64,000 nucleotides of DNA. Source: Priestia megaterium (GTDB lineage Bacteria > Bacillota > Bacilli > Bacillales > Bacillaceae_H). The DNA is taken from assembly GCF_023824195.1 (NCBI RefSeq), contig NZ_CP085442.1, positions 4,254,001-4,318,000 on the forward strand, in the 5' to 3' direction. This document shows, one piece after another, positions 1 to 64,000 of the stretch (position 1 is its first letter; each line of letters starts with the position of its first letter). Below the pieces are notes generated by a model. It worked only from the letters and a program-made list of their open reading frames with translations. It ran no database searches and had not been told where the DNA came from. A program made the position numbers and the translations under genes.

Positions 1-610
1 ATGCCAGCCACCATAAATAAATCATAAATGGAATAATAATAAATACCCAATGATCCATTGTTTTTAAAATATAATCATATGTTCCATGTAAAATGAGCGG
101 CGCAAATACGGAATACAGCGTCCACTTCGTTTTTTCCTTTCCTTCAGAAAACTTTGCTTTCCCTAAATAATACCCCATAATGACGCCGAATAAAGCATGA
201 CTAGATACGGGTAAAAAGGCTCTTCCTAGCGCTGATTCTAAACCATTTGCAAATAAATATAAAATATTTTCAACGGTAGCAAAACCTAAGGAAACAGCTG
301 CCCCGTAAACAATTCCATCATAATGCTCATCAAATTCCACATGCTGATAAATCGTGAAATATAAAATGAACCATTTGAAAAATTCTTCTAAAAAGCTTGT
401 CGTAAAAAATGCTTGAAGAAAAGGTGATTGAAAAACGTGTTCTTCACCAAATACATATTGAATAAACATAATTGGCAAAACAAGCATTGCTCCAAAAATA
501 AATGTTTTTAATACCATTGAAATCGGCTCAGTTTCATATTCATCTTTCAAATAAAAAAAACTTAACAATGCCAATCCTGGCGCAATGCCTGCAGATACAA
601 TCGCCAACAT
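1..610 (-). CDS. prsW: PrsW-family intramembrane protease, 3' end cut by window edge
   Basis: Polytopic membrane protein of the PrsW family. In B. subtilis PrsW performs site-1 cleavage of the anti-sigma factor RsiW and so activates sigma-W under envelope stress. About 203 codons are visible, beginning [12 protein letters not shown] at the ATG complementary to 608-610, with GAGG 8 nt upstream. Several hydrophobic segments are visible, together with the conserved LEEFFKW motif that carries the essential glutamates, plus HYDGIVYG and a later HALFG. The family is about 220 residues long, so only a short C-terminal tail is missing. It is divergent from ansA. The name rests on family recognition; RsiW itself is not in this window. 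Confidence 0.88.
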
Positions 611-808
611 AAATAGCGCCTCATCTCCTCTATTTTTTTTAATAGTAACATGTTATCTTTAGGATGAAAATCTCCGTCTATAATGTCCTTATCTTTATAT
701 GTAAATGCTCACATAACTTGCTGTCGATTTACAAAGCCTAACAAAGACCTTAAACAAGTATACCAAAAAATGTATCATACTTATATGAAAAATTGAAAGG
801 AGCTCTCT

Positions 809-1780
809 ATGAAAACTGTTTATATTCTTCACACCGGCGGCACAATCTCTATGAAAGAAGACATGGCAACTGGATCGGTAACACCAGATATTCAAAATCC
901 GCTTCACCGCTCAACATCATCTGTTTCAGGTATGGCCAATGTAATCGTAGAAGAAGCATTTCATCTGCCTTCTCCTCACATTACTCCTAAGGAAATGCTT
1001 ATACTTTCAAAAAAAATACGCGATAAAATTAATGAGGGCAAAATTGATGCAGTCGTGTTAACCCACGGTACGGACACGCTGGAAGAAACCGCTTATTTTT
1101 TAGATCTAACAGTGCATACAGATATTCCAATTGTCTTAACTGGAGCCATGAGATCAAGCAATGAGATCGGTTCAGACGGTCCTTATAATTTTATATCTGC
1201 GGTTCGGGTGGCTATTAGTGACGGTGCAAAAGGAAAAGGTGTCTTAGTGGTGATGAACGATGAAATTCATACCGCTGAAAATGTGACCAAGACCCACACA
1301 AGCAACGTGGCGACATTTCAAAGCCCTCAGTACGGGCCAATAGGATTAATCACAAAACGCGGCGTATCTTTTCACCACATGCCTACAGAACATGAATTTT
1401 ATCCTGTTAATCAGATAGATAAACAAATCACTTTATTAAAAGCTTATGCAGGAATGGACGATCAATTATTTCAAGCGGCGGCTTCAATGAATGTCGATGG
1501 ACTTGTAATTGAAGCCCTCGGCCAAGGAAATCTCCCTCCCCTTGCACTTCCGGGAATTCAATTGCTTTTAAAACGAAAGATACCCATCGTGCTCGTTTCT
1601 CGCTGTTTTAATGGAATTGCTCAAGATGTATATGGATATGAAGGCGGTGGCAAGCAGTTGAAAGAGATGGGCGTTATTTTTTCAAATGGCTTAAATGGTC
1701 CTAAAGCACGCATTAAACTGTTAGTTGCTCTCCAAGTAACAACGAATCATGATGAACTGCAGCAGCTATTTAATCATTAG
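809..1780 (+). CDS. ansA: L-asparaginase, type I
   Basis: Hydrolyses L-asparagine to aspartate and ammonia in the cytoplasm. The 323 residues fit the family. The first catalytic threonine lies in HTGGTISM (residues 8-15) and the second catalytic block is HGTDTLEETAYFL (about 93-105). There is no signal peptide. The ATG start has GAAAGGAG 7 nt upstream. It is a single gene, convergent with ypdA and sharing a bidirectional terminator. No aspartase (ansB) follows, unlike the B. subtilis ansAB operon, and no ansR repressor is visible. Confidence 0.93.
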   Translation: MKTVYILHTGGTISMKEDMATGSVTPDIQNPLHRSTSSVSGMANVIVEEAFHLPSPHITPKEMLILSKKIRDKINEGKIDAVVLTHGTDTLEETAYFLDLTVHTDIPIVLTGAMRSSNEIGSDGPYNFISAVRVAISDGAKGKGVLVVMNDEIHTAENVTKTHTSNVATFQSPQYGPIGLITKRGVSFHHMPTEHEFYPVNQIDKQITLLKAYAGMDDQLFQAAASMNVDGLVIEALGQGNLPPLALPGIQLLLKRKIPIVLVSRCFNGIAQDVYGYEGGGKQLKEMGVIFSNGLNGPKARIKLLVALQVTTNHDELQQLFNH

Positions 1781-1781
1781 T

Positions 1782-1813
1782 AAAACAACGCATAGAAGCC
1801 TATGCGTTGTTTT
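1782..1813. terminator. Bidirectional terminator between ansA and ypdA
   Basis: A 14-bp perfect stem (1782-1795 with 1800-1813) and a 4-nt loop, with T-runs readable in both directions. The ypdA stop codon (1800-1802) lies inside the stem. Confidence 0.9.
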
Positions 1814-2771
1814 TGTTGATAATATGAGAAGCGATTGATTTTCCATGAAAACGTCCATTTTCAATAAAAATCTCATTAGCATTGTTTCCTGCAGCAATCA
1901 CACCAGCGATATAAATTCCTTCCACGTTTGTTTCCATCGTCTCTTCGTTAAAAGAAGGGCGGCCTGTTTCATCATCTAATTCCACACCCATTTTTGTTAA
2001 GAACGAATGATCAGGGTGATAGCCAGTCATGGCAAAAACGAAATCGTTACTAATCGTAGATTCTTTCCCTTCCTGCTCATATGTTACCGTTTCATCCGTT
2101 ATCTTTGTTACATGAGCATTAAAATGCATCTGAATTGTTCCATTTCGAACCAGCGCCTCAAATTCAGGCAATATCCAAGGTTTTACGCTAGAGGAGTAAT
2201 CTGAGCCACGATAAATAACCGTCACCCTTGCATCACACTTCACCAATTCCAGAGCTGCATCGACGCTAGAGTTTTTTCCGCCTATAACGACTACATCTTT
2301 ATCAAAGTACGGATGCGCTTCTTTGAAATAATGAAATACCTTTGATAAATCTTCACCAGGAACATTCATATAATTAGGATGATCGTAATAGCCCGTAGCT
2401 ATAATGACATTCTCCGCTTCATATGTCTCTTTAGATGTTGTGACAATAAATTGGTTTTCCGCTTGTTTGTCTACTTGCAAGACACGTTCAAACGACTGAA
2501 TTCGAACCTGCTTGCGCTTCACCACTTCTCGGTAGTAAGCAAGAGCTTGGTTGCGCACAGGCTTACGATTTTCCGTAATAAAAGGGACATCCCCAATTTC
2601 TAGTTTTTCACTCGAACTAAAAAACGTTTGGTGGGTCGGATAGTTATAAATGGCATTCACAATATTCCCTTTTTCAATTACAAGGGCATCCATACCTGTA
2701 TGTTGAAGCTCAATAGCTGCTGAAAGACCGCATGGTCCTCCGCCAACAATAATTACTTTTTCTTTCTTCAT
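1800..2771 (-). CDS. ypdA: YpdA-type bacillithiol disulfide reductase (flavoprotein)
   Basis: NADPH-dependent FAD protein that reduces oxidised bacillithiol in the BSH redox cycle of Firmicutes. About 323 residues. The N-terminal FAD site is VIIVGGGPCGLSA, with the cysteine placed as in the YpdA family. A second NADPH-binding Rossmann motif, VVVIGGKNSSVDAA, lies mid-protein, and a C-terminal GIYIAGVIAAGNNANE block follows. The ATG at 2769-2771 is preferred to the upstream GTG because AAGGAG sits 8 nt before it. The classical CxxC of thioredoxin reductases is absent, as expected for this family. Confidence 0.9.
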   Translation of the reverse strand: MKKEKVIIVGGGPCGLSAAIELQHTGMDALVIEKGNIVNAIYNYPTHQTFFSSSEKLEIGDVPFITENRKPVRNQALAYYREVVKRKQVRIQSFERVLQVDKQAENQFIVTTSKETYEAENVIIATGYYDHPNYMNVPGEDLSKVFHYFKEAHPYFDKDVVVIGGKNSSVDAALELVKCDARVTVIYRGSDYSSSVKPWILPEFEALVRNGTIQMHFNAHVTKITDETVTYEQEGKESTISNDFVFAMTGYHPDHSFLTKMGVELDDETGRPSFNEETMETNVEGIYIAGVIAAGNNANEIFIENGRFHGKSIASHIINKNNA

Positions 2772-2830
2772 GCCTGTCACTCCTTCAGTTGTAAACGCAC
2801 CTTTTTTTTATTTTAACGCAGTGTAAAACA

Positions 2831-2864
2831 AAAAAATCTCCTCATTAATGATAGGAGATTTTTT
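2831..2864 (-). terminator. gudB terminator
   Basis: A 12-bp stem (2831-2842 with 2853-2864) rich in A/T at its base, followed on the minus strand by a T-run. It lies about 30 nt after the gudB stop. Confidence 0.85.
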
Positions 2865-2895
2865 CTATTTACGCAATTGTTCTGCTGTTCTGTTT

Positions 2896-4176
2896 TTAAA
2901 TCCAGCCTCTGAAACGAGAGCCTTCTGCCATTTTTCTTACGCCTATCATATAAGCAGCTAGACGCATGTCGACTTTTCGAGTTGTAGAGGTTTCGTAGAT
3001 GTTATTAAATGATTTAACCATTACTTTTTCAAGCTTTTCTTCTACTTCTTCTTCCGTCCAATAATAACCTTGGTTATTTTGCACCCATTCAAAATAAGAG
3101 ACTGTTACACCGCCGGCGCTTGCCAAAACGTCTGGAACTAATAAAATTCCTCTTTCTGACAAGATGCGCGTTGCTTCAAGAGTTGTTGGTCCATTTGCTG
3201 CTTCTACAACAATACTCGCTTGAATGTTATGGGCGTTTTCTTCTGTAATTTGATTTTCAATCGCAGCTGGAACTAGGATGTCACAGTCAAGTTCAAGCAG
3301 CTCTTTATTGCTGATTGTATTATTGAATAATTTCGTTACTGTGCCAAAGCTATCGCGTCGATCTAATAAATAATCAATGTCTAAGCCGTTAGGATCATGC
3401 AGCGCTCCGTACGCATCGGATATCCCTACAATTTTAGCGCCAGCGTCGTGCATGAACTTAGCTAAAAAGCTTCCTGCATTTCCAAACCCTTGTACTACTA
3501 CCCGTGCGCCTTGTAATTCAATGCCTCGTTTTTTCGCTGCTTCACGAATACAAATAGTTACTCCTTTTGCAGTCGCTGTTTCACGGCCGTGCGAACCACC
3601 CAAGACAAGGGGCTTTCCAGTAATAAAGCCCGGTGAGTTAAATTCATCAATCCGGCTGTATTCATCCATCATCCAAGCCATAATTTGTGAATTTGTAAAC
3701 ACATCCGGCGCTGGAATATCCTTTGTTGGTCCAACAATTTGGCTAATCGCACGAACATATCCGCGGCTTAAACGCTCTAATTCTCCAAAAGACATATTTC
3801 GAGGATCACAAACAATTCCACCTTTTCCTCCACCGTAAGGAAGGTCAACGATTCCACATTTTAAACTCATCCATATAGATAGAGCTTTTACTTCTTTTTC
3901 AGTTACGTTTGGGTGAAAACGAATTCCACCTTTCGTAGGACCAACTGCATCGTTATGCTGCGCTCGGTGACCTGTAAAAATCTTAACTGATCCGTCATCC
4001 ATACGAACAGGAATTTTTACTGTCATCATTCGTAATGGCTCTTTTAATAGTTCATACACTTCATCAGGATAGCCTAGTTTTTCTAACGCTTTATGTATCA
4101 CTGTTTGTGTAGATTTTAAAACATCATGCTTCTCTTCTTGACTATTTTTACTGTCTTGCATCTTGTCGGCTACCAT
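2896..4176 (-). CDS. gudB: NAD-dependent glutamate dehydrogenase (active GudB form)
   Basis: Oxidatively deaminates glutamate to 2-oxoglutarate and ammonia. The protein has 426 residues, the GudB/RocG length. It shows the substrate-binding block GPTKGGIRFHP, the catalytic lysine region PYGGGKGGI, and a Rossmann motif VVVQGFGNAGS. The ATG has TAGGAGGT 7 nt upstream. Laboratory B. subtilis 168 carries a 9-bp duplication (VKAVKA) that inactivates GudB. Here the same place reads TEKEVKALS, without duplication, so the enzyme should be active. A TTGCAA-16-TATACT promoter and a degenerate cre-like site lie upstream. Confidence 0.93.
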   Translation of the reverse strand: MVADKMQDSKNSQEEKHDVLKSTQTVIHKALEKLGYPDEVYELLKEPLRMMTVKIPVRMDDGSVKIFTGHRAQHNDAVGPTKGGIRFHPNVTEKEVKALSIWMSLKCGIVDLPYGGGKGGIVCDPRNMSFGELERLSRGYVRAISQIVGPTKDIPAPDVFTNSQIMAWMMDEYSRIDEFNSPGFITGKPLVLGGSHGRETATAKGVTICIREAAKKRGIELQGARVVVQGFGNAGSFLAKFMHDAGAKIVGISDAYGALHDPNGLDIDYLLDRRDSFGTVTKLFNNTISNKELLELDCDILVPAAIENQITEENAHNIQASIVVEAANGPTTLEATRILSERGILLVPDVLASAGGVTVSYFEWVQNNQGYYWTEEEVEEKLEKVMVKSFNNIYETSTTRKVDMRLAAYMIGVRKMAEGSRFRGWI

Positions 4177-4243
4177 CTGTAAACCTCCTAAAATGTATCG
4201 AAAATTATTCGTTTTTAATTGAATGGTGCTTCTTTCATGACAT

Positions 4244-4271
4244 AGTATACACCCTTAGTTTTACATTGCAA
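4244..4271 (-). promoter_or_regulatory. Predicted sigma-A promoter of gudB
   Basis: On the minus strand the -35 is TTGCAA (4266-4271), the spacer is 16 bp and the -10 is TATACT (4244-4249), about 68 bp before the gudB start. A weak cre-like 14-mer with two mismatches lies at 4312-4325. Confidence 0.6.
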
Positions 4272-4404
4272 AGGAAAATATCGAACTTTTAGTATTTTTT
4301 GTGTTCTTCTAAGAAAACGCTTCCAATAACTTTACAAGGTATGCTACAATGTTTTAAGTCTGCCTCTTTTCTAGTATGCTTTAATCGTCTAAAAAAAATT
4401 AAAA

Positions 4405-4499
4405 ACACCCGGTGATAAAGAGCACTTTCAACAACTTTGTACAAGCTGAAAGTGCAGCCACTCTTATTTTAATAAAAGTGCTTTATCCTTCACGGGTGT
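4405..4499 (-). terminator. Large branched terminator-like structure after mecB
   Basis: Outer arms ACACCCG (4405-4411) and CGGGTGT (4493-4499) enclose further complementary blocks. A nested hairpin GCACTTTCA/TGAAAGTGC (4422-4430 with 4447-4455) can compete with the outer pairing. On the minus strand it ends in TTTTTAATTTTTTTT. It sits 19 nt after mecB and fills much of the 342-nt gap before gudB. A terminator is the simplest reading; the alternative pairings are unusual. Confidence 0.65.
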
Positions 4500-4518
4500 A
4501 ATTATTTCAATTAAACAG

Positions 4519-5121
4519 TTAAGAAAAGACAGAGTTAATATACTCCAAAGCTCTCTTTTCTACTAACATTTTTCCATATTCATTTACGCGGTGCTTTGTA
4601 ATTGTAGAGGGATTTCCATACTCCGCCAAAACCGCAATCATATTCCCAACTTCAGCTGGTGACAGCATGTGATAATCCAGCAGCACGTAAAAACGTTTTT
4701 CAAATGAATAGAGCACGCTATCCGTATCGTAAAAGTTTGACAGGCGTTTGGTCAGCTGAATGACATCTTCAAATGAATCAAACTCAAAAAACATGTCTTC
4801 GCTTTCATCTAGCATGACCTGCATTTCAATGAAGTCCTCGAACTCGTCTTCATCGAACTCACCGTAGCTGGTTTCTTCTTCATACTGCTTTGTCACAAAT
4901 ACAACCATTCCCTGTGCTTGAAGTGAAAAAACTTCTACCGAAAGAGAATTTGTAGGTTCAAAGTTCAGTTCTTGAGAAGCTTGCTCTATCATCTCACGAA
5001 AGAGCTGTTTTACTTTGAATGTATCTGTCCATAGATCTTCTTTTGTTAACCCTCTTTCTTTTAAATCATCGTAGGTCAAAAAAACTTTTAGCTTATTATA
5101 GTTTAATCGTTCAAGCCTCAT
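4519..5121 (-). CDS. mecB: MecA-family ClpC adaptor (MecB/YpbH)
   Basis: Adaptor protein that delivers substrates to the ClpC/ClpP protease. It has 200 residues. The N-terminal substrate-binding module starts MRLERLNYNK and continues LTYDDLKERGLTKEDLW. A very acidic linker around residues 85-115 follows, then a C-terminal ClpC-binding module ending in HRVNEYGKMLVEKRA. The context (gudB on one side, ypbG-ypbF-ypbD-recS on the other) matches ypbH rather than the competence gene mecA. ATG start with GGGGAGGG upstream. Confidence 0.9.
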   Translation of the reverse strand: MRLERLNYNKLKVFLTYDDLKERGLTKEDLWTDTFKVKQLFREMIEQASQELNFEPTNSLSVEVFSLQAQGMVVFVTKQYEEETSYGEFDEDEFEDFIEMQVMLDESEDMFFEFDSFEDVIQLTKRLSNFYDTDSVLYSFEKRFYVLLDYHMLSPAEVGNMIAVLAEYGNPSTITKHRVNEYGKMLVEKRALEYINSVFS

Positions 5122-5248
5122 TAGCGTCCCTCCCCGCTTGCACTCATAACCACATGGTTCGATAATGCAGTATATGTATTTTTTGGAAAACGGTTCGTGA
5201 TGTTTACTTACGAGTTTACAGGTTTATGATAGGAAAGACAAGCTATTC

Positions 5249-6160
5249 TCAATCAATTTCTGCTAATTTTTTTGTTAGCCAGCTGTTCCACTCTTCTTTT
5301 GTATTTCCTAAAATAAACGGCTGGGCCTCGCCTTTTCTTTTGCTATCTAAACCATCAAACACATAACCGCCTAATCCTACTTTGAGATGCGGGAACTTCT
5401 TTATCATTTGGTTCGTCAAATTTAGTGTTTTCTCGGCATTTTCCATCATTGTGCATGACATAAATAAAAACGTTGGGTCTACTTCTTTAACAATTAACTC
5501 AACATCTTTATCTTCAATGCTGCTTCCTAAATAAATAACCTCAAACCCTTTACGGCGTAAAAATAGCGTAAAGACTAGGAGTCCCACTTCATGTGTCTCA
5601 TTAGGCCCGCATACAGCAATCGCTTTAGGCAATAAGCCATTTGAAGGCAGCGAATAAAAAATCATGCTGATACGCGTTTTTAATACTTGAGTCGTATAAT
5701 GCTCATGGGCACTTGTAATTTGCCCTTTTTCCCACATATCTCCAACCGTCACGAGTAGAGAACCCAAAATATCAATAACCACTTTTTCTACCGAATACAG
5801 GCTAAAAGCATGATTAATTAAATCCTGTGCTTTTCCTTCTTCAAAAGATAAAAGCATCGTTAACAGCTCATCCCTAATTTTTTGAGGGGAATCTACTTCT
5901 CCTTCTTCTTCAAACGTTCCTACTGTACTACTTTCCGTTTCTAATAACGAAACCGCTTGACTTATGGTAAAACCTCCGCTCACTTTTTCCGTGAGCCATT
6001 TTAATTTCCGCAAATCTTCCTCTGTATATAACCGATGCCCCGATTCATTGCGGACAGGATTTAAAATTTGATAACGTCGTTCCCATGCACGCAAAGTTCC
6101 CGGCTGGATTCCGACCATATTTGAGATGGCTTTAATATTATACTTCCCTTCGTGAGCCAT
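5249..6160 (-). CDS. MerR-family regulator with cobalamin-binding domain (LitR/CarH type)
   Basis: 303-residue DNA-binding protein. Residues 7-75 form a MerR winged helix with the LRAWERRY signature of the CarA/CarH/LitR branch. Residues about 95-170 form the helical cap with W143-x9-E153-H154, the W-x9-EH motif that packs on adenosylcobalamin in CarH. Residues 178-300 form a Rossmann B12 domain with E188-T-H190-E-V-G193 (the ExHxxG lower-ligand motif) and a GG pair at 264-265. By family knowledge such proteins repress DNA in the dark and release it when light breaks the Co-C bond. No carotenoid or photolyase gene is next to it. Its own promoter holds a palindrome in the spacer, which suggests autoregulation. 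The photoreceptor role is inferred. Confidence 0.82.
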   Translation of the reverse strand: MAHEGKYNIKAISNMVGIQPGTLRAWERRYQILNPVRNESGHRLYTEEDLRKLKWLTEKVSGGFTISQAVSLLETESSTVGTFEEEGEVDSPQKIRDELLTMLLSFEEGKAQDLINHAFSLYSVEKVVIDILGSLLVTVGDMWEKGQITSAHEHYTTQVLKTRISMIFYSLPSNGLLPKAIAVCGPNETHEVGLLVFTLFLRRKGFEVIYLGSSIEDKDVELIVKEVDPTFLFMSCTMMENAEKTLNLTNQMIKKFPHLKVGLGGYVFDGLDSKRKGEAQPFILGNTKEEWNSWLTKKLAEID

Positions 6161-6204
6161 ACGTAACCTCCAACTACTCTTCGTGAACTGTATCTATTAA
6201 TTGA

Positions 6205-6233
6205 ATTATAGGATAAGTTATCCTGTGTGTAAA
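6205..6233 (-). promoter_or_regulatory. Promoter with spacer palindrome upstream of the B12/MerR regulator
   Basis: On the minus strand TTTACA (6228-6233), a 17-bp spacer and TATAAT (6205-6210) lie 45 bp before the start codon. A perfect 15-bp palindrome, AGGATAA-C-TTATCCT (6210-6224), fills the spacer and abuts the -10 box. This is where MerR-family operators usually sit. Confidence 0.65.
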
Positions 6234-6267
6234 ATTTGTATATGCTATGTAAAGAGTTTGTTCAAGG

Positions 6268-7035
6268 CTATTCTTTCCTTTTTAAAGTGATATAATGCGT
6301 TTGGGCTCTAGCTTGTAAACGGAGAGGCAAAGAGGTTGTACCATATCCGTTACTGACAAAAAGAGGAATGTTTCTTTTTTCTTTCAGCCCTCCTAATTCA
6401 TACATACCAAAATTAAATAAGCGTATCTGTCCTCCGTGTGTATGTCCGCTCAAAATTAAATCTACTTTTGATTCTTCATCTACATAATAGATAACATCAG
6501 GATTGTGGCTTAGAAGAATGGTAAGCTGTTCAGGTTCAATGGAAGAAACAGCTCTCTTTAGATTCATCTGACCTTCTGATAAATCATCTACCCCCGCAAA
6601 ATGGCATGTAGTACCATATTTAGAAACGGCAAAGACATGCTCGTTTTTAAGAGCAATAACTCCTTCATCTTTAAGCATCTGCTTCAATTGCATTTGACTT
6701 ACTTCGTAATCATTATTTCCCCACACAAAATAGACGGGTCCTAGCGTTTTAAGCTTTTGAATATTTTGACGAGCCCGCAATAAAGGTACTCCTCCTTCTA
6801 GTAAATCACCGCCTATGATCACAAAATCTACTTCGCCCGGTATTTTTTCCAACAGCTTCGACGAAACTGTTCGCTTATGTATATCCGATATAAAAAACAG
6901 GCGCAAAGGCTGCTGATTTTCAGGAAATGTTGATAAATGAAGCGTTCTTTCTTCGACATATGTACGATGGGCTTCTGAAAACATAAAAATCAGCAAGCCT
7001 ATGCCTAACGCTAAAATAATTAAAAGAATAACCAT
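6268..7035 (-). CDS. ypbG: YpbG-like calcineurin-type metallophosphoesterase, membrane anchored
   Basis: 255 residues with one N-terminal membrane helix (2-20), then a metallophosphoesterase fold with all metal motifs: FFISDIH, GGDLLEGG, WGNND, LLSHNPD and SGHTHGG. The catalytic domain probably faces outward, as in related YkuE/YpbG proteins, but topology is inferred. The substrate is unknown. ATG start with AGAAGGAGAA upstream. It follows a small membrane protein gene by 20 nt and may be co-transcribed with it. Confidence 0.82.
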   Translation of the reverse strand: MVILLIILALGIGLLIFMFSEAHRTYVEERTLHLSTFPENQQPLRLFFISDIHKRTVSSKLLEKIPGEVDFVIIGGDLLEGGVPLLRARQNIQKLKTLGPVYFVWGNNDYEVSQMQLKQMLKDEGVIALKNEHVFAVSKYGTTCHFAGVDDLSEGQMNLKRAVSSIEPEQLTILLSHNPDVIYYVDEESKVDLILSGHTHGGQIRLFNFGMYELGGLKEKRNIPLFVSNGYGTTSLPLRLQARAQTHYITLKRKE

Positions 7036-7055
7036 ATATTCTCCTTCTTTTCATT

Positions 7056-7430
7056 TTATACCCGGTGTGTTTCTGTTAAAGAAGAAAGGGCATAAATTAT
7101 CGCAATTGTTAATAAAACTACTACTTGATAAAGCGCAATTGCACTTAACGATAAAATTCCTATCACACATAGACATGAAACAAGGTATTCATGCCATTTC
7201 ACCTTATAGCCTTTTAGAAACAACCGACTTTGCAGAAACACTTTACGAACTGCCGCCGACAGACAAAAAAGAGCCGTGAAAAATAAGATTATAACACTAA
7301 ACACATCTAACGGATGTAAAATCATTTGAATAAGTAAATAGGTTAACGAAGCTTTTGAGCCTACAGCTGTTAAACTGCTGATATAATAACTGCATAACCA
7401 CGCAGTGAGCAAGTTAAACCAATCCCTCAC
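7056..7430 (-). CDS. Small integral membrane protein of unknown function
   Basis: 124 residues with about four hydrophobic segments (roughly 5-25, 35-60, 80-100, 102-118) and few charged residues between them. I do not recognise a family. It starts with GTG behind GGGGG and a 7-nt spacer. It lies between ypbG and ypbF, where B. subtilis has no such gene, and reads in the same direction, so it may be part of that operon. No catalytic motif is visible. Confidence 0.55.
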   Translation of the reverse strand: MRDWFNLLTAWLCSYYISSLTAVGSKASLTYLLIQMILHPLDVFSVIILFFTALFCLSAAVRKVFLQSRLFLKGYKVKWHEYLVSCLCVIGILSLSAIALYQVVVLLTIAIIYALSSLTETHRV

Positions 7431-7484
7431 AAAAAAACCCCCTTCACTAAACTTCTATGTAAAAAGAGGCTTTTTCATGCGATT

Positions 7485-7937
7485 CTATTTGTTTTCATGA
7501 TATAAATTAATTCCATAGGTTGACTGCATCCAGCGGAACGTTTCTTTTCGGTGCTCCCATGTTTCAGGCGTTGCCCATAGCTCTTTGCTTCTTTTAATAA
7601 TCTCACAGCGCAAATCTTGAAAAGTCTTTTCTGCTTTCTCGCTTTTTTTCTGCAGCTGTACAGTATAAAAATAAAGTGAGACGGTAAGCAATAGAAACAT
7701 CAAATGCCATATGTTGCCTAACAAAAATGAAAAAAATTCGCTAAACGTCGTAAAAAAACCGCTTTGAAATATGAAAAGAAAGTAGCTAATAACAGCCGTT
7801 ACACTGCCTAAAAACAAAATCTTCCATTTTTTCTCTTTAGCTTTCAGCTTATTAACTGCCTCTTTTCTTTTAATAACGCTCGCTAATATATATTGAAGTG
7901 TTTCATCGCTTTCAAAGTCTATCACCTTGTTTTCCAT
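7485..7937 (-). CDS. ypbF: YpbF-like membrane protein (DUF2663)
   Basis: About 150 residues. The cytoplasmic N-terminus is charged. Two strong membrane helices lie around residues 45-62 and 78-95. A long charged C-terminal region follows with FQDLRCEIIKRSKELW and WEHRKETFRWM, typical of YpbF/DUF2663. Function unknown. The second of two adjacent ATGs is preferred because it lies 7 nt after GGGGG. Position between ypbG and ypbD matches B. subtilis, except that the LysM gene ypbE is missing here. Confidence 0.75.
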   Translation of the reverse strand: MENKVIDFESDETLQYILASVIKRKEAVNKLKAKEKKWKILFLGSVTAVISYFLFIFQSGFFTTFSEFFSFLLGNIWHLMFLLLTVSLYFYTVQLQKKSEKAEKTFQDLRCEIIKRSKELWATPETWEHRKETFRWMQSTYGINLYHENK

Positions 7938-8028
7938 CATTCCACCCCCTCGTATGCTAGTACAACATATGAGGGAACATAAAAGATTATGTGGGTAGCA
8001 CTGAAAATAATGGCTGTATCCTTAACCT

Positions 8029-8634
8029 TTACTGCATTAGTTCTTCTGGCTGTGCAGATTTCCCTTTTGATTTTCGTATCTGCAGGCCTAATAAAAAATC
8101 AATGAGAAAATGAGTAAAAATCGTGACATACAAATTTTCAGTCCACCAAAAAAGTAACCCTATTAAAAAGCTTAAAAACACAACCGAAATAAAAAGAAAC
8201 CACTTTTTTAAATATCGAATGTGAACGAGTGCAAATACGATACTCGCCCAAAAAAGACCAAACTGAACTTGTATAACCCCTCGAAATAATATTTCTTCTG
8301 AACATGCAACGATTAGGCAAATAAGGGCTAGATGAGGAACAGAACGATTAGCAAATAAACGTTCATTGATCCCTCCGTCATCGTATAAATGCTCAGGTAC
8401 GCATTTCATTAGAAGTATATCTCCTACTACTACCAAGAGAGCTGTTCCTCCCCCGTATAATAAAATAGAAGACCAATCCAGCTGAAAAAACTGCAAAAAG
8501 GAATTCCATGAATCGAATGTAAAAAAACCGATGCCTAAAGCAATGAAGCAGATGAGCAGCTGTGTTACATATAAATTTTTAACTAACTCTGCATCTGTCA
8601 TGGATGAAATAAGCTCTTGCTGTGATTTTGCCAT
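8029..8634 (-). CDS. ypbD: CPBP-family intramembrane metalloprotease-like protein (YpbD)
   Basis: 201 residues, polytopic, with the CPBP/Abi signature: an EExxxR block SEEILFRG, a histidine in FALVHIRY and a final FTHFLIDFLLG. Family members are putative membrane proteases; the substrate here is unknown. The start chosen is the ATG at 8632-8634, which overlaps the recS stop by one base (TAATG) and has AAGGAGAG 6 nt upstream. The longer reading frame extends into recS and lacks a ribosome site. It is translationally coupled to recS. Confidence 0.85.
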   Translation of the reverse strand: MAKSQQELISSMTDAELVKNLYVTQLLICFIALGIGFFTFDSWNSFLQFFQLDWSSILLYGGGTALLVVVGDILLMKCVPEHLYDDGGINERLFANRSVPHLALICLIVACSEEILFRGVIQVQFGLFWASIVFALVHIRYLKKWFLFISVVFLSFLIGLLFWWTENLYVTIFTHFLIDFLLGLQIRKSKGKSAQPEELMQ

Positions 8635-10163
8635 TATATCTCTCCTTGACGAAGCAAACGAGCTAATTCTAATTCCCAGCCTTGAAAGGTCCATTGCTCT
8701 TGCTCACCATTTGTTTTTTTATAGTTTTCTAAATCCAAGCCGCAGCAATCGCAACAATTCTCAAGCTCTGATTTTCCCGGCTCATTGAAATAGCCAAGCA
8801 GCACGTGACGACGGCATTCTTTTGTCTCAATAAACCCCTTCATCGCACGATACTTGTCATGTTTGTTTCGAAGACGTTTATTTACAGCTGCAACAATCGT
8901 TTCATGCAGCGATTCAGGAATTTTCCAGGGTTCAACATGTTCATTTTTTACTACATTTTCTCTGTACAAATAATAACGAATAAATCGCCAATTTGTTTCT
9001 TGAATACCCACTGTATAAAGAAAGTGAGACTCTACTTGTTTTAAAGGAATGGCCTGATCATGGTTTCGTAAATACGACAAGCAGTATAAGATGATATCTG
9101 AAGAAGGAAGCTCAATTTTAAGTAAAGAATGAGCAAAGTCATCGTCTCCTTCAGCATAAAGCAAGATCGCAATACTGTTTCGCTGATCGCGTCCACTTCT
9201 TCCAATTTCCTGTACGTATGCTTCTAGCTGCGTAGGTGTATGAAAGTGAATAATAAAGCGAACATTCGATTTGTTAACCCCCATTCCAAATGCACTTGTG
9301 CAGCAAATGATATCAAGCTGATTTTCTAAAAATTGCTGTTGAACAAGCATTCTTTCATTTGGTTCCATTCCCCCATGGTAATACTGCACTCGCTGTATCC
9401 CATTTTCCTTTAGAAGCTGTGTTAATGCTTCTGTCCAAGATCGGCTGGAACAATAGATAATTCCCGGACCTTGCAGTTCACTAACGTACATCAGTAACTT
9501 CTCTTTTTTTTCTTCAATACTTGCAACAAAATCAACTTTCATCGCAATATTACTTCGATTCATGGAATAGATGTGCTCGTTGACAGCAGGCAGCGATAAG
9601 TAGCGCTTAATATCTTCTACTACTTCCCTAGTCGCAGTTCCCGTTAGTGCCAGACATAGCGGACTGCCAAGTTCCTTCCATATATCTCCTAGTTGTAGAT
9701 AATCTAAACGAAAATCATGTCCCCACTGAGAAATACAGTGCGCCTCGTCCACAACGAAAAGGCCTACATTTGCCTGCTTTAATGCTTCTACTACAACAGC
9801 ATTTTGCAAAATTTCAGGAGATGCATAAATAAAACGATAAAAAGCTAAATCTTTTAGCGCCCGTCGCTTTTCTTCTTGTTGTAGGAAACTATTTAAGGCA
9901 ATAACTCGCTTTTCTCCGCTTGCCTTTAGTTGTTGAACTTGATCTTCCATCAGTGAAATTAAAGGAGATACAATCAGCACGGGTCGGTTCAACAAATAAG
10001 CTGGGAGCTGATAGCACAATGATTTTCCTGTTCCTGTAGGAAGAACCGCTAACACATTATGACCTGTCAAAATATCTTGAATAATCTCTTTTTGTCCTAG
10101 TCGAAATTGGCTATAGCCAAATTGTTTCTGTAGAAGTTGTTCTATCTTCACATCAAACACCAC
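8634..10163 (-). CDS. recS: RecQ-family ATP-dependent DNA helicase (RecS)
   Basis: 3'-5' DNA helicase for replication-fork and recombination repair. 509 residues. Walker A is PTGTGKSLCYQLP and Walker B is VVDEAH. The RecQ aromatic-rich loop is CISQWGHDFRLDY. The arginine-finger motif is QEIGRSGRDQRNS. A C-terminal zinc-binding cysteine set follows, CRR...ENCCDCC. Length and the ypbB-ypbD context point to RecS rather than the longer RecQ with an HRDC domain. The start is uncertain between GTGs at 10163, 10160 and 10151; no strong ribosome site is visible. Downstream of ypbB by 11 nt. Confidence 0.88.
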   Translation of the reverse strand: MVFDVKIEQLLQKQFGYSQFRLGQKEIIQDILTGHNVLAVLPTGTGKSLCYQLPAYLLNRPVLIVSPLISLMEDQVQQLKASGEKRVIALNSFLQQEEKRRALKDLAFYRFIYASPEILQNAVVVEALKQANVGLFVVDEAHCISQWGHDFRLDYLQLGDIWKELGSPLCLALTGTATREVVEDIKRYLSLPAVNEHIYSMNRSNIAMKVDFVASIEEKKEKLLMYVSELQGPGIIYCSSRSWTEALTQLLKENGIQRVQYYHGGMEPNERMLVQQQFLENQLDIICCTSAFGMGVNKSNVRFIIHFHTPTQLEAYVQEIGRSGRDQRNSIAILLYAEGDDDFAHSLLKIELPSSDIILYCLSYLRNHDQAIPLKQVESHFLYTVGIQETNWRFIRYYLYRENVVKNEHVEPWKIPESLHETIVAAVNKRLRNKHDKYRAMKGFIETKECRRHVLLGYFNEPGKSELENCCDCCGLDLENYKKTNGEQEQWTFQGWELELARLLRQGEI

Positions 10164-10174
10164 TTTTTTTAGTA

Positions 10175-11224
10175 TCAGGTAAAATGTTTTGCTAATACGA
10201 GACGAATCTGAAAATAGGTAACGTCGTCTTTTACTTCTTCCTTTATCACCTTTAATTTATTTGTACGCAAACCTTCAAAGGCTGAGATAATTTCTTCCTG
10301 CTGCTTAGGCGATACGTATGCATCGATTGAAAAAGATGGAACAAACAGAGCTAATTCTGCAATATGATCTTCAATTGTACTTTCTTTTAAACGCCTTATA
10401 TAAGCAATTTCTTCAAGCGTCTTGCCTTTTTGAAGCCAGCTATACGTTTTTAACGTCGAGCTTGTCAAAGGCAATTCTAAATATAGATCACGTAAAAAAG
10501 AAGAAAGTACATGAAAGCTTTCATTATTTTTACTCACTTTTTCAATGATATGGTGAATAACCCCTAAAAGTTGAATATGAACATAATGCTCATCGAGTTC
10601 ATATTGATATGCTAACTGATTTTTTGTAAAGCCTACTCTTTGGTATCCAGTCAGTTGCAAAACAAAAAGAGACGCATCCCGTTCCGTACAACCTTTCAAG
10701 CACGTTCGGAGCTCTTTGAATAGCTCGGCGGCTAACTCTTGACGCGTTTGCTTTTGAGACATAATATACGTTTTGACCCATTGAATGACCTCAGGATTTT
10801 TGGAAATGGGTAAAAATCCTTTTTGAAAATACTGTAGGTTTGATAAGGTCTGAATGAACAAAGTGATTCTTGCTAAAAATAATTGAGTACTGCTTGCGAA
10901 TTTCCATCCGTCTAAAGCTGGATGAAAGGGTCGAGCCGTCAGTTCATCTTCAAGGCGTGCTAGTCCCTTATCTGTCATCACATACTTTTGATTTTCAGTT
11001 TCTTCAATATACTGCTGTTCTTTTAAATATGCAACGCAGGCTTCAAAAGACCGTTTATCTAAGTAAACAAATGACTGAAAAAGAAACGAAATCCCAAAAA
11101 TTTTTCCGTCTTGAATCGTTTGAGCTGACTTTTTACCTGTTAATAAATGATAAATACCATAGGCGGTTCGCTCACCTTTTAACTGTTTTATACAAAATAA
11201 AATGCTAACTTGAATATAATTCAA
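10175..11224 (-). CDS. ypbB: YpbB, helix-turn-helix protein linked to RecS
   Basis: About 349 residues, matching B. subtilis YpbB. The N-terminal segment contains GERTAYGIYHLLTGKKSAQTIQD. The C-terminus carries a helix-turn-helix like that appended to RecQ helicases (LQKGKTLEEIAYIRRLKEST). It probably works with RecS, directly downstream, perhaps as a separated accessory DNA-binding module; this is inference. The start is the second TTG (11222-11224), with AAAGGAAG 8 nt upstream; the first TTG is too close to that site. Confidence 0.8.
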   Translation of the reverse strand: MNYIQVSILFCIKQLKGERTAYGIYHLLTGKKSAQTIQDGKIFGISFLFQSFVYLDKRSFEACVAYLKEQQYIEETENQKYVMTDKGLARLEDELTARPFHPALDGWKFASSTQLFLARITLFIQTLSNLQYFQKGFLPISKNPEVIQWVKTYIMSQKQTRQELAAELFKELRTCLKGCTERDASLFVLQLTGYQRVGFTKNQLAYQYELDEHYVHIQLLGVIHHIIEKVSKNNESFHVLSSFLRDLYLELPLTSSTLKTYSWLQKGKTLEEIAYIRRLKESTIEDHIAELALFVPSFSIDAYVSPKQQEEIISAFEGLRTNKLKVIKEEVKDDVTYFQIRLVLAKHFT

Positions 11225-11448
11225 AGGTGTCAACTTCCTTTCTCATTCATTGTACCAAAAGTGACCAATAGCATGTGAGATAAAGGCTTTTTTGCTCTTT
11301 CCTTTATGTATCAAAACGTTTGGGTAAGTGAAGAAACCTTGATTTGATAAGCATTCTCAGTGACTTTTCTATTGAAAAGTTTTATAAATCATTTTACAAT
11401 GAATAAGGAGAAATTTCACTCTTGATTCGCGAAGAGATTATATAATGA

Positions 11449-11730
<282 letters not shown>

Positions 11731-11740
11731 GTATTGAGCA

Positions 11741-11772
11741 AACCTGTAGTGTACATGCTGCAGGTTTTTTTA
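11741..11772 (+). terminator. fer terminator
   Basis: AACCTG(T)AG pairs with CT(G)CAGGTT, then seven T residues, 10 nt after the fer stop. Confidence 0.8.
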
Positions 11773-11780
11773 TATATAAA

Positions 11781-11804
11781 AATCGCTCTCCCCGGGAGAG
11801 CGAT
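11781..11804 (-). terminator. ribU terminator
   Basis: A 12-bp GC-rich perfect stem, AATCGCTCTCCC with its complement, no extra loop, followed on the minus strand by TTTTTATATAT. It is directly after the ribU stop. Confidence 0.85.
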
Positions 11805-11808
11805 TGAA

Positions 11809-12384
11809 TCAAACAGCAATGCGACGCGTGATCCATTGCTTCATTTTTGAAAACAATAAGACAAAGATAGCCCCTGTTGCTGCGCCTTTTATTAAGTTAA
11901 ACGGCAAAATACCTGCAACGATATATTGACGTGCTTGTTCACTAGACATTTCTGGCGATTGTAAGAAGATTGTATACGCTGGTAAGAAGACATAATAATT
12001 TAAGACAGCCATGAGTACCGTCATTACAACCGTACCCGTAACCAAACCTATCGTTACGCCTTTAGCCGTTTTAAATCGGCTGAACATGTATGATACAGGA
12101 AGAACGAACAGTAAACCAGCCACAAAGTTCGCCACTTGACCAACTGGAACTCCTGTAGCACTTCCTTGAATTAAATAATTCAATAAATTTTTTATTCCTT
12201 CTACTATAACAGCAGCCATCGGTCCAAATACAAGTGCTGCTACGAGTGCAGGAATTTCGCTAAAATCAATTGTTAAAAACGGAGGTAATCCAGGAATTGG
12301 AAAATTAATCATCATTAAAATATAAGCAATACTACTTAACATTCCTAGTATAACCAGCTTTTGAGTTTTCTTACTTTGTTGCAT
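11809..12384 (-). CDS. ribU: Riboflavin ECF transporter S component (RibU/FmnP)
   Basis: Substrate-capture membrane subunit of an energy-coupling-factor transporter for riboflavin. 191 residues with six hydrophobic segments. Family landmarks include FPIPGLPPFLTIDFSEIPAL near the N-terminus and GPMAAVIVEGIKNLLNYL. The shared ECF ATPases are not in the window. The FMN riboswitch and terminator immediately upstream establish the vitamin specificity independently. ATG start with AAGGAGAGAGG upstream. Confidence 0.93.
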   Translation of the reverse strand: MQQSKKTQKLVILGMLSSIAYILMMINFPIPGLPPFLTIDFSEIPALVAALVFGPMAAVIVEGIKNLLNYLIQGSATGVPVGQVANFVAGLLFVLPVSYMFSRFKTAKGVTIGLVTGTVVMTVLMAVLNYYVFLPAYTIFLQSPEMSSEQARQYIVAGILPFNLIKGAATGAIFVLLFSKMKQWITRRIAV

Positions 12385-12450
12385 CTTGCCTCTCTCCTTC
12401 TTTGTGATCCACTCTTCAAAGAAGAAAGGTTCAACTTTATATCCCCACGC

Positions 12451-12482
12451 AAAAACCTCCCAACAAATGATTCGTTGAGAGG
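12451..12482 (-). terminator. Riboswitch-controlled attenuator upstream of ribU
   Basis: A 12-bp stem (12456-12467 with 12471-12482, including G-T pairs), a 3-nt loop and a following T-run on the minus strand. It lies between the FMN aptamer and the ribU start, so transcription should stop here when FMN is bound. Confidence 0.85.
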
Positions 12483-12537
12483 AGACATGGCAGGCATATT
12501 TAATAAACGTTCATCACATTAGGTTTTGAACGCTGAA

Positions 12538-12678
12538 CCTCCACCTTCTCCCATCCAGACTGTACTGTCGGCTTTGGAATTTCACCAAATCTGCTCGTAT
12601 GTATTACATATAAGCTCGCGGGCTCAAAACAATTTGTTTTTTACCGCCGGTCGGGAATTTCACCCTGCCCCGAAGATA
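12538..12678 (-). ncRNA. FMN riboswitch (RFN element)
   Basis: On the minus strand the aptamer shows the conserved RFN blocks: CGGGGCAGGGTGAAATTCCC, then GACCGGCGGT, AGCCCGCGAGC, GATTTGGTGAAATTCC, AAGCCGACAGT and GTCTGGATGGGAGAAG. All are in the right order around a five-helix junction. It controls ribU through the attenuator at 12451-12482. Confidence 0.97.
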
Positions 12679-12701
12679 GACCAATATTTAATTATGAATT
12701 T

Positions 12702-12730
12702 ATTATATGTTATCTCGAATTAAAAGTAAA
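12702..12730 (-). promoter_or_regulatory. Predicted promoter of the ribU riboswitch transcript
   Basis: Minus strand TTTACT (12725-12730), a 17-bp spacer and TATAAT (12702-12707), about 25 bp before the aptamer. Confidence 0.65.
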
Positions 12731-12906
12731 TAAAGAAGTTTTTTAATTCCTATTAAATTGATGTATTTTATAAACTTCATTCTTTTTTTTATATGTAAAA
12801 TCAGTAAATAAGTGCATAACCAACAGCATTATGACATATTTATAGTTTCAATTTTACGTTTATAATTGTGTATTTGATAACTAATCGTAAAGTTTGAAAA
12901 ATATAA

Positions 12907-12949
12907 TTGACAGAATTTTTTTAATATGGTAAGTTATCAAATATTTGAT
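12907..12949 (+). promoter_or_regulatory. Predicted serA promoter with palindromic operator
   Basis: TTGACA (12907-12912), a 17-bp spacer and a weak TAAGTT. Over the -10 and start region lies a perfect 14-bp palindrome, ATCAAATATTTGAT (12936-12949). The half-site GTTATCAAATA (12933-12943) recurs in inverted form at 12871-12881. The rest of the 595-nt gap up to ribU is the riboswitch region and featureless AT-rich DNA. Confidence 0.45.
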
Positions 12950-12980
12950 GATAGTAAAATCCAAGGGAGATGTTCACGTC

Positions 12981-14555
12981 ATGTATAATGTGTTAGTAGC
13001 TGATTCAATTAGCAATGAAGGTCTTGCTCCACTACTTGAAGCTCCTCATGTGAATCTTACGCGAAAAAAAGTTGAAGAAGTTGAGAATGATTTGCATACG
13101 TACGATGCACTTTTAGTACGGAGTGCTACGACGGTTACAGAGGATTTGCTGGCAAAAATGCCAAATTTAAAAATTGTTGCTCGCGCTGGAGTAGGTGTCG
13201 ATAATATTGATATTGAAGCCTCAACCAAACGAGGGGTTGTCGTTATTAACGCGCCGAACGGAAATACCATTTCAACGGCGGAACATACATTTGCTATGAT
13301 GGCTAGCTTGTTTCGGCATATCCCCCAAGGAAATGCTTCAGTTAAAGCGCGCGAATGGAACCGCTCAGCATTTGTTGGAACAGAGCTTAATCACAAACAC
13401 CTGGGCATTATCGGATTTGGACGAATTGGCTCAGAGCTTGCCAAACGCGCAAAAGCCTTTAATATGAGCGTTCACGTTTACGATCCTTTTTTAACCTCTT
13501 CCCGAGCTGAAAAGCTAGGCGTAGAACTATTATCCCTGGATGAATTACTAGCAGCAGCGGATGTAATTACCGTGCACACTCCACTTACGAAAGAAACAAA
13601 GGGATTGCTCAATCATGACACGTTAGCCAAAACAAAGAAGGGTGTGTTTTTATTAAACTGCGCACGCGGCGGGATCATTGATGAAAAAGCCTTAGTTCAT
13701 TATTTAGAAATTGGCCATGTTCAAGGTGCAGCTATTGACGTATTTGAAGTTGAGCCGCCGATTGATAACCCTTTGTTACATTTTGATCAAGTTATTACAA
13801 CTCCCCATTTAGGAGCTTCTACAAAAGAAGCCCAGCTTAACGTTGCTGAAGACGTGGCACATGACGTTCTGCGTTTTCTAGAAGGTAATCCTGTAAGCTC
13901 ATCCATTAATTTGCCAACGCTTTCTAAAGAAGTTTTTGAAAAAATTCAGCCGTTTACGAGCCTTACTAAACAAATGGGAGCCATTTTATCTCAATGCATG
14001 CGAGAACCTGTTCAGCATATCTCTATCTCCTACGGAGGTACAGTGACGGATTTGGAAACTACTTATATTACACGGAGCTTGTTATCAGGCTTTTTAACTC
14101 ATCGTATCGACTCACCTGTTAACGAAGTCAATGCTTCTATGATTGCAAAAGAACGAGGAATTACATTTGGTGAAAAAACATCGGAAGATACGCAAGGATA
14201 TTCCAATATGATTGACGTTACAGTAACAGGCGAACAGCGTACATTTACCATTACGGGCACCTATATAGCAGGCTATGGACCTCGAATTGTTAATATTGAT
14301 TCGTTTGATATTGATTTTTATCCGGAAGGACATCTTCTTTATATCCGTCACAGTGATCAGCCCGGAGTTATTGGAAATGTAGGGAAAGTACTTGGAGATT
14401 TACGTATTAACATTGCTACCATGCAAGTGGGCCGTAAGCAAAAAGGCGGAGAAGCCATTATGATGCTTACGTTTGATAAACTTTTAGATGATTCTGTCAT
14501 CTCTTCGTTAAAACAAACAAGCGAAATTGTGAACATACAGCGTATTGAATTGTGA
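12981..14555 (+). CDS. serA: D-3-phosphoglycerate dehydrogenase
   Basis: First committed step of serine synthesis: 3-phosphoglycerate + NAD+ to 3-phosphohydroxypyruvate. 524 residues. The lid/substrate domain includes ARAGVGVDNID. The NAD fold has GIIGFGRIGSELA, and the catalytic histidine is in TPHLGASTKEAQ. An intervening domain and a C-terminal ACT domain (YIRHSDQPGVIGNVGKVL) follow; ACT domains typically mediate serine feedback. The start MYNVLVADS at 12981 is chosen over 12945 because it aligns with SerA N-termini and has AAGGGAGA upstream. Confidence 0.93.
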   Translation: MYNVLVADSISNEGLAPLLEAPHVNLTRKKVEEVENDLHTYDALLVRSATTVTEDLLAKMPNLKIVARAGVGVDNIDIEASTKRGVVVINAPNGNTISTAEHTFAMMASLFRHIPQGNASVKAREWNRSAFVGTELNHKHLGIIGFGRIGSELAKRAKAFNMSVHVYDPFLTSSRAEKLGVELLSLDELLAAADVITVHTPLTKETKGLLNHDTLAKTKKGVFLLNCARGGIIDEKALVHYLEIGHVQGAAIDVFEVEPPIDNPLLHFDQVITTPHLGASTKEAQLNVAEDVAHDVLRFLEGNPVSSSINLPTLSKEVFEKIQPFTSLTKQMGAILSQCMREPVQHISISYGGTVTDLETTYITRSLLSGFLTHRIDSPVNEVNASMIAKERGITFGEKTSEDTQGYSNMIDVTVTGEQRTFTITGTYIAGYGPRIVNIDSFDIDFYPEGHLLYIRHSDQPGVIGNVGKVLGDLRINIATMQVGRKQKGGEAIMMLTFDKLLDDSVISSLKQTSEIVNIQRIEL

Positions 14556-14560
14556 CATTG

Positions 14561-14589
14561 AAAAAAAGAGCCTTAGCGGCTCTTTTTTT
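14561..14589. terminator. Bidirectional terminator between serA and the M23 hydrolase
   Basis: AAAAAAAGAGCC pairs with GGCTCTTTTTTT around a 5-nt loop, giving U-tracts on both strands. Confidence 0.9.
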
Positions 14590-15277
14590 ATGGACTTATT
14601 TTTAACACTTGTCCTGCATTTAACATCGTATTTTCTAAATGATTCCACTTTCTTAGCTGATCCATATCTACTTCATATTTGACTGCGAGCTCAGATAATG
14701 TATCTCCTTGATGGATAAGAATACAGTTATCAGAAGTCTGATGTAACTGCTGAAAAACCGTGGCAGCTAAATCGCTTTTTACGTATGCCGATAGTTTTTG
14801 CTTATCCAATTTGGCAAGTGGGTTTACTGCATTGGTTTTATCCGGATTCCAACTTCCTTGATGAACTTCAAAATGCAAATGTGCACCTGAAGATCGCCCT
14901 GTATTGCCAACTCGTCCAATGTTTTGACCTGCGGCTACACGATTTCCTTCTGCAACAAAACGTTCCTCTAGATGAGCATAGACCGTTTCGTATCCATTCG
15001 TTTGTTTGATAAAAACAACTTGTCCGTATGTATTTGAATAATAAGAGCGGCTCACCACTCCTTTTGCAACAGCATACACCTGTGTACCAACAGGTGCTGC
15101 TATATCAATTCCAAAGTGTTTGGCGTGACGAGAACCAAATATATCAGTTAAGACTCCTTCAACCGGCCACTCCCACTGCTTCTCTTCTGCTTTTACCATT
15201 TGCCCGCCCAAAAATAAAAGACCTATACACAATCCCATTACTAATACAACCAATATTCTTCTTAACACGTCAATCAT
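14588..15277 (-). CDS. Secreted M23 peptidase with LysM domain
   Basis: Likely cell-wall endopeptidase, 229 residues. N-terminal signal/anchor helix (about 3-30). The M23/LytM domain has the zinc motifs HFGIDIAAP and GAHLHFEV; the spacing between them is normal. A C-terminal LysM domain, ILIHQGDTLSELAVKY, binds peptidoglycan. The ATG at 15275-15277 is chosen because AGGAGGT lies 9 nt upstream. It is transcribed alone between two terminators. Which peptide bond it cuts is not evident; a role in growth or in sporulation cannot be told apart from sequence. Confidence 0.82.
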   Translation of the reverse strand: MIDVLRRILVVLVMGLCIGLLFLGGQMVKAEEKQWEWPVEGVLTDIFGSRHAKHFGIDIAAPVGTQVYAVAKGVVSRSYYSNTYGQVVFIKQTNGYETVYAHLEERFVAEGNRVAAGQNIGRVGNTGRSSGAHLHFEVHQGSWNPDKTNAVNPLAKLDKQKLSAYVKSDLAATVFQQLHQTSDNCILIHQGDTLSELAVKYEVDMDQLRKWNHLENTMLNAGQVLKISP

Positions 15278-15364
15278 GAAGAAAGAACCTCCTATGTAGA
15301 TCATTGCACACAAAACATACTATATGCCAATTCCTTCTCTTTTAGACTAGTTTATAGAAAAAAT

Positions 15365-15400
15365 AAAGAGATGTGATTCTCCACTGAATCACATCTCTTT
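15365..15400 (-). terminator. resDE terminator
   Basis: A 15-bp perfect stem (15365-15379 with 15386-15400), a 6-nt loop and a T-rich tail on the minus strand. Confidence 0.88.
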
Positions 15401-15448
15401 ACTATTCTTATTATTTCAGCCGAAGAAAAACTGTTATTTAGCATGTGT

Positions 15449-17221
15449 TTACTTTGGCAGTTTGATAAAGAAAGTTGTTCCTTCATTTAATTCACTTTCA
15501 ACCGCAATGATCCCTTGATGTGCCTCCACGATATTTTTGGCGATTGCAAGCCCCAGACCAGTTCCTGACTTTCCTCTCGTTCTGGCTTTATCCGCTTTAT
15601 AAAATCGTTCAAATACAAATGGAAGATCTTCTTTTGGAATGCCTGCTCCTGTATCTTGAACAGAAAGGTGGATTTCCGATTGACTTTTATCAAGATGCAG
15701 CCTTACTTCTCCGTAGTCATCCGTATGACGAATGGCATTATCAATTAAGTTTGTCAGCACTTGTTCCATACGGTCTGAATCAATCATCGCTTCAAATTCA
15801 TCTTCTACTTTTCCATTAAGAGACAGTTTAATATGTTTTTCTTTAGCTAACCCTTGAAACTTACGCAAAACACGTTCTGTAAATTCAACCATTGCTACAG
15901 ATTCTAAGTGAAGCTGCACATGTCCTGCTTCCATTCGCGCCAAATCTAAAAGTTCATTTACAAGCCGGCCCATACGGAGTGATTCATCATAAATCACCTG
16001 TGCAATTTCTTTTTTTTCTTCATCCGTACTTGCAATATCGTCAATAATGGCTTCACTATAACCTTGAAGCATAGAAATAGGTGTACGCAATTCATGAGAC
16101 ACGTTTGCAATAAAATCTTTTCTCGATTTATCAAGTTTACGCTCTTCAGACATATCTCGTAGTACAGCTACAGCACCGCGAATTTTCGTTTGATTATAGA
16201 GCGGTGACATTAAAATGACCCACGTTTTCCCTTGAATTTTCAATTCTGCACTTCGCTCCGTTTCAGTCTCTACTACCGTTTGAAACAAATGCACGACGTT
16301 TGCTGGAAGCTCAGGCACCTGCTGATTGTTGACATCCTGCTCGTAATACCAAGTCTGAAGAAAATGCTCCGCTGGGGGATTGGTAATTAAAATCGATCCG
16401 TCTCTACTAAACGTAATAACACCGTCTGCCATACTGCTTAAAATACTTGAAAGCTGCTCTTTTTCCTGATTAAGCGCATTGAGGTTAAACTTTAACTGCC
16501 TGCCCATTTGATTAAAAGCAATCGCTAACTCCCCAATTTCATCGTGAGTTAAAATAGGTACTTTTGTATCAAAGTTCCCTTTTGTTACTTCAAATGCCGC
16601 CTGCCTCATTTTTCTAAGAGGCGCTGTAATTCGAGTGGATAAGAAAAAAGCAAAGATAGTAGTTAAAATAATAGCAATACCTGCAGCCAATAAAATGAAC
16701 TTAGTCGTATATTGAGCGGGTTCTTCAATTTCAGAAAGAGATTGATACAAATAAACGCCGCCTGTCGGTTTGTTATCTTTCATTAAAGGTACACCGACAA
16801 CAAACATTAAAGGCTCATCACTCGTGTCTTTCTTTGTAGTCATGTACATTTTTTCCCGTATTACTTTACCTTTTTCAACCACTTGATTTAGCTGATCGTT
16901 TTGTTTAACAATGGCCGAAATAGCTTTCTTATTTTCTTTATCAGGATGTGTGGAATGCCAATAAAAATCTTTGTCTTGAACAATAACTACACTTGCTTGG
17001 TCTGCAAGTTCACGAGCAATGGATAGTCCTAGTTTTTCATCGTCCGTTTCCTGCACAATGGTAGAGATTTTAGCAGCCGTTTTAGTTAAACGGTTTTCTG
17101 CATCTACAACATGATAATTTTCAAAAAACTGAAGCAATAAAATGGTCAAAATAAATAAAACAAGCGTGACGAGCAATAGGATAGTAAACCATAGTTTACC
17201 AACTACACTTCTCCAAAACAT
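15449..17221 (-). CDS. resE: Sensor histidine kinase ResE
   Basis: Membrane histidine kinase that phosphorylates ResD in response to oxygen limitation and nitric oxide. 590 residues. Membrane helix 1 lies at about 10-32, an extracytoplasmic sensor at 33-173 and helix 2 at 174-195. A HAMP domain follows at about 196-250 and a cytoplasmic PAS domain at about 255-355. The phosphoacceptor is H377 in SHELRTP. The ATPase has [17 protein letters not shown] and GTGLGLAI. The ATG overlaps the resD TGA by one base, so translation is coupled. In B. subtilis the PAS domain senses the redox signal. Confidence 0.93.
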
Positions 17222-17937
17222 CAGTTATTTTCAACCTCAAATTTATACCCTACTCCCCATACGGTTACAATCATTTTCGCCGCTTGTGACGATACACGAT
17301 TTAACTTTTCACGCAAACGCTTGACGTGCGTATCTACCGTACGAAGATCTCCAAAGAAATCATAATGCCATACTTCACGCAGCAGCTGCTCTCTGTCATA
17401 TACTTTATCTGGCGTTTTTGCAAGGTAGCATAATAATTCATATTCTTTTGGAGTTAAGTTAACTTCTTTTCCGTCTGCTGTAACGCGATGTGCATCATTA
17501 TCAATCGTTAAGTGATCAAACACAATAAGATTTTTCACGCTCGTTTCTGGTTGAATAAACGTTGCTTGAGAAGAACGTCGAAGCAGTGCTTTTACGCGAA
17601 GAACCACTTCTCTTGGGCTAAACGGCTTAACGATATAATCATCTGTACCTACTTCAAACCCTTGGACTCTGTTTACTTCTTCCCCTTTAGCTGTAAGCAT
17701 GATAATAGGAGTTGCTTTTTTCTCCCGAATTTGTTTACAAACCTCAATACCATCTATGCCGGGCATCATTAAATCTAATACAATCAAATCATAATCTATG
17801 TGTAACGCTTTTTCGATTGCTTCATGCCCATCGGCTGCTTCTTCAATGATGTATCCTTCTTTTTCTAAGTACATTTTTAACAATCGTCTAATGCGATCTT
17901 CATCGTCTACTAGCAGTAATCTTTGTTCGTTTTGCAT
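17221..17937 (-). CDS. resD: Response regulator ResD (OmpR family)
   Basis: Transcription factor for anaerobic respiration, cytochrome and nitrate genes. 238 residues. The receiver has acidic D11-D12, phosphoacceptor D55 in VLDLMMPG, and a conserved lysine in VKPFSP. The C-terminal winged helix is [27 protein letters not shown] with AGGAGGT upstream. In B. subtilis it is in one operon with resABC. Here a 291-bp repeat sits between resC and resD, so resDE may depend more on its own promoter. Confidence 0.94.
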
Positions 17938-18051
17938 GTATTTTCAACCTCCTAGTCTTAGTGTACAAAAAAAAACCGGCGAGTTCTACTTATGATACCC
18001 AAACAATGTGACAATTCGTGAACACCTTTACGAAAAAAAGCTTTTTTTACC

Positions 18052-18342
18052 AAAAAGAGGTTGAGACGTAACGAAATCCATCCAACCTACAGACGAACAA
18101 ATAAAATAAAGAAGCTAGTAGGGATCGCTTGTTCCACCGCTGTTGATTTCCGTGCAAGACTTCGCTTTCCGCGGGAGTCTTCGCCTTGCCCCCCAATCAA
18201 CCGCTAGAAGCACCTACATACATGAACCCTACGTTCACCATCCCAATGAAAAAATCCGAACGAAGGTGATTCTCCATCAAGAATCTCAACTCATCGTTCG
18301 GATCTTCCTTCAACTAAAATATCTTTGTTTCAGCCTCTTTTA
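18052..18342. repeat. Dispersed MITE-like repeat, copy A (full length)
   Basis: About 291 bp filling the resC-resD gap. Imperfect terminal inverted repeats: AAAAGAGGTTGAGAC at the left, and the complement of AAAAGAGGCTGAAAC at the right. A GC-rich core CTTCGCTTTCCGCGGG and a long hairpin, ATCCGAACGA with TCGTTCGGAT enclosing GATTCT/AGAATC, are inside. Related copies are at 44154-44394 and 62675-62830. No transposase is encoded. The rest of the 417-nt intergenic stretch is the resD leader, with an AAAAAAAGCTTTTTTT palindrome at 18033-18048. Confidence 0.85.
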
Positions 18343-18354
18343 TATTTTTAAAGG

Positions 18355-19533
18355 TTACGCATATGAATGTAAACCTGCAATAACTAGGTTCACAGCCACT
18401 AAGTTGAACATGATGATGGCAAACCCGCCAACTGCCAGCCAAGCTGATTTTTCACCATGCCATCCTTTAGACAGCCGAAGATGAAGAAAAGCGGCGTAAA
18501 ATAAAAAGGTGATCAGCGCCCACACCTCTTTAGGGTCCCATCCCCAAAAGCGCGTCCAGGCCATCTGAGCCCAAATCATAGCGAAAATAAGTGCTCCTAG
18601 TGTAAAAATAGGAAATCCAATCGCCACTGCTCTGTAGCTTACTTCATCAAGCAAGTCGCTGTTTACCTGCTTCACAAGCGGCTGCAGCGCGGCTCCAATT
18701 CGCTTCCGTAAAATGAAACGAACCAGCCAATATAATACAAAGCCACCGGCTAACGACCAAATAACCGTATTTAATTTTTTAGCATTGATAATAGCCGGCA
18801 TATCAACAAGCGGCTGTATGTCGTTCCCGTCTGTCCACTCACTTTGATGAGGCCCCACTAGCGGAACCATATGGTATACGACTTGCTCTTGTTCTCCACT
18901 TTTATTAACCCAATTAAATGATGACTCGTAGTGAGCCGCATTAAAAGCCAGCGTCACTGCTACAAACCCAAGCGTACTAATAAGCGTATACAGGATGAAT
19001 TCCAGCCAAAATGCTTTTTTATTTCGCTTGGATTGGTCAATCGTTTTGATTAAATAAATCAATCCTGCAACAAAGCTAATGGAAAGCACGGCTTCACCCG
19101 TAGCTGCGGTTGTAACGTGAATATGCAGCCAATTCGTTTGGAGAGCCGGTATCAGCGGCGTAATTTCAGTTGGAAACATGCTTGCATAAGCAATGATCAA
19201 AAGAGCCACCGGCAATGCAAAAAGTCCAAGCATGCTAAGACGATAAATAAAGTAAATAACAATAAATGCGCCAACAAGCATCATGCCAAAAAACGTCGTA
19301 AATTCAAATAAATTACTAACAGGAGCGTGGCCTGATGCAATCCATCTTGTAATGAAGTAGCCAATCTGTGCAATAAAGCCGATGATGGTAACCGCAATTC
19401 CAAACGTTGCCCACTTTGTTTTCTTTTGAGCTGCTCGCTTATCTCGAATAGCTCCTCCGAAAAAAAAGGTTGCAACTAAATAAGCAATAAACGCCACATA
19501 CAGTAAATTACTACTTATACTCGCGTAATCCAT
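18355..19533 (-). CDS. resC: Cytochrome c biogenesis protein ResC (CcsA family)
   Basis: Heme-handling membrane protein of System II cytochrome c maturation. 392 residues with about eight membrane helices. The diagnostic tryptophan-rich heme motif is [19 protein letters not shown]. Histidines in the neighbouring loops are typical axial heme ligands. ATG with AGGAGG upstream. It follows resB by 11 nt and works with it to deliver heme to apocytochromes at the outer face of the membrane. Repeat copy A begins directly after its stop codon. Confidence 0.93.
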
Positions 19534-19544
19534 GCTTTTTCCTC

Positions 19545-21167
19545 CTATTTTGTTTCTTTATCATTTTGGTCCTTCAGCTGTGTAAGGGATGTTGATTCTA
19601 ATAAACCATTTAGTTCTTTTTTAAGCCCATACCAGTTTTTATTTGTATGTGCGGCCAACCATATCTCATTATTGACTTTTTGAATCCACATGCGACGATG
19701 ATTCCAATACATCCCTTGAATCACACCAATCATAAAGATGGCTCCGCCAATTCCTAAAAACCAAAGCGTATAGTCTCTGCGAACGGTTAATCCCGTTACA
19801 TTTTTCGTTTCCACACCAGCAAAGGTCATTTTATAATCGTTATTTCCTAGCGGCTCCAAGTTCTCTCTAATTCCAACAAAAGCAACTTCACCTTTTTTAT
19901 GCTGAGGCGTAATCATTTTAAATACAAAAGCCGGATTGTTAGGCACTCTGGTCTTTGTATTCGGATTTCCTTCATCATCAAAGAAAAAGTCTGGAAAGTA
20001 ACTCATGAGCTTGACTTTATATCCGTTTTTTAAATCATATGTTTCTTTTGGATTATGTAAATCTACTGTAAGTGAACCAACGTTTCTATTTGCATTTTTA
20101 TCTGTTAAATGGAAAGACATAGAGCTAAACTCATTTAACTTGAAGTCCACTTGGTACATGGCATATCCTTCAAACTTAAGCGGCTGATTCACACGAATTT
20201 CTGAATCTTTTATTTTCTTTAACTTTGGATCTGCTCCCGGTATAAGCTTTCCTTCGCGCTTATACAAACTAACATCCGCTTCATATTTTTTGGCTACTTT
20301 ATTATTCCCTGCACGATCAATTGCTTCTTGAAACACGGCGCTTTCACTATCTTTATCATACGTTTCAACAGTAAAACGATGGTTTTTCAAAAAATATTCT
20401 CCGTTCGTCCCAGGAATAACTTTTGTTTCACCTTCACGGATCCAAAGAACTTCATCTATATACATACCTGGTACAAATCTAAGCATAGCACCTAGTAAAA
20501 AGATAATGAGACCGATATGATTAACGTATGGACCCCATCTTGAGAAGCGTCCTTTTTCAGCCAGAAGATTGCCGTTTTCTTCGCGAATAGAGTATCTTCT
20601 TTTTTTTAGCATGCTTTTTACATGTTCATAATCTTGATCCGTCCACGATGATGAAGTGCTATATAAACGCTGTCTTTTTAAGAAGTTTGGATGTTTTGTT
20701 ACACTCTGCTTTTTTAGAGCTCGGTACAAAGGCACTACTCGATCTAAACTGCAAATGACTAACGACATTCCTAAAGCAGCAATTAAAAGCAAGTACCACC
20801 ACGATTCGTAGAGATGATGAAAACCTAACTTATAATAAAGCTCTCCTGTCCATCCATATTCCTTTTGGTAATACTCATCTGCTGTCACATTAGGAGGTAT
20901 GTAAGCTTCTTGAGGATAAATGGTTCCGACTGCAGACGCAACAAGCGTCACAATAATGATCCAAATACCTACTTTTACAGAAGAGAAAAAGTTCCATACT
21001 TTATCGATAACTGTTTTATTGTACGTTTGCGATCGCCTTGCGCTTCCTTCATAACGCATATCTACTAATTTATCAGTTGTTTCTTCTGCAATCGGCTTAC
21101 CACAGGCTTCACACAAAATCGTACCATGCGGGTTAACGTGTCCACATTCACATTTTACGTGTTTCAT
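19545..21167 (-). CDS. resB: Cytochrome c biogenesis protein ResB (Ccs1 family)
   Basis: Partner of ResC in System II heme export and attachment. 540 residues. The N-terminal segment has two CxxC-type pairs (CECGH, CEACG) resembling a zinc ribbon. Three membrane helices lie in the first half, then a large extracytoplasmic domain and a final membrane helix near [15 protein letters not shown]. The ATG at 21165-21167 is preferred over the upstream GTG because GGGAG lies 8 nt before it. It is preceded immediately by resA. Confidence 0.93.
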
Positions 21168-21179
21168 TGTCAACACTCC

Positions 21180-21701
21180 CTATGGTTTAATTTCTTCCAT
21201 ATATTCTTTTATTTTAGATTCTTCCAATCCCCCAATAAAACTGTCTACAATCTTTCCGTTTTTATCAATTAAAAATGTAGTCGGCAGAGGATCTATTCCG
21301 TATGCACCCAAAACTTGTGAATCTTTATCCATCAAAATCGGAAAAGATAGCCCATACTGTTTAGCAAACTGCTCCACTGCTATATTCGTTTCTGCAACGT
21401 TAACAGCTAAAATTTCAACACCTTGCTTTTTATATGATGCATACTGCTTTTCCATAGCCGGCATCTCTTGTTTACAGGGCTTGCACCATGTTCCCCAAAA
21501 ATTCAAAAAAACTCCTTTGCCTTTGTAATCTGATAGCTGATGAGTTTCTCCATTAACATCTCTTAATATAAAGTCAGGTGCCTTATCTCCTACTGATACC
21601 TTTTGTTTATCAGCAAAGAATTGAGCATAAAGGGTATATCCAACCGCGCACAGCAACACTGCCAATATAACTGTTCGAATAATCAAGCGCTTTTTTTTCA
21701 T
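21180..21701 (-). CDS. resA: Thiol-disulfide oxidoreductase ResA
   Basis: Membrane-anchored thioredoxin-like protein that reduces the heme-binding cysteines of apocytochrome c on the outer side of the membrane. 173 residues. N-terminal anchor at about 7-28. Active site WGTWC73-KP-C76; B. subtilis ResA has CEPC, so the second position differs. A cis-proline block LPTTFLID follows. ATG with AAGGAGT upstream. First gene of resABC. A cre-like site lies between the promoter and the ribosome site. Confidence 0.94.
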   Translation of the reverse strand: MKKKRLIIRTVILAVLLCAVGYTLYAQFFADKQKVSVGDKAPDFILRDVNGETHQLSDYKGKGVFLNFWGTWCKPCKQEMPAMEKQYASYKKQGVEILAVNVAETNIAVEQFAKQYGLSFPILMDKDSQVLGAYGIDPLPTTFLIDKNGKIVDSFIGGLEESKIKEYMEEIKP

Positions 21702-21714
21702 GGCACGAACTCCT

Positions 21715-21728
21715 TTTAACCGCTTTCA
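21715..21728 (-). promoter_or_regulatory. cre site (CcpA operator) at resA
   Basis: Minus strand TGAAAGCGGTTAAA matches the cre consensus TGWNANCGNTNWCA at all but one fixed position. It lies downstream of an extended -10 (TGATATAAT, ending at 21746) and just before the ribosome site. The B. subtilis resA promoter is known to be CcpA-controlled. Confidence 0.65.
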
Positions 21729-21881
21729 ATACGCTTTTTTCTACCATTATATCATTTTTGTGGTAGTGGCTTTCCAATAATATTTCGACGTTTCTGTGAA
21801 GTCTTCCTCTCATTCTACAAGTTCGACATTTTTTCAAAAAACCTTGCTTGTTTTTCTAATTCACGACATATTTCATAAAAA

Positions 21882-21912
21882 AAACAGGTAAGTGAAAATT
21901 ACTTACCTGTTT
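21882..21912 (-). terminator. rluB terminator
   Basis: A 12-bp perfect stem (21882-21893 with 21901-21912) and a T-run on the minus strand. The rluB stop codon (21899-21901) touches the right arm. Confidence 0.88.
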
Positions 21913-22624
21913 GAGACATTGAATATAATTGTTTGACTTCATGCGCTGTAAGCTCACGAGCTTCTCCTGCATTTAATCCGCGTAAATCTAAAGGTCCGTA
22001 GCGCTCACGTTTTAATTTTAATACAGAATGTCCAATTGCATCGAACATGCGACGTACTTGACGATTTTTCCCTTCGTGAATCGTCAATTCCACAATCGCC
22101 GTCTGCTTGCTTTTATCAATAGAAAGAACTTTTGCACGAGCTGGTGCTGTTTTTCCGTCCTCAAGCATCACACCGCGCTGCAGCTGTCTGATTTTTTCAC
22201 GACTTGGAATTCCTTTAATTTTAGCCACATACACTTTGTCCACTTCAAATTTAGGGTGCATTAGCTGATTAGCAAATTCACCATCGTTTGTTAAAAGAAG
22301 TAAACCCGACGTATCATAGTCCAGACGTCCAATGGGATAAATTCTTTCTTCTACATGTGGAAAGAAGTCAACGACTGTTTTTCTTCCCTTGTCGTCGTTA
22401 GCAGCTGAAATTACGCCTCTTGGTTTGTATAACATAAAGTAAACGGGCGCTTCGCTTTCTACCGGCACTTCGTCTACTTCAATTTTATCGTTAGGACCTA
22501 CTTTCGTGCCCAATTCTCTTACAACTTTTCCATTTACTTTCACTCGGCCTTGGCCGATTAATTCTTCAGCTTTACGTCTTGATGCTACACCTGCGTGAGC
22601 AATCACTTTTTGTAATCGTTCCAT
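21899..22624 (-). CDS. rluB: Ribosomal large subunit pseudouridine synthase B
   Basis: Modifies a uridine in domain V of 23S rRNA. 241 residues. An N-terminal S4 RNA-binding domain (QKVIAHAGVASRRKAEELIGQGRVKVNG) is followed by an RsuA/RluB catalytic domain whose aspartate is in GRLDYDTSGLLLLTNDG. The RQVRRMFDAIGH block is conserved. The ATG at 22622-22624 is chosen because AGAGGTGA precedes it. It lies upstream of resA as in B. subtilis, separated by its own terminator. Confidence 0.93.
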   Translation of the reverse strand: MERLQKVIAHAGVASRRKAEELIGQGRVKVNGKVVRELGTKVGPNDKIEVDEVPVESEAPVYFMLYKPRGVISAANDDKGRKTVVDFFPHVEERIYPIGRLDYDTSGLLLLTNDGEFANQLMHPKFEVDKVYVAKIKGIPSREKIRQLQRGVMLEDGKTAPARAKVLSIDKSKQTAIVELTIHEGKNRQVRRMFDAIGHSVLKLKRERYGPLDLRGLNAGEARELTAHEVKQLYSMSQTGK

Positions 22625-22710
22625 TAACACTTCACCTCTTGTAACATCTTACTTGTTTACGAAGTAATACACAAGTCTATTTGCCACTCAGAGGTAGAAT
22701 TTTCGATTTC

Positions 22711-23244
22711 TTACCGGCCAAACACAAGGATTACAATGACAACTGAGGCAATAATTCCTACCAAATCTGCCAGTAAACCAACCTTCAGCGCATCTCCCAT
22801 TTTTTTAATGCCAACCGCTCCAAAATAAACCGTTAAAATATAAAATGTGGTATCCGTACTTCCCTGCATGGTCGATGCCAAACGACCGATAAAAGAATCA
22901 GGTCCGTATGTAGAAATTAGATCCGTCGTGATACCAAGAGCAGCCGTTCCAGATATCGGTTTGATAAGAGCTAAAGGTACAATTTCAGCCGGAACGCCAA
23001 CTGCTTGAAGCATAGGTTTTAAAACAGATAAGAAAAAATCAAGGGCTCCTGAAGCTCGAAAAATAGAGATGCTCACTAACATGCCGACTAAGTAAGGAAT
23101 GATGGAAAAAGCAATTTGTAATCCGTCTTTCCCTCCCTCTACAAACTTTTCATACGTAGGAATTTTTTTATAGGTTCCATAAAGTAAAATACATCCTACG
23201 ATAAGAGGAATAAACATCAATGATACTTGATTAAGCATAGTCAT
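22711..23244 (-). CDS. spmB: Spore maturation protein SpmB
   Basis: Membrane protein needed, with SpmA, for full spore core dehydration and heat resistance. 177 residues. It has a nucleoside-transporter gate domain, with ALIKPISGTAALGI and DTTFYILTVYFGAVG. The ATG overlaps the spmA TGA by 4 nt, indicating coupling. The role is known from B. subtilis; the transported solute is not established. Confidence 0.92.
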   Translation of the reverse strand: MTMLNQVSLMFIPLIVGCILLYGTYKKIPTYEKFVEGGKDGLQIAFSIIPYLVGMLVSISIFRASGALDFFLSVLKPMLQAVGVPAEIVPLALIKPISGTAALGITTDLISTYGPDSFIGRLASTMQGSTDTTFYILTVYFGAVGIKKMGDALKVGLLADLVGIIASVVIVILVFGR

Positions 23245-23840
23245 TTTCGTTTTCCTCCTTTTCGTGTGCGTCGATAATAAAAAAAGCGATCAATGATGAT
23301 AGCTCCTATCGTAGCTACAACAGTCGCTAAAAGTGTTGTACCCACAATTTCAGTAGGATTAGCCGAGTTATACGTAATTCGAATTGCAATAACTGTGGTT
23401 GGTATAAGCGTTAAACTGGTTGTGTTAAGTGCTAAAAGTGTGATCATAGAACGGCTTGCTTCGTCTCTATCGCCGTTTAGCTTTTTAAGCTGCTCCATCG
23501 CTTTAATGCCAAGAGGAGTTGCCGCATTCCCGAGCCCAAACATATTCGCCATCATATTGGACAATATGTACCCTAAGGCCGGATGATCTTTTGGAACATC
23601 AGGGAAAAGTCTTGTAATAATGGGTCGAAACAGTTTCGCTAACTTGTCGAGAAGCCCTGCACTTTGAGCAATATTCATCATTCCTAACCAAAAGACCAGC
23701 ACGCTGATTAACCCAATGCTGATGGTCACTGCTTCGCCTGCTCCTTGAAAAATTGCTTTGTTTACATCACCAATTTTCCCATTTATAATCGCAAAAACAA
23801 TTCCGATAATGGTCAGCAGCATCCAAATAATATTAACCAT
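23241..23840 (-). CDS. spmA: Spore maturation protein SpmA
   Basis: Polytopic membrane protein of 199 residues, partner of SpmB. The gate-like core contains NMMANMFGLGNAATPLG and LALNTTSLTLIPTTVIA. The C-terminus is basic (RRTRKGGKRK). It overlaps the end of dacB by 8 nt and spmB by 4 nt, forming the dacB-spmA-spmB operon. Expression should come from the sigma-E-type promoter in front of dacB, so it acts in the mother cell. Confidence 0.92.
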   Translation of the reverse strand: MVNIIWMLLTIIGIVFAIINGKIGDVNKAIFQGAGEAVTISIGLISVLVFWLGMMNIAQSAGLLDKLAKLFRPIITRLFPDVPKDHPALGYILSNMMANMFGLGNAATPLGIKAMEQLKKLNGDRDEASRSMITLLALNTTSLTLIPTTVIAIRITYNSANPTEIVGTTLLATVVATIGAIIIDRFFYYRRTRKGGKRK

Positions 23841-24981
23841 TTGTTTTGGCTCCAGACTGAATAAACATTAATCGCTTTACTCTATCAAAGAAACCTTTTT
23901 GCTGCTCGGACTGCTTTTCGAAATAAATTGGAACACTGTCAATCGTCTCTCCACTTCTATAAATATCGAGCTTTCCTACCACATTTGGAACTTCCCCTGT
24001 TTCTTTCCACTGCTTTTTAGGCTGAATTAACGTTGTTTTCACTTCTACAGAGCTTTGTTCTTTCTTTGTGAGCGGATAGACGACATTTCGTTTAATATAC
24101 AACTGATCTTTATAAAAAGAATCCTTTATATCTGCCAATTCGCCTTTTGCAGCTAAACTGGTCATATCATATTTATCAAATGCATTTTCATACATGGAAA
24201 TGTGATCGTTCCAATCATCTGGGGCATTAATCGTTACGGCGATTAAATCCATTCCATCTTTTGTAGCAGTTGTCACAAGCGTTCGTTTTGCTAATTTTGT
24301 ATATCCTGTTTTTCCGCCAGTACAGTATGCATATAGTGTTGTCAGCAGTTTATTTTTGTTTTTCCACACTCGATCCCATTTCTCTTCAGGATGCTTCATT
24401 CGATAGACTTTTGTTCCTGAAATCTCTTTGAAAATTTTATTATTCATTGCATAGCGCATTAGCAGAGCCATATCGTGCGCTGTTGAGCGATGATTTTCAT
24501 GATCGTCTAATCCATGCGGATTTTGAAATGTTGTATTTGTCATGCCAATTTCTTCTGCTTTTTTATTCATCAAATAAACAAATCCATCTTCGCTTCCTCC
24601 AACGGCTTCTGCGATAGCTACAGCAGCATCATTACCCGAACGAAGCATCAAGCCATATACTAAATCTTTTAATTTTATTTTTTCACCTTCAACTAAATAC
24701 ACAGAAGAACCTTCAACACCAACTGCGTTGTGGCTAACGGTAACTGTTTTATTTATTTTGCCAGATTCAATCGCCAGTATTGCTGTCATAATTTTTGTAA
24801 TGCTAGCAATTCGGCTAACTTGATCTGCATTTTTAGCATATAACACTCTCCCTGATTTCTGTTCCATCAAAATAGCACTATGAGCACTTACGCTCCCCGC
24901 TGCAGATGATGTGGAAGGCCAACCGCTGAGACATAGCAATACAATAAATAGATAGATGATACTTTTTTTGCTTCTTTTCAT
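23833..24981 (-). CDS. dacB: Sporulation D-alanyl-D-alanine carboxypeptidase DacB (PBP5*)
   Basis: Trims peptide side chains of spore cortex peptidoglycan and so limits its cross-linking. 382 residues. A signal peptide (about 1-28) is followed by the penicillin-binding triad: SITK in IASITKIM, SGND, and KTGYT. The C-terminal domain is followed by an amphipathic stretch. ATG with GGGG upstream. First gene of the dacB-spmAB operon. A sigma-E promoter-like sequence lies 31 bp upstream. Confidence 0.92.
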   Translation of the reverse strand: MKRSKKSIIYLFIVLLCLSGWPSTSSAAGSVSAHSAILMEQKSGRVLYAKNADQVSRIASITKIMTAILAIESGKINKTVTVSHNAVGVEGSSVYLVEGEKIKLKDLVYGLMLRSGNDAAVAIAEAVGGSEDGFVYLMNKKAEEIGMTNTTFQNPHGLDDHENHRSTAHDMALLMRYAMNNKIFKEISGTKVYRMKHPEEKWDRVWKNKNKLLTTLYAYCTGGKTGYTKLAKRTLVTTATKDGMDLIAVTINAPDDWNDHISMYENAFDKYDMTSLAAKGELADIKDSFYKDQLYIKRNVVYPLTKKEQSSVEVKTTLIQPKKQWKETGEVPNVVGKLDIYRSGETIDSVPIYFEKQSEQQKGFFDRVKRLMFIQSGAKTNG

Positions 24982-25011
24982 GTCATCCCCGTCCCTCTAC
25001 CTGTTTGTACA

Positions 25012-25040
25012 AGTTTATGCTCGTCTTTTTTGGTTATGAA
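25012..25040 (-). promoter_or_regulatory. Predicted sigma-E promoter of dacB-spmAB
   Basis: Minus strand TTCATAA (25034-25040), a 14-bp spacer and CATAAACT (25012-25019). These resemble the sigma-E consensus. The operon is known to be sigma-E dependent in B. subtilis. Confidence 0.6.
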
Positions 25041-25061
25041 TGAAAAGATTTGTCCATACAA

Positions 25062-25093
25062 AAAAGAACATAGAAAAAACTCTATGTTCTTTT
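25062..25093 (-). terminator. scpAB terminator
   Basis: A 13-bp perfect stem (25062-25074 with 25081-25093), a 6-nt loop and a T-run on the minus strand, 7 nt after scpB. Confidence 0.88.
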
Positions 25094-25099
25094 ACACTT

Positions 25100-25672
25100 T
25101 CACTTCATTTCTTGAAACGATTGAAAAAACAAATCTGCTTCTTGATCGGTTCCTTCTTGTAATAAATCTTCTGGAAGCGGCGGCAGCTCTTCGATACTTT
25201 TAAGGCCAAAATAGCCTAAAAATTCTTTTGTCGTTCCGTATAAGATGGCCCGACCTGCGCCTTCCGCTCGTCCCACTTCTTTTAATAAAACCTTTCCAAT
25301 TAAAGTTTGAAGAGGTCTTTCCGTTTTCACTCCGCGAATCTCTTCGATTTCAGCTCTTGTAATTGGCTGCTTATACGCTACAATAGCTAACGTTTCAAGC
25401 GCTGCTTGTGATAATGATTGATTAGCGGGAGCTTCTACGAGCTTCTCAATATATGGTGCATACTCTTTTTTTGTGACAAGCTGATAGGCCCCTCCTATTT
25501 CAATAAGTGTAACTCCTCTGAACTTACACTCTTGCTCTAAGCTCTCCAAAGCACCTTGAATGTCTTCATGAGGCTTTTCTATAATCTCAGCTAACCGGCT
25601 AATGGATAGACCTTCATCACCAGAAACAAAAAGTAAGCTCTCAATAATAGCCTGTAGATTATTCGTTGTCAT
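25100..25672 (-). CDS. scpB: Segregation and condensation protein B
   Basis: Winged-helix KITE subunit of the SMC condensin complex, which compacts and segregates the chromosome. 190 residues. Typical N-terminus ESLLFVSGDEGLS. Conserved block LSQAALETLAIVAYKQPITRAEIEEIRG, then LIGKVLLKEVGRAEGAGRAILYGTT. The ATG overlaps the scpA stop by 4 nt, so the two subunits are co-translated. Confidence 0.95.
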   Translation of the reverse strand: MTTNNLQAIIESLLFVSGDEGLSISRLAEIIEKPHEDIQGALESLEQECKFRGVTLIEIGGAYQLVTKKEYAPYIEKLVEAPANQSLSQAALETLAIVAYKQPITRAEIEEIRGVKTERPLQTLIGKVLLKEVGRAEGAGRAILYGTTKEFLGYFGLKSIEELPPLPEDLLQEGTDQEADLFFQSFQEMK

Positions 25673-26424
25673 TCCTCTTCATTCCTTTCTCGATACGATA
25701 CATAAAGCTCGTCTAGATTGTGCTGCTGTTCCACAACGATTTCATTTTCTTTCATTAATTCCAGCACAGCTAAAAACGTTACAACAATATGATCACGCTC
25801 TTGATAAGGAAACAGCTGATAAAAACTTTTTTTCCCTTTAAAGGCTTTTAATTCATTCACAATTTCACTCATGCGCTTGTCAATTGGAATATCTTGCCTT
25901 GCTATTTTCGTCTGCATAGGCTTTTTGTTTTGCTTTCGTTTCATCAACTTTTGAAAAGCACTTAGCATATCATACAGTGATATATCCAATCCTTCGTCCT
26001 GAGGCTGCGTACGTTCTTCTGCATTTATTTGCACATTACTTGGAGGTTTTGTATACACATGACTTTGGTCTTCTTCCAGCTTTTGAAGCTCTACCGCCGC
26101 TTCTTTAAACTTTCGATATTCAATTAAGCGCTGCATCAATTCTTCACGCGGATCTTCTTCATCGACCATTTCAATTTCATCCATATCTTCTTCATACGTA
26201 GGCAGAAGCATTTTACTTTTAATTTGAAGCAAGGTTGCTGCCATGACTAGATACTCACTGGCAACGTCTAGCTGAAGCTCATTCATTGTATGTATAAACA
26301 TCATATATTGCTCAGTAATTGTCGCTACTGGGATATCGTAAATATCAATTTCAAATCGGTTAATCAAATGCAGAAGAAGATCTAAAGGTCCTTCAAACGC
26401 ATCTACTTTTACACTATACTCCAC
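25669..26424 (-). CDS. scpA: Segregation and condensation protein A (kleisin)
   Basis: Kleisin that bridges the SMC head domains and binds ScpB. 251 residues. The N-terminal SMC-neck-binding part carries FEGPLDLLLHLINRFEIDIYDIPVA. An acidic linker around residues 85-105 follows, and the C-terminal winged helix is FLAVLELMKENEIVVEQ. The GTG at 26422-26424 (MEYSVKVDAFEG) is chosen because it aligns with ScpA N-termini and follows GGTGAG by 6 nt. A longer frame with a TTG start at 26448 lacks a good ribosome site. Confidence 0.94.
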   Translation of the reverse strand: MEYSVKVDAFEGPLDLLLHLINRFEIDIYDIPVATITEQYMMFIHTMNELQLDVASEYLVMAATLLQIKSKMLLPTYEEDMDEIEMVDEEDPREELMQRLIEYRKFKEAAVELQKLEEDQSHVYTKPPSNVQINAEERTQPQDEGLDISLYDMLSAFQKLMKRKQNKKPMQTKIARQDIPIDKRMSEIVNELKAFKGKKSFYQLFPYQERDHIVVTFLAVLELMKENEIVVEQQHNLDELYVSYRERNEEE

Positions 26425-26622
26425 TTTTATCTCACCAACACTTTTCAATTGCTTATCATTTCTGCTGCTTTATATAACGTTACTATCATTAGTATAGAGG
26501 ATTATAGACACATGTCCAATACAAATTAACGTGAAAATAGGTCATTTGCCCATACAAAAAGTTTAAACATACATATGATGTCAAGGTAATAACATTTTGA
26601 AATGACTGAAGGAGGAACTCGC

Positions 26623-26721
26623 ATGGGTGAAAAATCTTGTGGATACGGTAGCGGTTTCGCTTTAATTGTTGTACTGTTTATTTTATTAATTATTGTTGGT
26701 TGTTCTTGCTTACGCTTCTAA
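26623..26721 (+). CDS. YjcZ-like hydrophobic miniprotein
   Basis: 32 codons starting MGEKSCGYGSGFALIVV, followed by one membrane segment rich in I, L and V and ending VGCSCLRF. This is the layout of the YjcZ/YhfH-type small sporulation proteins of Bacillus (a glycine-rich head followed by FALIVVLFILLIIVG). It has a strong ribosome site, GAAGGAGGA, 7 nt before the ATG. A hairpin terminator follows at 26741-26774. Three cysteines are unusual for the family. Function unknown. Confidence 0.85.
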   Translation: MGEKSCGYGSGFALIVVLFILLIIVGCSCLRF

Positions 26722-26740
26722 CCACACATATTGAATAAAA

Positions 26741-26774
26741 ACAAACGTGTTCGCCATACCTTGAGCACGTTTGT
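26741..26774 (+). terminator. Hairpin after the YjcZ-like gene
   Basis: ACAAACGTG (26741-26749) pairs with CACGTTTGT (26766-26774). The T-run after it is weak, so termination may be partial. Confidence 0.6.
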
Positions 26775-26853
26775 CTCTTTAAAGGTACCGCGATGATGAA
26801 TAGCTAATTTTTGTGATACACTACATATAGAGTCTTACCAGGAGGGAACAAGA

Positions 26854-27375
26854 TTGTATTCACAAGCCTATATTGATTATTTAGTTCATTTTCATGGCGA
26901 CCGGGATTACTTTGAATGTCATGAACTGCTAGAAGAACACTGGAAAAAAGACGAAAGAGGGCACCGCAATATTATTTGGGTTGGCCTTATTCAAATTGCT
27001 GTTTCACTCTATCATCATCGACGCCAAAATTTCGCCGGAGCCAAAAGAACGATGCAAAAGGCGCTGGCAATTTTAACGAAGGAAGAAGAAAATATTGCAC
27101 AGCTTGGACTTAATTATCCTTCACTGCTTAAACTTCTTCGCAAACAATTAGCTTTAATCGATACCTATCAGCCATATAAAAGTATTAACTTGCCCATTGA
27201 AGATCCAGCATTATTACGAGCTTGCAAACAAAGAAGCACTGATAAACAGCTTGTCTGGTTATCAGCTTCTAATCTGCAAAATGATGCGATTGTTCATCGT
27301 CACAGCACGCGAGATCGCTCAGATGTGATTGCGGAAAGACAAGCAAACTTATTGGCAAAACAAAACAACAGGTAG
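26854..27375 (+). CDS. ypuF: DUF309 protein (YpuF)
   Basis: 173 residues of the DUF309 family, all-helical. The signature is YFECHELLEEHWK near the N-terminus and WVGLIQIAVSLYHHRRQNFAGAKRTM. The histidine/glutamate arrangement suggests metal binding, but no activity is known. Start is TTG at 26854 with AGGAGGG upstream. Located between scpA and ribT as in B. subtilis. The stop codon lies in the stem of its terminator. Confidence 0.85.
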   Translation: MYSQAYIDYLVHFHGDRDYFECHELLEEHWKKDERGHRNIIWVGLIQIAVSLYHHRRQNFAGAKRTMQKALAILTKEEENIAQLGLNYPSLLKLLRKQLALIDTYQPYKSINLPIEDPALLRACKQRSTDKQLVWLSASNLQNDAIVHRHSTRDRSDVIAERQANLLAKQNNR

Positions 27376-27396
27376 CTAGAAGCTACCTGTTGTTTT
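27362..27396 (+). terminator. ypuF terminator
   Basis: A 16-bp perfect stem (27362-27377 with 27381-27396) and a 3-nt loop. It overlaps the end of ypuF. Confidence 0.85.
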
Positions 27397-27450
27397 ATGA
27401 TGACTAAGATGTGAAAGAAGCTTTCGCACCTTACCTAATCATGCTTTTCT

Positions 27451-27804
27451 TTATTCATCCGACTGACACTTTTCATAAAACGGAGCGATGATTTCACTCG
27501 GCTTAATTTGTGCAGTCGTATACATTTCTTTAAGAGCTTTAATCATTTTTTTGCCAATGCCCTGTTGGCGGTGTGAAGGGTTTACACTGACGTGTTGAAC
27601 CTCAATCAAACTTTTATCGAGCATGGAAATGCCAACAATCCCAATAATATCTTCTTCTTGCTTCCAAAGATACAGCTGCCAATGTTCGTTTTGCTCATAT
27701 TCTTTCATCGTTTGTTGAAGTTTTTTTAAATCTTTTTCCGTAGGTACAAACGATAGAAGACCCATGGCAATTTTTTCATAGTTTCGTTTATAGCGAATAA
27801 GCAT
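27451..27804 (-). CDS. ribT: GNAT acetyltransferase RibT
   Basis: 117-residue GCN5-related N-acetyltransferase. It contains the acetyl-CoA loop in RQQGIGKKMIKALKEMY and a preceding VQHVSVNPSH strand. In B. subtilis ribT is the last gene of the riboflavin operon ribDEAHT. Here it stands alone; none of ribD, ribE, ribA or ribH is in the window. The substrate is unknown. The ATG at 27802-27804 is preferred over the TTG seven codons upstream because GAGGGAGAA sits just before it. Confidence 0.86.
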   Translation of the reverse strand: MLIRYKRNYEKIAMGLLSFVPTEKDLKKLQQTMKEYEQNEHWQLYLWKQEEDIIGIVGISMLDKSLIEVQHVSVNPSHRQQGIGKKMIKALKEMYTTAQIKPSEIIAPFYEKCQSDE

Positions 27805-27974
27805 ACGATTCTCCCTCGTCCTCAAACTTTCCTACAAATTAATGCGCTGCGTTTTTTACTGCTTTTATCATACAAAATTTATAAGTAAATAGCAATATTA
27901 CACAAAAGCTTGTCCTATGTCATGCGTGTATGAGAAACCTAATCTATTACGCTTTTTGAGCTGTTGCGCGAAGA

Positions 27975-28015
27975 AAAAACGCCGTAACCCCCTGTAAAAG
28001 GTTGTTATGACGTTT
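27975..28015 (-). terminator. Possible ppiB terminator
   Basis: An imperfect stem on the minus strand, AAACG(T)CATAAC with GTTA(CG)GCGTTT, followed by TTTTTTC, in the gap after ppiB. Confidence 0.5.
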
Positions 28016-28048
28016 TATTAGCTAATATCCATTTATAGCAGTATGCTC

Positions 28049-28483
28049 TTATTCTTCCCAGACTTTTACTTCTTTCATTACGTCGCCATTTTTCATTTTT
28101 AACACTGTATCAAGTCCTTCTGTTACTTTTCCAAATACAGTGTGAACACCGTTCAAATGAGGCTGTGGCTCATGAACAAGAAAGAACTGACTGCCGCCTG
28201 TGTCTTTACCAGCATGTGCCATTGATAAAGAACCCGCTTCGTGTTTGTGAGGGTTTCCTTCTGTTTCACATTTAATTGAATAGCCAGGGCCGCCAGCACC
28301 TGTACCAGTTGGGTCTCCTCCTTGAGAAACAAATCCAGGGATAACGCGGTGGAACGTTACGCCGTTGTAGAATCCTTCATTAGCTAACTTTTCAAAGTTT
28401 TCTACTGTTCCTGGTGCTTCGTTCGGAAATAAATCGATTAGAATTTTTTCGCCATTTTCCATTAGAATACTTGCTTTTTTCAT
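28049..28483 (-). CDS. ppiB: Cyclophilin-type peptidyl-prolyl isomerase
   Basis: Cytoplasmic proline isomerase assisting protein folding. 144 residues. Single cyclophilin domain with [19 protein letters not shown] (active-site arginine, phenylalanine and glutamine), SMAHAG and GSQFFLV blocks. The ATG at 28481-28483 has TGGAGGT upstream; the longer frame would add 34 unsupported residues. An inverted repeat TGTAAGTG/CACTTACA (28560-28567 with 28583-28590) lies in its promoter region. The 388-nt gap to ypuA otherwise shows nothing clear beyond a TATAAT at 28833-28838. Confidence 0.94.
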
Positions 28484-28871
28484 ATAAATGACCTCCAATA
28501 TATGTATTAGTACCGCTATAGGCTCTGTTTTCCCTATCAAAGCGGCAAAACGTAAAAGTTGTAAGTGCCACCTAGAGTAGAACACTTACATTTATAAACT
28601 CACTCTATTCTACTACAAACAAGCTCATGAATTCAATGAATGCACTTTTTCACTTTCTTCTCGTAGGGCTCTAAATAAAAAATAATAGTTGTGAGATGAA
28701 ACTTTTTATAGTATCATCCGTCTAATACAGTGATGGAGATACATAGATTTCATTTCATATAGAAATCTACGCCTCTAGACTGATTTATGGGAAAATGATG
28801 AATTGACTCTGTTACTTCAGACCTGCCCGTATTATAATAGGGCAAGTATGGGATTAAAGGAGGAAAAAGGT

Positions 28872-29747
28872 TTGAAATTAACGATAAAAGCAATGATGGT
28901 GACATTAGGTCTTCTTCTATTCCTAACCGCACCCTTAAAAAGTTTTGCAGATGCTGCTCCAGGCGATGTTATTATTACATTAGGTCAGGACTTAACCAGC
29001 TCTCAGAAGCAACAGGTATTAAATGACCTTGATGCGCCAAGCAATGCTCAAACAGTAACCGTGACAAACCAAGAAGAGCATGAATATTTAGGTGACTTTA
29101 TTCCAAAGGCTACTATTGGATCTCGTGCTATTTCATCTTCTAGTATTACCCTTGGTTCAAAAGATTCAGGTTTAAGCGTATCAACTCAAAATATTAATGG
29201 TATTACAGACGACATGTATATTAATGCTTTGATGACCGCCGGCGTTAAAGATGCAAAAATCCAGATTACCGCTCCATTTGAAGTATCTGGTACAGCTGCT
29301 TTAACAGGTATTATGAAAGCATATGAAGTTCAAACAGATCAAAAAATCCCAGAAGAAGTAAAAAAAGCAGCCAATGAAGAGATGGTCCAGACATCTGAAC
29401 TTGGTGAAAAAATCGGTAAAGAAAAAGCAGCGCAGTTTATGGCAACGATTAAAGAAGAAATTGCCAAAGAAAATCCTCAAACAAAGGACGATTTACGCAC
29501 GTTAATTCAGCGAGTGGCTGATGATTTAGGTATTCAATTAACAGATTCAGAGCTTAATACACTTGTTGACTTTTTCAATCGTTTAAAAGATATGAACATC
29601 GATTGGAATCAAGTAAAAGACCAACTTTCTGCGACAAAGGAAAAAGTAACAACATTTCTTCAGTCAGAAGAAGGCCAATCATTTCTTGATAAATTAAAGC
29701 AATTCTTTGTTGATATTATTAATGCTATTAAATCGTTATTCTCATAA
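28872..29747 (+). CDS. ypuA: DUF1002 secreted protein (YpuA)
   Basis: About 291 residues. An N-terminal signal peptide (hydrophobic 7-24, then KSFADAA) is followed by a DUF1002 domain containing VTNQEEHEYLGDFI, IGSRAISSSSIT and NALMTAGVKDAKIQITAPFEVSGTAALTG. The C-terminus is amphipathic. Function unknown. The TTG at 28872 is chosen because AAAGGAGG (28856-28863) lies exactly 8 nt upstream, and it leaves a normal signal peptide. Longer readings begin upstream of the ribosome site. Confidence 0.87.
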   Translation: MKLTIKAMMVTLGLLLFLTAPLKSFADAAPGDVIITLGQDLTSSQKQQVLNDLDAPSNAQTVTVTNQEEHEYLGDFIPKATIGSRAISSSSITLGSKDSGLSVSTQNINGITDDMYINALMTAGVKDAKIQITAPFEVSGTAALTGIMKAYEVQTDQKIPEEVKKAANEEMVQTSELGEKIGKEKAAQFMATIKEEIAKENPQTKDDLRTLIQRVADDLGIQLTDSELNTLVDFFNRLKDMNIDWNQVKDQLSATKEKVTTFLQSEEGQSFLDKLKQFFVDIINAIKSLFS

Positions 29748-29782
29748 AAAAAAGAGCCTCTTGAACAAGAGGCTCTTTTTTT
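29746..29782. terminator. Bidirectional terminator between ypuA and lysA
   Basis: A 13-bp GC-rich perfect stem flanked by A8 and T7, usable in both directions by the convergent genes. Confidence 0.92.
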
Positions 29783-29796
29783 ACGTTAATCACTCG

Positions 29797-31116
29797 TTAC
29801 TTTTTTACCGTCACTTTGTATTTCACGTCATTTTTTACGATGTCTTCATATGTTTCGCGTTTTACGACTAGCTGTGCTTCTCCATCTTCTACGAACACGA
29901 CAGCTGGCTTTGGCAAACGGTTATAGTGGCTTGCCATAGAATAACCGTATGCGCCTGTACAAAACATCGCTAATAAATCATCTGGGTTTGCTTTTGGAAG
30001 GTGTACATCCCACATCAGCATATCCCCCGATTCGCAGCACTTACCTGCGATGGATACGAGCTCATCACTCTCATCATTCATTCGATTGGCAATGACCGCT
30101 TCATATTTCGCTTGATACAGCGCAGGACGGATATTGTCGTTCATTCCTCCATCAATCGCTACATATTCACGTACATTAGGTACATGTTTACGAGAACCAA
30201 TTGAATACAGGGTCGTCCCAGCATCTCCTACAAGAGAGCGGCCGGGCTCAATCCAAATTTCAGGAATTTCTACTTCTAACTGTTTGGACTGCTTTTTGAC
30301 CTCTTCTATAATAACTTCCACATACTGAGAAACAGGGATAGGCTGATCTTCTTCCGTATAACGAATACCAAAGCCGCCGCCTAAATTTAATACTTGCGGA
30401 ACAAATTCTATACTTTGTTTCCACTCTTTCATTTTTGCAAAAAGCTTTTGAGTCGCCATAATAAATCCGGTTGTTTCAAAAATTTGCGATCCTATATGAC
30501 AGTGAATACCTAAAAGTTCCAGCCCCTTGCTATTTTGCACAAGACGCACAGCTTCATCTGCTTGACCATTTTGAAGATCAAACCCAAACTTCGAGTCTTC
30601 TTGCCCTGTCAAGATATAATCATGGGTATGAGCTTCAATTCCAGGTGTTAATCTGAGAAGAATAGGCATCTTTTTTTGATACTGTTCCGTTATTTCCTGA
30701 AGCAATGCAATTTCATAAAAATTATCAACTACAATGCATCCTACATCTTCTTTGATGGCCATTTCTAGTTCCGCCCGGCTTTTATTGTTTCCATGAAAAT
30801 GAATACGTTCTTTCGGAAAGTCAGCTGCTAAAGCCGTATACAGTTCTCCTCCCGAAACAACGTCTAACGAAAGACCTTCTTCATGAACGACTTGAACCAT
30901 TGCAATTGTAGAAAAAGCTTTGCTTGCATAAGCGACCTGTGCTTTTACCCCATGCTTTTCAAATGTTTCTTTAAATCCTCTAGCACGCTGCCGAATTAAA
31001 GCTACGTCATATACGTAAAGAGGTGTCCCAAAATTTGATGCTAATTCAACCGTATCAACTCCACCAATTTCAAGATGCCCCTTTTTATTTATGCGACTTG
31101 TTCCGTGTAAAAACAT
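29797..31116 (-). CDS. lysA: Diaminopimelate decarboxylase
   Basis: Last step of lysine synthesis: meso-diaminopimelate to L-lysine and CO2, with PLP. 439 residues. Alanine-racemase-like barrel with the PLP lysine K66 in YASKAF. The glycine-rich phosphate-binding loop is NLGGGFGIRY. EPGRSLVG and the catalytic cysteine region GKCCESGDML follow. It lies between ypuA and spoVAF as in B. subtilis, where it is linked to the spoVA operon. ATG with GGGGT upstream. Confidence 0.95.
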   Translation of the reverse strand: MFLHGTSRINKKGHLEIGGVDTVELASNFGTPLYVYDVALIRQRARGFKETFEKHGVKAQVAYASKAFSTIAMVQVVHEEGLSLDVVSGGELYTALAADFPKERIHFHGNNKSRAELEMAIKEDVGCIVVDNFYEIALLQEITEQYQKKMPILLRLTPGIEAHTHDYILTGQEDSKFGFDLQNGQADEAVRLVQNSKGLELLGIHCHIGSQIFETTGFIMATQKLFAKMKEWKQSIEFVPQVLNLGGGFGIRYTEEDQPIPVSQYVEVIIEEVKKQSKQLEVEIPEIWIEPGRSLVGDAGTTLYSIGSRKHVPNVREYVAIDGGMNDNIRPALYQAKYEAVIANRMNDESDELVSIAGKCCESGDMLMWDVHLPKANPDDLLAMFCTGAYGYSMASHYNRLPKPAVVFVEDGEAQLVVKRETYEDIVKNDVKYKVTVKK

Positions 31117-31150
31117 GTTTAGACCCCGTTCCTGTGTATAGTGTAAAAAA

Positions 31151-31181
31151 GACAGTTAACGGCAATTCGCTGCTAACTGTC
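31151..31181 (-). terminator. spoVA operon terminator
   Basis: GACAGTTA (31151-31158) pairs with TAACTGTC (31174-31181), with a further GC-containing inner stem and a T-run on the minus strand, between spoVAF and lysA. Confidence 0.82.
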
Positions 31182-31254
31182 TAAATATTTATTATTTTCC
31201 ATATTTAAAACAAATTTATCACATCTTCATACAGGTTTCAACCACCTATTTTGT

Positions 31255-32736
31255 TTAAGGTTTTGCAGGCTGGCGGTCTTTATCCTGCGGATGCACAATA
31301 CTAGGTCGCGGATTTGCTCCAGGAACCGGTGTGCGAATGATAATCTGCCATAAAGCCTGCGGATTAAATGGAAGAAACGGCCACAAATAAGGCGTATTCA
31401 ATGATTTTAGACGTACCATGTAGAGAATGATAGCCGTTGTCGCAATAAGGAATCCTGGAGTATGAAATGCCGCAACAAAAATTAATAAAAACAATCTCAG
31501 CATCTTATTTGCCACTGCTAACTCATAGCTTGGCGTTGAAAAAGAACCAATGGACGCAATAGCTACATAAAGAATAACTTCCGGAACAAACAATCCTACA
31601 TCAATGGCAATCTGTCCAATGAGTGCTGCAGCAATTAAACCCATAGCAGTAGCAAGCGGTGTCGGCGTATGAATGGCGGCCATCCTCAGGAACTCAACCC
31701 CTATATCGGCTAAGAAAATCTGGATAACTGTCGGAATATTTGTTGCTTCGTTTGGCCCAATAAATTGCAATTTTGCCGGCAACAGATCTGGCTCAAGTAC
31801 AAATAACAGCCATAGCGGTAATAAGAAAAGAGACGCAAGAATTCCTAAAAACCGTATCCAGCGTATAAAGGTACCTACAGAAGGAGACTGCCTGTATTCT
31901 TCTGCATGCTGCACGTGATGAAACAGCGTAGTTGGTGTAATAATAACGCTTGGTGATGTATCGGTAATAATAATGACATGCCCCTCTAGTACATGGGCTG
32001 CTGCTGTGTCAGGGCGTTCTGTATAGCGTACCATCGGAAAAGGGTTAATTCCTTGTTTGACTAAAAACTCTTCAATGGATTTGTCAGCCATAGGCAAACC
32101 ATCTACATCGATAGCTTCCAGTTCATCTTTTATCAGTTTAACCAGTCCTGGATCAGCTACCCCCTTTATGTACCCAATCGCTACGTCCAGTTTCGAACGT
32201 TCGCCTACCTTCATAATTTCAAAACGAAATCTTCCGTCACGGATTCGTCTTCTCGTTAACGCTGTATTGATAATGATGTTTTCAGTGTATCCATCTCTTG
32301 CTCCGCGAATCACTTTCTCTGTATCCGCTTCTTCAGGCGATCTGCCGGGATACGTACGCACATCGACTTCAAAGCCAACTTCTTCACCGTCAATTAAAAC
32401 GAATAACAGTCCTGATAAAACAGAAACCATTCCATCATCTAACGTTTTTAAAGGCTTTACTTGCTGATGAATAAGACGATTTTCAACAATATCTTTTAGC
32501 TTCGCTTTTTCAACTTCATTATCATTAATTTGAACGAGCACTTTTGTAATTTCAATAATAAATGAACTGTCGCATAATCCTGTTACATAGTAAACATGAA
32601 CTTCTCGATCCAAAATAAGTAATTTACGCACGCCCACATCAAAACTTGTGTTCATACTAGCGTTTTCTTTGAACCACTGATCGTTTTTTTGCACTTTTGA
32701 AAAAATAGCTGTTTTCTGCTCTGCTGGCTTACCCAA
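31255..32736 (-). CDS. spoVAF: Stage V sporulation protein AF (GerA-family)
   Basis: 493 residues, homologous to germinant receptor A subunits. A large hydrophilic N-terminal region (about 1-300) precedes four to five membrane helices and a proline-rich C-terminal tail. Contains [23 protein letters not shown] and [19 protein letters not shown]. It is the last gene of the spoVA operon and overlaps spoVAEA by 8 nt. It sits in the spore inner membrane and modulates germination with partner protein FigP/YqhR in B. subtilis; that partner is not here. Confidence 0.92.
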
Positions 32737-33295
32737 ACGAATCGCTCCTTTCTAAAATAAGTCTTGCTGCTTTTTCAGTAATCGGACATCCAATTTCAAT
32801 ATCGTCCATCCTAGCCATTTTGCCGATATCCCCTATTCCTACAACTAAGGGAATATCGAGCTGATCCAAGCAGTAAACTGTATCTCCATTAATTCGTCCG
32901 ACTTCTAACTCTTGAATTCCGCTTTTATCCACGCCGTAATGCGATATTTCTCCAAAACGATCGATGGTCACATCCACTCTTGTCCATTCGCTTTGATGAG
33001 TACGTGATGCAACGGCGATTACTCCAAGAACTTCTACTTGAGGATGCTTTGCTACGTGCAGCAAAGCAATTTCCCCTGGTCCTTCCTCTAAGAAACCGCT
33101 ATCGTCGAACATCACAAAGACGGGATCATACGGTGCTTGAAGAATTAAATCTACCGTTTGACTACCTGTTAACGTAGTAGGGTTTCCGTATGATCTCGAA
33201 ATGCATCTGCCACCAACCGATTTAGCCACATGCTCAATTGCTTTACGTGCATATTCATCGCCATCGGTTACAATAATGACCCTTCTTTTTTTCAT
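32729..33295 (-). CDS. spoVAEA: Stage V sporulation protein AEA
   Basis: 188-residue soluble protein. The start [22 protein letters not shown] gives a nucleotide-fold-like appearance, and [12 protein letters not shown] and [15 protein letters not shown] follow. It is the hydrophilic SpoVAEa subunit of the dipicolinic acid channel system and is taken to sit on the outer face of the inner membrane. Overlaps spoVAF at its 3' end and follows spoVAEB by 6 nt. Confidence 0.92.
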
Positions 33296-33301
33296 AATCT
33301 T

Positions 33302-33652
33302 TTATCCTTTCGGTTTAAAGATTAACGCGATAATAAAAGCAAATAAAATAGCTGCTGAAATACCAGCCGAGGTAAGTTCAAAAATCCCAATTCCAATCCC
33401 AATAAATCCATGGTCATCTGCTTGCTTCATCGCTCCGTGCAGCAAAGAATGACCAAAGCTTGTAATTGGAACCGTCGCTCCGGCGCCAGCAAATTCAATT
33501 AACTTATCATAAAGACCAAACCCATCTAAAATCGCTCCTGCAACTACAAACGAACTCATGACGTGCGCCGGAGTGAGTTTAGCAAGATCAAGCAGCAGCT
33601 GCCCAATAACGCAAATGATTCCTCCTACAGCAAAAGCTATTACATACTCCAT
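33302..33652 (-). CDS. spoVAEB: Stage V sporulation protein AEB
   Basis: 116-residue membrane protein with four hydrophobic segments, closely related to SpoVAC. The shared block [19 protein letters not shown] corresponds to GAGSAVPVTGFANSMTSAA in SpoVAC. It is one of the membrane subunits of the calcium-dipicolinate channel used during spore formation and germination. It overlaps the end of spoVAD by 13 nt, indicating coupled translation. Confidence 0.92.
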
Positions 33653-34671
33653 TGATCATCCCCCTCCCCAATATGTTCTAAGACGACGCCATGAGCAATT
33701 GTTGGAATTGACTCTTTTTGCTGAATCATCGTTGGACTTAAAAGAGCTCCTGTTGCCACCATAAACACTTTCTTTAAGTTTCCTAATTTTAATTCATTTA
33801 AAATATGCCCATACGTGACAATAGCCGAGCAGCCGCAGCCGCTTCCTCCTGCAAATACATTTTGATCAGGGCGATATACCATTAATCCGCAATCATTATG
33901 ATTGGTTGATATATCGTAGCCTTCGTCCTTGAGCAGCTGTTTTAAGATTGGACTTCCTACACTAGATAAATCTCCTGTTAAAATAAGATCATACTCGCTT
34001 GGAGAGACGTTTAAGTCTTCCAAATGCCTTTGAATGGTATCTGCAGCAGCTGGTGCCATAGCGGAGCCCATATCGTTTGCGTTTTTAATACCATAATCCA
34101 TCACCCGACCAATCGTTGCAGACGTGAGACGCACAATACCTTTTTCTTTCGAGACAAGCGCTGCCCCTGCTCCCGTAATGGTTGCCGTTGCTGTATCTGG
34201 TTTTTGTCCTCCGTACTCGGTAGGATTTCGAAATTGGCGCTCAGCCGTTGCGTTATGACTGCTCGCTGATGCAATAACACGATTAGCAAATCCCGCATCC
34301 ACAAGAGCTGCTCCTGTTGCCAACGTTTCCATTGATGTGGAGCAAGCGCCAAACATACATAGAAATGGAATTTGGTTATGCCGAGCTACAAAATTAGCGG
34401 TTACGTTTTGATTTAATAAATCTCCAGCCAAAAACAAATCAACGTCTTCATATGATAAATTTACTTTTTGCAAACAGGAATCAATAGATTCCGTCATCAG
34501 CCTTCTTTCAGCTAACTCCCAGTTGTCTTCTTCACAGTGCAAATCTTTATGTGTAATATCAAATGTTTCTCCTAAAGGTCCATCTGCTTCTTTTGGTCCT
34601 ACTGCTGTTCCTGTAGCATTAATGTAAATAGGATTTTCATAAACCCACGTTTGCTTTCCAGTTTTTCTCAT
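33640..34671 (-). CDS. spoVAD: Stage V sporulation protein AD
   Basis: 343-residue soluble protein with a thiolase/ketoacyl-synthase fold, which in B. subtilis binds dipicolinic acid. Visible blocks are [22 protein letters not shown] (split by the fold's nucleophile position), [22 protein letters not shown], and GGSGCGCSA near the C-terminus. ATG preceded by GAGGGGG. It sits 13 nt after spoVAC. It binds DPA on the mother-cell/outer side and feeds the channel. Confidence 0.93.
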
Positions 34672-34684
34672 AATCCCCCTCTTT

Positions 34685-35146
34685 TCATAGCAAATAAGTT
34701 TTAAAAAGGTAGCGAATGATTCCTACAATATAAGCGGAAACCGTTCCAAATACGATTACGTTTCCAGCTAGCTTGAACATATTCGTCGCAACCCCGAGAA
34801 CAATTCCTTCACTTCGATGTTCGAGCGCTGCACTCGTCATGGAATTAGCAAAACCCGTAACAGGGACGGCTGAACCTGCACCTGCGAATTGACCAATACG
34901 ATCATATATCCCAAATCCAGTTAAGAGCGCAGATATTAAAATAAGTGTTGCAACGGTAGGATTACCTGCATTTTTTTCATTAAAGTCAAAAAATGCAATA
35001 TAGAAATTTTGAATTGCCTGTCCTAATGTACAAATGATTCCCCCTACCAAAAAGGCTTTTAGGCAATTTGCCACATATGAAGGTTTAGGCTGAAATGGTT
35101 TAATGCTTTCTTGATAGTTATCTTTTAATTTTTGATTATTTGCCAT
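34685..35146 (-). CDS. spoVAC: Stage V sporulation protein AC
   Basis: 153-residue membrane protein with four hydrophobic segments. In B. subtilis SpoVAC behaves as a mechanosensitive channel releasing DPA. The motif GAGSAVPVTGFANSM is shared with SpoVAEB. The hydrophilic N-terminus (about 1-28) includes PFQPKPSYVANCLKAFLVGG. It sits between spoVAB and spoVAD, as in the canonical operon. Confidence 0.93.
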   Translation of the reverse strand: MANNQKLKDNYQESIKPFQPKPSYVANCLKAFLVGGIICTLGQAIQNFYIAFFDFNEKNAGNPTVATLILISALLTGFGIYDRIGQFAGAGSAVPVTGFANSMTSAALEHRSEGIVLGVATNMFKLAGNVIVFGTVSAYIVGIIRYLFKTYLL

Positions 35147-35164
35147 GTTACATACATCCTTTTC

Positions 35165-35587
35165 TTATTGATTAACAAAATAAATCCAATGAAATAATGA
35201 TCCGCATACTTTGCCTAGTACAATGGCCATTAACAATAAAATAAGCTTGCCTTCCATTCCTATCCGTTTCGTTAACGTCGGCAATACATTAAGCACTTCT
35301 GTTAACGCTGCTGCCAGCATCCCAATAAAAATACCGCTCGTTAGACCTATGATCATAATAAGCACCGCAGGAAACTGCCACGTGTATTGATGAAGACTGC
35401 ACCACCCGCCTGTAACAGCACCACCCACCACTCCCCATTCATATGCTTGAATATATTTCATGGTTTTGGTCAGCTGCATCAAACGCGGAATAATGCCCAG
35501 CACCGTTAAAAATGCTACAAACCCAGCACCTGCAGCCAGTCCTCCCGCAAGTCCAATTACAATGGTCATCACAATGTTAATGATCAT
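35165..35587 (-). CDS. spoVAB: Stage V sporulation protein AB
   Basis: About 140 residues with four membrane helices. Contains GLAGGLAAGAGFVAFLTVLGIIPRL and YEWGVVGGAVTGG. The ATG at 35585-35587 is chosen over a TTG one codon upstream. It overlaps the end of spoVAA. With SpoVAA it is specific to the full spoVA operons of Bacillus and is required for DPA uptake; the exact role is unknown. Confidence 0.9.
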   Translation of the reverse strand: MIINIVMTIVIGLAGGLAAGAGFVAFLTVLGIIPRLMQLTKTMKYIQAYEWGVVGGAVTGGWCSLHQYTWQFPAVLIMIIGLTSGIFIGMLAAALTEVLNVLPTLTKRIGMEGKLILLLMAIVLGKVCGSLFHWIYFVNQ

Positions 35588-36197
35588 CAATTTTTTTCAT
35601 ACTTTCTTTATTCTCGTGCATAATGACGTATTGATCTAAGTCTTGCTGGTAGTTAAACATTTCGACTTCGAGAGGACTAGGCTCTTCATTAATTCGTTTT
35701 CTAAAGACATGGTTAAAAAACAGAATCATTCCCAGGCCTAAACCGATAGAATAAGGCACTTGAATCAGCAAAGGCTGCTTATCTCTCAGACCGGTCAGCA
35801 TATAGAACAATTTTTGATGTACTTGTCTCATACTCACATCTTCGTGAAAGTTCATAATTGCTAAAGCAGCTCCGATGAAGAGAAGAAACCAAACAGCTAG
35901 AAAAAACAAAAAGGAATATTGTTTCTTTTTATACACGACCTCTACAATCGTTTGAGCGGGTCCAATCGTCTGAATGTCTAAATGCGGATACTGAGAGGCA
36001 ACTTTTTCAATTACCTTCATTAAATCAACAATGATAATATTTCGATCACTCATACTTACTTGATATACAACTAGCTTTTCAATTTGCTTTTGAACAGAAT
36101 CTCCTGCTATAACCATTGCTAATTGTCCAATATTTACAGCCTCATCAGGTTTTACTTGAATACGATGCCTCATTTTAAGATAAAGAACGTTTTCCAT
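35577..36197 (-). CDS. spoVAA: Stage V sporulation protein AA
   Basis: 206 residues. The N-terminal soluble domain (about 1-100) begins VLYLKMRHRIQVKPDEAVNIG. Two membrane helices at about 100-117 and 143-163 follow, with a charged C-terminus. First gene of spoVA and required for DPA accumulation in the forespore. A sigma-G promoter-like sequence lies about 40 bp upstream. Confidence 0.92.
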   Translation of the reverse strand: MENVLYLKMRHRIQVKPDEAVNIGQLAMVIAGDSVQKQIEKLVVYQVSMSDRNIIIVDLMKVIEKVASQYPHLDIQTIGPAQTIVEVVYKKKQYSFLFFLAVWFLLFIGAALAIMNFHEDVSMRQVHQKLFYMLTGLRDKQPLLIQVPYSIGLGLGMILFFNHVFRKRINEEPSPLEVEMFNYQQDLDQYVIMHENKESMKKIDDH

Positions 36198-36236
36198 TCA
36201 TATCACACCTTACGATTCATTATCTCCCTGTACGTG

Positions 36237-36267
36237 TAGTATGGATTTTCTTAAATTTTCTAATTCA
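36237..36267 (-). promoter_or_regulatory. Predicted sigma-G promoter of the spoVA operon
   Basis: Minus strand TGAATTA (36261-36267), a 17-bp spacer and CATACTA (36237-36243). The -10 matches the sigma-G pattern CATnnTA exactly and the -35 fits TGMATA. The operon is sigma-G controlled in B. subtilis. Confidence 0.75.
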
Positions 36268-36302
36268 CGTTTCTGAACAGACCATTAATTACCAAATAAA
36301 AA

Positions 36303-36350
36303 AAGCAATCCGTTTCACTATTCTTCTTTGAATAGCAAAACGGATTGCTT
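36303..36350 (-). terminator. spoIIA operon terminator
   Basis: AAGCAATCCGTTT pairs with AAACGGATTGCTT. The loop region also contains a TATTC/GAATA pairing. A T-run follows on the minus strand, just after sigF. Confidence 0.88.
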
Positions 36351-36358
36351 CTTAAGTC

Positions 36359-37120
36359 TTACGTGTCATTCATATGCAGCTTCATTTGTTTTAAGATTTT
36401 CTTCTCAAGCCTCGATACCTGAACCTGGGAAATTCCCAGCCTTGCGGCCACTTCGGACTGAGTTTGATCTTTGTAATACCTCAAATAGACAATGAGCTTT
36501 TCACGCTCATCAAGTTCTTCAATTGCTTCTTTTAAGGCAATTTTATCAAACCACTTCGCTTCCGTATGATCAGCAATTTGGTCAAGAAGGGTAATTGGAT
36601 CTCCATCATTTTCATAGACGGTCTCGTGAATAGACGAAGGAGCACGATTAGCTTCTTGAGCTAGCACTACTTCTTCAGGAGTGAGATCCAAATGTTCTGC
36701 AACCTCAGCGACTGTAGGGACGCGTCCAAGTAATTTGGAAAGCTCGTCTTTTGCTTTACGTATTTTATTGCTCATTTCTTTCAGAGAACGGCTAACCTTT
36801 ACCGTGCCATCATCACGAATAAATCGCTGAATTTCACCAATAATCATTGGAACAGCATATGTTGAAAATTTAACATCATACGATAAGTCAAATTTATCAA
36901 CGGACTTTAATAGCCCTATACATCCAATTTGAAATAAATCATCGGGCTCATAACCACGGTTAATAAAACGTTGAACAACCGACCAAACGAGCCGCATATT
37001 TTTTTGGACGATTGTATCTCGTGCAATTTGATCACCTTGCTGACTGCGCTTGATGAGGTCTTTAACTTCATGATCCTTTAAATACGGTTCGTTTTTATTT
37101 TTTTTGACCTCCACATCCAT
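36359..37120 (-). CDS. sigF: RNA polymerase sigma-F factor
   Basis: First forespore-specific sigma factor. 253 residues. Regions: 2.1-2.2 with PDDLFQIGCIGLLKSVDKFD, 2.4 with FSTYAVPMIIGEIQRFIRDD, 3 with GRVPTVAEVAEHL, and 4.2 helix-turn-helix QSEVAARLGISQVQVSRLEKK. The ATG at 37118-37120 (MDVEVKKN) is preferred to the TTG two codons upstream because AAGGAG lies 8 nt before it. Follows spoIIAB by 12 nt and is held inactive by SpoIIAB. Confidence 0.96.
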   Translation of the reverse strand: MDVEVKKNKNEPYLKDHEVKDLIKRSQQGDQIARDTIVQKNMRLVWSVVQRFINRGYEPDDLFQIGCIGLLKSVDKFDLSYDVKFSTYAVPMIIGEIQRFIRDDGTVKVSRSLKEMSNKIRKAKDELSKLLGRVPTVAEVAEHLDLTPEEVVLAQEANRAPSSIHETVYENDGDPITLLDQIADHTEAKWFDKIALKEAIEELDEREKLIVYLRYYKDQTQSEVAARLGISQVQVSRLEKKILKQMKLHMNDT

Positions 37121-37132
37121 TGGCAAGTCTCC

Positions 37133-37576
37133 TTAATTACATAGCGCTTTACTATTTGTTAAGTGCTTTTTTAAATATAAGGTCGTACCTTCTAATACAG
37201 TAGACTCCACGCGAATTTCGTCCATAAAGTTTTCCATTATGGTGAAACCCATTCCAGAACGTTCTAGATCTGGTTTCGTTGTGTATAAAGGCTGCTTGGC
37301 TTCATCCACGTTATCGATACCAATTCCTTCATCACGAATCATCAGCTCGACTACACCGTCTTCATGAAGCGTCACAGAAATATATACCACACCATCCGGA
37401 TTGCTTTCGTAGCCGTGAATAATAGCATTTGTTACTGCTTCAGATACGACTGTTTTAATTTCTGTTAACTCATCCATTGTTGGATCTAACTGCGTAATAA
37501 ATGATGCTACCGTGACGCGGGCAAACGATTCATTTTGACTAAGGGCAGAAAATTGGAGGTTCATTTGATTTTTCAT
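37133..37576 (-). CDS. spoIIAB: Anti-sigma-F factor and kinase SpoIIAB
   Basis: 147-residue GHKL-type kinase that binds sigma-F and phosphorylates SpoIIAA. The N box is [22 protein letters not shown]. The ATP-lid motifs are [10 protein letters not shown] and [14 protein letters not shown]. The ATG overlaps the spoIIAA stop (TAATG), consistent with the need for balanced stoichiometry. Confidence 0.96.
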
Positions 37577-37926
37577 TATGCCACCCCCAATTTTTGAAGC
37601 GCGTTTTCTTCATTAGGTTCAAAACGAATAATTTTAAATAAACCTGACATATTAAACAAACGTTCTACGGCAGGGGAAATAGCGCATACAACCATTTCCC
37701 CGCCGTTATTATGAACCTGTTTGTATCTCCCTAAAATAACCCCCAAGCCAGAGCTGTCCATAAAGGTTAAATGCTGTAAATTTAAAATCAAATGGCTGAT
37801 AGATTCCTTCTCTATCGCTTCGGTGATTTTGCTTCTTAGCTCTTCTGCCGTATGATGATCTAATTCTCCTGTTAATCGAACCAACAAGACATCTTGTTTG
37901 AATTCCAATTCAATCGAAAGACTCAC
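37576..37926 (-). CDS. spoIIAA: Anti-sigma-F factor antagonist SpoIIAA
   Basis: 116-residue STAS-domain protein. The phosphorylatable S58 lies in [13 protein letters not shown]. When dephosphorylated by SpoIIE it releases sigma-F from SpoIIAB. The start is GTG at 37924-37926, with GAGGAGG 8 nt upstream; it aligns with the B. subtilis start MSLG. An in-frame extension to 37998 runs back through the promoter and is rejected. First gene of spoIIAA-spoIIAB-sigF, behind a sigma-H-like promoter. Confidence 0.95.
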
Positions 37927-37959
37927 TATACAAACCTCCTCGGAAATCTTATAGTCAGT

Positions 37960-37988
37960 CTTTCGCTGCCGACAGAATAGAATCCTTC
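37960..37988 (-). promoter_or_regulatory. Predicted sigma-H promoter of the spoIIA operon
   Basis: Minus strand GAAGGATTC (37980-37988), a 12-bp spacer and AGCGAAAG (37960-37967), close to the sigma-H pattern RnAGGAwww-N12-RnnGAAT. B. subtilis spoIIA uses sigma-H with Spo0A. Confidence 0.7.
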
Positions 37989-38028
37989 TCACCGACAAAA
38001 CTAGTTCTATTTCGTCACATTTAGCTGT

Positions 38029-39195
38029 TTAAGATGTTTGAGAGAAAATAGAGAATGTACGTTTGAATATCTTCCACCAAGAAGCAGCATCGATATCTTC
38101 TTTTGCAAGAAGCGGTGAAGAACTAACTACTTTGTTATCCTTCTTAATGGTCAACGTTCCAATTTTGTCGCCTTTTTGAATAGGCGCATTTAGCTTCTCG
38201 TTCATTTTCACTTCTGTTTTAACGTCTTTGGCTGCATTTCCTTTTTTCAATAAAACAGAAATAGGCTCGGACGTAACAGCTGTTACCTGATCTTCGCTAC
38301 CCTTGTTTACATCTATCTTGGTAATAACGTCTCCTTTTTTGTATAAAGGCTTCGTTGTATATTGACTGAATGCGTAGTCTAACATTTTGGTTACTTGATT
38401 ATTGCGATCTTTTGGCGTGCTTGCACCGAATACAACCGCTAACACACGCATATTTCCCTTTTTAGCGGTAGCTGTTAGGCAATACTTAGCTTGACCTGTA
38501 AATCCCGTTTTGAGTCCATCAACGCCGGGATAAAACTTCACTAAGCGATTTGTATTTACTAACCAAAACTTCTTATCTGTATCCGTGCGTAAATAAGCTT
38601 CATATTTACTTGTATAGTTAATAATTTTTTCATACTTTAGTAGCTCTCTGCCCATCATGGCCATATCATGAGCTGTGCTATAGTGATTTTCTACGGGCAG
38701 GCCTGTCGGATTTTGAAATTTTGTATGAGTCAAACCAAGCTCTTTCGCTTTTTGGTTCATCTTTGCTACAAATTTTTCTTCTGATCCAGCTAAATATTCA
38801 GCCATTGCCATAGAAGCATCGTTACCAGAACCTATCGCAATCCCTTTTAGCAAATCATTTACCGTCATTTCTTCTCCGGGCTCTAAAAAGATTTGTGAGC
38901 CTCCCATTGAAGCGGCATATTCACTTGCTCGCACTTTATCTTTTAAGGTAATTTTCCCTTTATCCAAAGCCTCCATAATTAAAATCATTGTCATAATTTT
39001 AGTCATACTGGCAGGGGGAAGTTCTTGATTACTATTTTTTTCGTATAGAATTTTTCCTGTATCCCGTTCAATTAAAATAGCTGACCTAGCACTGTCAGCA
39101 AGCTCAGAATTCTTTTTTTCTGCGGCTAAAACAGGTTGCGTCATAAGTGGAAATAAAAATATGACAACGAGTAACTTTACAATAGTTCGCTTCAT
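38029..39195 (-). CDS. dacF: Sporulation D-alanyl-D-alanine carboxypeptidase DacF
   Basis: Forespore penicillin-binding protein that trims peptidoglycan cross-links of the spore. 388 residues. Signal peptide (about 1-25), SMTK in PPASMTKIM, SGND, KTGFTG, then a C-terminal beta domain and an amphipathic end. The ATG at 39193-39195 is chosen because GGAGG precedes it. It lies upstream of spoIIAA in the same direction, 102 bp away, and carries its own sigma-F promoter. Confidence 0.92.
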   Translation of the reverse strand: MKRTIVKLLVVIFLFPLMTQPVLAAEKKNSELADSARSAILIERDTGKILYEKNSNQELPPASMTKIMTMILIMEALDKGKITLKDKVRASEYAASMGGSQIFLEPGEEMTVNDLLKGIAIGSGNDASMAMAEYLAGSEEKFVAKMNQKAKELGLTHTKFQNPTGLPVENHYSTAHDMAMMGRELLKYEKIINYTSKYEAYLRTDTDKKFWLVNTNRLVKFYPGVDGLKTGFTGQAKYCLTATAKKGNMRVLAVVFGASTPKDRNNQVTKMLDYAFSQYTTKPLYKKGDVITKIDVNKGSEDQVTAVTSEPISVLLKKGNAAKDVKTEVKMNEKLNAPIQKGDKIGTLTIKKDNKVVSSSPLLAKEDIDAASWWKIFKRTFSIFSQTS

Positions 39196-39225
39196 CTCCA
39201 CAAACCTCCATTCTTTATACAACCT

Positions 39226-39254
39226 ATTTTTTCCAAGGTATAATCGATTTATAC
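39226..39254 (-). promoter_or_regulatory. Predicted sigma-F promoter of dacF
   Basis: Minus strand GTATA (39250-39254), a 15-bp spacer and GGAAAAAAT (39226-39234). It matches the sigma-F pattern GWATA-N15-GGnrAnAnT at every defined position. dacF is a known sigma-F target. Confidence 0.78.
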
Positions 39255-39261
39255 TAAACGA

Positions 39262-39294
39262 AATAAAAAAAGCATCGAGAAATTCTCGATGCTT
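39262..39294 (-). terminator. deoB-punA terminator
   Basis: AAGCATCGAGAA pairs with TTCTCGATGCTT, then a T-run on the minus strand. It separates punA from dacF. Confidence 0.88.
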
Positions 39295-39311
39295 GAAGTC
39301 ATATTTTCTTC

Positions 39312-40142
39312 TTATTTTTGATAAGCTGGAAGCTGCTTTACTACTTCTTTTACAAGCGATAAAAACTGCTGTTTTACTTTTTCAGTCGTTTCAATCACTT
39401 CTTCATGATTTAACGGCTGATCTAAAATGCCAGCTGCCATATTAGAAATACAAGAAATACCTAGTACTTTCATACCTGCATGGCGTGCCACAATAACTTC
39501 TGGCACTGTAGACATACCGACCGCGTCTCCCCCGATAATGCGAAGCATGCGTACTTCAGCAGGCGTTTCATATGTTGGACCTGTATTTCCTACATATACA
39601 CCTTCTTGTAAGGCGATATTTAAATCAGCTCCTACTTTCTTCGCTAATTGACGAAGATCCTTGCAGTAAGCAGTTGACATATCCGGGAACCTTACTCCAA
39701 AATCAGAGTCATTAGGCCCAATCAAAGGGTTGGTTCCAAAGTTATTAATATGATCAGAAATAATCATTAAGTCTCCTGGATTAAAGGATTCGTTCACTCC
39801 GCCTGCTGCATTCGTTACAATCAACGTTTCTACCCCGATTTCTTTCATTACGCGCACTGGAAATGTTACTTTATCAAGGGCGTACCCTTCATAAAAGTGA
39901 AAACGTCCTTGCATAGCTACAACCGGTACGTCATGAATAGTACCTATTACTAATTGACCTGCGTGACCTTCAACTGTTGAAACCGGGAACTCAGGAATGT
40001 CGTTATACGGAATTTTTACCGCGCCTTCAATTTCGTCAGCTAATACCCCTAGTCCAGAACCTAAAATAAGCCCAATTGTTGGTGTAACAGCTGATTGATT
40101 TTTAATATATGCTGCTGCTTTTTCAATATATTCTTTTTTCAT
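39312..40142 (-). CDS. punA: Purine nucleoside phosphorylase (guanosine/inosine type)
   Basis: Cleaves purine (deoxy)ribonucleosides with phosphate to the base and (deoxy)ribose-1-phosphate. 276 residues, the trimeric PNP length. Motifs: GLILGSGLG, MQGRFHFYEGY, VTNAAGGVN, and MSTVPEVIVARH near the C-terminus. ATG with AGGGGG upstream. It is 17 nt downstream of deoB, which isomerises its sugar product. Confidence 0.94.
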   Translation of the reverse strand: MKKEYIEKAAAYIKNQSAVTPTIGLILGSGLGVLADEIEGAVKIPYNDIPEFPVSTVEGHAGQLVIGTIHDVPVVAMQGRFHFYEGYALDKVTFPVRVMKEIGVETLIVTNAAGGVNESFNPGDLMIISDHINNFGTNPLIGPNDSDFGVRFPDMSTAYCKDLRQLAKKVGADLNIALQEGVYVGNTGPTYETPAEVRMLRIIGGDAVGMSTVPEVIVARHAGMKVLGISCISNMAAGILDQPLNHEEVIETTEKVKQQFLSLVKEVVKQLPAYQK

Positions 40143-40158
40143 ACTCCATTCCCCCTGC

Positions 40159-41340
40159 TTAATTCAACTCTTTTAAAAAACTTTTTCCATGCTTAGGCAT
40201 TGCTACGCCAAAATTTTCTGCTACCGTTGCGCCAATGTCCGCAAACGTTTGACGAATAGAAAGTTCTTTTCCTTCTTGCATGCCTTTATTGTACACAAGA
40301 AGCGGCACGTATTCACGCGTATGGTCTGTCCCATGATGAACAGGGTCATTTCCATGATCAGCTGTAATAATCAATAAATCATCTTCTTTTAATAAATCAA
40401 ATACTTCTTCTAATCGTGCATCATATTCTTCAAGCGCTTGCCCATATCCTTGTGGATCGCGGCGATGACCATAAAGCGCATCAAAATCAACTAAATTTAA
40501 GAAGCTTAAGCCTGTGAAGTCCATGTTTAATGTATCAACTAGCTTATCCATGCCGTCCATATTCGATTTGGTACGAAGAGATTTTGTTACCCCTTCTCCG
40601 TCGTAAATATCAGAAATTTTACCGATAGCAATAACATCAATGTCATTGTCTTTTAATTCATTCATTACTGTACGTCCAAAAGGCTTTAATGCATAGTCAT
40701 GACGATTGGATGTACGTGTGAAGTTACCTGGTTCACCTAAAAACGGGCGAGCGATAACACGTCCAATCATATATGGATCATCAAGTGTTAATTCACGAGC
40801 AACCTCACAAATTTTGTACAATTCATCAATTGGAACAATTTCTTCATGAGCAGCAATTTGCAAAACAGAATCCGCTGATGTATAGACGATTAAGTCACCT
40901 GTTTCCATATGCTGTTTTCCTAGCTCATCTAAAATTTCTGTACCAGACGCTGGTTTGTTCCCAATGATTTTTCGACCTGTTTTTTCTTCTAATTGTGAAA
41001 TCAGCTCTTCTGGAAATCCATCTGGAAACACATTAAAAGGCGTATCAATATTAAGACCCATAATTTCCCAATGCCCTGTCATTGTATCTTTTCCTGCAGA
41101 AGCTTCCTGCATTTTTGTATAGTAAGCCAACGGTTTTTCGGCTTTATCGATTCCTTTAATTTCACGGATATTGCTTAGGCCAAGCTTAGCCATATTAGGC
41201 ATATGAAGACCGTTGCAGTGCTCTGCAATATGACCAAACGTATCAGCACCTTTATCATTGTATTTTTCAGCATCCGGTGATTCACCGATACCTACTGAAT
41301 CCATGACAATTAAAAATACGCGTTTATATGTATGCGCCAT
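40159..41340 (-). CDS. deoB: Phosphopentomutase
   Basis: Interconverts (deoxy)ribose-1-phosphate and -5-phosphate (drm in B. subtilis). 393 residues. Alkaline-phosphatase-superfamily metal sites: [34 protein letters not shown]. The ATG at 41338-41340 has TGGAGGG upstream; the longer frame adds 7 unsupported residues. First gene of deoB-punA, behind a promoter overlapped on its downstream side by a palindromic operator. Confidence 0.94.
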
Positions 41341-41418
41341 TTTATTCCCTCCAAATATCAATTTATTTATTCTCTATAAAATTCCCGTTTGGAAATAATT
41401 TAACCATCTTCTCTTATT

Positions 41419-41434
41419 GGTCAGAAGTCTGACC
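41419..41434. promoter_or_regulatory. Palindromic operator at the deoB-punA promoter
   Basis: GGTCAGA-AG-TCTGACC, 7-bp perfect arms, just downstream of the predicted start point. The repressor is not known; no regulator gene is adjacent. Confidence 0.6.
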
Positions 41435-41442
41435 TCTCTATT

Positions 41443-41471
41443 AGTATAGACGCTTTTTATTTTTTTGTACA
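41443..41471 (-). promoter_or_regulatory. Predicted sigma-A promoter of deoB-punA
   Basis: Minus strand TGTACA (41466-41471), a 17-bp spacer and TATACT (41443-41448). Initiation would fall near 41436, at the edge of the operator. Confidence 0.65.
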
Positions 41472-41493
41472 CATGAATGAAAGTGTTTTCAAT

Positions 41494-41530
41494 CAAAAAA
41501 ACCAATGTCTATGAACTCATTGGACATTGG
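41494..41530 (-). terminator. xerD terminator
   Basis: CCAATGTC (41502-41509) pairs with GACATTGG (41523-41530), followed by seven T residues on the minus strand. It overlaps the region just upstream of the deoB promoter. Confidence 0.8.
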
Positions 41531-41537
41531 AATCTTC

Positions 41538-42431
41538 CTACGCTCGCGGATGAAACTGATTGTATACATCTTTTAAACGTGCTTTTGTGACATGTGTATA
41601 AATTTGAGTGGTCGAAATATCCGCATGCCCGAGCATTTCTTGAACGGCTCTCAAGTCCGCGCCGTTCTCTAACAAATGAGTAGCAAACGAATGCCGTAAC
41701 GTATGAGGAGTTAATTCTTTTTCAATTTTTGCTTCAGAAGCTAACTTTTTTAATATTTTCCAAAACCCCTGCCTTGTTAAACGCCTTCCGTGATGATTAA
41801 CAAAGAGTGCTTTGTCCTGTTCCTTTTGCTTTGTTAAAACACTCCGGCTATGCTGTAAATACTCTTCGATAGCCTCCGTTGCCAACCTTCCGATGGGGAC
41901 AATTCTTTCTTTATTCCCTTTTCCGATACAACGAATAAATCCCATCGTCAAATGTGCATCATCAATATTTAAGTTAACGAGTTCAGACACACGAATTCCA
42001 GTAGCATAAAGCAACTCAAGCATCGCTTTGTCTCGTATGCCAAAAGGCGTCGAAGTATCAAACACATTTAACAGCGCCTCTACTTCCTCTGCATTTAGCA
42101 CTTTTGGCAGCTTGCGCTCAAGCTGCGGAGTATCAATATGAACGGATGGATCTGTATCCGCTGCTTTTTCTCTTAGTAAGAATTGATGAAAAGATCTAGT
42201 TGAAGCCACATGTCTCGCAATCGTTTTAGATGACTTTTGCTGATCACTTAAATATTTCAGAAAATTAACGATGTGGAGTCTTGTTACTTCATTAAATGAT
42301 TTCAGCTGCTCTACATGCTCTAAATATTGAGCATACTTTTTTAAATCTCGTTCATACGAATCAATCGTATTTTTCGCCAGTCCCCGCTCTACTACTAAAT
42401 AATGAATAAAATCTTGAATTTGATCATTCAA
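41538..42431 (-). CDS. xerD: Site-specific tyrosine recombinase XerD
   Basis: Chromosome-dimer resolvase acting with XerC (CodV) at dif. 297 residues. The N-terminal core-binding domain ends near residue 90. Catalytic residues: R in [27 protein letters not shown] (HxxR), [14 protein letters not shown] (H and the nucleophile Y). C-terminus FHPRA as in other XerD proteins. Start TTG at 42429-42431; the ribosome site GGGGAG lies in the last codons of yqzK, so the two are coupled. Confidence 0.95.
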
Positions 42432-42437
42432 TAGCCT

Positions 42438-42665
42438 CTACTCCCCGTTTTGATAAAACATAAATAAACGCTCTAGCCACGTCTGATCTTTGTTCACACT
42501 TGCTTGCATGACCTTAACTGCTGAACCCGACGGCTCATCATAACGTTTATAATTTTGATACTCTTGAGATACCCATATCATTCCAAAATAAAACAAAAGA
42601 GTAAACCCGGTAAATAAGATAAATACTTTACATGTATTATATACCATTTCAGCCCATGATTTCAT
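42438..42665 (-). CDS. yqzK: YqzK-family small membrane protein (DUF4227)
   Basis: 75 residues with one membrane helix at about 10-32 and a hydrophilic tail rich in aromatic residues. The family is conserved between fur and xerD in Bacillus. Function unknown. ATG with TGGAGGA upstream. Separated from xerD by 6 nt. Confidence 0.85.
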   Translation of the reverse strand: MKSWAEMVYNTCKVFILFTGFTLLFYFGMIWVSQEYQNYKRYDEPSGSAVKVMQASVNKDQTWLERLFMFYQNGE

Positions 42666-42837
42666 GAAACAATTCCTCCAATTTTTGATTCTATTAGAAG
42701 ATATGCCAATTGGGACAGGTTTTATACATGTTTCTTGCCTTTATACGCTGAGTTCTCTTCTGGACATTTCCTTTCTTTCTATAAAACCATGTAGCTTATA
42801 ACCTCGTTATTTTTTTCTATTTATGTACAACAAAAAA

Positions 42838-42859
42838 CCTTCTCCATTAGGGAAAAGGC
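42838..42859 (-). terminator. fur terminator
   Basis: A stem, CCTTTTCCC with GGAGAAGG on the minus strand, and a T-run, directly after the fur stop. Confidence 0.8.
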
Positions 42860-42861
42860 TT

Positions 42862-43314
42862 TTACTGCTTGTCTTCTTTATCCTGACAGCGATGGCAAAT
42901 GCCATGAAATGTCAAGCGGTGATCTTTAATTTTAAAATTCCATTGCTTTTCCACAATTTCTTCAACGTCTTCAAGCAAATCTTCTTGAATTTCGTCCACA
43001 GATCCACATTCCATACACACAAGGTGATGATGAAAGTGTGCGGCTCCTTCTTGTCTTAAATCGTAGCGAGAAACGCCATCGCCAAAGTTTATTTTATCAA
43101 CAATTTTAAGTTCAGTTAACAATTCTAACGTACGATAAACAGTTGCCAATCCAATTTCCGGAGACTTTTCCTTGACGAGGAGATATACATCTTCGGCACT
43201 TAAATGATCCTCTTCATGTTCAAGAAGTACTCTTACAGTCGCCTCACGTTGAGGTGTCAATTTATAGCTAGCTGAGTGCAACTGCTGCTTAATTCGCTCA
43301 ATTCGACTTTCCAT
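42862..43314 (-). CDS. fur: Ferric uptake regulator Fur
   Basis: Iron-dependent repressor of siderophore and iron-uptake genes. 150 residues. The N-terminal winged helix is LTPQREATVRVLLEHEEDHLSAEDVY. The metal-binding HFHHHLVCMECG gives one CxxC, and ICHRCQ near the C-terminus the second, together forming the structural zinc site. The ATG at 43312-43314 has GGGAGGG upstream. A 13-bp palindrome at 43381-43393 lies in its promoter region. Confidence 0.93.
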   Translation of the reverse strand: MESRIERIKQQLHSASYKLTPQREATVRVLLEHEEDHLSAEDVYLLVKEKSPEIGLATVYRTLELLTELKIVDKINFGDGVSRYDLRQEGAAHFHHHLVCMECGSVDEIQEDLLEDVEEIVEKQWNFKIKDHRLTFHGICHRCQDKEDKQ

Positions 43315-43426
43315 AATTATTCCCTCCCTCGCCATTCACTAATCCATTATATCAGATGTGTCGAGGGTGTCAAAATAAAGTTATTATTAATAAGAAAAAA
43401 GAATTCTTTTTACTTAATACTTATTC

Positions 43427-44071
43427 TTACTTATTTAATAGAGCCATTACACTTTTCATTAAAGTAGGTGATACGTACGCTTCAACTGTAGCTGCACAGG
43501 CAACCAAACATACCATTGCAATCATCGTGCCGCTATAGCGTAAAAAGGATGCGGAAATAGGCTCCGCTGCTTTTTTAAAGAACTGCTGCCGCACAAGCTT
43601 CAAAGAAAAGGCAACTGAAGCTGCAGACAAGATCAGAAATGCCGGTATGAGAAAGATATTTTGCGGCATAACAGATACAAAAGATAGCACAAACCCAGAG
43701 AGTCCCATTTGATTGACTAAAAAGCCTACGGTAAAACCAATCACCATTCCTTTTAAAAACAGTAGAATTAACACTACAGGCAAACCAATAATAGCAATTC
43801 CTAGTATCCAAATGAGCCCCAAGTATTTAACATTGTGAAAAAAACTTTGCTGAAACATTTCAACGCTGCTTGCTACTTCTCCACTCTTTACCTGTCCGAA
43901 AAACCGGTTTAAATAGAAGTACAGGTCTTCTTTTTGATCAAGCGTCAAACTATTTACAACAATAGCCCCAAAAATGATTCCCATTAAAAACAGCACGGTC
44001 ACAAACAAATAAATAGAACTGTTTTCTTGAAAATGTCTTGCATACGATAATGGCAATTGTTTTTTTCTCAT
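43427..44071 (-). CDS. spoIIM: Stage II sporulation protein M
   Basis: 214-residue protein with five to six membrane helices. Subunit of the SpoIID-M-P complex that thins septal peptidoglycan and drives engulfment of the forespore. N-terminus RKKQLPLSYARHFQENSS, then helices; VMPQNIFLIPAFLILSAASVAF is typical. ATG with AGGAGGA upstream. Upstream lies a good sigma-E promoter and then repeat copy B. Confidence 0.93.
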   Translation of the reverse strand: MRKKQLPLSYARHFQENSSIYLFVTVLFLMGIIFGAIVVNSLTLDQKEDLYFYLNRFFGQVKSGEVASSVEMFQQSFFHNVKYLGLIWILGIAIIGLPVVLILLFLKGMVIGFTVGFLVNQMGLSGFVLSFVSVMPQNIFLIPAFLILSAASVAFSLKLVRQQFFKKAAEPISASFLRYSGTMIAMVCLVACAATVEAYVSPTLMKSVMALLNK

Positions 44072-44099
44072 CGTCTTCCTCCTATTAATCGCTTAATAG

Positions 44100-44128
44100 A
44101 GTGTATGATAGAGTACAAAAACTATGCC
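44100..44128 (-). promoter_or_regulatory. Predicted sigma-E promoter of spoIIM
   Basis: Minus strand GGCATAG (44122-44128), a 14-bp spacer and CATACACT (44100-44107). The -10 matches the sigma-E pattern CATACAnT exactly. spoIIM is sigma-E controlled in B. subtilis. Confidence 0.72.
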
Positions 44129-44153
44129 AAGAATCTTTTAAATCTATCAAATA

Positions 44154-44394
44154 AAAAAAGAGATTGAGACATAATGAAATCAATCTAATCTAAATAAGAA
44201 CAAATGAGATAGTATGGATCGCTTGTGACAACGCTGTTGATTTCCATGCAAGGCTTCGCTTTCCGCGGGCGGCCGCTAGAACCAACTATATAAATGAAAT
44301 CTACGTTCACCATCACCTTGAAAAAATCCGAACGAATTTGATTCTCCATCAAGAATCTCTATTCATCGTTCGGATTTTCCTTCAACTAAAATAT
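44154..44394. repeat. Dispersed MITE-like repeat, copy B (right end lost)
   Basis: About 241 bp in the 448-nt spoIIM-nudF gap. It shares with copy A the left end AAAGAGATTGAGACATAA, the core CTTCGCTTTCCGCGGG and the hairpin ATCCGAACGA/TCGTTCGGAT with inner GATTCT/AGAATC. The right terminal inverted repeat is missing or diverged after 44394. The remaining bases of this gap (44395-44519) show no clear feature. Confidence 0.82.
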
Positions 44395-44519
44395 GGTTGC
44401 CACACATTTTTTTAGGTTAGAGATACACGCATGCCTGTTTTTTCCTCACATCAAATGACGTTTCAATGTAAACTTCTAAATTGCTAGATTGCCGTTCGTA
44501 TGTAAAAGAAAAAACTCTC

Positions 44520-45071
44520 TTACTCTCCTAATCCGCTTTTTAACTGTAAGTACTGCACAGCATAGGCTGTTTTTGCATCATAAATTTCCTTGTTTTGAAT
44601 AAGAGTAAGGGCCTCATCTACCGTAACTTCCATCACTTCAACAAATTCATCTTCGTCTAATTCCGCTTTGGTGGTCATCACTTTTAAATCTTCCGCTAAA
44701 TAAAGGTGAACCAACTCATCCGCAAAACCTGGTGATGTATAAAAAGAAATAATATGGCTAAGCGAATCCGTCGTATAGCCTGTTTCTTCTTCTAACTCAC
44801 GTTTTGCCGTCACAATCGGCTCTTCTCCTTTTTCTAGCTTGCCGGCTGGAATTTCGACTAAAATACGATCCATCGGCCTGCGATACTGTTTGACCATAAC
44901 CATTTTATGATCGCTTGTTAACGCAATGACAGCTACAGCTCCAGGGTGCTTAACTACTTCTCTTGTACTCGTTTTTCCGTTTGGAAGCTCTACTTCTTCT
45001 AAGTACAAATCAATCACTCTGCCTCCAAATAGCTTTTCAGAAGACAGCATTTTTTCTGTTAAATGATCCAT
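44520..45071 (-). CDS. nudF: ADP-ribose pyrophosphatase (Nudix)
   Basis: Hydrolyses ADP-ribose to AMP and ribose-5-phosphate. 183 residues. The Nudix box is GKLEKGEEPIVTAKRELEEE followed by TGY. Upstream strands include VVKHPGAVAVIAL and VKQYRRPMD; a downstream YTSPGFADE loop is typical of ADP-ribose pyrophosphatases. Its direction relative to yqkF and its place before mciZ match B. subtilis yqkG. Confidence 0.92.
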   Translation of the reverse strand: MDHLTEKMLSSEKLFGGRVIDLYLEEVELPNGKTSTREVVKHPGAVAVIALTSDHKMVMVKQYRRPMDRILVEIPAGKLEKGEEPIVTAKRELEEETGYTTDSLSHIISFYTSPGFADELVHLYLAEDLKVMTTKAELDEDEFVEVMEVTVDEALTLIQNKEIYDAKTAYAVQYLQLKSGLGE

Positions 45072-45083
45072 TTTCTACACCTC

Positions 45084-45112
45084 GTTCTATTTTTTTGACT
45101 CTTACATATATT
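45084..45112 (+). promoter_or_regulatory. Possible sigma-E promoter of mciZ
   Basis: GTTCTATT (45084-45091), a 13-bp spacer and CATATATT (45105-45112). Partial match to sigma-E. It is supported mainly by the known sigma-E control of mciZ. Confidence 0.35.
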
Positions 45113-45142
45113 CTATCATACGAATCTTGGGAGGTAGAAAAA

Positions 45143-45307
45143 ATGAAAGTTTATGTTCACGAGAAGCAAATCATTTTGGTCGGTAAAGCATGGGAAATCA
45201 AGCAAAAGTTAAAAGAATACGGCGAACAATTTCAGTATGTTGATGAGTGGACGAACGCTATCTCTCAAAATTTCAATTCTTACAAACAAGCAGACTGCAG
45301 ACACTAA
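45143..45307 (+). CDS. mciZ: Z-ring formation inhibitor MciZ, with C-terminal extension
   Basis: 54-residue peptide. Residues 1-40 closely follow the 40-residue B. subtilis MciZ: ILVGKAWEIKQKLKEYG then FQYVDEW. MciZ binds FtsZ in the mother cell and caps filaments, preventing new Z rings during sporulation. Here about 14 extra residues (ISQNFNSYKQADCRH) follow the conserved part. ATG with TTGGGAGG upstream. Position between nudF and yqkF is the same as in B. subtilis. A hairpin terminator overlaps its stop. Confidence 0.85.
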   Translation: MKVYVHEKQIILVGKAWEIKQKLKEYGEQFQYVDEWTNAISQNFNSYKQADCRH

Positions 45308-45319
45308 TTGTGCTGCAGT
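45294..45319 (+). terminator. mciZ terminator
   Basis: ACTGCAG-(A)-CAC pairs with GTG-CTGCAGT, followed by TTTTC. The mciZ stop codon lies in the loop. Confidence 0.7.
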
Positions 45320-45400
45320 TTTCTAATCTTCTTATTTGAGTTTCCCTCTATCATAGCGCTACAATAGATAGAAACAAGTAAAAAATAAGGAGTGACATAT

Positions 45401-46318
45401 ATGGAAAAAAGGCGCTTAGGTACTTCAGACTTGCTTGTCAGTACATTAGGTTTAGGGTGCATGTCTCTTGGAACGGAACAGAAACACGCTGTCAATATGA
45501 TTGATGAAGCTCTCGAATATGGCATTAATTATTTCGATACAGCAGATTTATATGATTTTGGCTTAAACGAGGAGTTTGTGGGACAAGCCCTAAAAAAACG
45601 CAGAAATGATATTATTTTAGCCACAAAAGTGGGGAATCGCTGGAATGATGCAAAAGACAGCTGGACGTGGGATCCGTCTAAGATTTACATAAAAGATGAA
45701 GTAAAAGAAAGCCTGCGCCGTCTTCAAACGGATTACATCGATTTATATCAGCTGCACGGAGGGACCGTCGAAGACAATATTGAGGAAACGATTGAAGCAT
45801 TTGAAGAATTAAAACAAGAAGGCGTCATTCGCTACTATGGTATTTCATCTATCCGCCCAAATGTGATTCGAGAGTATGTGCAAAACTCTTCTATTGTCAG
45901 TGTCATGATGCAATACAGCTTGTTAGACAGACGTCCTGAAGAAAGTGCACTTCCTCTTTTACATGACAACGGCATTAGCGTTGTAGCGAGAGGTCCGGTA
46001 GCCAAAGGGCTGCTAACCGAAAAAGGAGAGCAAAAGCTTTCTGCATTCGAAGGCAAGGGCTACTTAGATTATAGCGGTACGGAATTAGCAAAAACGATAG
46101 AAGAATTTCGTCACGTACGACCAACTCACTCTCTGAATTCAACGGCACTTCAATACTGTTTAGCTAATCCTACGGTAGCCTCAGTTGTAGCAGGAGCAAG
46201 CTCTTCTTCACAGCTTCGTGAAAACGTCAAAGCTGTCGAGGCTTCCCCGCTTCAGCCTACTGAAATTAGCAAGCTGCAATCGATCTTTAAAACAAATCAA
46301 TATGAAGCTCACCGTTAA
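45401..46318 (+). CDS. yqkF: Aldo/keto reductase (YqkF)
   Basis: NADPH-dependent oxidoreductase, TIM barrel, 305 residues. Catalytic block FDTADLYDFGLNEEFVG (Asp and Tyr), TDYIDLYQLHG and a C-terminal cofactor loop VVAGASSSSQLREN. The physiological substrate is unknown. The ATG at 45401 is preferred over the GTG at 45392, since AAGGAG lies 8 nt before the ATG. Convergent with yqkE. Confidence 0.88.
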   Translation: MEKRRLGTSDLLVSTLGLGCMSLGTEQKHAVNMIDEALEYGINYFDTADLYDFGLNEEFVGQALKKRRNDIILATKVGNRWNDAKDSWTWDPSKIYIKDEVKESLRRLQTDYIDLYQLHGGTVEDNIEETIEAFEELKQEGVIRYYGISSIRPNVIREYVQNSSIVSVMMQYSLLDRRPEESALPLLHDNGISVVARGPVAKGLLTEKGEQKLSAFEGKGYLDYSGTELAKTIEEFRHVRPTHSLNSTALQYCLANPTVASVVAGASSSSQLRENVKAVEASPLQPTEISKLQSIFKTNQYEAHR

Positions 46319-46354
46319 AAAATAAAAGCGCCTTTATCGGCGCTTTTATTTTTT
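46317..46354. terminator. Bidirectional terminator between yqkF and yqkE
   Basis: A 16-bp perfect stem (46317-46332 with 46339-46354) with an A/T-rich base and GCGCC top. The yqkE stop codon is inside it. Confidence 0.9.
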
Positions 46355-46597
46355 AAATTCAGACCAGTTCAAATCACTTTCATTTAACAGTTCTTCAAAC
46401 GACTTATTTTTTTCTTTTTCTTTTCGAATTCGAGCAGCTTCTTTACGCTCTGTTTCTTTCTGCTCTTCTTCTTTTAAAGAAAGCGCCTGTTTTTTAGCTT
46501 GAAGCTGTTTTAATAAGCTATCATTTAGCTGATCTTTGATACTGAGCTGATCATTTTGTTTTTGTGCTGATTGTTTTTGCTTTTTTTTAGCCATCAC
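46346..46597 (-). CDS. yqkE: YqkE-like charged coiled-coil protein (DUF3886)
   Basis: 83 residues, very rich in K, E and Q, predicted to be one long helix. The C-terminal signature NKSFEELLNESDLNWSEFKK identifies the YqkE family. No known function. Convergent with yqkF and upstream of nothing related: the scoB gene behind it is an insertion relative to B. subtilis, where yqkD follows. Confidence 0.85.
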   Translation of the reverse strand: MMAKKKQKQSAQKQNDQLSIKDQLNDSLLKQLQAKKQALSLKEEEQKETERKEAARIRKEKEKNKSFEELLNESDLNWSEFKK

Positions 46598-46658
46598 AAT
46601 TCCCCCGCTACTTTAATTGAGAGATATTGTATCATATTCTTGCTTTTGTTACCAAAAA

Positions 46659-47327
46659 TCAAAATGCATCTAGTTTTACATGTTCATCAATGATTAAAGT
46701 TGGCTCTGTAGATTGTTGAATATCTTCTACCGTATAGCCTTTCGCTACTTCAACAAGCTTTAGACCTTCTGCCGTAATATCAATGACCGCTCGATCTGTA
46801 ATAATACGATCCACTACCTCTTTTCCTGTCAGAGGGAGGCTGCACTCATTTAAGATTTTAGGCTCATCTTTTCTCGTCACGTGTTCCATAATAACAATGA
46901 TGCGCTGTGCTCCGTGAACTAAATCCATTGCACCGCCCATTCCTTTAATCATTTTTCCAGGAATCATCCAGTTTGCCAAGTCACCAGTTTTTGAGACTTC
47001 CATTCCTCCTAAAATCGCAATATTAATGTGCCCTCCGCGAATCATTCCAAACGATTCAGCACTATCGAAGTAAGAAGCGCCTTTTGTCGCCGTTACGGTT
47101 TCTTTACCTGCATTAATTAAATCAGGATCTACTTCTCCTTCTTTCGGATATGGTCCAATTCCTAACAGACCGTTTTCAGACTGAAGCACCACCGTTTTAT
47201 TATCTGAGATATGATTAGCCACAAGCGTTGGAATACCAATTCCAAGGTTTACATAAAATCCGTCCAAAATTTCTTTTTCAGCACGTTTTGCAATTCGCTC
47301 TCTCACGTTCACGCCGTTTTCAATCAT
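46659..47327 (-). CDS. scoB: 3-oxoacid CoA-transferase subunit B
   Basis: 222 residues. Family I CoA-transferase beta subunit with the catalytic glutamate in [11 protein letters not shown]. The [30 protein letters not shown] block is typical of ScoB/AtoA. With ScoA it transfers CoA from succinyl-CoA (or acetyl-CoA) to acetoacetate. It lies 20 nt after scoA. Which CoA donor is used cannot be told from sequence. Confidence 0.9.
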
Positions 47328-47347
47328 GAAAAATCTCTCCCCTTTTG

Positions 47348-48037
47348 TTATTTTTGAACGGTTAAACGCTCAATACGTTTTTCTTGTTCACCAATAATTA
47401 ACGATTGAACATATACACTAGGTGTGTGAATAATATTTGGATCAAGTGAGCCTGTTGGATGAAGTTCCTCCACTTCTGCTATCGTCACTTTTCCTGCTGC
47501 TGCAATCATTGGGCTGAAATTGCGCGCTGTCTTGTTATACACTAAGTTCCCCATATGATCGGCTTTCCAAGCTCTAACCAAACTAAAATCAGCTTTTAAC
47601 GCCTCTTCTAGTAAATATTCTTTTCCATCAAACACGCGAACTTCTTTTCCTTCAGCAATGGGTGTTCCCACTCCCGCTGGTGTATAAAATGCAGGTATGC
47701 CCGCTCCGCCGGCGCGAATCTTTTCAGCTAGCGTGCCTTGAGGTAGCAATTCTACTTCAATTTCTCCTGACAATACTTGTCTTTCAAACTCTTTATTTTC
47801 TCCCACGTAAGAACCAATCATCTTTTTAATTTGTTTGTTTTTCAGAAGCAGTCCAAGTCCCCAGTCGTCTACGCCGCAGTTATTTGAAATTACGGTTAAA
47901 TCTTTTACCCCTGTTTCAACTAACGCTAAAATCAAATTCTCCGGAATTCCACATAAACCAAAACCACCGACCATAATCGTAGCACCGTCGTGAATATCTT
48001 TCACCGCTTCTTTAAACGACGTATGTACTTGTTTCAT
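47348..48037 (-). CDS. scoA: 3-oxoacid CoA-transferase subunit A
   Basis: 229 residues. Alpha subunit with the glycine-rich CoA loop [30 protein letters not shown] and [16 protein letters not shown]. Forms the active enzyme with ScoB. ATG preceded by AAGGGGTGG. The promoter just upstream carries a near-perfect cre site, so expression should be repressed by glucose through CcpA. Confidence 0.9.
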
Positions 48038-48061
48038 ACATAACCACCCCTTCGTTATTTT

Positions 48062-48075
48062 TGAAAACGCTTTCT
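48062..48075 (-). promoter_or_regulatory. cre site at scoAB
   Basis: Minus strand AGAAAGCGTTTTCA; 13 of 14 positions fit the cre pattern TGWNANCGNTNWCA. Located immediately downstream of the predicted scoA promoter, a repressing position. Confidence 0.78.
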
Positions 48076-48080
48076 AATCC

Positions 48081-48109
48081 ATTATAAAAGATTTTTATTT
48101 CTTTTTAAA
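48081..48109 (-). promoter_or_regulatory. Predicted sigma-A promoter of scoAB
   Basis: Minus strand TTTAAA (48104-48109), a 17-bp spacer and TATAAT (48081-48086), 44 bp before the scoA start. Confidence 0.65.
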
Positions 48110-48191
48110 TATATATATAACTGAAAATTATAATTTAATCATTTTTTTGTCAAAAAAGTTATATTACTAGACAAATTAAAGGAAAAACAAA

Positions 48192-48235
48192 AACGCCACG
48201 AGTTCCAAAGCTGTATGCTTGGAATCTGTGGCGTT
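48192..48235 (-). terminator. Thiolase gene terminator
   Basis: AACGCCAC (48192-48199) pairs with GTGGCGTT (48228-48235), with GTTCCAA/TTGGAA pairing inside and a T-rich tail on the minus strand. It separates the thiolase from scoAB. Confidence 0.85.
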
Positions 48236-48272
48236 GTGATATAGCTTTAATGTTTGTTAAAACTATATCAAA

Positions 48273-49460
48273 TTAAGGACGTTCAACGATTGTTGCAACG
48301 CCTTGGCCTCCGCCAATACATAACGTTGCTAACCCAAGTTTTGCGTCGCGTTTTTGCATTTCATGAATAAGTGAAACTAGGACACGTGTACCACTTGCAC
48401 CAATAGGATGTCCAAGCGCAATTGCTCCACCGTTTACATTTAAAATATCATGATTAAATTGAAGTTCACGATCCACAGCGATTGACTGTGCAGCGAATGC
48501 TTCGTTTGCTTCTACTAATTGAACATCTTCTAATGAAACAGCAGCTTTTTCCAGCGCCTTTTTCACTGCGCTTACAGGACCGATTCCCATAATGCTTGGA
48601 TCTACTCCGGCAGTTGCATTAGCTTTAATAGACACTAATGGTGTTAGGCCTAACTCGTCTGCTTTTTTACGGCTCATTACCACTACTGCAGCTGCACCGT
48701 CATTGATACCAGATGCATTACCAGCTGTTACAGAACCGTCTTTTTTGAAGGCTGGACGTAGTTTCCCTAGACTTTCAGCCGTTGTGCCTGCGCGTGGGAA
48801 CTCATCTTGTTCAAAAATTGTTACTTGGCCTTTTCTTCCAGGCACTTCTACCGGCACAATTTCATCTGCGAAACGACCAGATTGAATAGCTGCTTCTGCT
48901 TTTTGCTGGCTTGAAGCTGCAAATGCATCTTGTTCGTCGCGGGTAATTTCATATTTATCACACAGGTTTTCAGCTGTAACGCCCATATGGTAGTCGTTAA
49001 ATGCACACCATAATCCATCTTGAATCATGCTATCGACTACTTTTTGATCGCCCATTTTAAACCCGTTGCGTGCATTTTTTAATAAGTATGGTGCTTGGCT
49101 CATGTTTTCCATTCCACCAGCAACAATCACATCAGCATCCCCAGCAAGAATCGCCTGTGTAGCGAGATGTACTGCTTTTAGTCCTGATCCGCATACTTTA
49201 TTGATGGTTAATGCTGAAACAGTTTCAGGTAAACCTGCTGCTAAAGTTGCTTGTCGTGCTGGATTTTGTCCTAAACCTGCTTGTAAGACATTTCCCATAA
49301 TAACTTCATCTACTTCGTTTGCTGATACCCCTGCTTTGCTTAAAGCTTCTTTAATTACAGTACCACCTAAAGTTGTTGCGGATACATTTTGTAAGCTTCC
49401 CCCAAAGCTGCCGATTGCTGTACGTACAGCGCTTACAATGACTACTTCTGTTTGACCCAT
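48273..49460 (-). CDS. Acetyl-CoA C-acetyltransferase (thiolase II)
   Basis: Cleaves acetoacetyl-CoA with CoA to two acetyl-CoA, or the reverse. 395 residues. The nucleophilic cysteine is C90 in [19 protein letters not shown] supplies the catalytic histidine, and CIGGGQG the second cysteine. Close to B. subtilis MmgA/YhfS-type thiolases. With scoAB (downstream) and HMG-CoA lyase (divergent) it forms a ketone-body degradation module. AtoB/ThlA naming is not certain. Confidence 0.92.
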
Positions 49461-49603
49461 GTCGAAAACCTCTCCTTACTGTTTGATTACTGTGATTAAC
49501 TGTCACCTTTATTACTTTCGACATCGCTTGCGAAATTCCTCTTTTTTTGTAAAAATTTATAATTTTTATTGAATTTTAATTTTTTAGAATTAAAATAAGT
49601 ATT

Positions 49604-49617
49604 AGTAAGCGTTTACA
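49604..49617 (+). promoter_or_regulatory. cre site at the HMG-CoA lyase gene
   Basis: AGTAAGCGTTTACA fits the cre pattern at all but the first base. A TTGAAT-16-TAAAAT promoter (49569-49596) lies directly upstream, so the site is at about +2 to +15. Confidence 0.75.
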
Positions 49618-49637
49618 TTGCGGGAGGAGAGCGGTTT

Positions 49638-50534
49638 ATGGGATTTCCTGAAAAAGTAACAATTATAGAAGTTGGTCCACGAGATGGACTTCAAAATGAA
49701 AAAAATTTTGTTCCAACTGATAAAAAAATTAATTTTATCAAAAAATTAAAAGAAGCTGGACTATCCGAAATAGAAATTACATCCTTTGTTTCTCCAAAAT
49801 GGGTTCCTCAAATGAAAGATGCTTCTACTGTTGCAAATACATTTCAGCCTGATACATGCCGAAACATTGTACTTGTGCCGAATCAAAAAGGCTTGGAAAA
49901 AGCACTGCAAGCTAATTGCCGCTCCGTTGCGCTGTTTATTGGCGTAAGCGATACCTTTAATCAAAAAAACATTAACAAAAATACCAAAGAAGCTGTACAA
50001 ACGCTGCTCCCTCTCATTCAACAGCTCAAGCAGCAAGAATGTTTTATTCGAACTTGCATTTCCACCGCCTTTTATTGCCCGTATGAAGGAAAAATACATG
50101 AACGCGACGTGCTGACTCTTTGCGAAAGCTTTGTGGAAGCTGGAGTGAATGAGCTAAGCGTTGCTGATACAATTGGCATGGCAAACCCTAAAGATGTATT
50201 TTCACTTTTCTCGAAATTAAAACAAAGCTTTCCACACACGCTACTTGCTGCGCACTTTCACGATACGAGAGGATTAGCCATTGCAAATATCTATGCAGCT
50301 CTGCAAGCCGGTATTAACAGGTTCGATTCATCCGCTGGCGGGTTAGGTGGATGTCCATTCGCTAAGGGAGCAACGGGAAACGTAGCTACGGAAGATCTCG
50401 TCTTTATGCTTCATGAAATGGGTATCTCCACTTCTATTAATGAAGAAAAGCTGCTCGAAGCGGTCGCTTTTATCGCTCCTTACATTTCAAGACCGATTGA
50501 AAGCAAGCAATACTCTTTGTTTGCACAGCGTTAA
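49638..50534 (+). CDS. mvaB: Hydroxymethylglutaryl-CoA lyase
   Basis: Splits HMG-CoA to acetyl-CoA and acetoacetate, the last step of leucine degradation. 298 residues. DRE-TIM barrel with EVGPRDGLQNE, DTIGMA, the metal-binding HFHDTRG and the signature GGLGGCPFAKGATGNVATEDLV, including the catalytic cysteine. The start ATG has GGGAGGAGAG upstream. No other leucine catabolism genes are adjacent, so HMG-CoA would come from an unlinked pathway. Equivalent to YngG of B. subtilis. Confidence 0.92.
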   Translation: MGFPEKVTIIEVGPRDGLQNEKNFVPTDKKINFIKKLKEAGLSEIEITSFVSPKWVPQMKDASTVANTFQPDTCRNIVLVPNQKGLEKALQANCRSVALFIGVSDTFNQKNINKNTKEAVQTLLPLIQQLKQQECFIRTCISTAFYCPYEGKIHERDVLTLCESFVEAGVNELSVADTIGMANPKDVFSLFSKLKQSFPHTLLAAHFHDTRGLAIANIYAALQAGINRFDSSAGGLGGCPFAKGATGNVATEDLVFMLHEMGISTSINEEKLLEAVAFIAPYISRPIESKQYSLFAQR

Positions 50535-50602
50535 AAATTAGGTTTTTATGAGAGCGATGCTATAATAAATAATAGCTATATTAACAAAAGGAGCCGCTAA
50601 TC

Positions 50603-51514
50603 ATGAAAAAATGGCTATTATTAATAGGAAGTGTTTTCGGAGCATTTGCCGCTCTTGGCATCTTTTTTACAAATCAAATGATGTACATCCGTAAAAAGAC
50701 CGACAAAGTCATTATTGACCGCGATACGGAAGATGGCTTTTATGATGAGAAAGTCTATAGCACTCTTCCTAAAGAAGCATTTGTGCTTCCTTCTTCTCTA
50801 GGCTATAACATAGCTGGGACCGTTATCAAACAACACGACAACAACCGATTTATGATTCTTTCGCATGGAGTTACAGTTCATTCACTGAACTCTATGAAAT
50901 ATGCTCGGCTTTTTCTAAAGCTTGGATGGAACGTCGTTCTTTATGATCATCGCCGCCACGGCAAGTCTGAAGGGAAAACAACGAGCTACGGCTATTATGA
51001 AAAGCTGGACCTTCAATCCGTTGTTCACTGGGTAAAAGAACAATTCGGTTCAACTATTTCCCTTGGGATTCACGGAGAGTCTATGGGAGCTGCGACCACT
51101 CTTTTGTATGCTGGAATGGAAGACGGAGCTGATTTTTATATTGTCGACTGCCCTTTTTCTGACTTGGAAGAACTTCTTGCCTATCGCTTAAAACAAGATT
51201 TCCACCTGCCCAAACAGCTTGTGATGCCAGCAGCTAATATTATTTTAAAATGGCGAGAAGGCTACTCATTTAAAGACGTATCACCCATTTCAGTCGTAGA
51301 TCAAATCAAACATCCTGTTCTGTTTATCCATAGTAAAGAAGATGACTATATTCTTCCTAAAATGACGGAGCAGCTGCATGCCAAAAAAATGGGAGCAAAA
51401 CGGATGTATTTAGCACCTGTAGGCACTCATGCCCGCTCGTATGCTGATAATCCAGAGGAATATGAACAAGTTATTGAATCATTTTTAGAAAAAATACAAA
51501 AAGAAGCGCTTTAA
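50603..51514 (+). CDS. yqkD: Alpha/beta hydrolase (YqkD)
   Basis: 303 residues. An N-terminal membrane anchor or signal (about 3-22) precedes an alpha/beta hydrolase domain with nucleophile elbow GIHGESMGAATT, acid in HSKEDDYI and histidine in VGTHARSY. Likely a membrane-attached serine hydrolase; the substrate is unknown. ATG with AAAGGAGC upstream. Its last codons form half of a perfect palindrome shared with convergent yqkB. Confidence 0.88.
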   Translation: MKKWLLLIGSVFGAFAALGIFFTNQMMYIRKKTDKVIIDRDTEDGFYDEKVYSTLPKEAFVLPSSLGYNIAGTVIKQHDNNRFMILSHGVTVHSLNSMKYARLFLKLGWNVVLYDHRRHGKSEGKTTSYGYYEKLDLQSVVHWVKEQFGSTISLGIHGESMGAATTLLYAGMEDGADFYIVDCPFSDLEELLAYRLKQDFHLPKQLVMPAANIILKWREGYSFKDVSPISVVDQIKHPVLFIHSKEDDYILPKMTEQLHAKKMGAKRMYLAPVGTHARSYADNPEEYEQVIESFLEKIQKEAL

Positions 51515-51526
51515 AGCGCTTCTTTT
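51499..51526. terminator. Perfect 28-bp palindromic terminator encoding two C-termini
   Basis: AAAAGAAGCGCTTT followed directly by its exact complement. On the plus strand it encodes the KEAL-stop end of YqkD, and on the minus strand the KEAL-stop end of YqkB. The two stop codons (51512-51514 and 51511-51513) overlap. Confidence 0.9.
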
Positions 51527-51849
51527 GTTTTATCGATAAATGACATGCGCGGATTTAAAATTTGAGAAGGACATTTGAGCATAAACGCATATGCACTTTC
51601 ATTGTAGTCAATCGTCATATTATCATCTAAAAATACTTGCTTTGTTTTTTCGACAAGAATAGGAACAAAATTCGTCTCGATGGTTACATCATCGCTCTCT
51701 TTTTCATCAACAATCCATAGCGTCGTTACACCGCTCACAACACAGCCGCATCCATCTGTATCGTATTTTAATTTTAAATATAGTGAAGAATCTTTCCCGT
51801 ACTTTTCTTGTACTTTTGCTATCGCTTTATCAGTAAAGGTAATATTCAT
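51511..51849 (-). CDS. yqkB: HesB-like iron-sulfur biosynthesis family protein (YqkB)
   Basis: 112 residues of the HesB/IscA-like fold. N-terminus MNITFTDKAIAKVQEKYG, a cysteine pair in DTDGCGCVVSGV, and YAFMLKCPSQIL. It lacks the full three-cysteine IscA pattern, as is usual for the YqkB/YneR branch, so cluster binding is uncertain. ATG with AAGGAGT upstream. Confidence 0.85.
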   Translation of the reverse strand: MNITFTDKAIAKVQEKYGKDSSLYLKLKYDTDGCGCVVSGVTTLWIVDEKESDDVTIETNFVPILVEKTKQVFLDDNMTIDYNESAYAFMLKCPSQILNPRMSFIDKTKEAL

Positions 51850-51979
51850 TTTCCTTTAACTCCTTTTAAACTAATTGTATAAACAAACGAAAATTGCTTA
51901 TATAATGAGTATAATACACATCTCGCTTTCATTAAACTCTGGCGCTTCATATAGATGTGTACAAAAAGGAGGTTTTTCT

Positions 51980-52195
51980 ATGTCAAAAGTACAAATTAAA
52001 GTAATGGATAACGGCTCTTTCCGTGTCACTGGAGACGTTGAATTAATTGATGCAGACGGCAACAAATTTGAAACAAAGCCGACATTTTCACTATGCCGAT
52101 GTGGCCAGTCGCAAAAGATGCCCTTTTGCGACGGAAATCATAAAGGAAAATTCGACTCTTGTGTGCGCGCTGCAAAAATTTTAGACGAGCAGTAG
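51980..52195 (+). CDS. CDGSH-type [2Fe-2S] protein
   Basis: 71 residues. One CDGSH iron-sulfur motif, C-R-C-G-Q-S-x3-P-F-C-D-G-N-H, giving the 3Cys-1His ligand set of mitoNEET-like proteins. Before it lies a short beta sandwich (QIKVMDNGSFRVTGDVELID). Bacterial members bind a pH-labile 2Fe-2S cluster; the role is unknown. The ATG at 51980 has AAAAGGAGG upstream; the longer frame adds unsupported residues. It is divergent from yqkB, another Fe-S-related gene. Confidence 0.9.
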   Translation: MSKVQIKVMDNGSFRVTGDVELIDADGNKFETKPTFSLCRCGQSQKMPFCDGNHKGKFDSCVRAAKILDEQ

Positions 52196-52245
52196 ATTCA
52201 TAGAAATACAGCCTTACTGAACGAAACCATTAACGAAAAACATTG

Positions 52246-52272
52246 ATAACCTGTGGTTAAAACACAGGTTAT
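52246..52272. terminator. Terminator between the CDGSH gene and yqjQ
   Basis: ATAACCTGTG (52246-52255) pairs with CACAGGTTAT (52263-52272). T-rich sequence follows on both strands. It touches the yqjQ stop. Confidence 0.78.
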
Positions 52273-53063
52273 TTTCTATTAAACGCATCGCCTGCCAATT
52301 TTTCTACGAGCCCCGGGGCAAGCTGATACATCTTCGAACCTATATTCATCCACTTAGGCAAGTTGACTTCTCGTTTTGGTTTCCCAATAATATTGACCGT
52401 TTTTTCAGCTACGTATTGAGGTGTTAACATAAACTTTTCTACACTTTTTTCATAGTTTCCTGATTGATCTGCTATTGAAAAGAAGTTGGTTTGAATGGGA
52501 CCTGGATTCACTGCGGTTACATAGATATCTGTTTTCGCTAATTCCATTCGCAGGCTGTTGGTAAACCCTAGCACGGCATGTTTAGAAGCTGAATAGCCAC
52601 TGGATTTAGGCGTTGCAAGTTTGCCTGCTTGAGAAGCAATGTTAATAATATGTCCTTTGTTTTCTTTTAGCATATAAGCTAAAATTTCTTGTGTACATGC
52701 AATTAATCCAATAACATTGACTTGAAACATTGAGGCAATTGTCGTAATCGATGCTTCTTTCACTTCTTCAAATACACCAAAGCCTGCATTATTAATCAGG
52801 ACATCAACACGCTTAATTTCACTCATCATTTTCTGAACAACTCTTTTGACTTCCTCTACGTTCGCTACGTCAGCTTTATATATGTAAGAGGTAATCCCAT
52901 ACTTTTGACTAATTTGCTCGGCTACTCGGTACAGCTTTTCTTCTGTACGTGCAAGTAAAACGGGGACGCCCCCTCTTTTGGCCACTTCATAAGCTAAATG
53001 TTCTCCAAGACCTCCTGAAGCGCCTGTGATCACGACATGTTGGTTCTTTAACAAGGATTTCAA
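52269..53063 (-). CDS. yqjQ: Short-chain dehydrogenase/reductase (YqjQ)
   Basis: 264 residues. Classical SDR with VVITGASGGLGEHLA, NNAGFGV and the catalytic YSASK, preceded by a serine in INIASQAG. The substrate is unknown. The TTG at 53061-53063 is chosen because AAAGGTG lies before it; an in-frame start at 53096 would overlap the neighbour and lacks a ribosome site. It follows yqjP in the same direction, as in B. subtilis. Confidence 0.87.
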   Translation of the reverse strand: MKSLLKNQHVVITGASGGLGEHLAYEVAKRGGVPVLLARTEEKLYRVAEQISQKYGITSYIYKADVANVEEVKRVVQKMMSEIKRVDVLINNAGFGVFEEVKEASITTIASMFQVNVIGLIACTQEILAYMLKENKGHIINIASQAGKLATPKSSGYSASKHAVLGFTNSLRMELAKTDIYVTAVNPGPIQTNFFSIADQSGNYEKSVEKFMLTPQYVAEKTVNIIGKPKREVNLPKWMNIGSKMYQLAPGLVEKLAGDAFNRK

Positions 53064-53086
53064 ATATAACACACCTTTTTTATAAG

Positions 53087-54043
53087 TTAAGAGCACACAG
53101 AATAAATAAGCGTACTTTCTTTTTCATGTGTACTGATTTTATTTGCACCTTCTAAAAAATCGAGCTGACCAATTGTTTCAGAAAGAGTTAGCCCTAGTTC
53201 TTTTTCATAAATAGTAGGAAATAGCTGTTTGCAAATATCAAACGCTGTTTGAGGGCGTTCTTTTATCATGCTAAGCACTTTATCCGCTCGGTCGCTCTGC
53301 TTTTGTAACCTCTCTTGTACAAGTTCGTGAACATGTAACACTTCATCTCCATGACCTGTATAGATACAGTTTATCTCTAAATCAAGCAGACGTCTTAATG
53401 AATGATTATATTGAAGAAGCGTTTTAGGTCGCTCGCCGCTTGGTTTCATAGGAGGTTCAATAAGCGGATTAGATGAAATATGCTTTAACAGTAAATCTCC
53501 TCCAATCATAACCGCTGTTCTTTCATTGTATAATGCAATATGGCTTTGAGCATGACCGGGTACTTCAAGTACTTTCCAACTCTCTAGGCCCGGAATGTAA
53601 TCTCCTTCCTGCACAGAAGTTGTAAGAGAACGGTGACATGAGTACTTCATTGATGCTTTTAAACGTTTTAAATAGGGGCGAAACCTTTCATCTACGCCGG
53701 CTTTCATAAAGTGATCTTCAAAAAACGCATCGTACCACTCAAAAAAATCTGGATTTTGGGAGATCCAAGGCTGATTTTTCGCATGACCGACTATGGCGAT
53801 ATCTTTATCAAAAAAATCAAGCATTCCTACGTGATCAGGATGGTGATGAGTTAGGACAACTTGCTTAATATCATCTGGTTTTAATCCTATTTCATTAAGC
53901 TTTTCTTTAAATACAGACCACGCTGCCTCCGTTTTAATACCAGCATCGATTAGCGTAACGGTCTGACCTTTTATAACAAAAACATTCACATCTCCTACCG
54001 CAAAAGGAGTAGGCAGCACAATTTTATATAATTGCTCATTCAT
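53087..54043 (-). CDS. yqjP: Metallo-beta-lactamase-fold hydrolase (YqjP)
   Basis: 318 residues. Di-metal site THHHPDHVG, further ligands in VPGHAQSH, GGDLLLKH and YTGHGD. The C-terminal helical region (about 230-318) resembles the winged-helix tail of LACTB2-type proteins. Possible thioester or nucleic-acid hydrolase; the substrate is unknown. ATG start. Upstream of and probably co-transcribed with yqjQ. Confidence 0.87.
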   Translation of the reverse strand: MNEQLYKIVLPTPFAVGDVNVFVIKGQTVTLIDAGIKTEAAWSVFKEKLNEIGLKPDDIKQVVLTHHHPDHVGMLDFFDKDIAIVGHAKNQPWISQNPDFFEWYDAFFEDHFMKAGVDERFRPYLKRLKASMKYSCHRSLTTSVQEGDYIPGLESWKVLEVPGHAQSHIALYNERTAVMIGGDLLLKHISSNPLIEPPMKPSGERPKTLLQYNHSLRRLLDLEINCIYTGHGDEVLHVHELVQERLQKQSDRADKVLSMIKERPQTAFDICKQLFPTIYEKELGLTLSETIGQLDFLEGANKISTHEKESTLIYSVCS

Positions 54044-54137
54044 CTGTATTTTTGCTCCTTTACCATCGCATTTTCTTTTAAGTTTACACGATTTTTCCTG
54101 TTATTTATACAATTGCATTCGTTTTCTGAAAATTACA

Positions 54138-54167
54138 TTGACATCCCTCTCTTTTTCATTGCATAAT
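54138..54167 (+). promoter_or_regulatory. Predicted sigma-A promoter of proI
   Basis: TTGACA (54138-54143), an 18-bp spacer and CATAAT (54162-54167), giving a leader of about 140 nt before proI. Confidence 0.6.
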
Positions 54168-54250
54168 GACAGAAATATAGTGAAGTTTTATTCATATCTT
54201 TAGATAACTATGCATTTTATAAAGAAGAGATACACAAACACAAACCTTTA

Positions 54251-54279
54251 ACAGATACTGAAATCTCAGTATCTGTTTT
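54251..54279 (+). terminator. Terminator-like hairpin in the proI leader
   Basis: ACAGATACTGA pairs with TCAGTATCTGT around a 4-nt loop, then TTTTC. It lies within the predicted leader, 32 nt before proI. No T-box sequence (TGGNACCGCG) accompanies it. Confidence 0.55.
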
Positions 54280-54311
54280 CACTGGATAGCAAATGACTGG
54301 AGGAACTTTTA

Positions 54312-55160
54312 ATGAAAACGGATCTAAACATCGCCTTTATTGGAGCTGGATCAATGGCTGAAGCCATGATCTCAGGGCTGCTGTCAGATAAAAAGCTTCG
54401 CCCCAATCAAATCACCGTAACAAATCATAGCAACGATAAAAGACTTCACGAACTTCGAAACGCCTATGAAATTAACATTACGCGTAATCATGCCTTGTTA
54501 ATCGAAAAAAGCGATATCATCGTGCTTGCTATTAAACCAAAAGACGTAGCGGAAAGCATCGATACGATTAAGTCCTATATTCGTCCGCATCACCTCGTTC
54601 TCTCTGTTTTAGCAGGTGTATCGACTGCCACAATTGTAAACTTGTTTGACCAAGAAGTAGCGGTTGTAAGAGCTATGCCAAATACATCTGCCTCTATTGG
54701 GTTATCGGCTACAGCCATTGCACCCGGCAAGTTTGCTACAGCAGAGCATATGAACGTTACTACTGCTTTATTTGAAACGATTGGTACGGTTACAACTGTA
54801 GAAGAAGAGCAGCTTCACGCTGTAACAGGACTATCTGGAAGCGGCCCAGCGTATGTTTACTATCTAGTAGAAGCAATGGAAAAAGCAGCTGAAAAACAAG
54901 GCTTGGATACGTCAGTGTCAAATGAACTAATTCTTCAAACTCTTATCGGTGCTGCAGAAATGCTGAAACAGTCACCTAAAACGCCAGCCGTACTTCGAAA
55001 AGAAGTGATGAGTCCCGGCGGCACAACAGAAGCAGGAATCGAACAGCTTATTTCTCATAACTTCCAAGAAGCCATGATGCAGTGTATTGAACAAGCTACA
55101 ATTCGCTCCAAATATTTAGGAGATACAATTGACGAAAAAATCTCGAGTAAACGTTCGTAG
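54312..55160 (+). CDS. proI: Pyrroline-5-carboxylate reductase
   Basis: Last step of proline synthesis: P5C + NAD(P)H to L-proline. 282 residues. The N-terminal Rossmann motif is IAFIGAGSMAEAMI, followed by RAMPNTSA and the signature VTGLSGSGPAYVYYLVEAM, with MSPGGTTEAGI near the end. ATG with CTGGAGGA upstream. Orthologous in position to B. subtilis yqjO/proI. A hairpin in its leader may attenuate transcription. Confidence 0.93.
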   Translation: MKTDLNIAFIGAGSMAEAMISGLLSDKKLRPNQITVTNHSNDKRLHELRNAYEINITRNHALLIEKSDIIVLAIKPKDVAESIDTIKSYIRPHHLVLSVLAGVSTATIVNLFDQEVAVVRAMPNTSASIGLSATAIAPGKFATAEHMNVTTALFETIGTVTTVEEEQLHAVTGLSGSGPAYVYYLVEAMEKAAEKQGLDTSVSNELILQTLIGAAEMLKQSPKTPAVLRKEVMSPGGTTEAGIEQLISHNFQEAMMQCIEQATIRSKYLGDTIDEKISSKRS

Positions 55161-55166
55161 AGGTTC

Positions 55167-55198
55167 ACCTCTTTCTAAAAAAAGAAAGAGGTTTTTTT
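55167..55198 (+). terminator. proI terminator
   Basis: ACCTCTTTCT pairs with AGAAAGAGGT, then seven T residues, 7 nt after the proI stop. Confidence 0.9.
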
Positions 55199-55297
55199 AT
55201 GATTAAAAATGGATAAGCAGATTATGTGAAAGAAAATTCAATGCGGTGATATAATAACTTTTGTTTAGAGTATCGAAATAATTGGAGGTTAAACCGA

Positions 55298-56314
55298 ATG
55301 AAAACAAAACTATTTTCACCTTATACAGTGAAAGAGGTAACATTAAAAAACCGAATTGTAATGTCACCAATGTGCATGTATTCATGCGAAAAGGAAGACG
55401 GCGTAATAACCGACTTTCATATGGTTCACTACACAACTCGTGCGGTTGGACAAGTAGGTCTCATTATGGTTGAAGCCTCAGCTGTCGTGCCACAAGGTCG
55501 TATTTCAGCTCAAGACTTGGGAATTTGGAATGATGAACAAAGAGATGGATTAAAGAAACTTGTGACACAGCTAAAAGAAAACGGTGCAAAAACGGCCATT
55601 CAACTTGCACATGCAGGACGTAAAGCAACTGTTGAAGGCGATATTTATGCTCCTTCCGCTATTGCTTTTGATGATAAAAGTAAAAAACCTGTGGAAATGA
55701 CCACAGAACAAATTCATGAAACGATTTCTGCCTTTAAAGAAAGCGCTCGACGCTCAAAAGAAGCTGGGTTTGATATTATCGAACTTCACGCGGCACACGG
55801 TTATTTAGTACATCAATTTCTATCACCGCTAAGCAATAAACGCAGCGACGAATATGGCGGCAGCGCAGAAAATCGCTATCGTTTCTTAAAGGAAATTATT
55901 GAAGCTGTGAAAACAGAGTGGGACGGCCCTTTATTTGTCCGTGTTTCTGCTTCTGACTATACAGAAGGCGGATTAACAGTCGATGATCACGTTGCATTTG
56001 CAAAATGGATGAAAGAACAAGGCGTCGACTTAATTGATGTTAGTTCCGGTGCTCTTGTACACGCTCCAATCAACGTATACCCTGGCTATCAAGTGCCGTT
56101 TGCAGATAAAATTAAGCAGCAGGCAAATATTGATACAGGCGCAGTTGGATTAATTACAACCGGACGACAAGCAGAAGAGATTCTGCAAAGCGAACGCGCT
56201 GATTTAATTTTTGTTGCGCGCGAACTTCTGCGCGATCCGTACTTCCCGCGCACAGCGGCAAAAGAACTAAATGAAACACTTTCAGCACCCGTGCAGTACG
56301 AACGCGGATGGTAA
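55298..56314 (+). CDS. namA: NADPH dehydrogenase NamA (old yellow enzyme, YqjM)
   Basis: FMN-containing ene-reductase, 338 residues. N-terminal [17 protein letters not shown] holds the active-site Cys and Tyr of the YqjM class. [11 protein letters not shown] carries the substrate-binding histidines; [11 protein letters not shown] follows. The C-terminal QYERGW supplies the arginine finger that reaches into the neighbouring subunit. ATG with TTGGAGGT upstream. Acts on enones, nitro compounds and oxidative-stress products. Convergent with rnz. Confidence 0.94.
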
Positions 56315-56342
56315 AAAAAGACGAGGATACCCTCGTCTTTTT
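56315..56342. terminator. Bidirectional terminator between namA and rnz
   Basis: AAAAAGACGAGG pairs with CCTCGTCTTTTT around ATAC. The rnz stop begins at its right edge. Confidence 0.9.
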
Positions 56343-57272
56343 TTATGAAATCGTAAACCTTTTCAAGTCTTCTGCTATATCGGTATTCGGAAAAATTTCT
56401 TTTGCTCCTTCTGCTAACCGGCTGACTGCATCTCCTTGGTAACGCGAACTGATATGAGACAAAATAAGACGCTCGGCCGATGCTGTTTTAGCAATTTCAG
56501 CGGCTTCTTTTGCAGTAGAATGAAAATAGTTGTAAGCCAGCTCTTCATCTCCCGCTGCAAAAGTAGCTTCATGGACTAACACATTCGCATGCATAGCAAG
56601 CTGAACACTTTGCATGCACTTTCTTGTATCTCCTAAAACCGTGATGACCTTCCCTTTTTTAGGCTCTCCTACAAATTCTTGTCCATTAATAAGACGACCA
56701 TCTTTTAATACTACTTCTTTCCCTTCTTTTAACTGCTGATAATGAGGCCCTGGGGGAATACTCATCTCTTTTAAACGCTGAACGTCCAGTGATCCTGGCA
56801 AATCTTTTTCGACAACTCGATATCCATAAGATAAAATGCCGTGTTCAAGCTTGGCAAACTCCACTGAAAAAGTTTCATCTTCAAAAATCGTTCCATTTTC
56901 ACTTTCCTCTTCTATTTCAACAATCTCTAGAGGATATTGCAGATGAGTTTGACTTACAGCCAGCGTGACTTTAATAAATTCTTTAATTCCTTTTGGCCCA
57001 TATACAGTAAGCAGCGATTCTCCGCCTTGAAACGAACGGCTTCCAAGGAGTCCAGGCAATCCGTAAATATGATCACCGTGAAGGTGCGTAATAAAAATTT
57101 TCTCAATTCGCCTCGGTTTAACGGTTGTATGTAAAATTTGATGCTGCGTTGCTTCTCCGCAATCAAAAAGCCACACTGACCCTCTTTCTTGCAAAAGTTC
57201 GAGCGCAAGAGATGAAACATTCCGCTGTTTCGCCGGTACTCCTGCACCCGTTCCTAAAAATAACAATTCCAT
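56343..57272 (-). CDS. rnz: Ribonuclease Z
   Basis: 3' processing endonuclease for tRNA precursors lacking an encoded CCA. 309 residues. N-terminal [20 protein letters not shown], zinc ligands [15 protein letters not shown], substrate-arm region around residues 150-175, VLGDTRK, EATFA and a C-terminal LSHISSRY. All catalytic motifs are present. ATG start with GGAGGAAGT upstream. Confidence 0.94.
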
Positions 57273-57297
57273 TTTCTACTTCCTCCTTCACACGCAC

Positions 57298-57330
57298 AAA
57301 AAGCCTGTAAGTATATTATACAGGCTTTTT
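57298..57330 (-). terminator. Aminotransferase gene terminator
   Basis: AAAAAGCCTGTA (57298-57309) pairs with TACAGGCTTTTT (57319-57330), with a T-run on the minus strand. Confidence 0.88.
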
Positions 57331-57340
57331 GCAAACTTAC

Positions 57341-58699
57341 CTATTTGATGCTGTCAAGCGCATACGTAATAGTAGCTAATAACAGCTCAATATCACTTTC
57401 CTCAATGTTGAGCGGCGGCGAGAGCGTGAGAACATTATTATAGCCGGCTACCGTTGCTCCATTTTTCCCAATAATGACTCCTTTGCTTTTGCATTTAGCA
57501 ATCACTTCATTTACAAGATTAACGTCTAACGGTTCCTTCGTTTGCTTATCAGCTACAAGTTCAATTCCAATTAAAAACCCTTTACCTCTTACGTCTCCAA
57601 CGTATGGGTGGCTATCGATAAGCGGCTTCAGCTCACTTAATACGTAAGCCCCGAGCTGTTTAGAACGACCAAAAAGATTTTCTCTCTCCATAATTTCTAA
57701 ATTCTTTAATGCCAGTGCACACGCAGCTGGGCTTCCTCCAAATGTATTAACATGGCGAAAATACTCGTACTGATCGCTATCTTTGAACGCTTCATAAATT
57801 TCTTTCTTAACAGCAGTTGCAGAGAGCGGAAGATATGCGCTTGTAATTCCTTTTGCCATGGTAATGATATCTGGTTTTACATCGTAATTCATAAAACCAA
57901 AAGCTTCTCCTGTACGTCCAAAGCCGCAAATAACTTCATCTACAATTAAAAGTGCACCGTGCTTTTCACACGTTTCTTTTACGCCTTTCATATAATTTTG
58001 AGGCGGTAAAAGAATTCCTCCTCCTGTAATAATTGGCTCCATAATAACAGCGGCAATCGTTTCGCTTAGCTCCCACGTCATAACATTGTCAATATCTTTT
58101 ACAGATTGAAGCTTCTCTTTCGGTGCATCGTAGTCATCTTGCCCTCGGTACGAATCAGGCGGGGCAACGTGAATAAAGCCAGGGGCAAGCGGTTCATATT
58201 TATATTTACGCTGAGCTTGGCCCGTTGCTGCTAGTGCGCCCATTGAATTTCCGTGATACCCTCGATAACGCGAAATAAATTTGTAGCGAGAATGCTCTCC
58301 TTTTTGCTGATGGTACTGACGCACAATTTTAAAAGCCGTTTCATTTGCTTCAGATCCGCTATTTGAAAAGAAGATAACATAGTCATCACCTAGCATTTCA
58401 TTTAGCTTCTCTGCCAGTTTGATAGCAGGTACGTGAGATTGAGTGAGTGGAAAATAAGCCAGTTCTTTTAGCTGCTCATAAGCTGCGAGCGCTAACTCAT
58501 CCCGTCCATACCCAGTATTTACACACCAAAGCCCTGCCATTGCATCTAAATAGCGATTTCCTTGTTCATCTGTAATCCAAGCACCTTTTGCTTTTGTAGC
58601 TACCATCGTTGCATCCGGACTGTATGGTTTCATTCCATGCCATACATATTGCTCATCTTTTGCACGCAGATCTTTTTCATTTTGACTGACCTGTACCAT
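57341..58699 (-). CDS. Class III omega-amino acid aminotransferase
   Basis: PLP enzyme of 452 residues. PLP phosphate site NSGSEANETAFKI, the aspartate region LIVDEVICGFGRTG, and the Schiff-base lysine in DIITMAKGITSAYLPLSA. The N-terminus YVWHGMKPYSP resembles omega-amino acid:pyruvate aminotransferases. Together with the semialdehyde dehydrogenase just upstream it fits beta-alanine + pyruvate to malonate semialdehyde + alanine; other omega-amino acids or amines are possible. The ATG at 58697-58699 has GGGAG 8 nt upstream. Confidence 0.87.
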   Translation of the reverse strand: MVQVSQNEKDLRAKDEQYVWHGMKPYSPDATMVATKAKGAWITDEQGNRYLDAMAGLWCVNTGYGRDELALAAYEQLKELAYFPLTQSHVPAIKLAEKLNEMLGDDYVIFFSNSGSEANETAFKIVRQYHQQKGEHSRYKFISRYRGYHGNSMGALAATGQAQRKYKYEPLAPGFIHVAPPDSYRGQDDYDAPKEKLQSVKDIDNVMTWELSETIAAVIMEPIITGGGILLPPQNYMKGVKETCEKHGALLIVDEVICGFGRTGEAFGFMNYDVKPDIITMAKGITSAYLPLSATAVKKEIYEAFKDSDQYEYFRHVNTFGGSPAACALALKNLEIMERENLFGRSKQLGAYVLSELKPLIDSHPYVGDVRGKGFLIGIELVADKQTKEPLDVNLVNEVIAKCKSKGVIIGKNGATVAGYNNVLTLSPPLNIEESDIELLLATITYALDSIK

Positions 58700-58792
58700 C
58701 TTATCCACTCCCAAATCGCTAGCGCGGTATTTTTTTCTGTATGAAAAGACTTCGACAAAATGCCGAAGCCACTTGCTATATTCATCTATATG

Positions 58793-60262
58793 TTAAAAGT
58801 CAAAGCGTGATGTAACCATCTTTTTACGTGTAAAGAAGTTCAAACCGTCTTTGCCGTTGACATGCAAATCTCCGTAAAAAGAGTCTTTCCAACCGGAGAA
58901 TGGGAAGAAGGCCATTGTAGCAGGTACTCCTACGTTAATACCGAGCATACCGGCATCTGCTTCTTCTCTAAATTGACGCACCGCTTTCGCATCTTTTGTA
59001 TAAATCGTTGCTCCATTTCCAAAACGGGATTTTTCCATATAGCGAAGTGCTTCATCTAATGTGTCAGCGCGAAGCAAGCTTAGTACAGGTGCAAAAATCT
59101 CTTCTTTAGCAATGGTCATATCAGGAGTTACGCGGTCAAAAATTGTTGCTCCTAAGAAATTGCCTTCTGTATGTTCATCCATTTCTTTACGTCCGTCACG
59201 AATGAGTTCCGCCCCTTCTTTCATGCCAAGTTCAATATAATCCAGCACCTTATCACGGTGCTCTTTTCGAATCACAGGCGTTAGAAGCACTTCATCATCA
59301 AAGCCGCTTCCCATAATTAATTCATCTGCTTTTTGCTTTAATTTTGCGACGAATTCATCGCCTTTTTCACCAACCACGACCACGGCGCTGCACGCCATGC
59401 ATCGCTGGCCGGCACTTCCATAAGCCGAGCTGATAATATGTGATACCGCTTTATCCATATCGCAGTCTGGCATCACAACATGATGATTTTTAGCTCCGGA
59501 TAAAGCCTGAACTCGTTTCCCTTGAGCTGCAGCTTGTTCATAAACATATTTTGCTACCGGCTGCGATCCGACGAATGAAATCGCTTTAACTTTTTCATGC
59601 TCTATTAATCCGTTCACGACATCATGTGCCCCGTGCACAATATTTAATAATCCATCCGGTGCTCCTGCTTCTGTAAAAAGTTCAGCAAGTCGCGTTGCTA
59701 AAAGCGGCGTTCGCTCAGACGGTTTTAATACAAACGCATTTCCACATACAATTGCAAGAGGGAACATCCAAAGCGGTACCATCATCGGAAAGTTAAAAGG
59801 TGTGATGCCGCCAACGACACCCAGTGGAAAACGGAACATCTCAGAATCAATTTCTTCCGCTATGTTATTTAATGATTCCCCCATTAATAAAGTAGGAGCA
59901 CCCGCGGCAAACTCCACGCATTCAATACCGCGCTGTACTTCACCGTAAGCTTCTTTAAAAGCCTTGCCGTTTTCTTGTACGACTAATTTAGCTAACTCTT
60001 CATGATGCTTAACTAGTAAATGCTGAAACGCAAACATTAATCTTGCTCGTTTTGGAGCAGGAACGTTACGCCATGTTTCAAATGTTTTTTGAGCTGTTTC
60101 CACCGCATTGGCTACGTCTTCTTTTGTAGAAAGCGGTACTTTTGCAATTACTTCGCCAGTCGATGGATTAATTACCTCTCCAAATTTTTTCCCTGCCGTA
60201 TCAACCCATTTTCCGCCCACGTAATTTTTTAAAACTTGCGTATCATTATTCACAACTGACAT
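58793..60262 (-). CDS. mmsA: CoA-acylating (methyl)malonate-semialdehyde dehydrogenase
   Basis: Converts malonate or methylmalonate semialdehyde with CoA and NAD+ to acetyl-CoA or propionyl-CoA and CO2. 489 residues. Diagnostic blocks: TPFNFPMMVPLWMFP, SFVGSQPVAKYVYE and the catalytic cysteine in GSAGQRCMACSA. The ATG at 60260-60262 has AGGAGG 9 nt upstream; the 31-residue in-frame extension is rejected. Same family as IolA of myo-inositol catabolism, but the neighbours (aminotransferase, PucR-type regulator, dihydropyrimidinase) point to beta-alanine. Confidence 0.9.
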   Translation of the reverse strand: MSVVNNDTQVLKNYVGGKWVDTAGKKFGEVINPSTGEVIAKVPLSTKEDVANAVETAQKTFETWRNVPAPKRARLMFAFQHLLVKHHEELAKLVVQENGKAFKEAYGEVQRGIECVEFAAGAPTLLMGESLNNIAEEIDSEMFRFPLGVVGGITPFNFPMMVPLWMFPLAIVCGNAFVLKPSERTPLLATRLAELFTEAGAPDGLLNIVHGAHDVVNGLIEHEKVKAISFVGSQPVAKYVYEQAAAQGKRVQALSGAKNHHVVMPDCDMDKAVSHIISSAYGSAGQRCMACSAVVVVGEKGDEFVAKLKQKADELIMGSGFDDEVLLTPVIRKEHRDKVLDYIELGMKEGAELIRDGRKEMDEHTEGNFLGATIFDRVTPDMTIAKEEIFAPVLSLLRADTLDEALRYMEKSRFGNGATIYTKDAKAVRQFREEADAGMLGINVGVPATMAFFPFSGWKDSFYGDLHVNGKDGLNFFTRKKMVTSRFDF

Positions 60263-60340
60263 ATCGCTTGGCCTCCTCAAAAAATAAGAAATGACAAATC
60301 TACCTTTATTATTGAATAAATAAATGGTGGTTGCATTAGA

Positions 60341-60380
60341 CAAAATGTGAAACAACTCTAGATTCTCGTTTCACATTTTG
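60341..60380. promoter_or_regulatory. Inverted repeat upstream of the semialdehyde dehydrogenase
   Basis: CAAAATGTGAAAC (60341-60353) and its exact complement GTTTCACATTTTG (60368-60380), separated by 14 bp. It lies 79-118 bp before the mmsA start and after the terminator of the PucR-type gene. Candidate operator for that regulator. Confidence 0.55.
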
Positions 60381-60447
60381 CGCAGTGAACTCGGAGAAAG
60401 CATGAACTAAAATGAACATATAGTAAAATCAGCCTCAACATAAAAAA

Positions 60448-60468
60448 AACAGCTGTTTCCAGCTGCTT
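60448..60468 (-). terminator. Terminator of the PucR-type regulator gene
   Basis: A CAGCTG/CAGCTG stem extended by A-T and G-T pairs, a 4-nt loop and eight T residues on the minus strand, just after the stop. Confidence 0.7.
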
Positions 60469-60470
60469 AC

Positions 60471-62102
60471 TTATCCGTTTATAAATTCCGCACGCGACTT
60501 TTTCATCATAAACAAATATTCATATGCCATAATCATAAACTCAATTGCCAGTCGTTTTTCCGGCTCCATAAAGTCTTCACCCAGCAGCTTTTCTAGTTTT
60601 TCAATACGGTGATATAGCGTTTGCCGGACAATGTATAAACGCTTAGCCGTCTCTTGTTTAGATCCGTTGCATGCTAAATAAATTTTTAATGTTTCCATGA
60701 GTTTTGCATTATACGTTTCATCATATGTAATAACGGGCTGCAGATATTCAAACACCACTTCCTGTAAGTCTTCATGCTGATGTAAAAGCGAAATAATTCG
60801 GTACATATGCAAATCATCATAAAAATGAATAATTGTTTGTTTTTGCAGCATTTCTTGAATCGAAATCGTTTCTTTAGCCGTTTCATAGCTTTTATGCATG
60901 CAGTCAAGCTGTTCACAGTATTGGCCAATTCCGATAAAGCTAATGGCGTTCCTCTTTGAATTTTCATCCGATTCATATTGATTCATCCAGCGATGAAGGC
61001 TGTTTTCTAACCTCTCTCTCCACGTGCTAACCATTCGTTTGTTCAAAAGAATAAATAATACTTCGCGATTTCGCTCGGAGACTAATAAGTGAAAGCCTTC
61101 TTGTTCAAAAATGCTTCGCAAAATAAGCTTAAAATACGTTCGATCAAACTTCTCCCGCCTTTGCCACTTACAGCAAACAACGACACCTCCGCGAATAGGA
61201 GAATCTGAACACACTTCGTGCATAGAGTCTTTTATTTGTTCAAGAGTTAACTCTCCGTTCATCCATTTCGTCATCCATTCGGTTTCATCTACTCTTTTTT
61301 TCTCTTCGACATACAGGTCCTTCAAAAAATGCTGAGCAAGTGCAGTCGCCGTTCGGTCAACGGTGAGCACTTCAAGTTCTGTTAACGCTTCATTTATAGA
61401 AGCGACATACAGCTGAGCATAATCTTGTCCTAATAAATGAATAGGCTGATCAGTAAAATGCGGACTCTCATTTTCCCTGCTTATATAATGAAGTAGAAGC
61501 TGCTGTTTGAGCAAGTCCATCTCTGGAGCAAAGGTAAGTAATTCATTTGAAACTTTAAGGCCGACAAGAAGCCCCGTAGATTCATATAAACACTGTAAGA
61601 TGACGGCCGGGTCATTAACTGTTAACAGCAGCTGATTTAGCCTATGAGAATACTGTTCTAAATCGGAAATCATTTGATAGTGCTGATTAATTAAAAGCGA
61701 GTGAACATCTTGCGTAATTTCAACGAACGGAACTTCCTCGTGAAATAAAATAATCGGAAAATCACATTCGTTCGCTTTATCAACTACAATTTGCGGAATC
61801 TTAGAAGTATAAGTGCCAAGTTCAATACACAGTCCTGATGCCTTACAAGAAATTAATTGCTGAAGAAATGATAAACAAGATTGAGGATCTTCTCCCCAGC
61901 CTACCCCTGTTGATAAAATGAGCTCGTTTCCTTTTAGCAGCTCATTAATGCGCGTCACTTCCATCACGTGCACCCACTTCACAGAATTAGTAAGCCCTTT
62001 CTCTCCAGCTATTACTTCACAGTTTACAAAATGTTTCCTTGTTAAAATCTCTGTTACTGTTAAATATGATTTCAAGTCAACACCGCCCCTAGCGAATTTC
62101 AC
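60471..62102 (-). CDS. PucR-family transcriptional regulator
   Basis: 543 residues. The N-terminal PucR domain (about 10-130) has TVTEILTRKHFVNCEVIAGEKGL and VHVMEVTRINELLKGNELILSTG. A GGDEF-like CdaR region is in the middle. The C-terminal PucR helix-turn-helix is GSKQETAKRLYIVRQTLYHRIEKLEKLLG. Family members sense nitrogen-source metabolites and usually activate adjacent catabolic genes. Start GTG at 62100-62102 with AGGAG 7 nt upstream; a TTG nine codons later is an alternative. Likely controls the mmsA-aminotransferase and hydA genes. Confidence 0.85.
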   Translation of the reverse strand: MKFARGGVDLKSYLTVTEILTRKHFVNCEVIAGEKGLTNSVKWVHVMEVTRINELLKGNELILSTGVGWGEDPQSCLSFLQQLISCKASGLCIELGTYTSKIPQIVVDKANECDFPIILFHEEVPFVEITQDVHSLLINQHYQMISDLEQYSHRLNQLLLTVNDPAVILQCLYESTGLLVGLKVSNELLTFAPEMDLLKQQLLLHYISRENESPHFTDQPIHLLGQDYAQLYVASINEALTELEVLTVDRTATALAQHFLKDLYVEEKKRVDETEWMTKWMNGELTLEQIKDSMHEVCSDSPIRGGVVVCCKWQRREKFDRTYFKLILRSIFEQEGFHLLVSERNREVLFILLNKRMVSTWRERLENSLHRWMNQYESDENSKRNAISFIGIGQYCEQLDCMHKSYETAKETISIQEMLQKQTIIHFYDDLHMYRIISLLHQHEDLQEVVFEYLQPVITYDETYNAKLMETLKIYLACNGSKQETAKRLYIVRQTLYHRIEKLEKLLGEDFMEPEKRLAIEFMIMAYEYLFMMKKSRAEFING

Positions 62103-62220
62103 ATCATGTCTCCTGAATCATTAACGCGTATTTCGCATATGTGTAGAACAAAAGCTATATCTTCTTACATTATATTAAATATTTAGAAGAAATAAAATAT
62201 TTAATGAAAGAAACGAAAAA

Positions 62221-62249
62221 AGCTGTAACGATAATGGATCGTTACAGCT
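62221..62249 (-). terminator. Terminator of the 63-residue protein gene
   Basis: AGCTGTAACGAT (62221-62232) pairs with ATCGTTACAGCT (62238-62249), with a T-run on the minus strand. The stop codon of the gene (62242-62244) is in the stem. Confidence 0.88.
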
Positions 62250-62433
62250 TCTGAGCTGTTTGCTGTAATTTATTAAAAAAACCGTGGCGTTTAACCGCTT
62301 GTTCTTTAATTCGGTGAATTTCTTTTTTATAAAAACGCAAATCTTGTAGTGACACTGCATTTAACATTTCCATTTTTAATTTATCAATAATTTTTGTTTC
62401 TTCTTGTGTCATACACTGCGTAGCTTGATCCAT
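62242..62433 (-). CDS. Small helical protein of unknown function
   Basis: 63 residues, charged, predicted almost wholly helical (ETKIIDKLKMEMLNAV, LQDLRFYKKEIHRIKEQAVKR). It has no membrane segment or recognisable motif. The ATG at 62431-62433 follows AAAGGGTG by 8 nt. A strong intrinsic terminator begins inside its last codons, which supports it being a real transcription unit. I do not recognise the family. Confidence 0.6.
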   Translation of the reverse strand: MDQATQCMTQEETKIIDKLKMEMLNAVSLQDLRFYKKEIHRIKEQAVKRHGFFNKLQQTAQKL

Positions 62434-62674
62434 CCGTGTCACACCCTTTTCGTATTTAATAGATTTATTTTGAAAACGTTCTACTATAATATTTACTACA
62501 ATTTACTAGATAACTAAACCTTTTCTCTTTCGATGTAAACGAAATGTAACAACTGTAATACAGTGAATGGATAATATCTAGTTATTTTGCTTCACATCCA
62601 AAACGAAAAAAACAAAAAAACGGATCACTTTTGTCAGCCAATATGGTAAAAAACTTATAGGTATTAGTAAACAA

Positions 62675-62830
62675 ATAAAGAGATTGAGACATAATTAAAT
62701 TACTCCAATCAACAGCTAGAAGCACCTACATACATGAAACCTACGTTCACCCTACCAATAAAAAAATCCGAACGATTCATCGTTCGGATCTTCCTTCAGC
62801 TAAAATAATTTTGTCCCAGCCTCCGTTTTT
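62675..62830. repeat. Dispersed MITE-like repeat, copy C (internally deleted)
   Basis: About 156 bp. Left end AAAGAGATTGAGACATAA and right end (complement AACGGAGGCTGGGACAAAA) are kept. The CTTCGCTTTCCGCGGG core is absent, and the hairpin is reduced to ATCCGAACGA-TTCA-TCGTTCGGAT. The right end runs into the stop codon of the 70-residue gene. The rest of the 395-nt gap (62434-62674) is AT-rich with a cre-like TGAAAACGTTCTAC at 62471-62484 (two mismatches) and nothing else clear. Confidence 0.8.
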
Positions 62831-63041
62831 ATACTTGTTGGATCAGTACGGATGAAAAATATTTTCTAGCATCCGCCGTCAATATATGAAGCGTTTCTTG
62901 TTCGGTTTGGTTATTTTCGGTGCGTTCAAACGTCACAAATGCCCCGCTTAGATTCTCTGTTACGGCCGTTATTTTGAATCCTTTTTGCAGCAAAAAATCA
63001 ATCTTTTCTCGCTCTGCCATATATTCATGGTAACTTGACAT
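62829..63041 (-). CDS. Small hypothetical protein downstream of dihydropyrimidinase
   Basis: 70 residues, soluble, no known motif: EKIDFLLQKGFKITAVTENLSGAFVTFER, then a TLHILTADARKYFSSVLI segment. It looks like a small alpha/beta fold. ATG preceded by GGGGGCAGGGA. It is 33 nt after hydA in the same direction, so probably in the same operon. Function unknown. Its stop codon abuts repeat copy C. Confidence 0.65.
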   Translation of the reverse strand: MSSYHEYMAEREKIDFLLQKGFKITAVTENLSGAFVTFERTENNQTEQETLHILTADARKYFSSVLIQQV

Positions 63042-63074
63042 TTCCCTGCCCCCGATCTATTTCTTCATCTGTTT

Positions 63075-64000
63075 TTATAACATTAATTTTTCAGCTTCGT
63101 TAGCCGTGTTTAACTCATTAAACTTTGCTCTTTTTGTAAATTGTCCGTAGCCTTTTTGACCAACAAACTGCTTATTTTTTACGACAAATTCCCCGCGGCA
63201 AAGCACTGAAACCGGCTCACCTGTGACTTTCATTCCCTCAAATGCGCTATAATCGACTGCCATATGATGCGTGTTTGCTGAAATCGTACGTTCAACAGAA
63301 GGGTCAAATATAAGCAGATCTGCGTCTGCGCCAACCGCTATTGTTCCTTTTTTCGGGTACAGTCCGAACAGCTTAGCAATTTTTGTTGATGTTATATCAA
63401 CAAACTGATTTATATTAATTCGTTTCTTCACTACTCCTTCTGAAAATAAAATACTCATGCGATCCTCGATAATAGGGCCTCCGTTTGGAATCTTCGTAAA
63501 ATCTCCTTTTCCCAGATCTTTTTGACCGTTAAAATCAAACGAACACTGATCTGATCCAATCGTTTGCAAGTCGCCATTACGCAGAGCATTCCACAAAACA
63601 TCTTGGTTCCATTTTTCACGTAAAGGCGGCGACCATACGTATTTTGCTCCTTCAAAATTCGGTTTCTCTAAATAGGTTTGGTCAAGCGTCAAATACTGCG
63701 GACACGTTTCGCCCCAGATATTTACGCCTTTTTCCCTTGCTTCAGCAATCTTTTTAACCGCTTCAGCGCACGACACGTGAACAACATAGAGCTGTGAGTC
63801 AGCCAGCTCCGTTAGCACCGCGGCTCTTCCCGTAGCTTCTCCTTCTATTTCTGGAGGACGAGTCAGTGCATGATAGATAGGATCGGTTTGTCCTTGTTCT
63901 AGTGCTTTTGCCGTTAAATACTCAATAACATCTCCATTTTCAGCATGTACCATCACAAGCGCCCCTAGTTTTTTAGCTTGCACTAGCGTTTGATAAAGGG
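63075..64000 (-). CDS. hydA: Dihydropyrimidinase (D-hydantoinase), 5' end cut by window edge
   Basis: About 308 C-terminal residues of a cyclic amidohydrolase that opens dihydrouracil/dihydrothymine (or hydantoins). Metal-ligand and catalytic blocks: VMVHAENGD (His), LYVVHVSCAEA (His), TIGSDQCSFDFNGQ (Asp) and NGGPIIEDRM. The C-terminal domain has CRGEFVVKN. The reading frame is open to base 64000, so the N-terminal part with the HxH motif and the metal-bridging lysine lies outside. The product would be N-carbamoyl-beta-alanine, linking to the beta-alanine genes to the left. Confidence 0.9.
   Translation of the reverse strand, partial: LYQTLVQAKKLGALVMVHAENGDVIEYLTAKALEQGQTDPIYHALTRPPEIEGEATGRAAVLTELADSQLYVVHVSCAEAVKKIAEAREKGVNIWGETCPQYLTLDQTYLEKPNFEGAKYVWSPPLREKWNQDVLWNALRNGDLQTIGSDQCSFDFNGQKDLGKGDFTKIPNGGPIIEDRMSILFSEGVVKKRININQFVDITSTKIAKLFGLYPKKGTIAVGADADLLIFDPSVERTISANTHHMAVDYSAFEGMKVTGEPVSVLCRGEFVVKNKQFVGQKGYGQFTKRAKFNELNTANEAEKLML

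Follow-up and report, generated by a model that had tools for sequence, protein, structure and literature searches.

A CarH/LitR-type B12 regulator of Priestia megaterium and its likely operator repeats at carH, carotenoid and spx-type promoters

The carH locus and its product

The window considered here, a 64,000-nucleotide stretch of Priestia megaterium DNA analysed at its full length, carries on its minus strand a carH/litR gene (5249-6160) with an open reading frame of 303 amino acids. Its downstream neighbour, mecB, encodes a MecA-family adaptor (4519-5121, minus strand), and its upstream neighbour, ypbG, encodes a ypbG-type phosphoesterase (6268-7035, minus strand); both are conserved neighbours of carH, and both gene names are taken over from the original prediction for this DNA. 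Three domains score above the Pfam cut-offs: a MerR DNA-binding domain (residues 7-74; MerR_1), a four-helix B12 domain (residues 96-166; B12-binding_2, PF02607) and a Rossmann-type B12-binding domain (residues 179-269; B12-binding, PF02310). Sequence matching against the PDB aligned Thermus CarH structures with residues 3-239 (E about 2e-22).

The protein had been assigned to the CarH/LitR type on the strength of three motifs, all of which are present, and the Pfam domains and the alignment with Thermus CarH agree with the assignment. The MerR domain holds LRAWERRY, an instance of RxWERRY. The adenosyl-capping motif Wx9EH is represented by W143-x9-E153-H154 (5699-5734, minus strand), in which Glu144 occupies the position of His132 of Thermus thermophilus CarH (TtCarH) and His152 precedes the EH pair; this motif distinguishes CarH from CarA (PMC9304148; here and below, papers are cited for those parts of each that were available). 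The lower axial cobalt ligand motif is E188-T-H190-x2-G193 (5582-5599, minus strand), and the full B12 motif reads ExHx2G-x41-SxT-x26-GG, with S-C-T as SxT, in agreement with the pattern E/DxHx2G-x41-SxT-x22-27-GG, spacings of x41 and x26 being exact. With both halves of the B12 motif in place, the protein is predicted to bind B12, as had been proposed. The NCBIfam CarH equivalog NF052513 matches with 132.7 bits (E 1.5e-38), under its curated cut-off of 400; that cut-off is a naming threshold, and the protein is not assigned to the model.

The counterpart in Priestia aryabhattai B8W22 is 99% identical. No second full-length CarH was detected in the 5.98-Mb genome itself at E 0.001, six weaker matches all being partial, and there is no close plasmid copy: 221 plasmid records match, all with less than 60% identity among the matches listed.

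Conservation and distribution

In every one of the 16 family genomes a single carH is matched with an E value of 1e-20 or lower, and each of ten genus genomes examined has exactly one carH, adjoining mecB and ypbG. At the level of the order, a relative with an E value no higher than 1e-15 occurs in 261 of 397 genomes. The arrangement is conserved among the 58 distinct carH loci that were compared, 54 of which have homologues of both mecB and ypbG on the same strand and the other four one of them; these loci derive from best matches rather than from a random sample (62 were fetched, including four duplicates), and neighbours were judged within the stretch fetched. A homologue from an uncultured Metabacillus (L014, 8001-8897) occupies the same mecB-ypbG locus and is devoid of the Trp, the EH pair, the cobalt-ligand His and the GG; it is probably a B12-blind CarH.

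Genes of the crtI family are found in 148 of the 221 genomes whose carH match is strong (E no higher than 3e-80), in 15 of the 40 with a weaker match only and in 19 of the 136 without any match, kinship being ignored in all three counts. The association of carH with carotenoid genes is strong but not obligatory, as 73 of the 221 genomes keep a strong carH without crtI. An adenosyltransferase family is represented in all 16 family genomes and is common in bacteria generally.

Bacillales also possess a second CarH group. Of 30 loci fetched using Thermus CarH, 14 (L167-L177, L180, L190 and L191) have neither mecB nor ypbG in the stretch fetched, and they coincide with the 14 sequences picked by a Gln before EH, so that AQEH, set against AHEH in the mecB-linked group, contains the selection letter itself. 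In a 50-row tree made of 35 linked sequences, 14 unlinked sequences and TtCarH, one branch with support 98/97 separates the linked from the unlinked proteins. Members of this second group share Wx9EH and the B12 ligand motif and have Glu after the Trp in 11 of 14 cases. At the three of these 14 loci submitted to Pfam (L174, L175 and L177), a neighbouring open reading frame encodes an amine-oxidase-type FAD protein, and no crt genes were recognised among the open reading frames printed for six other second-group loci.

The carH promoter and its candidate operator

The promoter of carH consists of a -35 box TTTACA (6228-6233, minus strand) and a -10 box TATAAT (6205-6210, minus strand) separated by 17 bp, the latter lying 44 bp ahead of the start codon. 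Both boxes and the 17-bp spacing between them are conserved throughout the 16 family genomes. This promoter, together with the perfect 15-bp palindrome reported in its spacer (6210-6224; all 7 of its arm pairs match, with a single base at the centre), was confirmed at 6205-6233.

Four exact TnnACA direct repeats spaced 11 bp apart (TGAACA, TTTACA, TATACA and TACACA) are located at 6226-6264 on the minus strand, mostly just outside the interval to which the original prediction was confined, and the last of them overlaps the -35 box. Published CarH targets are tandem 11-bp repeats of the form nnnnTnnACAn that cover the -35 or the -10 box; Thermus has three repeats, B. megaterium four or else three plus a pseudorepeat (PMC9304148, PMC8156234). 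The repeats at 6226-6264 follow this design and are likely to be the carH operator. Autoregulation, which had been placed at the spacer palindrome, is likely, although by way of the repeats and not of the palindrome.

Among the 16 family genomes, the four-repeat sequence is exact in five; the remaining 11 retain 10 to 13 of the 16 repeat letters, five of them not exceeding shuffled sequences at the 5% level. Beyond the family, two perfect tandem repeats occur within 160 bp upstream of carH at 31 of 59 Bacillales loci (kinship ignored); the corresponding figures are 3 of 59 loci with the reversed motif and 1% of shuffled sequences. The carH -35 box by itself contributes one TnnACA to this count, and the 59 loci, from which the duplicates L008, L009, L012 and L127 as well as TtCarH had been dropped, include five that are near-identical.

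Candidate targets elsewhere in the genome

The original prediction regarded the targets of the regulator as unknown. That view no longer stands, since the CarH repeat pattern precedes a carotenoid operon on the same contig and an spx-type gene. In the 5.98-Mb genome the three-repeat pattern yields 10 matches at 8 sites, against one match for the reversed pattern and about 2 expected from composition, and there are two exact four-repeat sites where 0.01 would be expected. When up to two mismatches are allowed, matches to the four-repeat pattern number 31, against 12 for the reversed one; imperfect sites are consequently weak evidence, and exact sites alone were used. Over the 16 family genomes the three-repeat pattern has 97 matches and the reversed pattern 20, kinship being ignored.

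Three of the eight sites were accepted as CarH sites: the one at the carH promoter, one at the start of the crt operon (genome position 625469) and one upstream of the spx-type gene (4391052). The crt operon comprises two crtI-family genes above the TIGR02734 cut-off and a phytoene/squalene-synthase gene that scores above the PF00494 cut-off and below those of CrtB and HpnD; by eye, the repeats at 625469 cover a TATAAT. The statement that carotenoid genes are missing holds for the mecB-ypbG locus and fails for the genome, which carries crt genes elsewhere. The gene downstream of 4391052 exceeds the NCBIfam Spx cut-off (132.4 against 123). Repeats at the crt promoter occur in 9 of the 16 family genomes, exactly those in which a phytoene synthase is matched at E 1e-68 or below, and three of the 16 (G003, G004 and G009) have one crtI-family gene each and no exact crt-type site. 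Of 13 close spx orthologs, 10 are preceded by the spx site, one more carries it with a single-letter deviation in one repeat, and two have a degenerate version. Judged from these patterns, the crt operon and the spx-type gene are likely targets of the protein. In G004 (L078, 1284-1652), CarH-type repeats also stand before an open reading frame that turns Spx-like and seemingly ends early.

Among the other sites, one possible CarH site (G000:C1:960347-960374) has a TrhA/hlyIII gene on one side and an unnamed open reading frame of 212 amino acids on the other; its three exact repeats are present in 5 of the 16 family genomes. Those at 2732039, inside an open reading frame, and at 5155373, near the contig end, were set aside by judgement. 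Two more, near ppx and ppk (G000:C1:1839942-1839969 and 1842530-1842568), were considered as CarH targets and set aside as PhoP-like repeats of the TTTACA type. As such repeats satisfy the CarH pattern, regulon scans could confuse the two kinds of box.

Residue 144 and the light state

In Thermus CarH, the His that follows the Trp of the capping motif turns into the upper cobalt ligand in light, giving the bis-His state. The protein studied here has Glu144 at this position, as already pointed out in the original prediction, and this proved to be the rule: His after the Trp was seen in none of the 86 Bacillales CarH examined, 83 of which bear the motif, and Glu in 72. Among the 72 linked-type sequences (the window included), the residue is Glu in 61, Gly in three, Met in two, and Arg, Lys and Ala in one each, three being without the motif; among the 14 unlinked-type sequences it is Glu in 11, Ala in two and Ser in one. 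For these counts L008, L009, L012, L127 and TtCarH were dropped, and refetched loci with identical protein were merged. Of the 72 linked-type sequences, 68 have a His directly before EH, corresponding to His152; Gln takes its place in one, and three lack the motif.

Because Glu144 replaces the His, the bis-His state is unavailable through that residue. The His is said to be present in many CarH homologues (PMC9304148) and is for that reason not treated here as defining; other B12 photoreceptors vary at this position (SignatureFinder paper, PMC11796333). In light the B. megaterium CarH tetramer is reported to give a dimer and the Thermus protein a monomer (PMC8156234). The missing His could explain why disassembly ends at the dimer in B. 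megaterium.

Relation to known systems and proposed mechanism

The LitR/CarH protein of B. megaterium QM B1551, studied by Takano (2015) and Fernandez-Zapata (2018), reportedly regulates its own gene and has spx as a target. It comes from the same species group and is very probably the ortholog of the gene in the window, because the ten genus genomes each have a single carH beside mecB and ypbG. In QM B1551, LitR-B12 controls crt genes in a light-dependent manner (PMC6739363, PMC9758184), and its operators, like the one proposed here, consist of four tandem 11-bp repeats over the -35 or the -10 box (PMC9304148). CarH of Thermus thermophilus is more distant: domain order, Wx9EH, the full B12 motif and TnnACA direct repeats are shared, but the two proteins are 28% identical and differ in having His132 and Glu144, the operator has three repeats in Thermus and four here, and Thermus carH adjoins carotenoid genes, whereas carH here does not. 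The system is one already known, a known repressor with a known operator design, and is ordinary in kind.

We consider it most probable (about 0.87) that this Priestia/Bacillus CarH (LitR) is an adenosylcobalamin-bound repressor that in the dark sits on TnnACA repeats and shuts carH, the crt operon and the spx-type gene, and that light releases it. In the dark, CarH would bind adenosylcobalamin and assemble, as a tetramer in the case of the published protein. The assembled form would cover the tandem 11-bp repeats over its own -35 box and thereby shut its own promoter, and like repeats would allow it to shut the crt operon, with its two crtI-family genes and one phytoene-synthase-like gene, as well as the spx-type regulator gene. 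Light would break the Co-C bond, and CarH would leave the DNA. The domains, motifs, promoter repeats and conserved locus come from the sequence, and B12 binding, the tetramer-dimer change and repression from the papers on B. megaterium; the repeats themselves are presumably bound by CarH.

The original prediction envisaged a MerR-type switch acting from the spacer palindrome, which is indeed perfect and placed within the promoter spacer. The palindrome is complete in only 5 of the 16 family genomes, the megaterium-group ones, and in the other 11 the spacer keeps just 1 to 4 of the 7 arm pairs while the promoter is conserved. The genome scan proposed with it found no second copy in 5.98 Mb at 0 or 1 mismatch, and hence it is not common to the crt or spx promoters; moreover, the window contains 10 perfect palindromes with arms of at least 7 bp and a 1-bp gap, this one included. 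Regulators of that type would be expected to show a conserved palindrome or pseudopalindrome that lies in a long spacer and recurs at the targets; MerR activators supply distortion at promoters with spacers of 19-20 bp, and the 17-bp carH spacer needs none of that kind. Being unconserved and single-copy, the palindrome is probably incidental and was rejected as an operator, and with direct repeats as the target of published CarH proteins (PMC9304148), a switch of this type is hardly credible. It could also be argued that a different regulator with 11-bp repeat boxes, such as PhoP, recognises the TnnACA repeats; two of the pattern sites lie by ppx and ppk, where one would expect PhoP to act. 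PhoP boxes resemble TTWACA and recur every 11 bp, and the carH repeats given above, like those at crt and spx, which are mostly TATACA or TGTACA, do not conform to TTWACA. As, in addition, the repeats have promoter positions and the copies at crt occur together with the crt genes, we regard this explanation as very improbable.

A different objection bears on the light response. If photolysis gives no release without the His of the bis-His state, the protein would be a B12-responsive, light-insensitive repressor reporting the level of adenosylcobalamin alone. The absence of this His from all 86 proteins speaks for such a repressor, as does one study in which TtCarH H132A remained mostly tetrameric in light (PMC10442372, PMC11796333), but an earlier study, as told in PMC10442372, saw H132A tetramers disassemble in light. 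Photolysis is also retained in CtMerR, which, like the protein here, lacks His after the Trp and has Arg instead (PMC11796333); CtMerR, like further B12 photoreceptors that lack this His, is however a different protein from the carH product. As the published B. megaterium LitR/CarH, a likely ortholog by single-copy inheritance, does respond to light (PMC9758184, PMC8156234, PMC6739363), light insensitivity is unlikely. Under the preferred light-released repressor, release presumably proceeds without the bis-His state, His being replaced by Glu144. More speculatively, and in our view less likely than not, Bacillales CarH may form a distinct photoreceptor lineage of ancient origin whose place between mecB and ypbG is fixed and in which the bis-His state was swapped for another release chemistry; after photolysis the ligand would be water, Glu144 or the conserved His152 close by. 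Its older role would have been to pass a light/B12 signal to redox stress through spx and itself, carotenoids being attached or lost by lineage. If true, this would account for the B. megaterium protein stopping at dimers in light.

In place of the palindrome switch proposed at first, these results offer an operator of a concrete, published design and put names to the likely targets of the protein. The system is a known one with a mechanistic point worth pursuing, namely release in a lineage without the His. That 83 of 83 motif-bearing Bacillales CarH do without it, most of them having Glu, suggests that the Thermus bis-His light mechanism is not general, and the question of what drives release is relevant to CarH-based optogenetic tools too.

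A separate observation concerns a lone B12-binding protein without a MerR domain, encoded elsewhere in the genome (L002, G000:C1:3142290-3145730; 588-2088 minus and 2821-3441 plus). It has W-x9-EH and EQHFIG, and its gene overlaps a STAS-domain gene. Nearby lies a divergent gene for a PAS protein with the motif GENCRFLQG, which we take to be LOV-like, so that, on motif content, a B12 light input may possibly stand here next to a blue-light sensor that serves the stress response.
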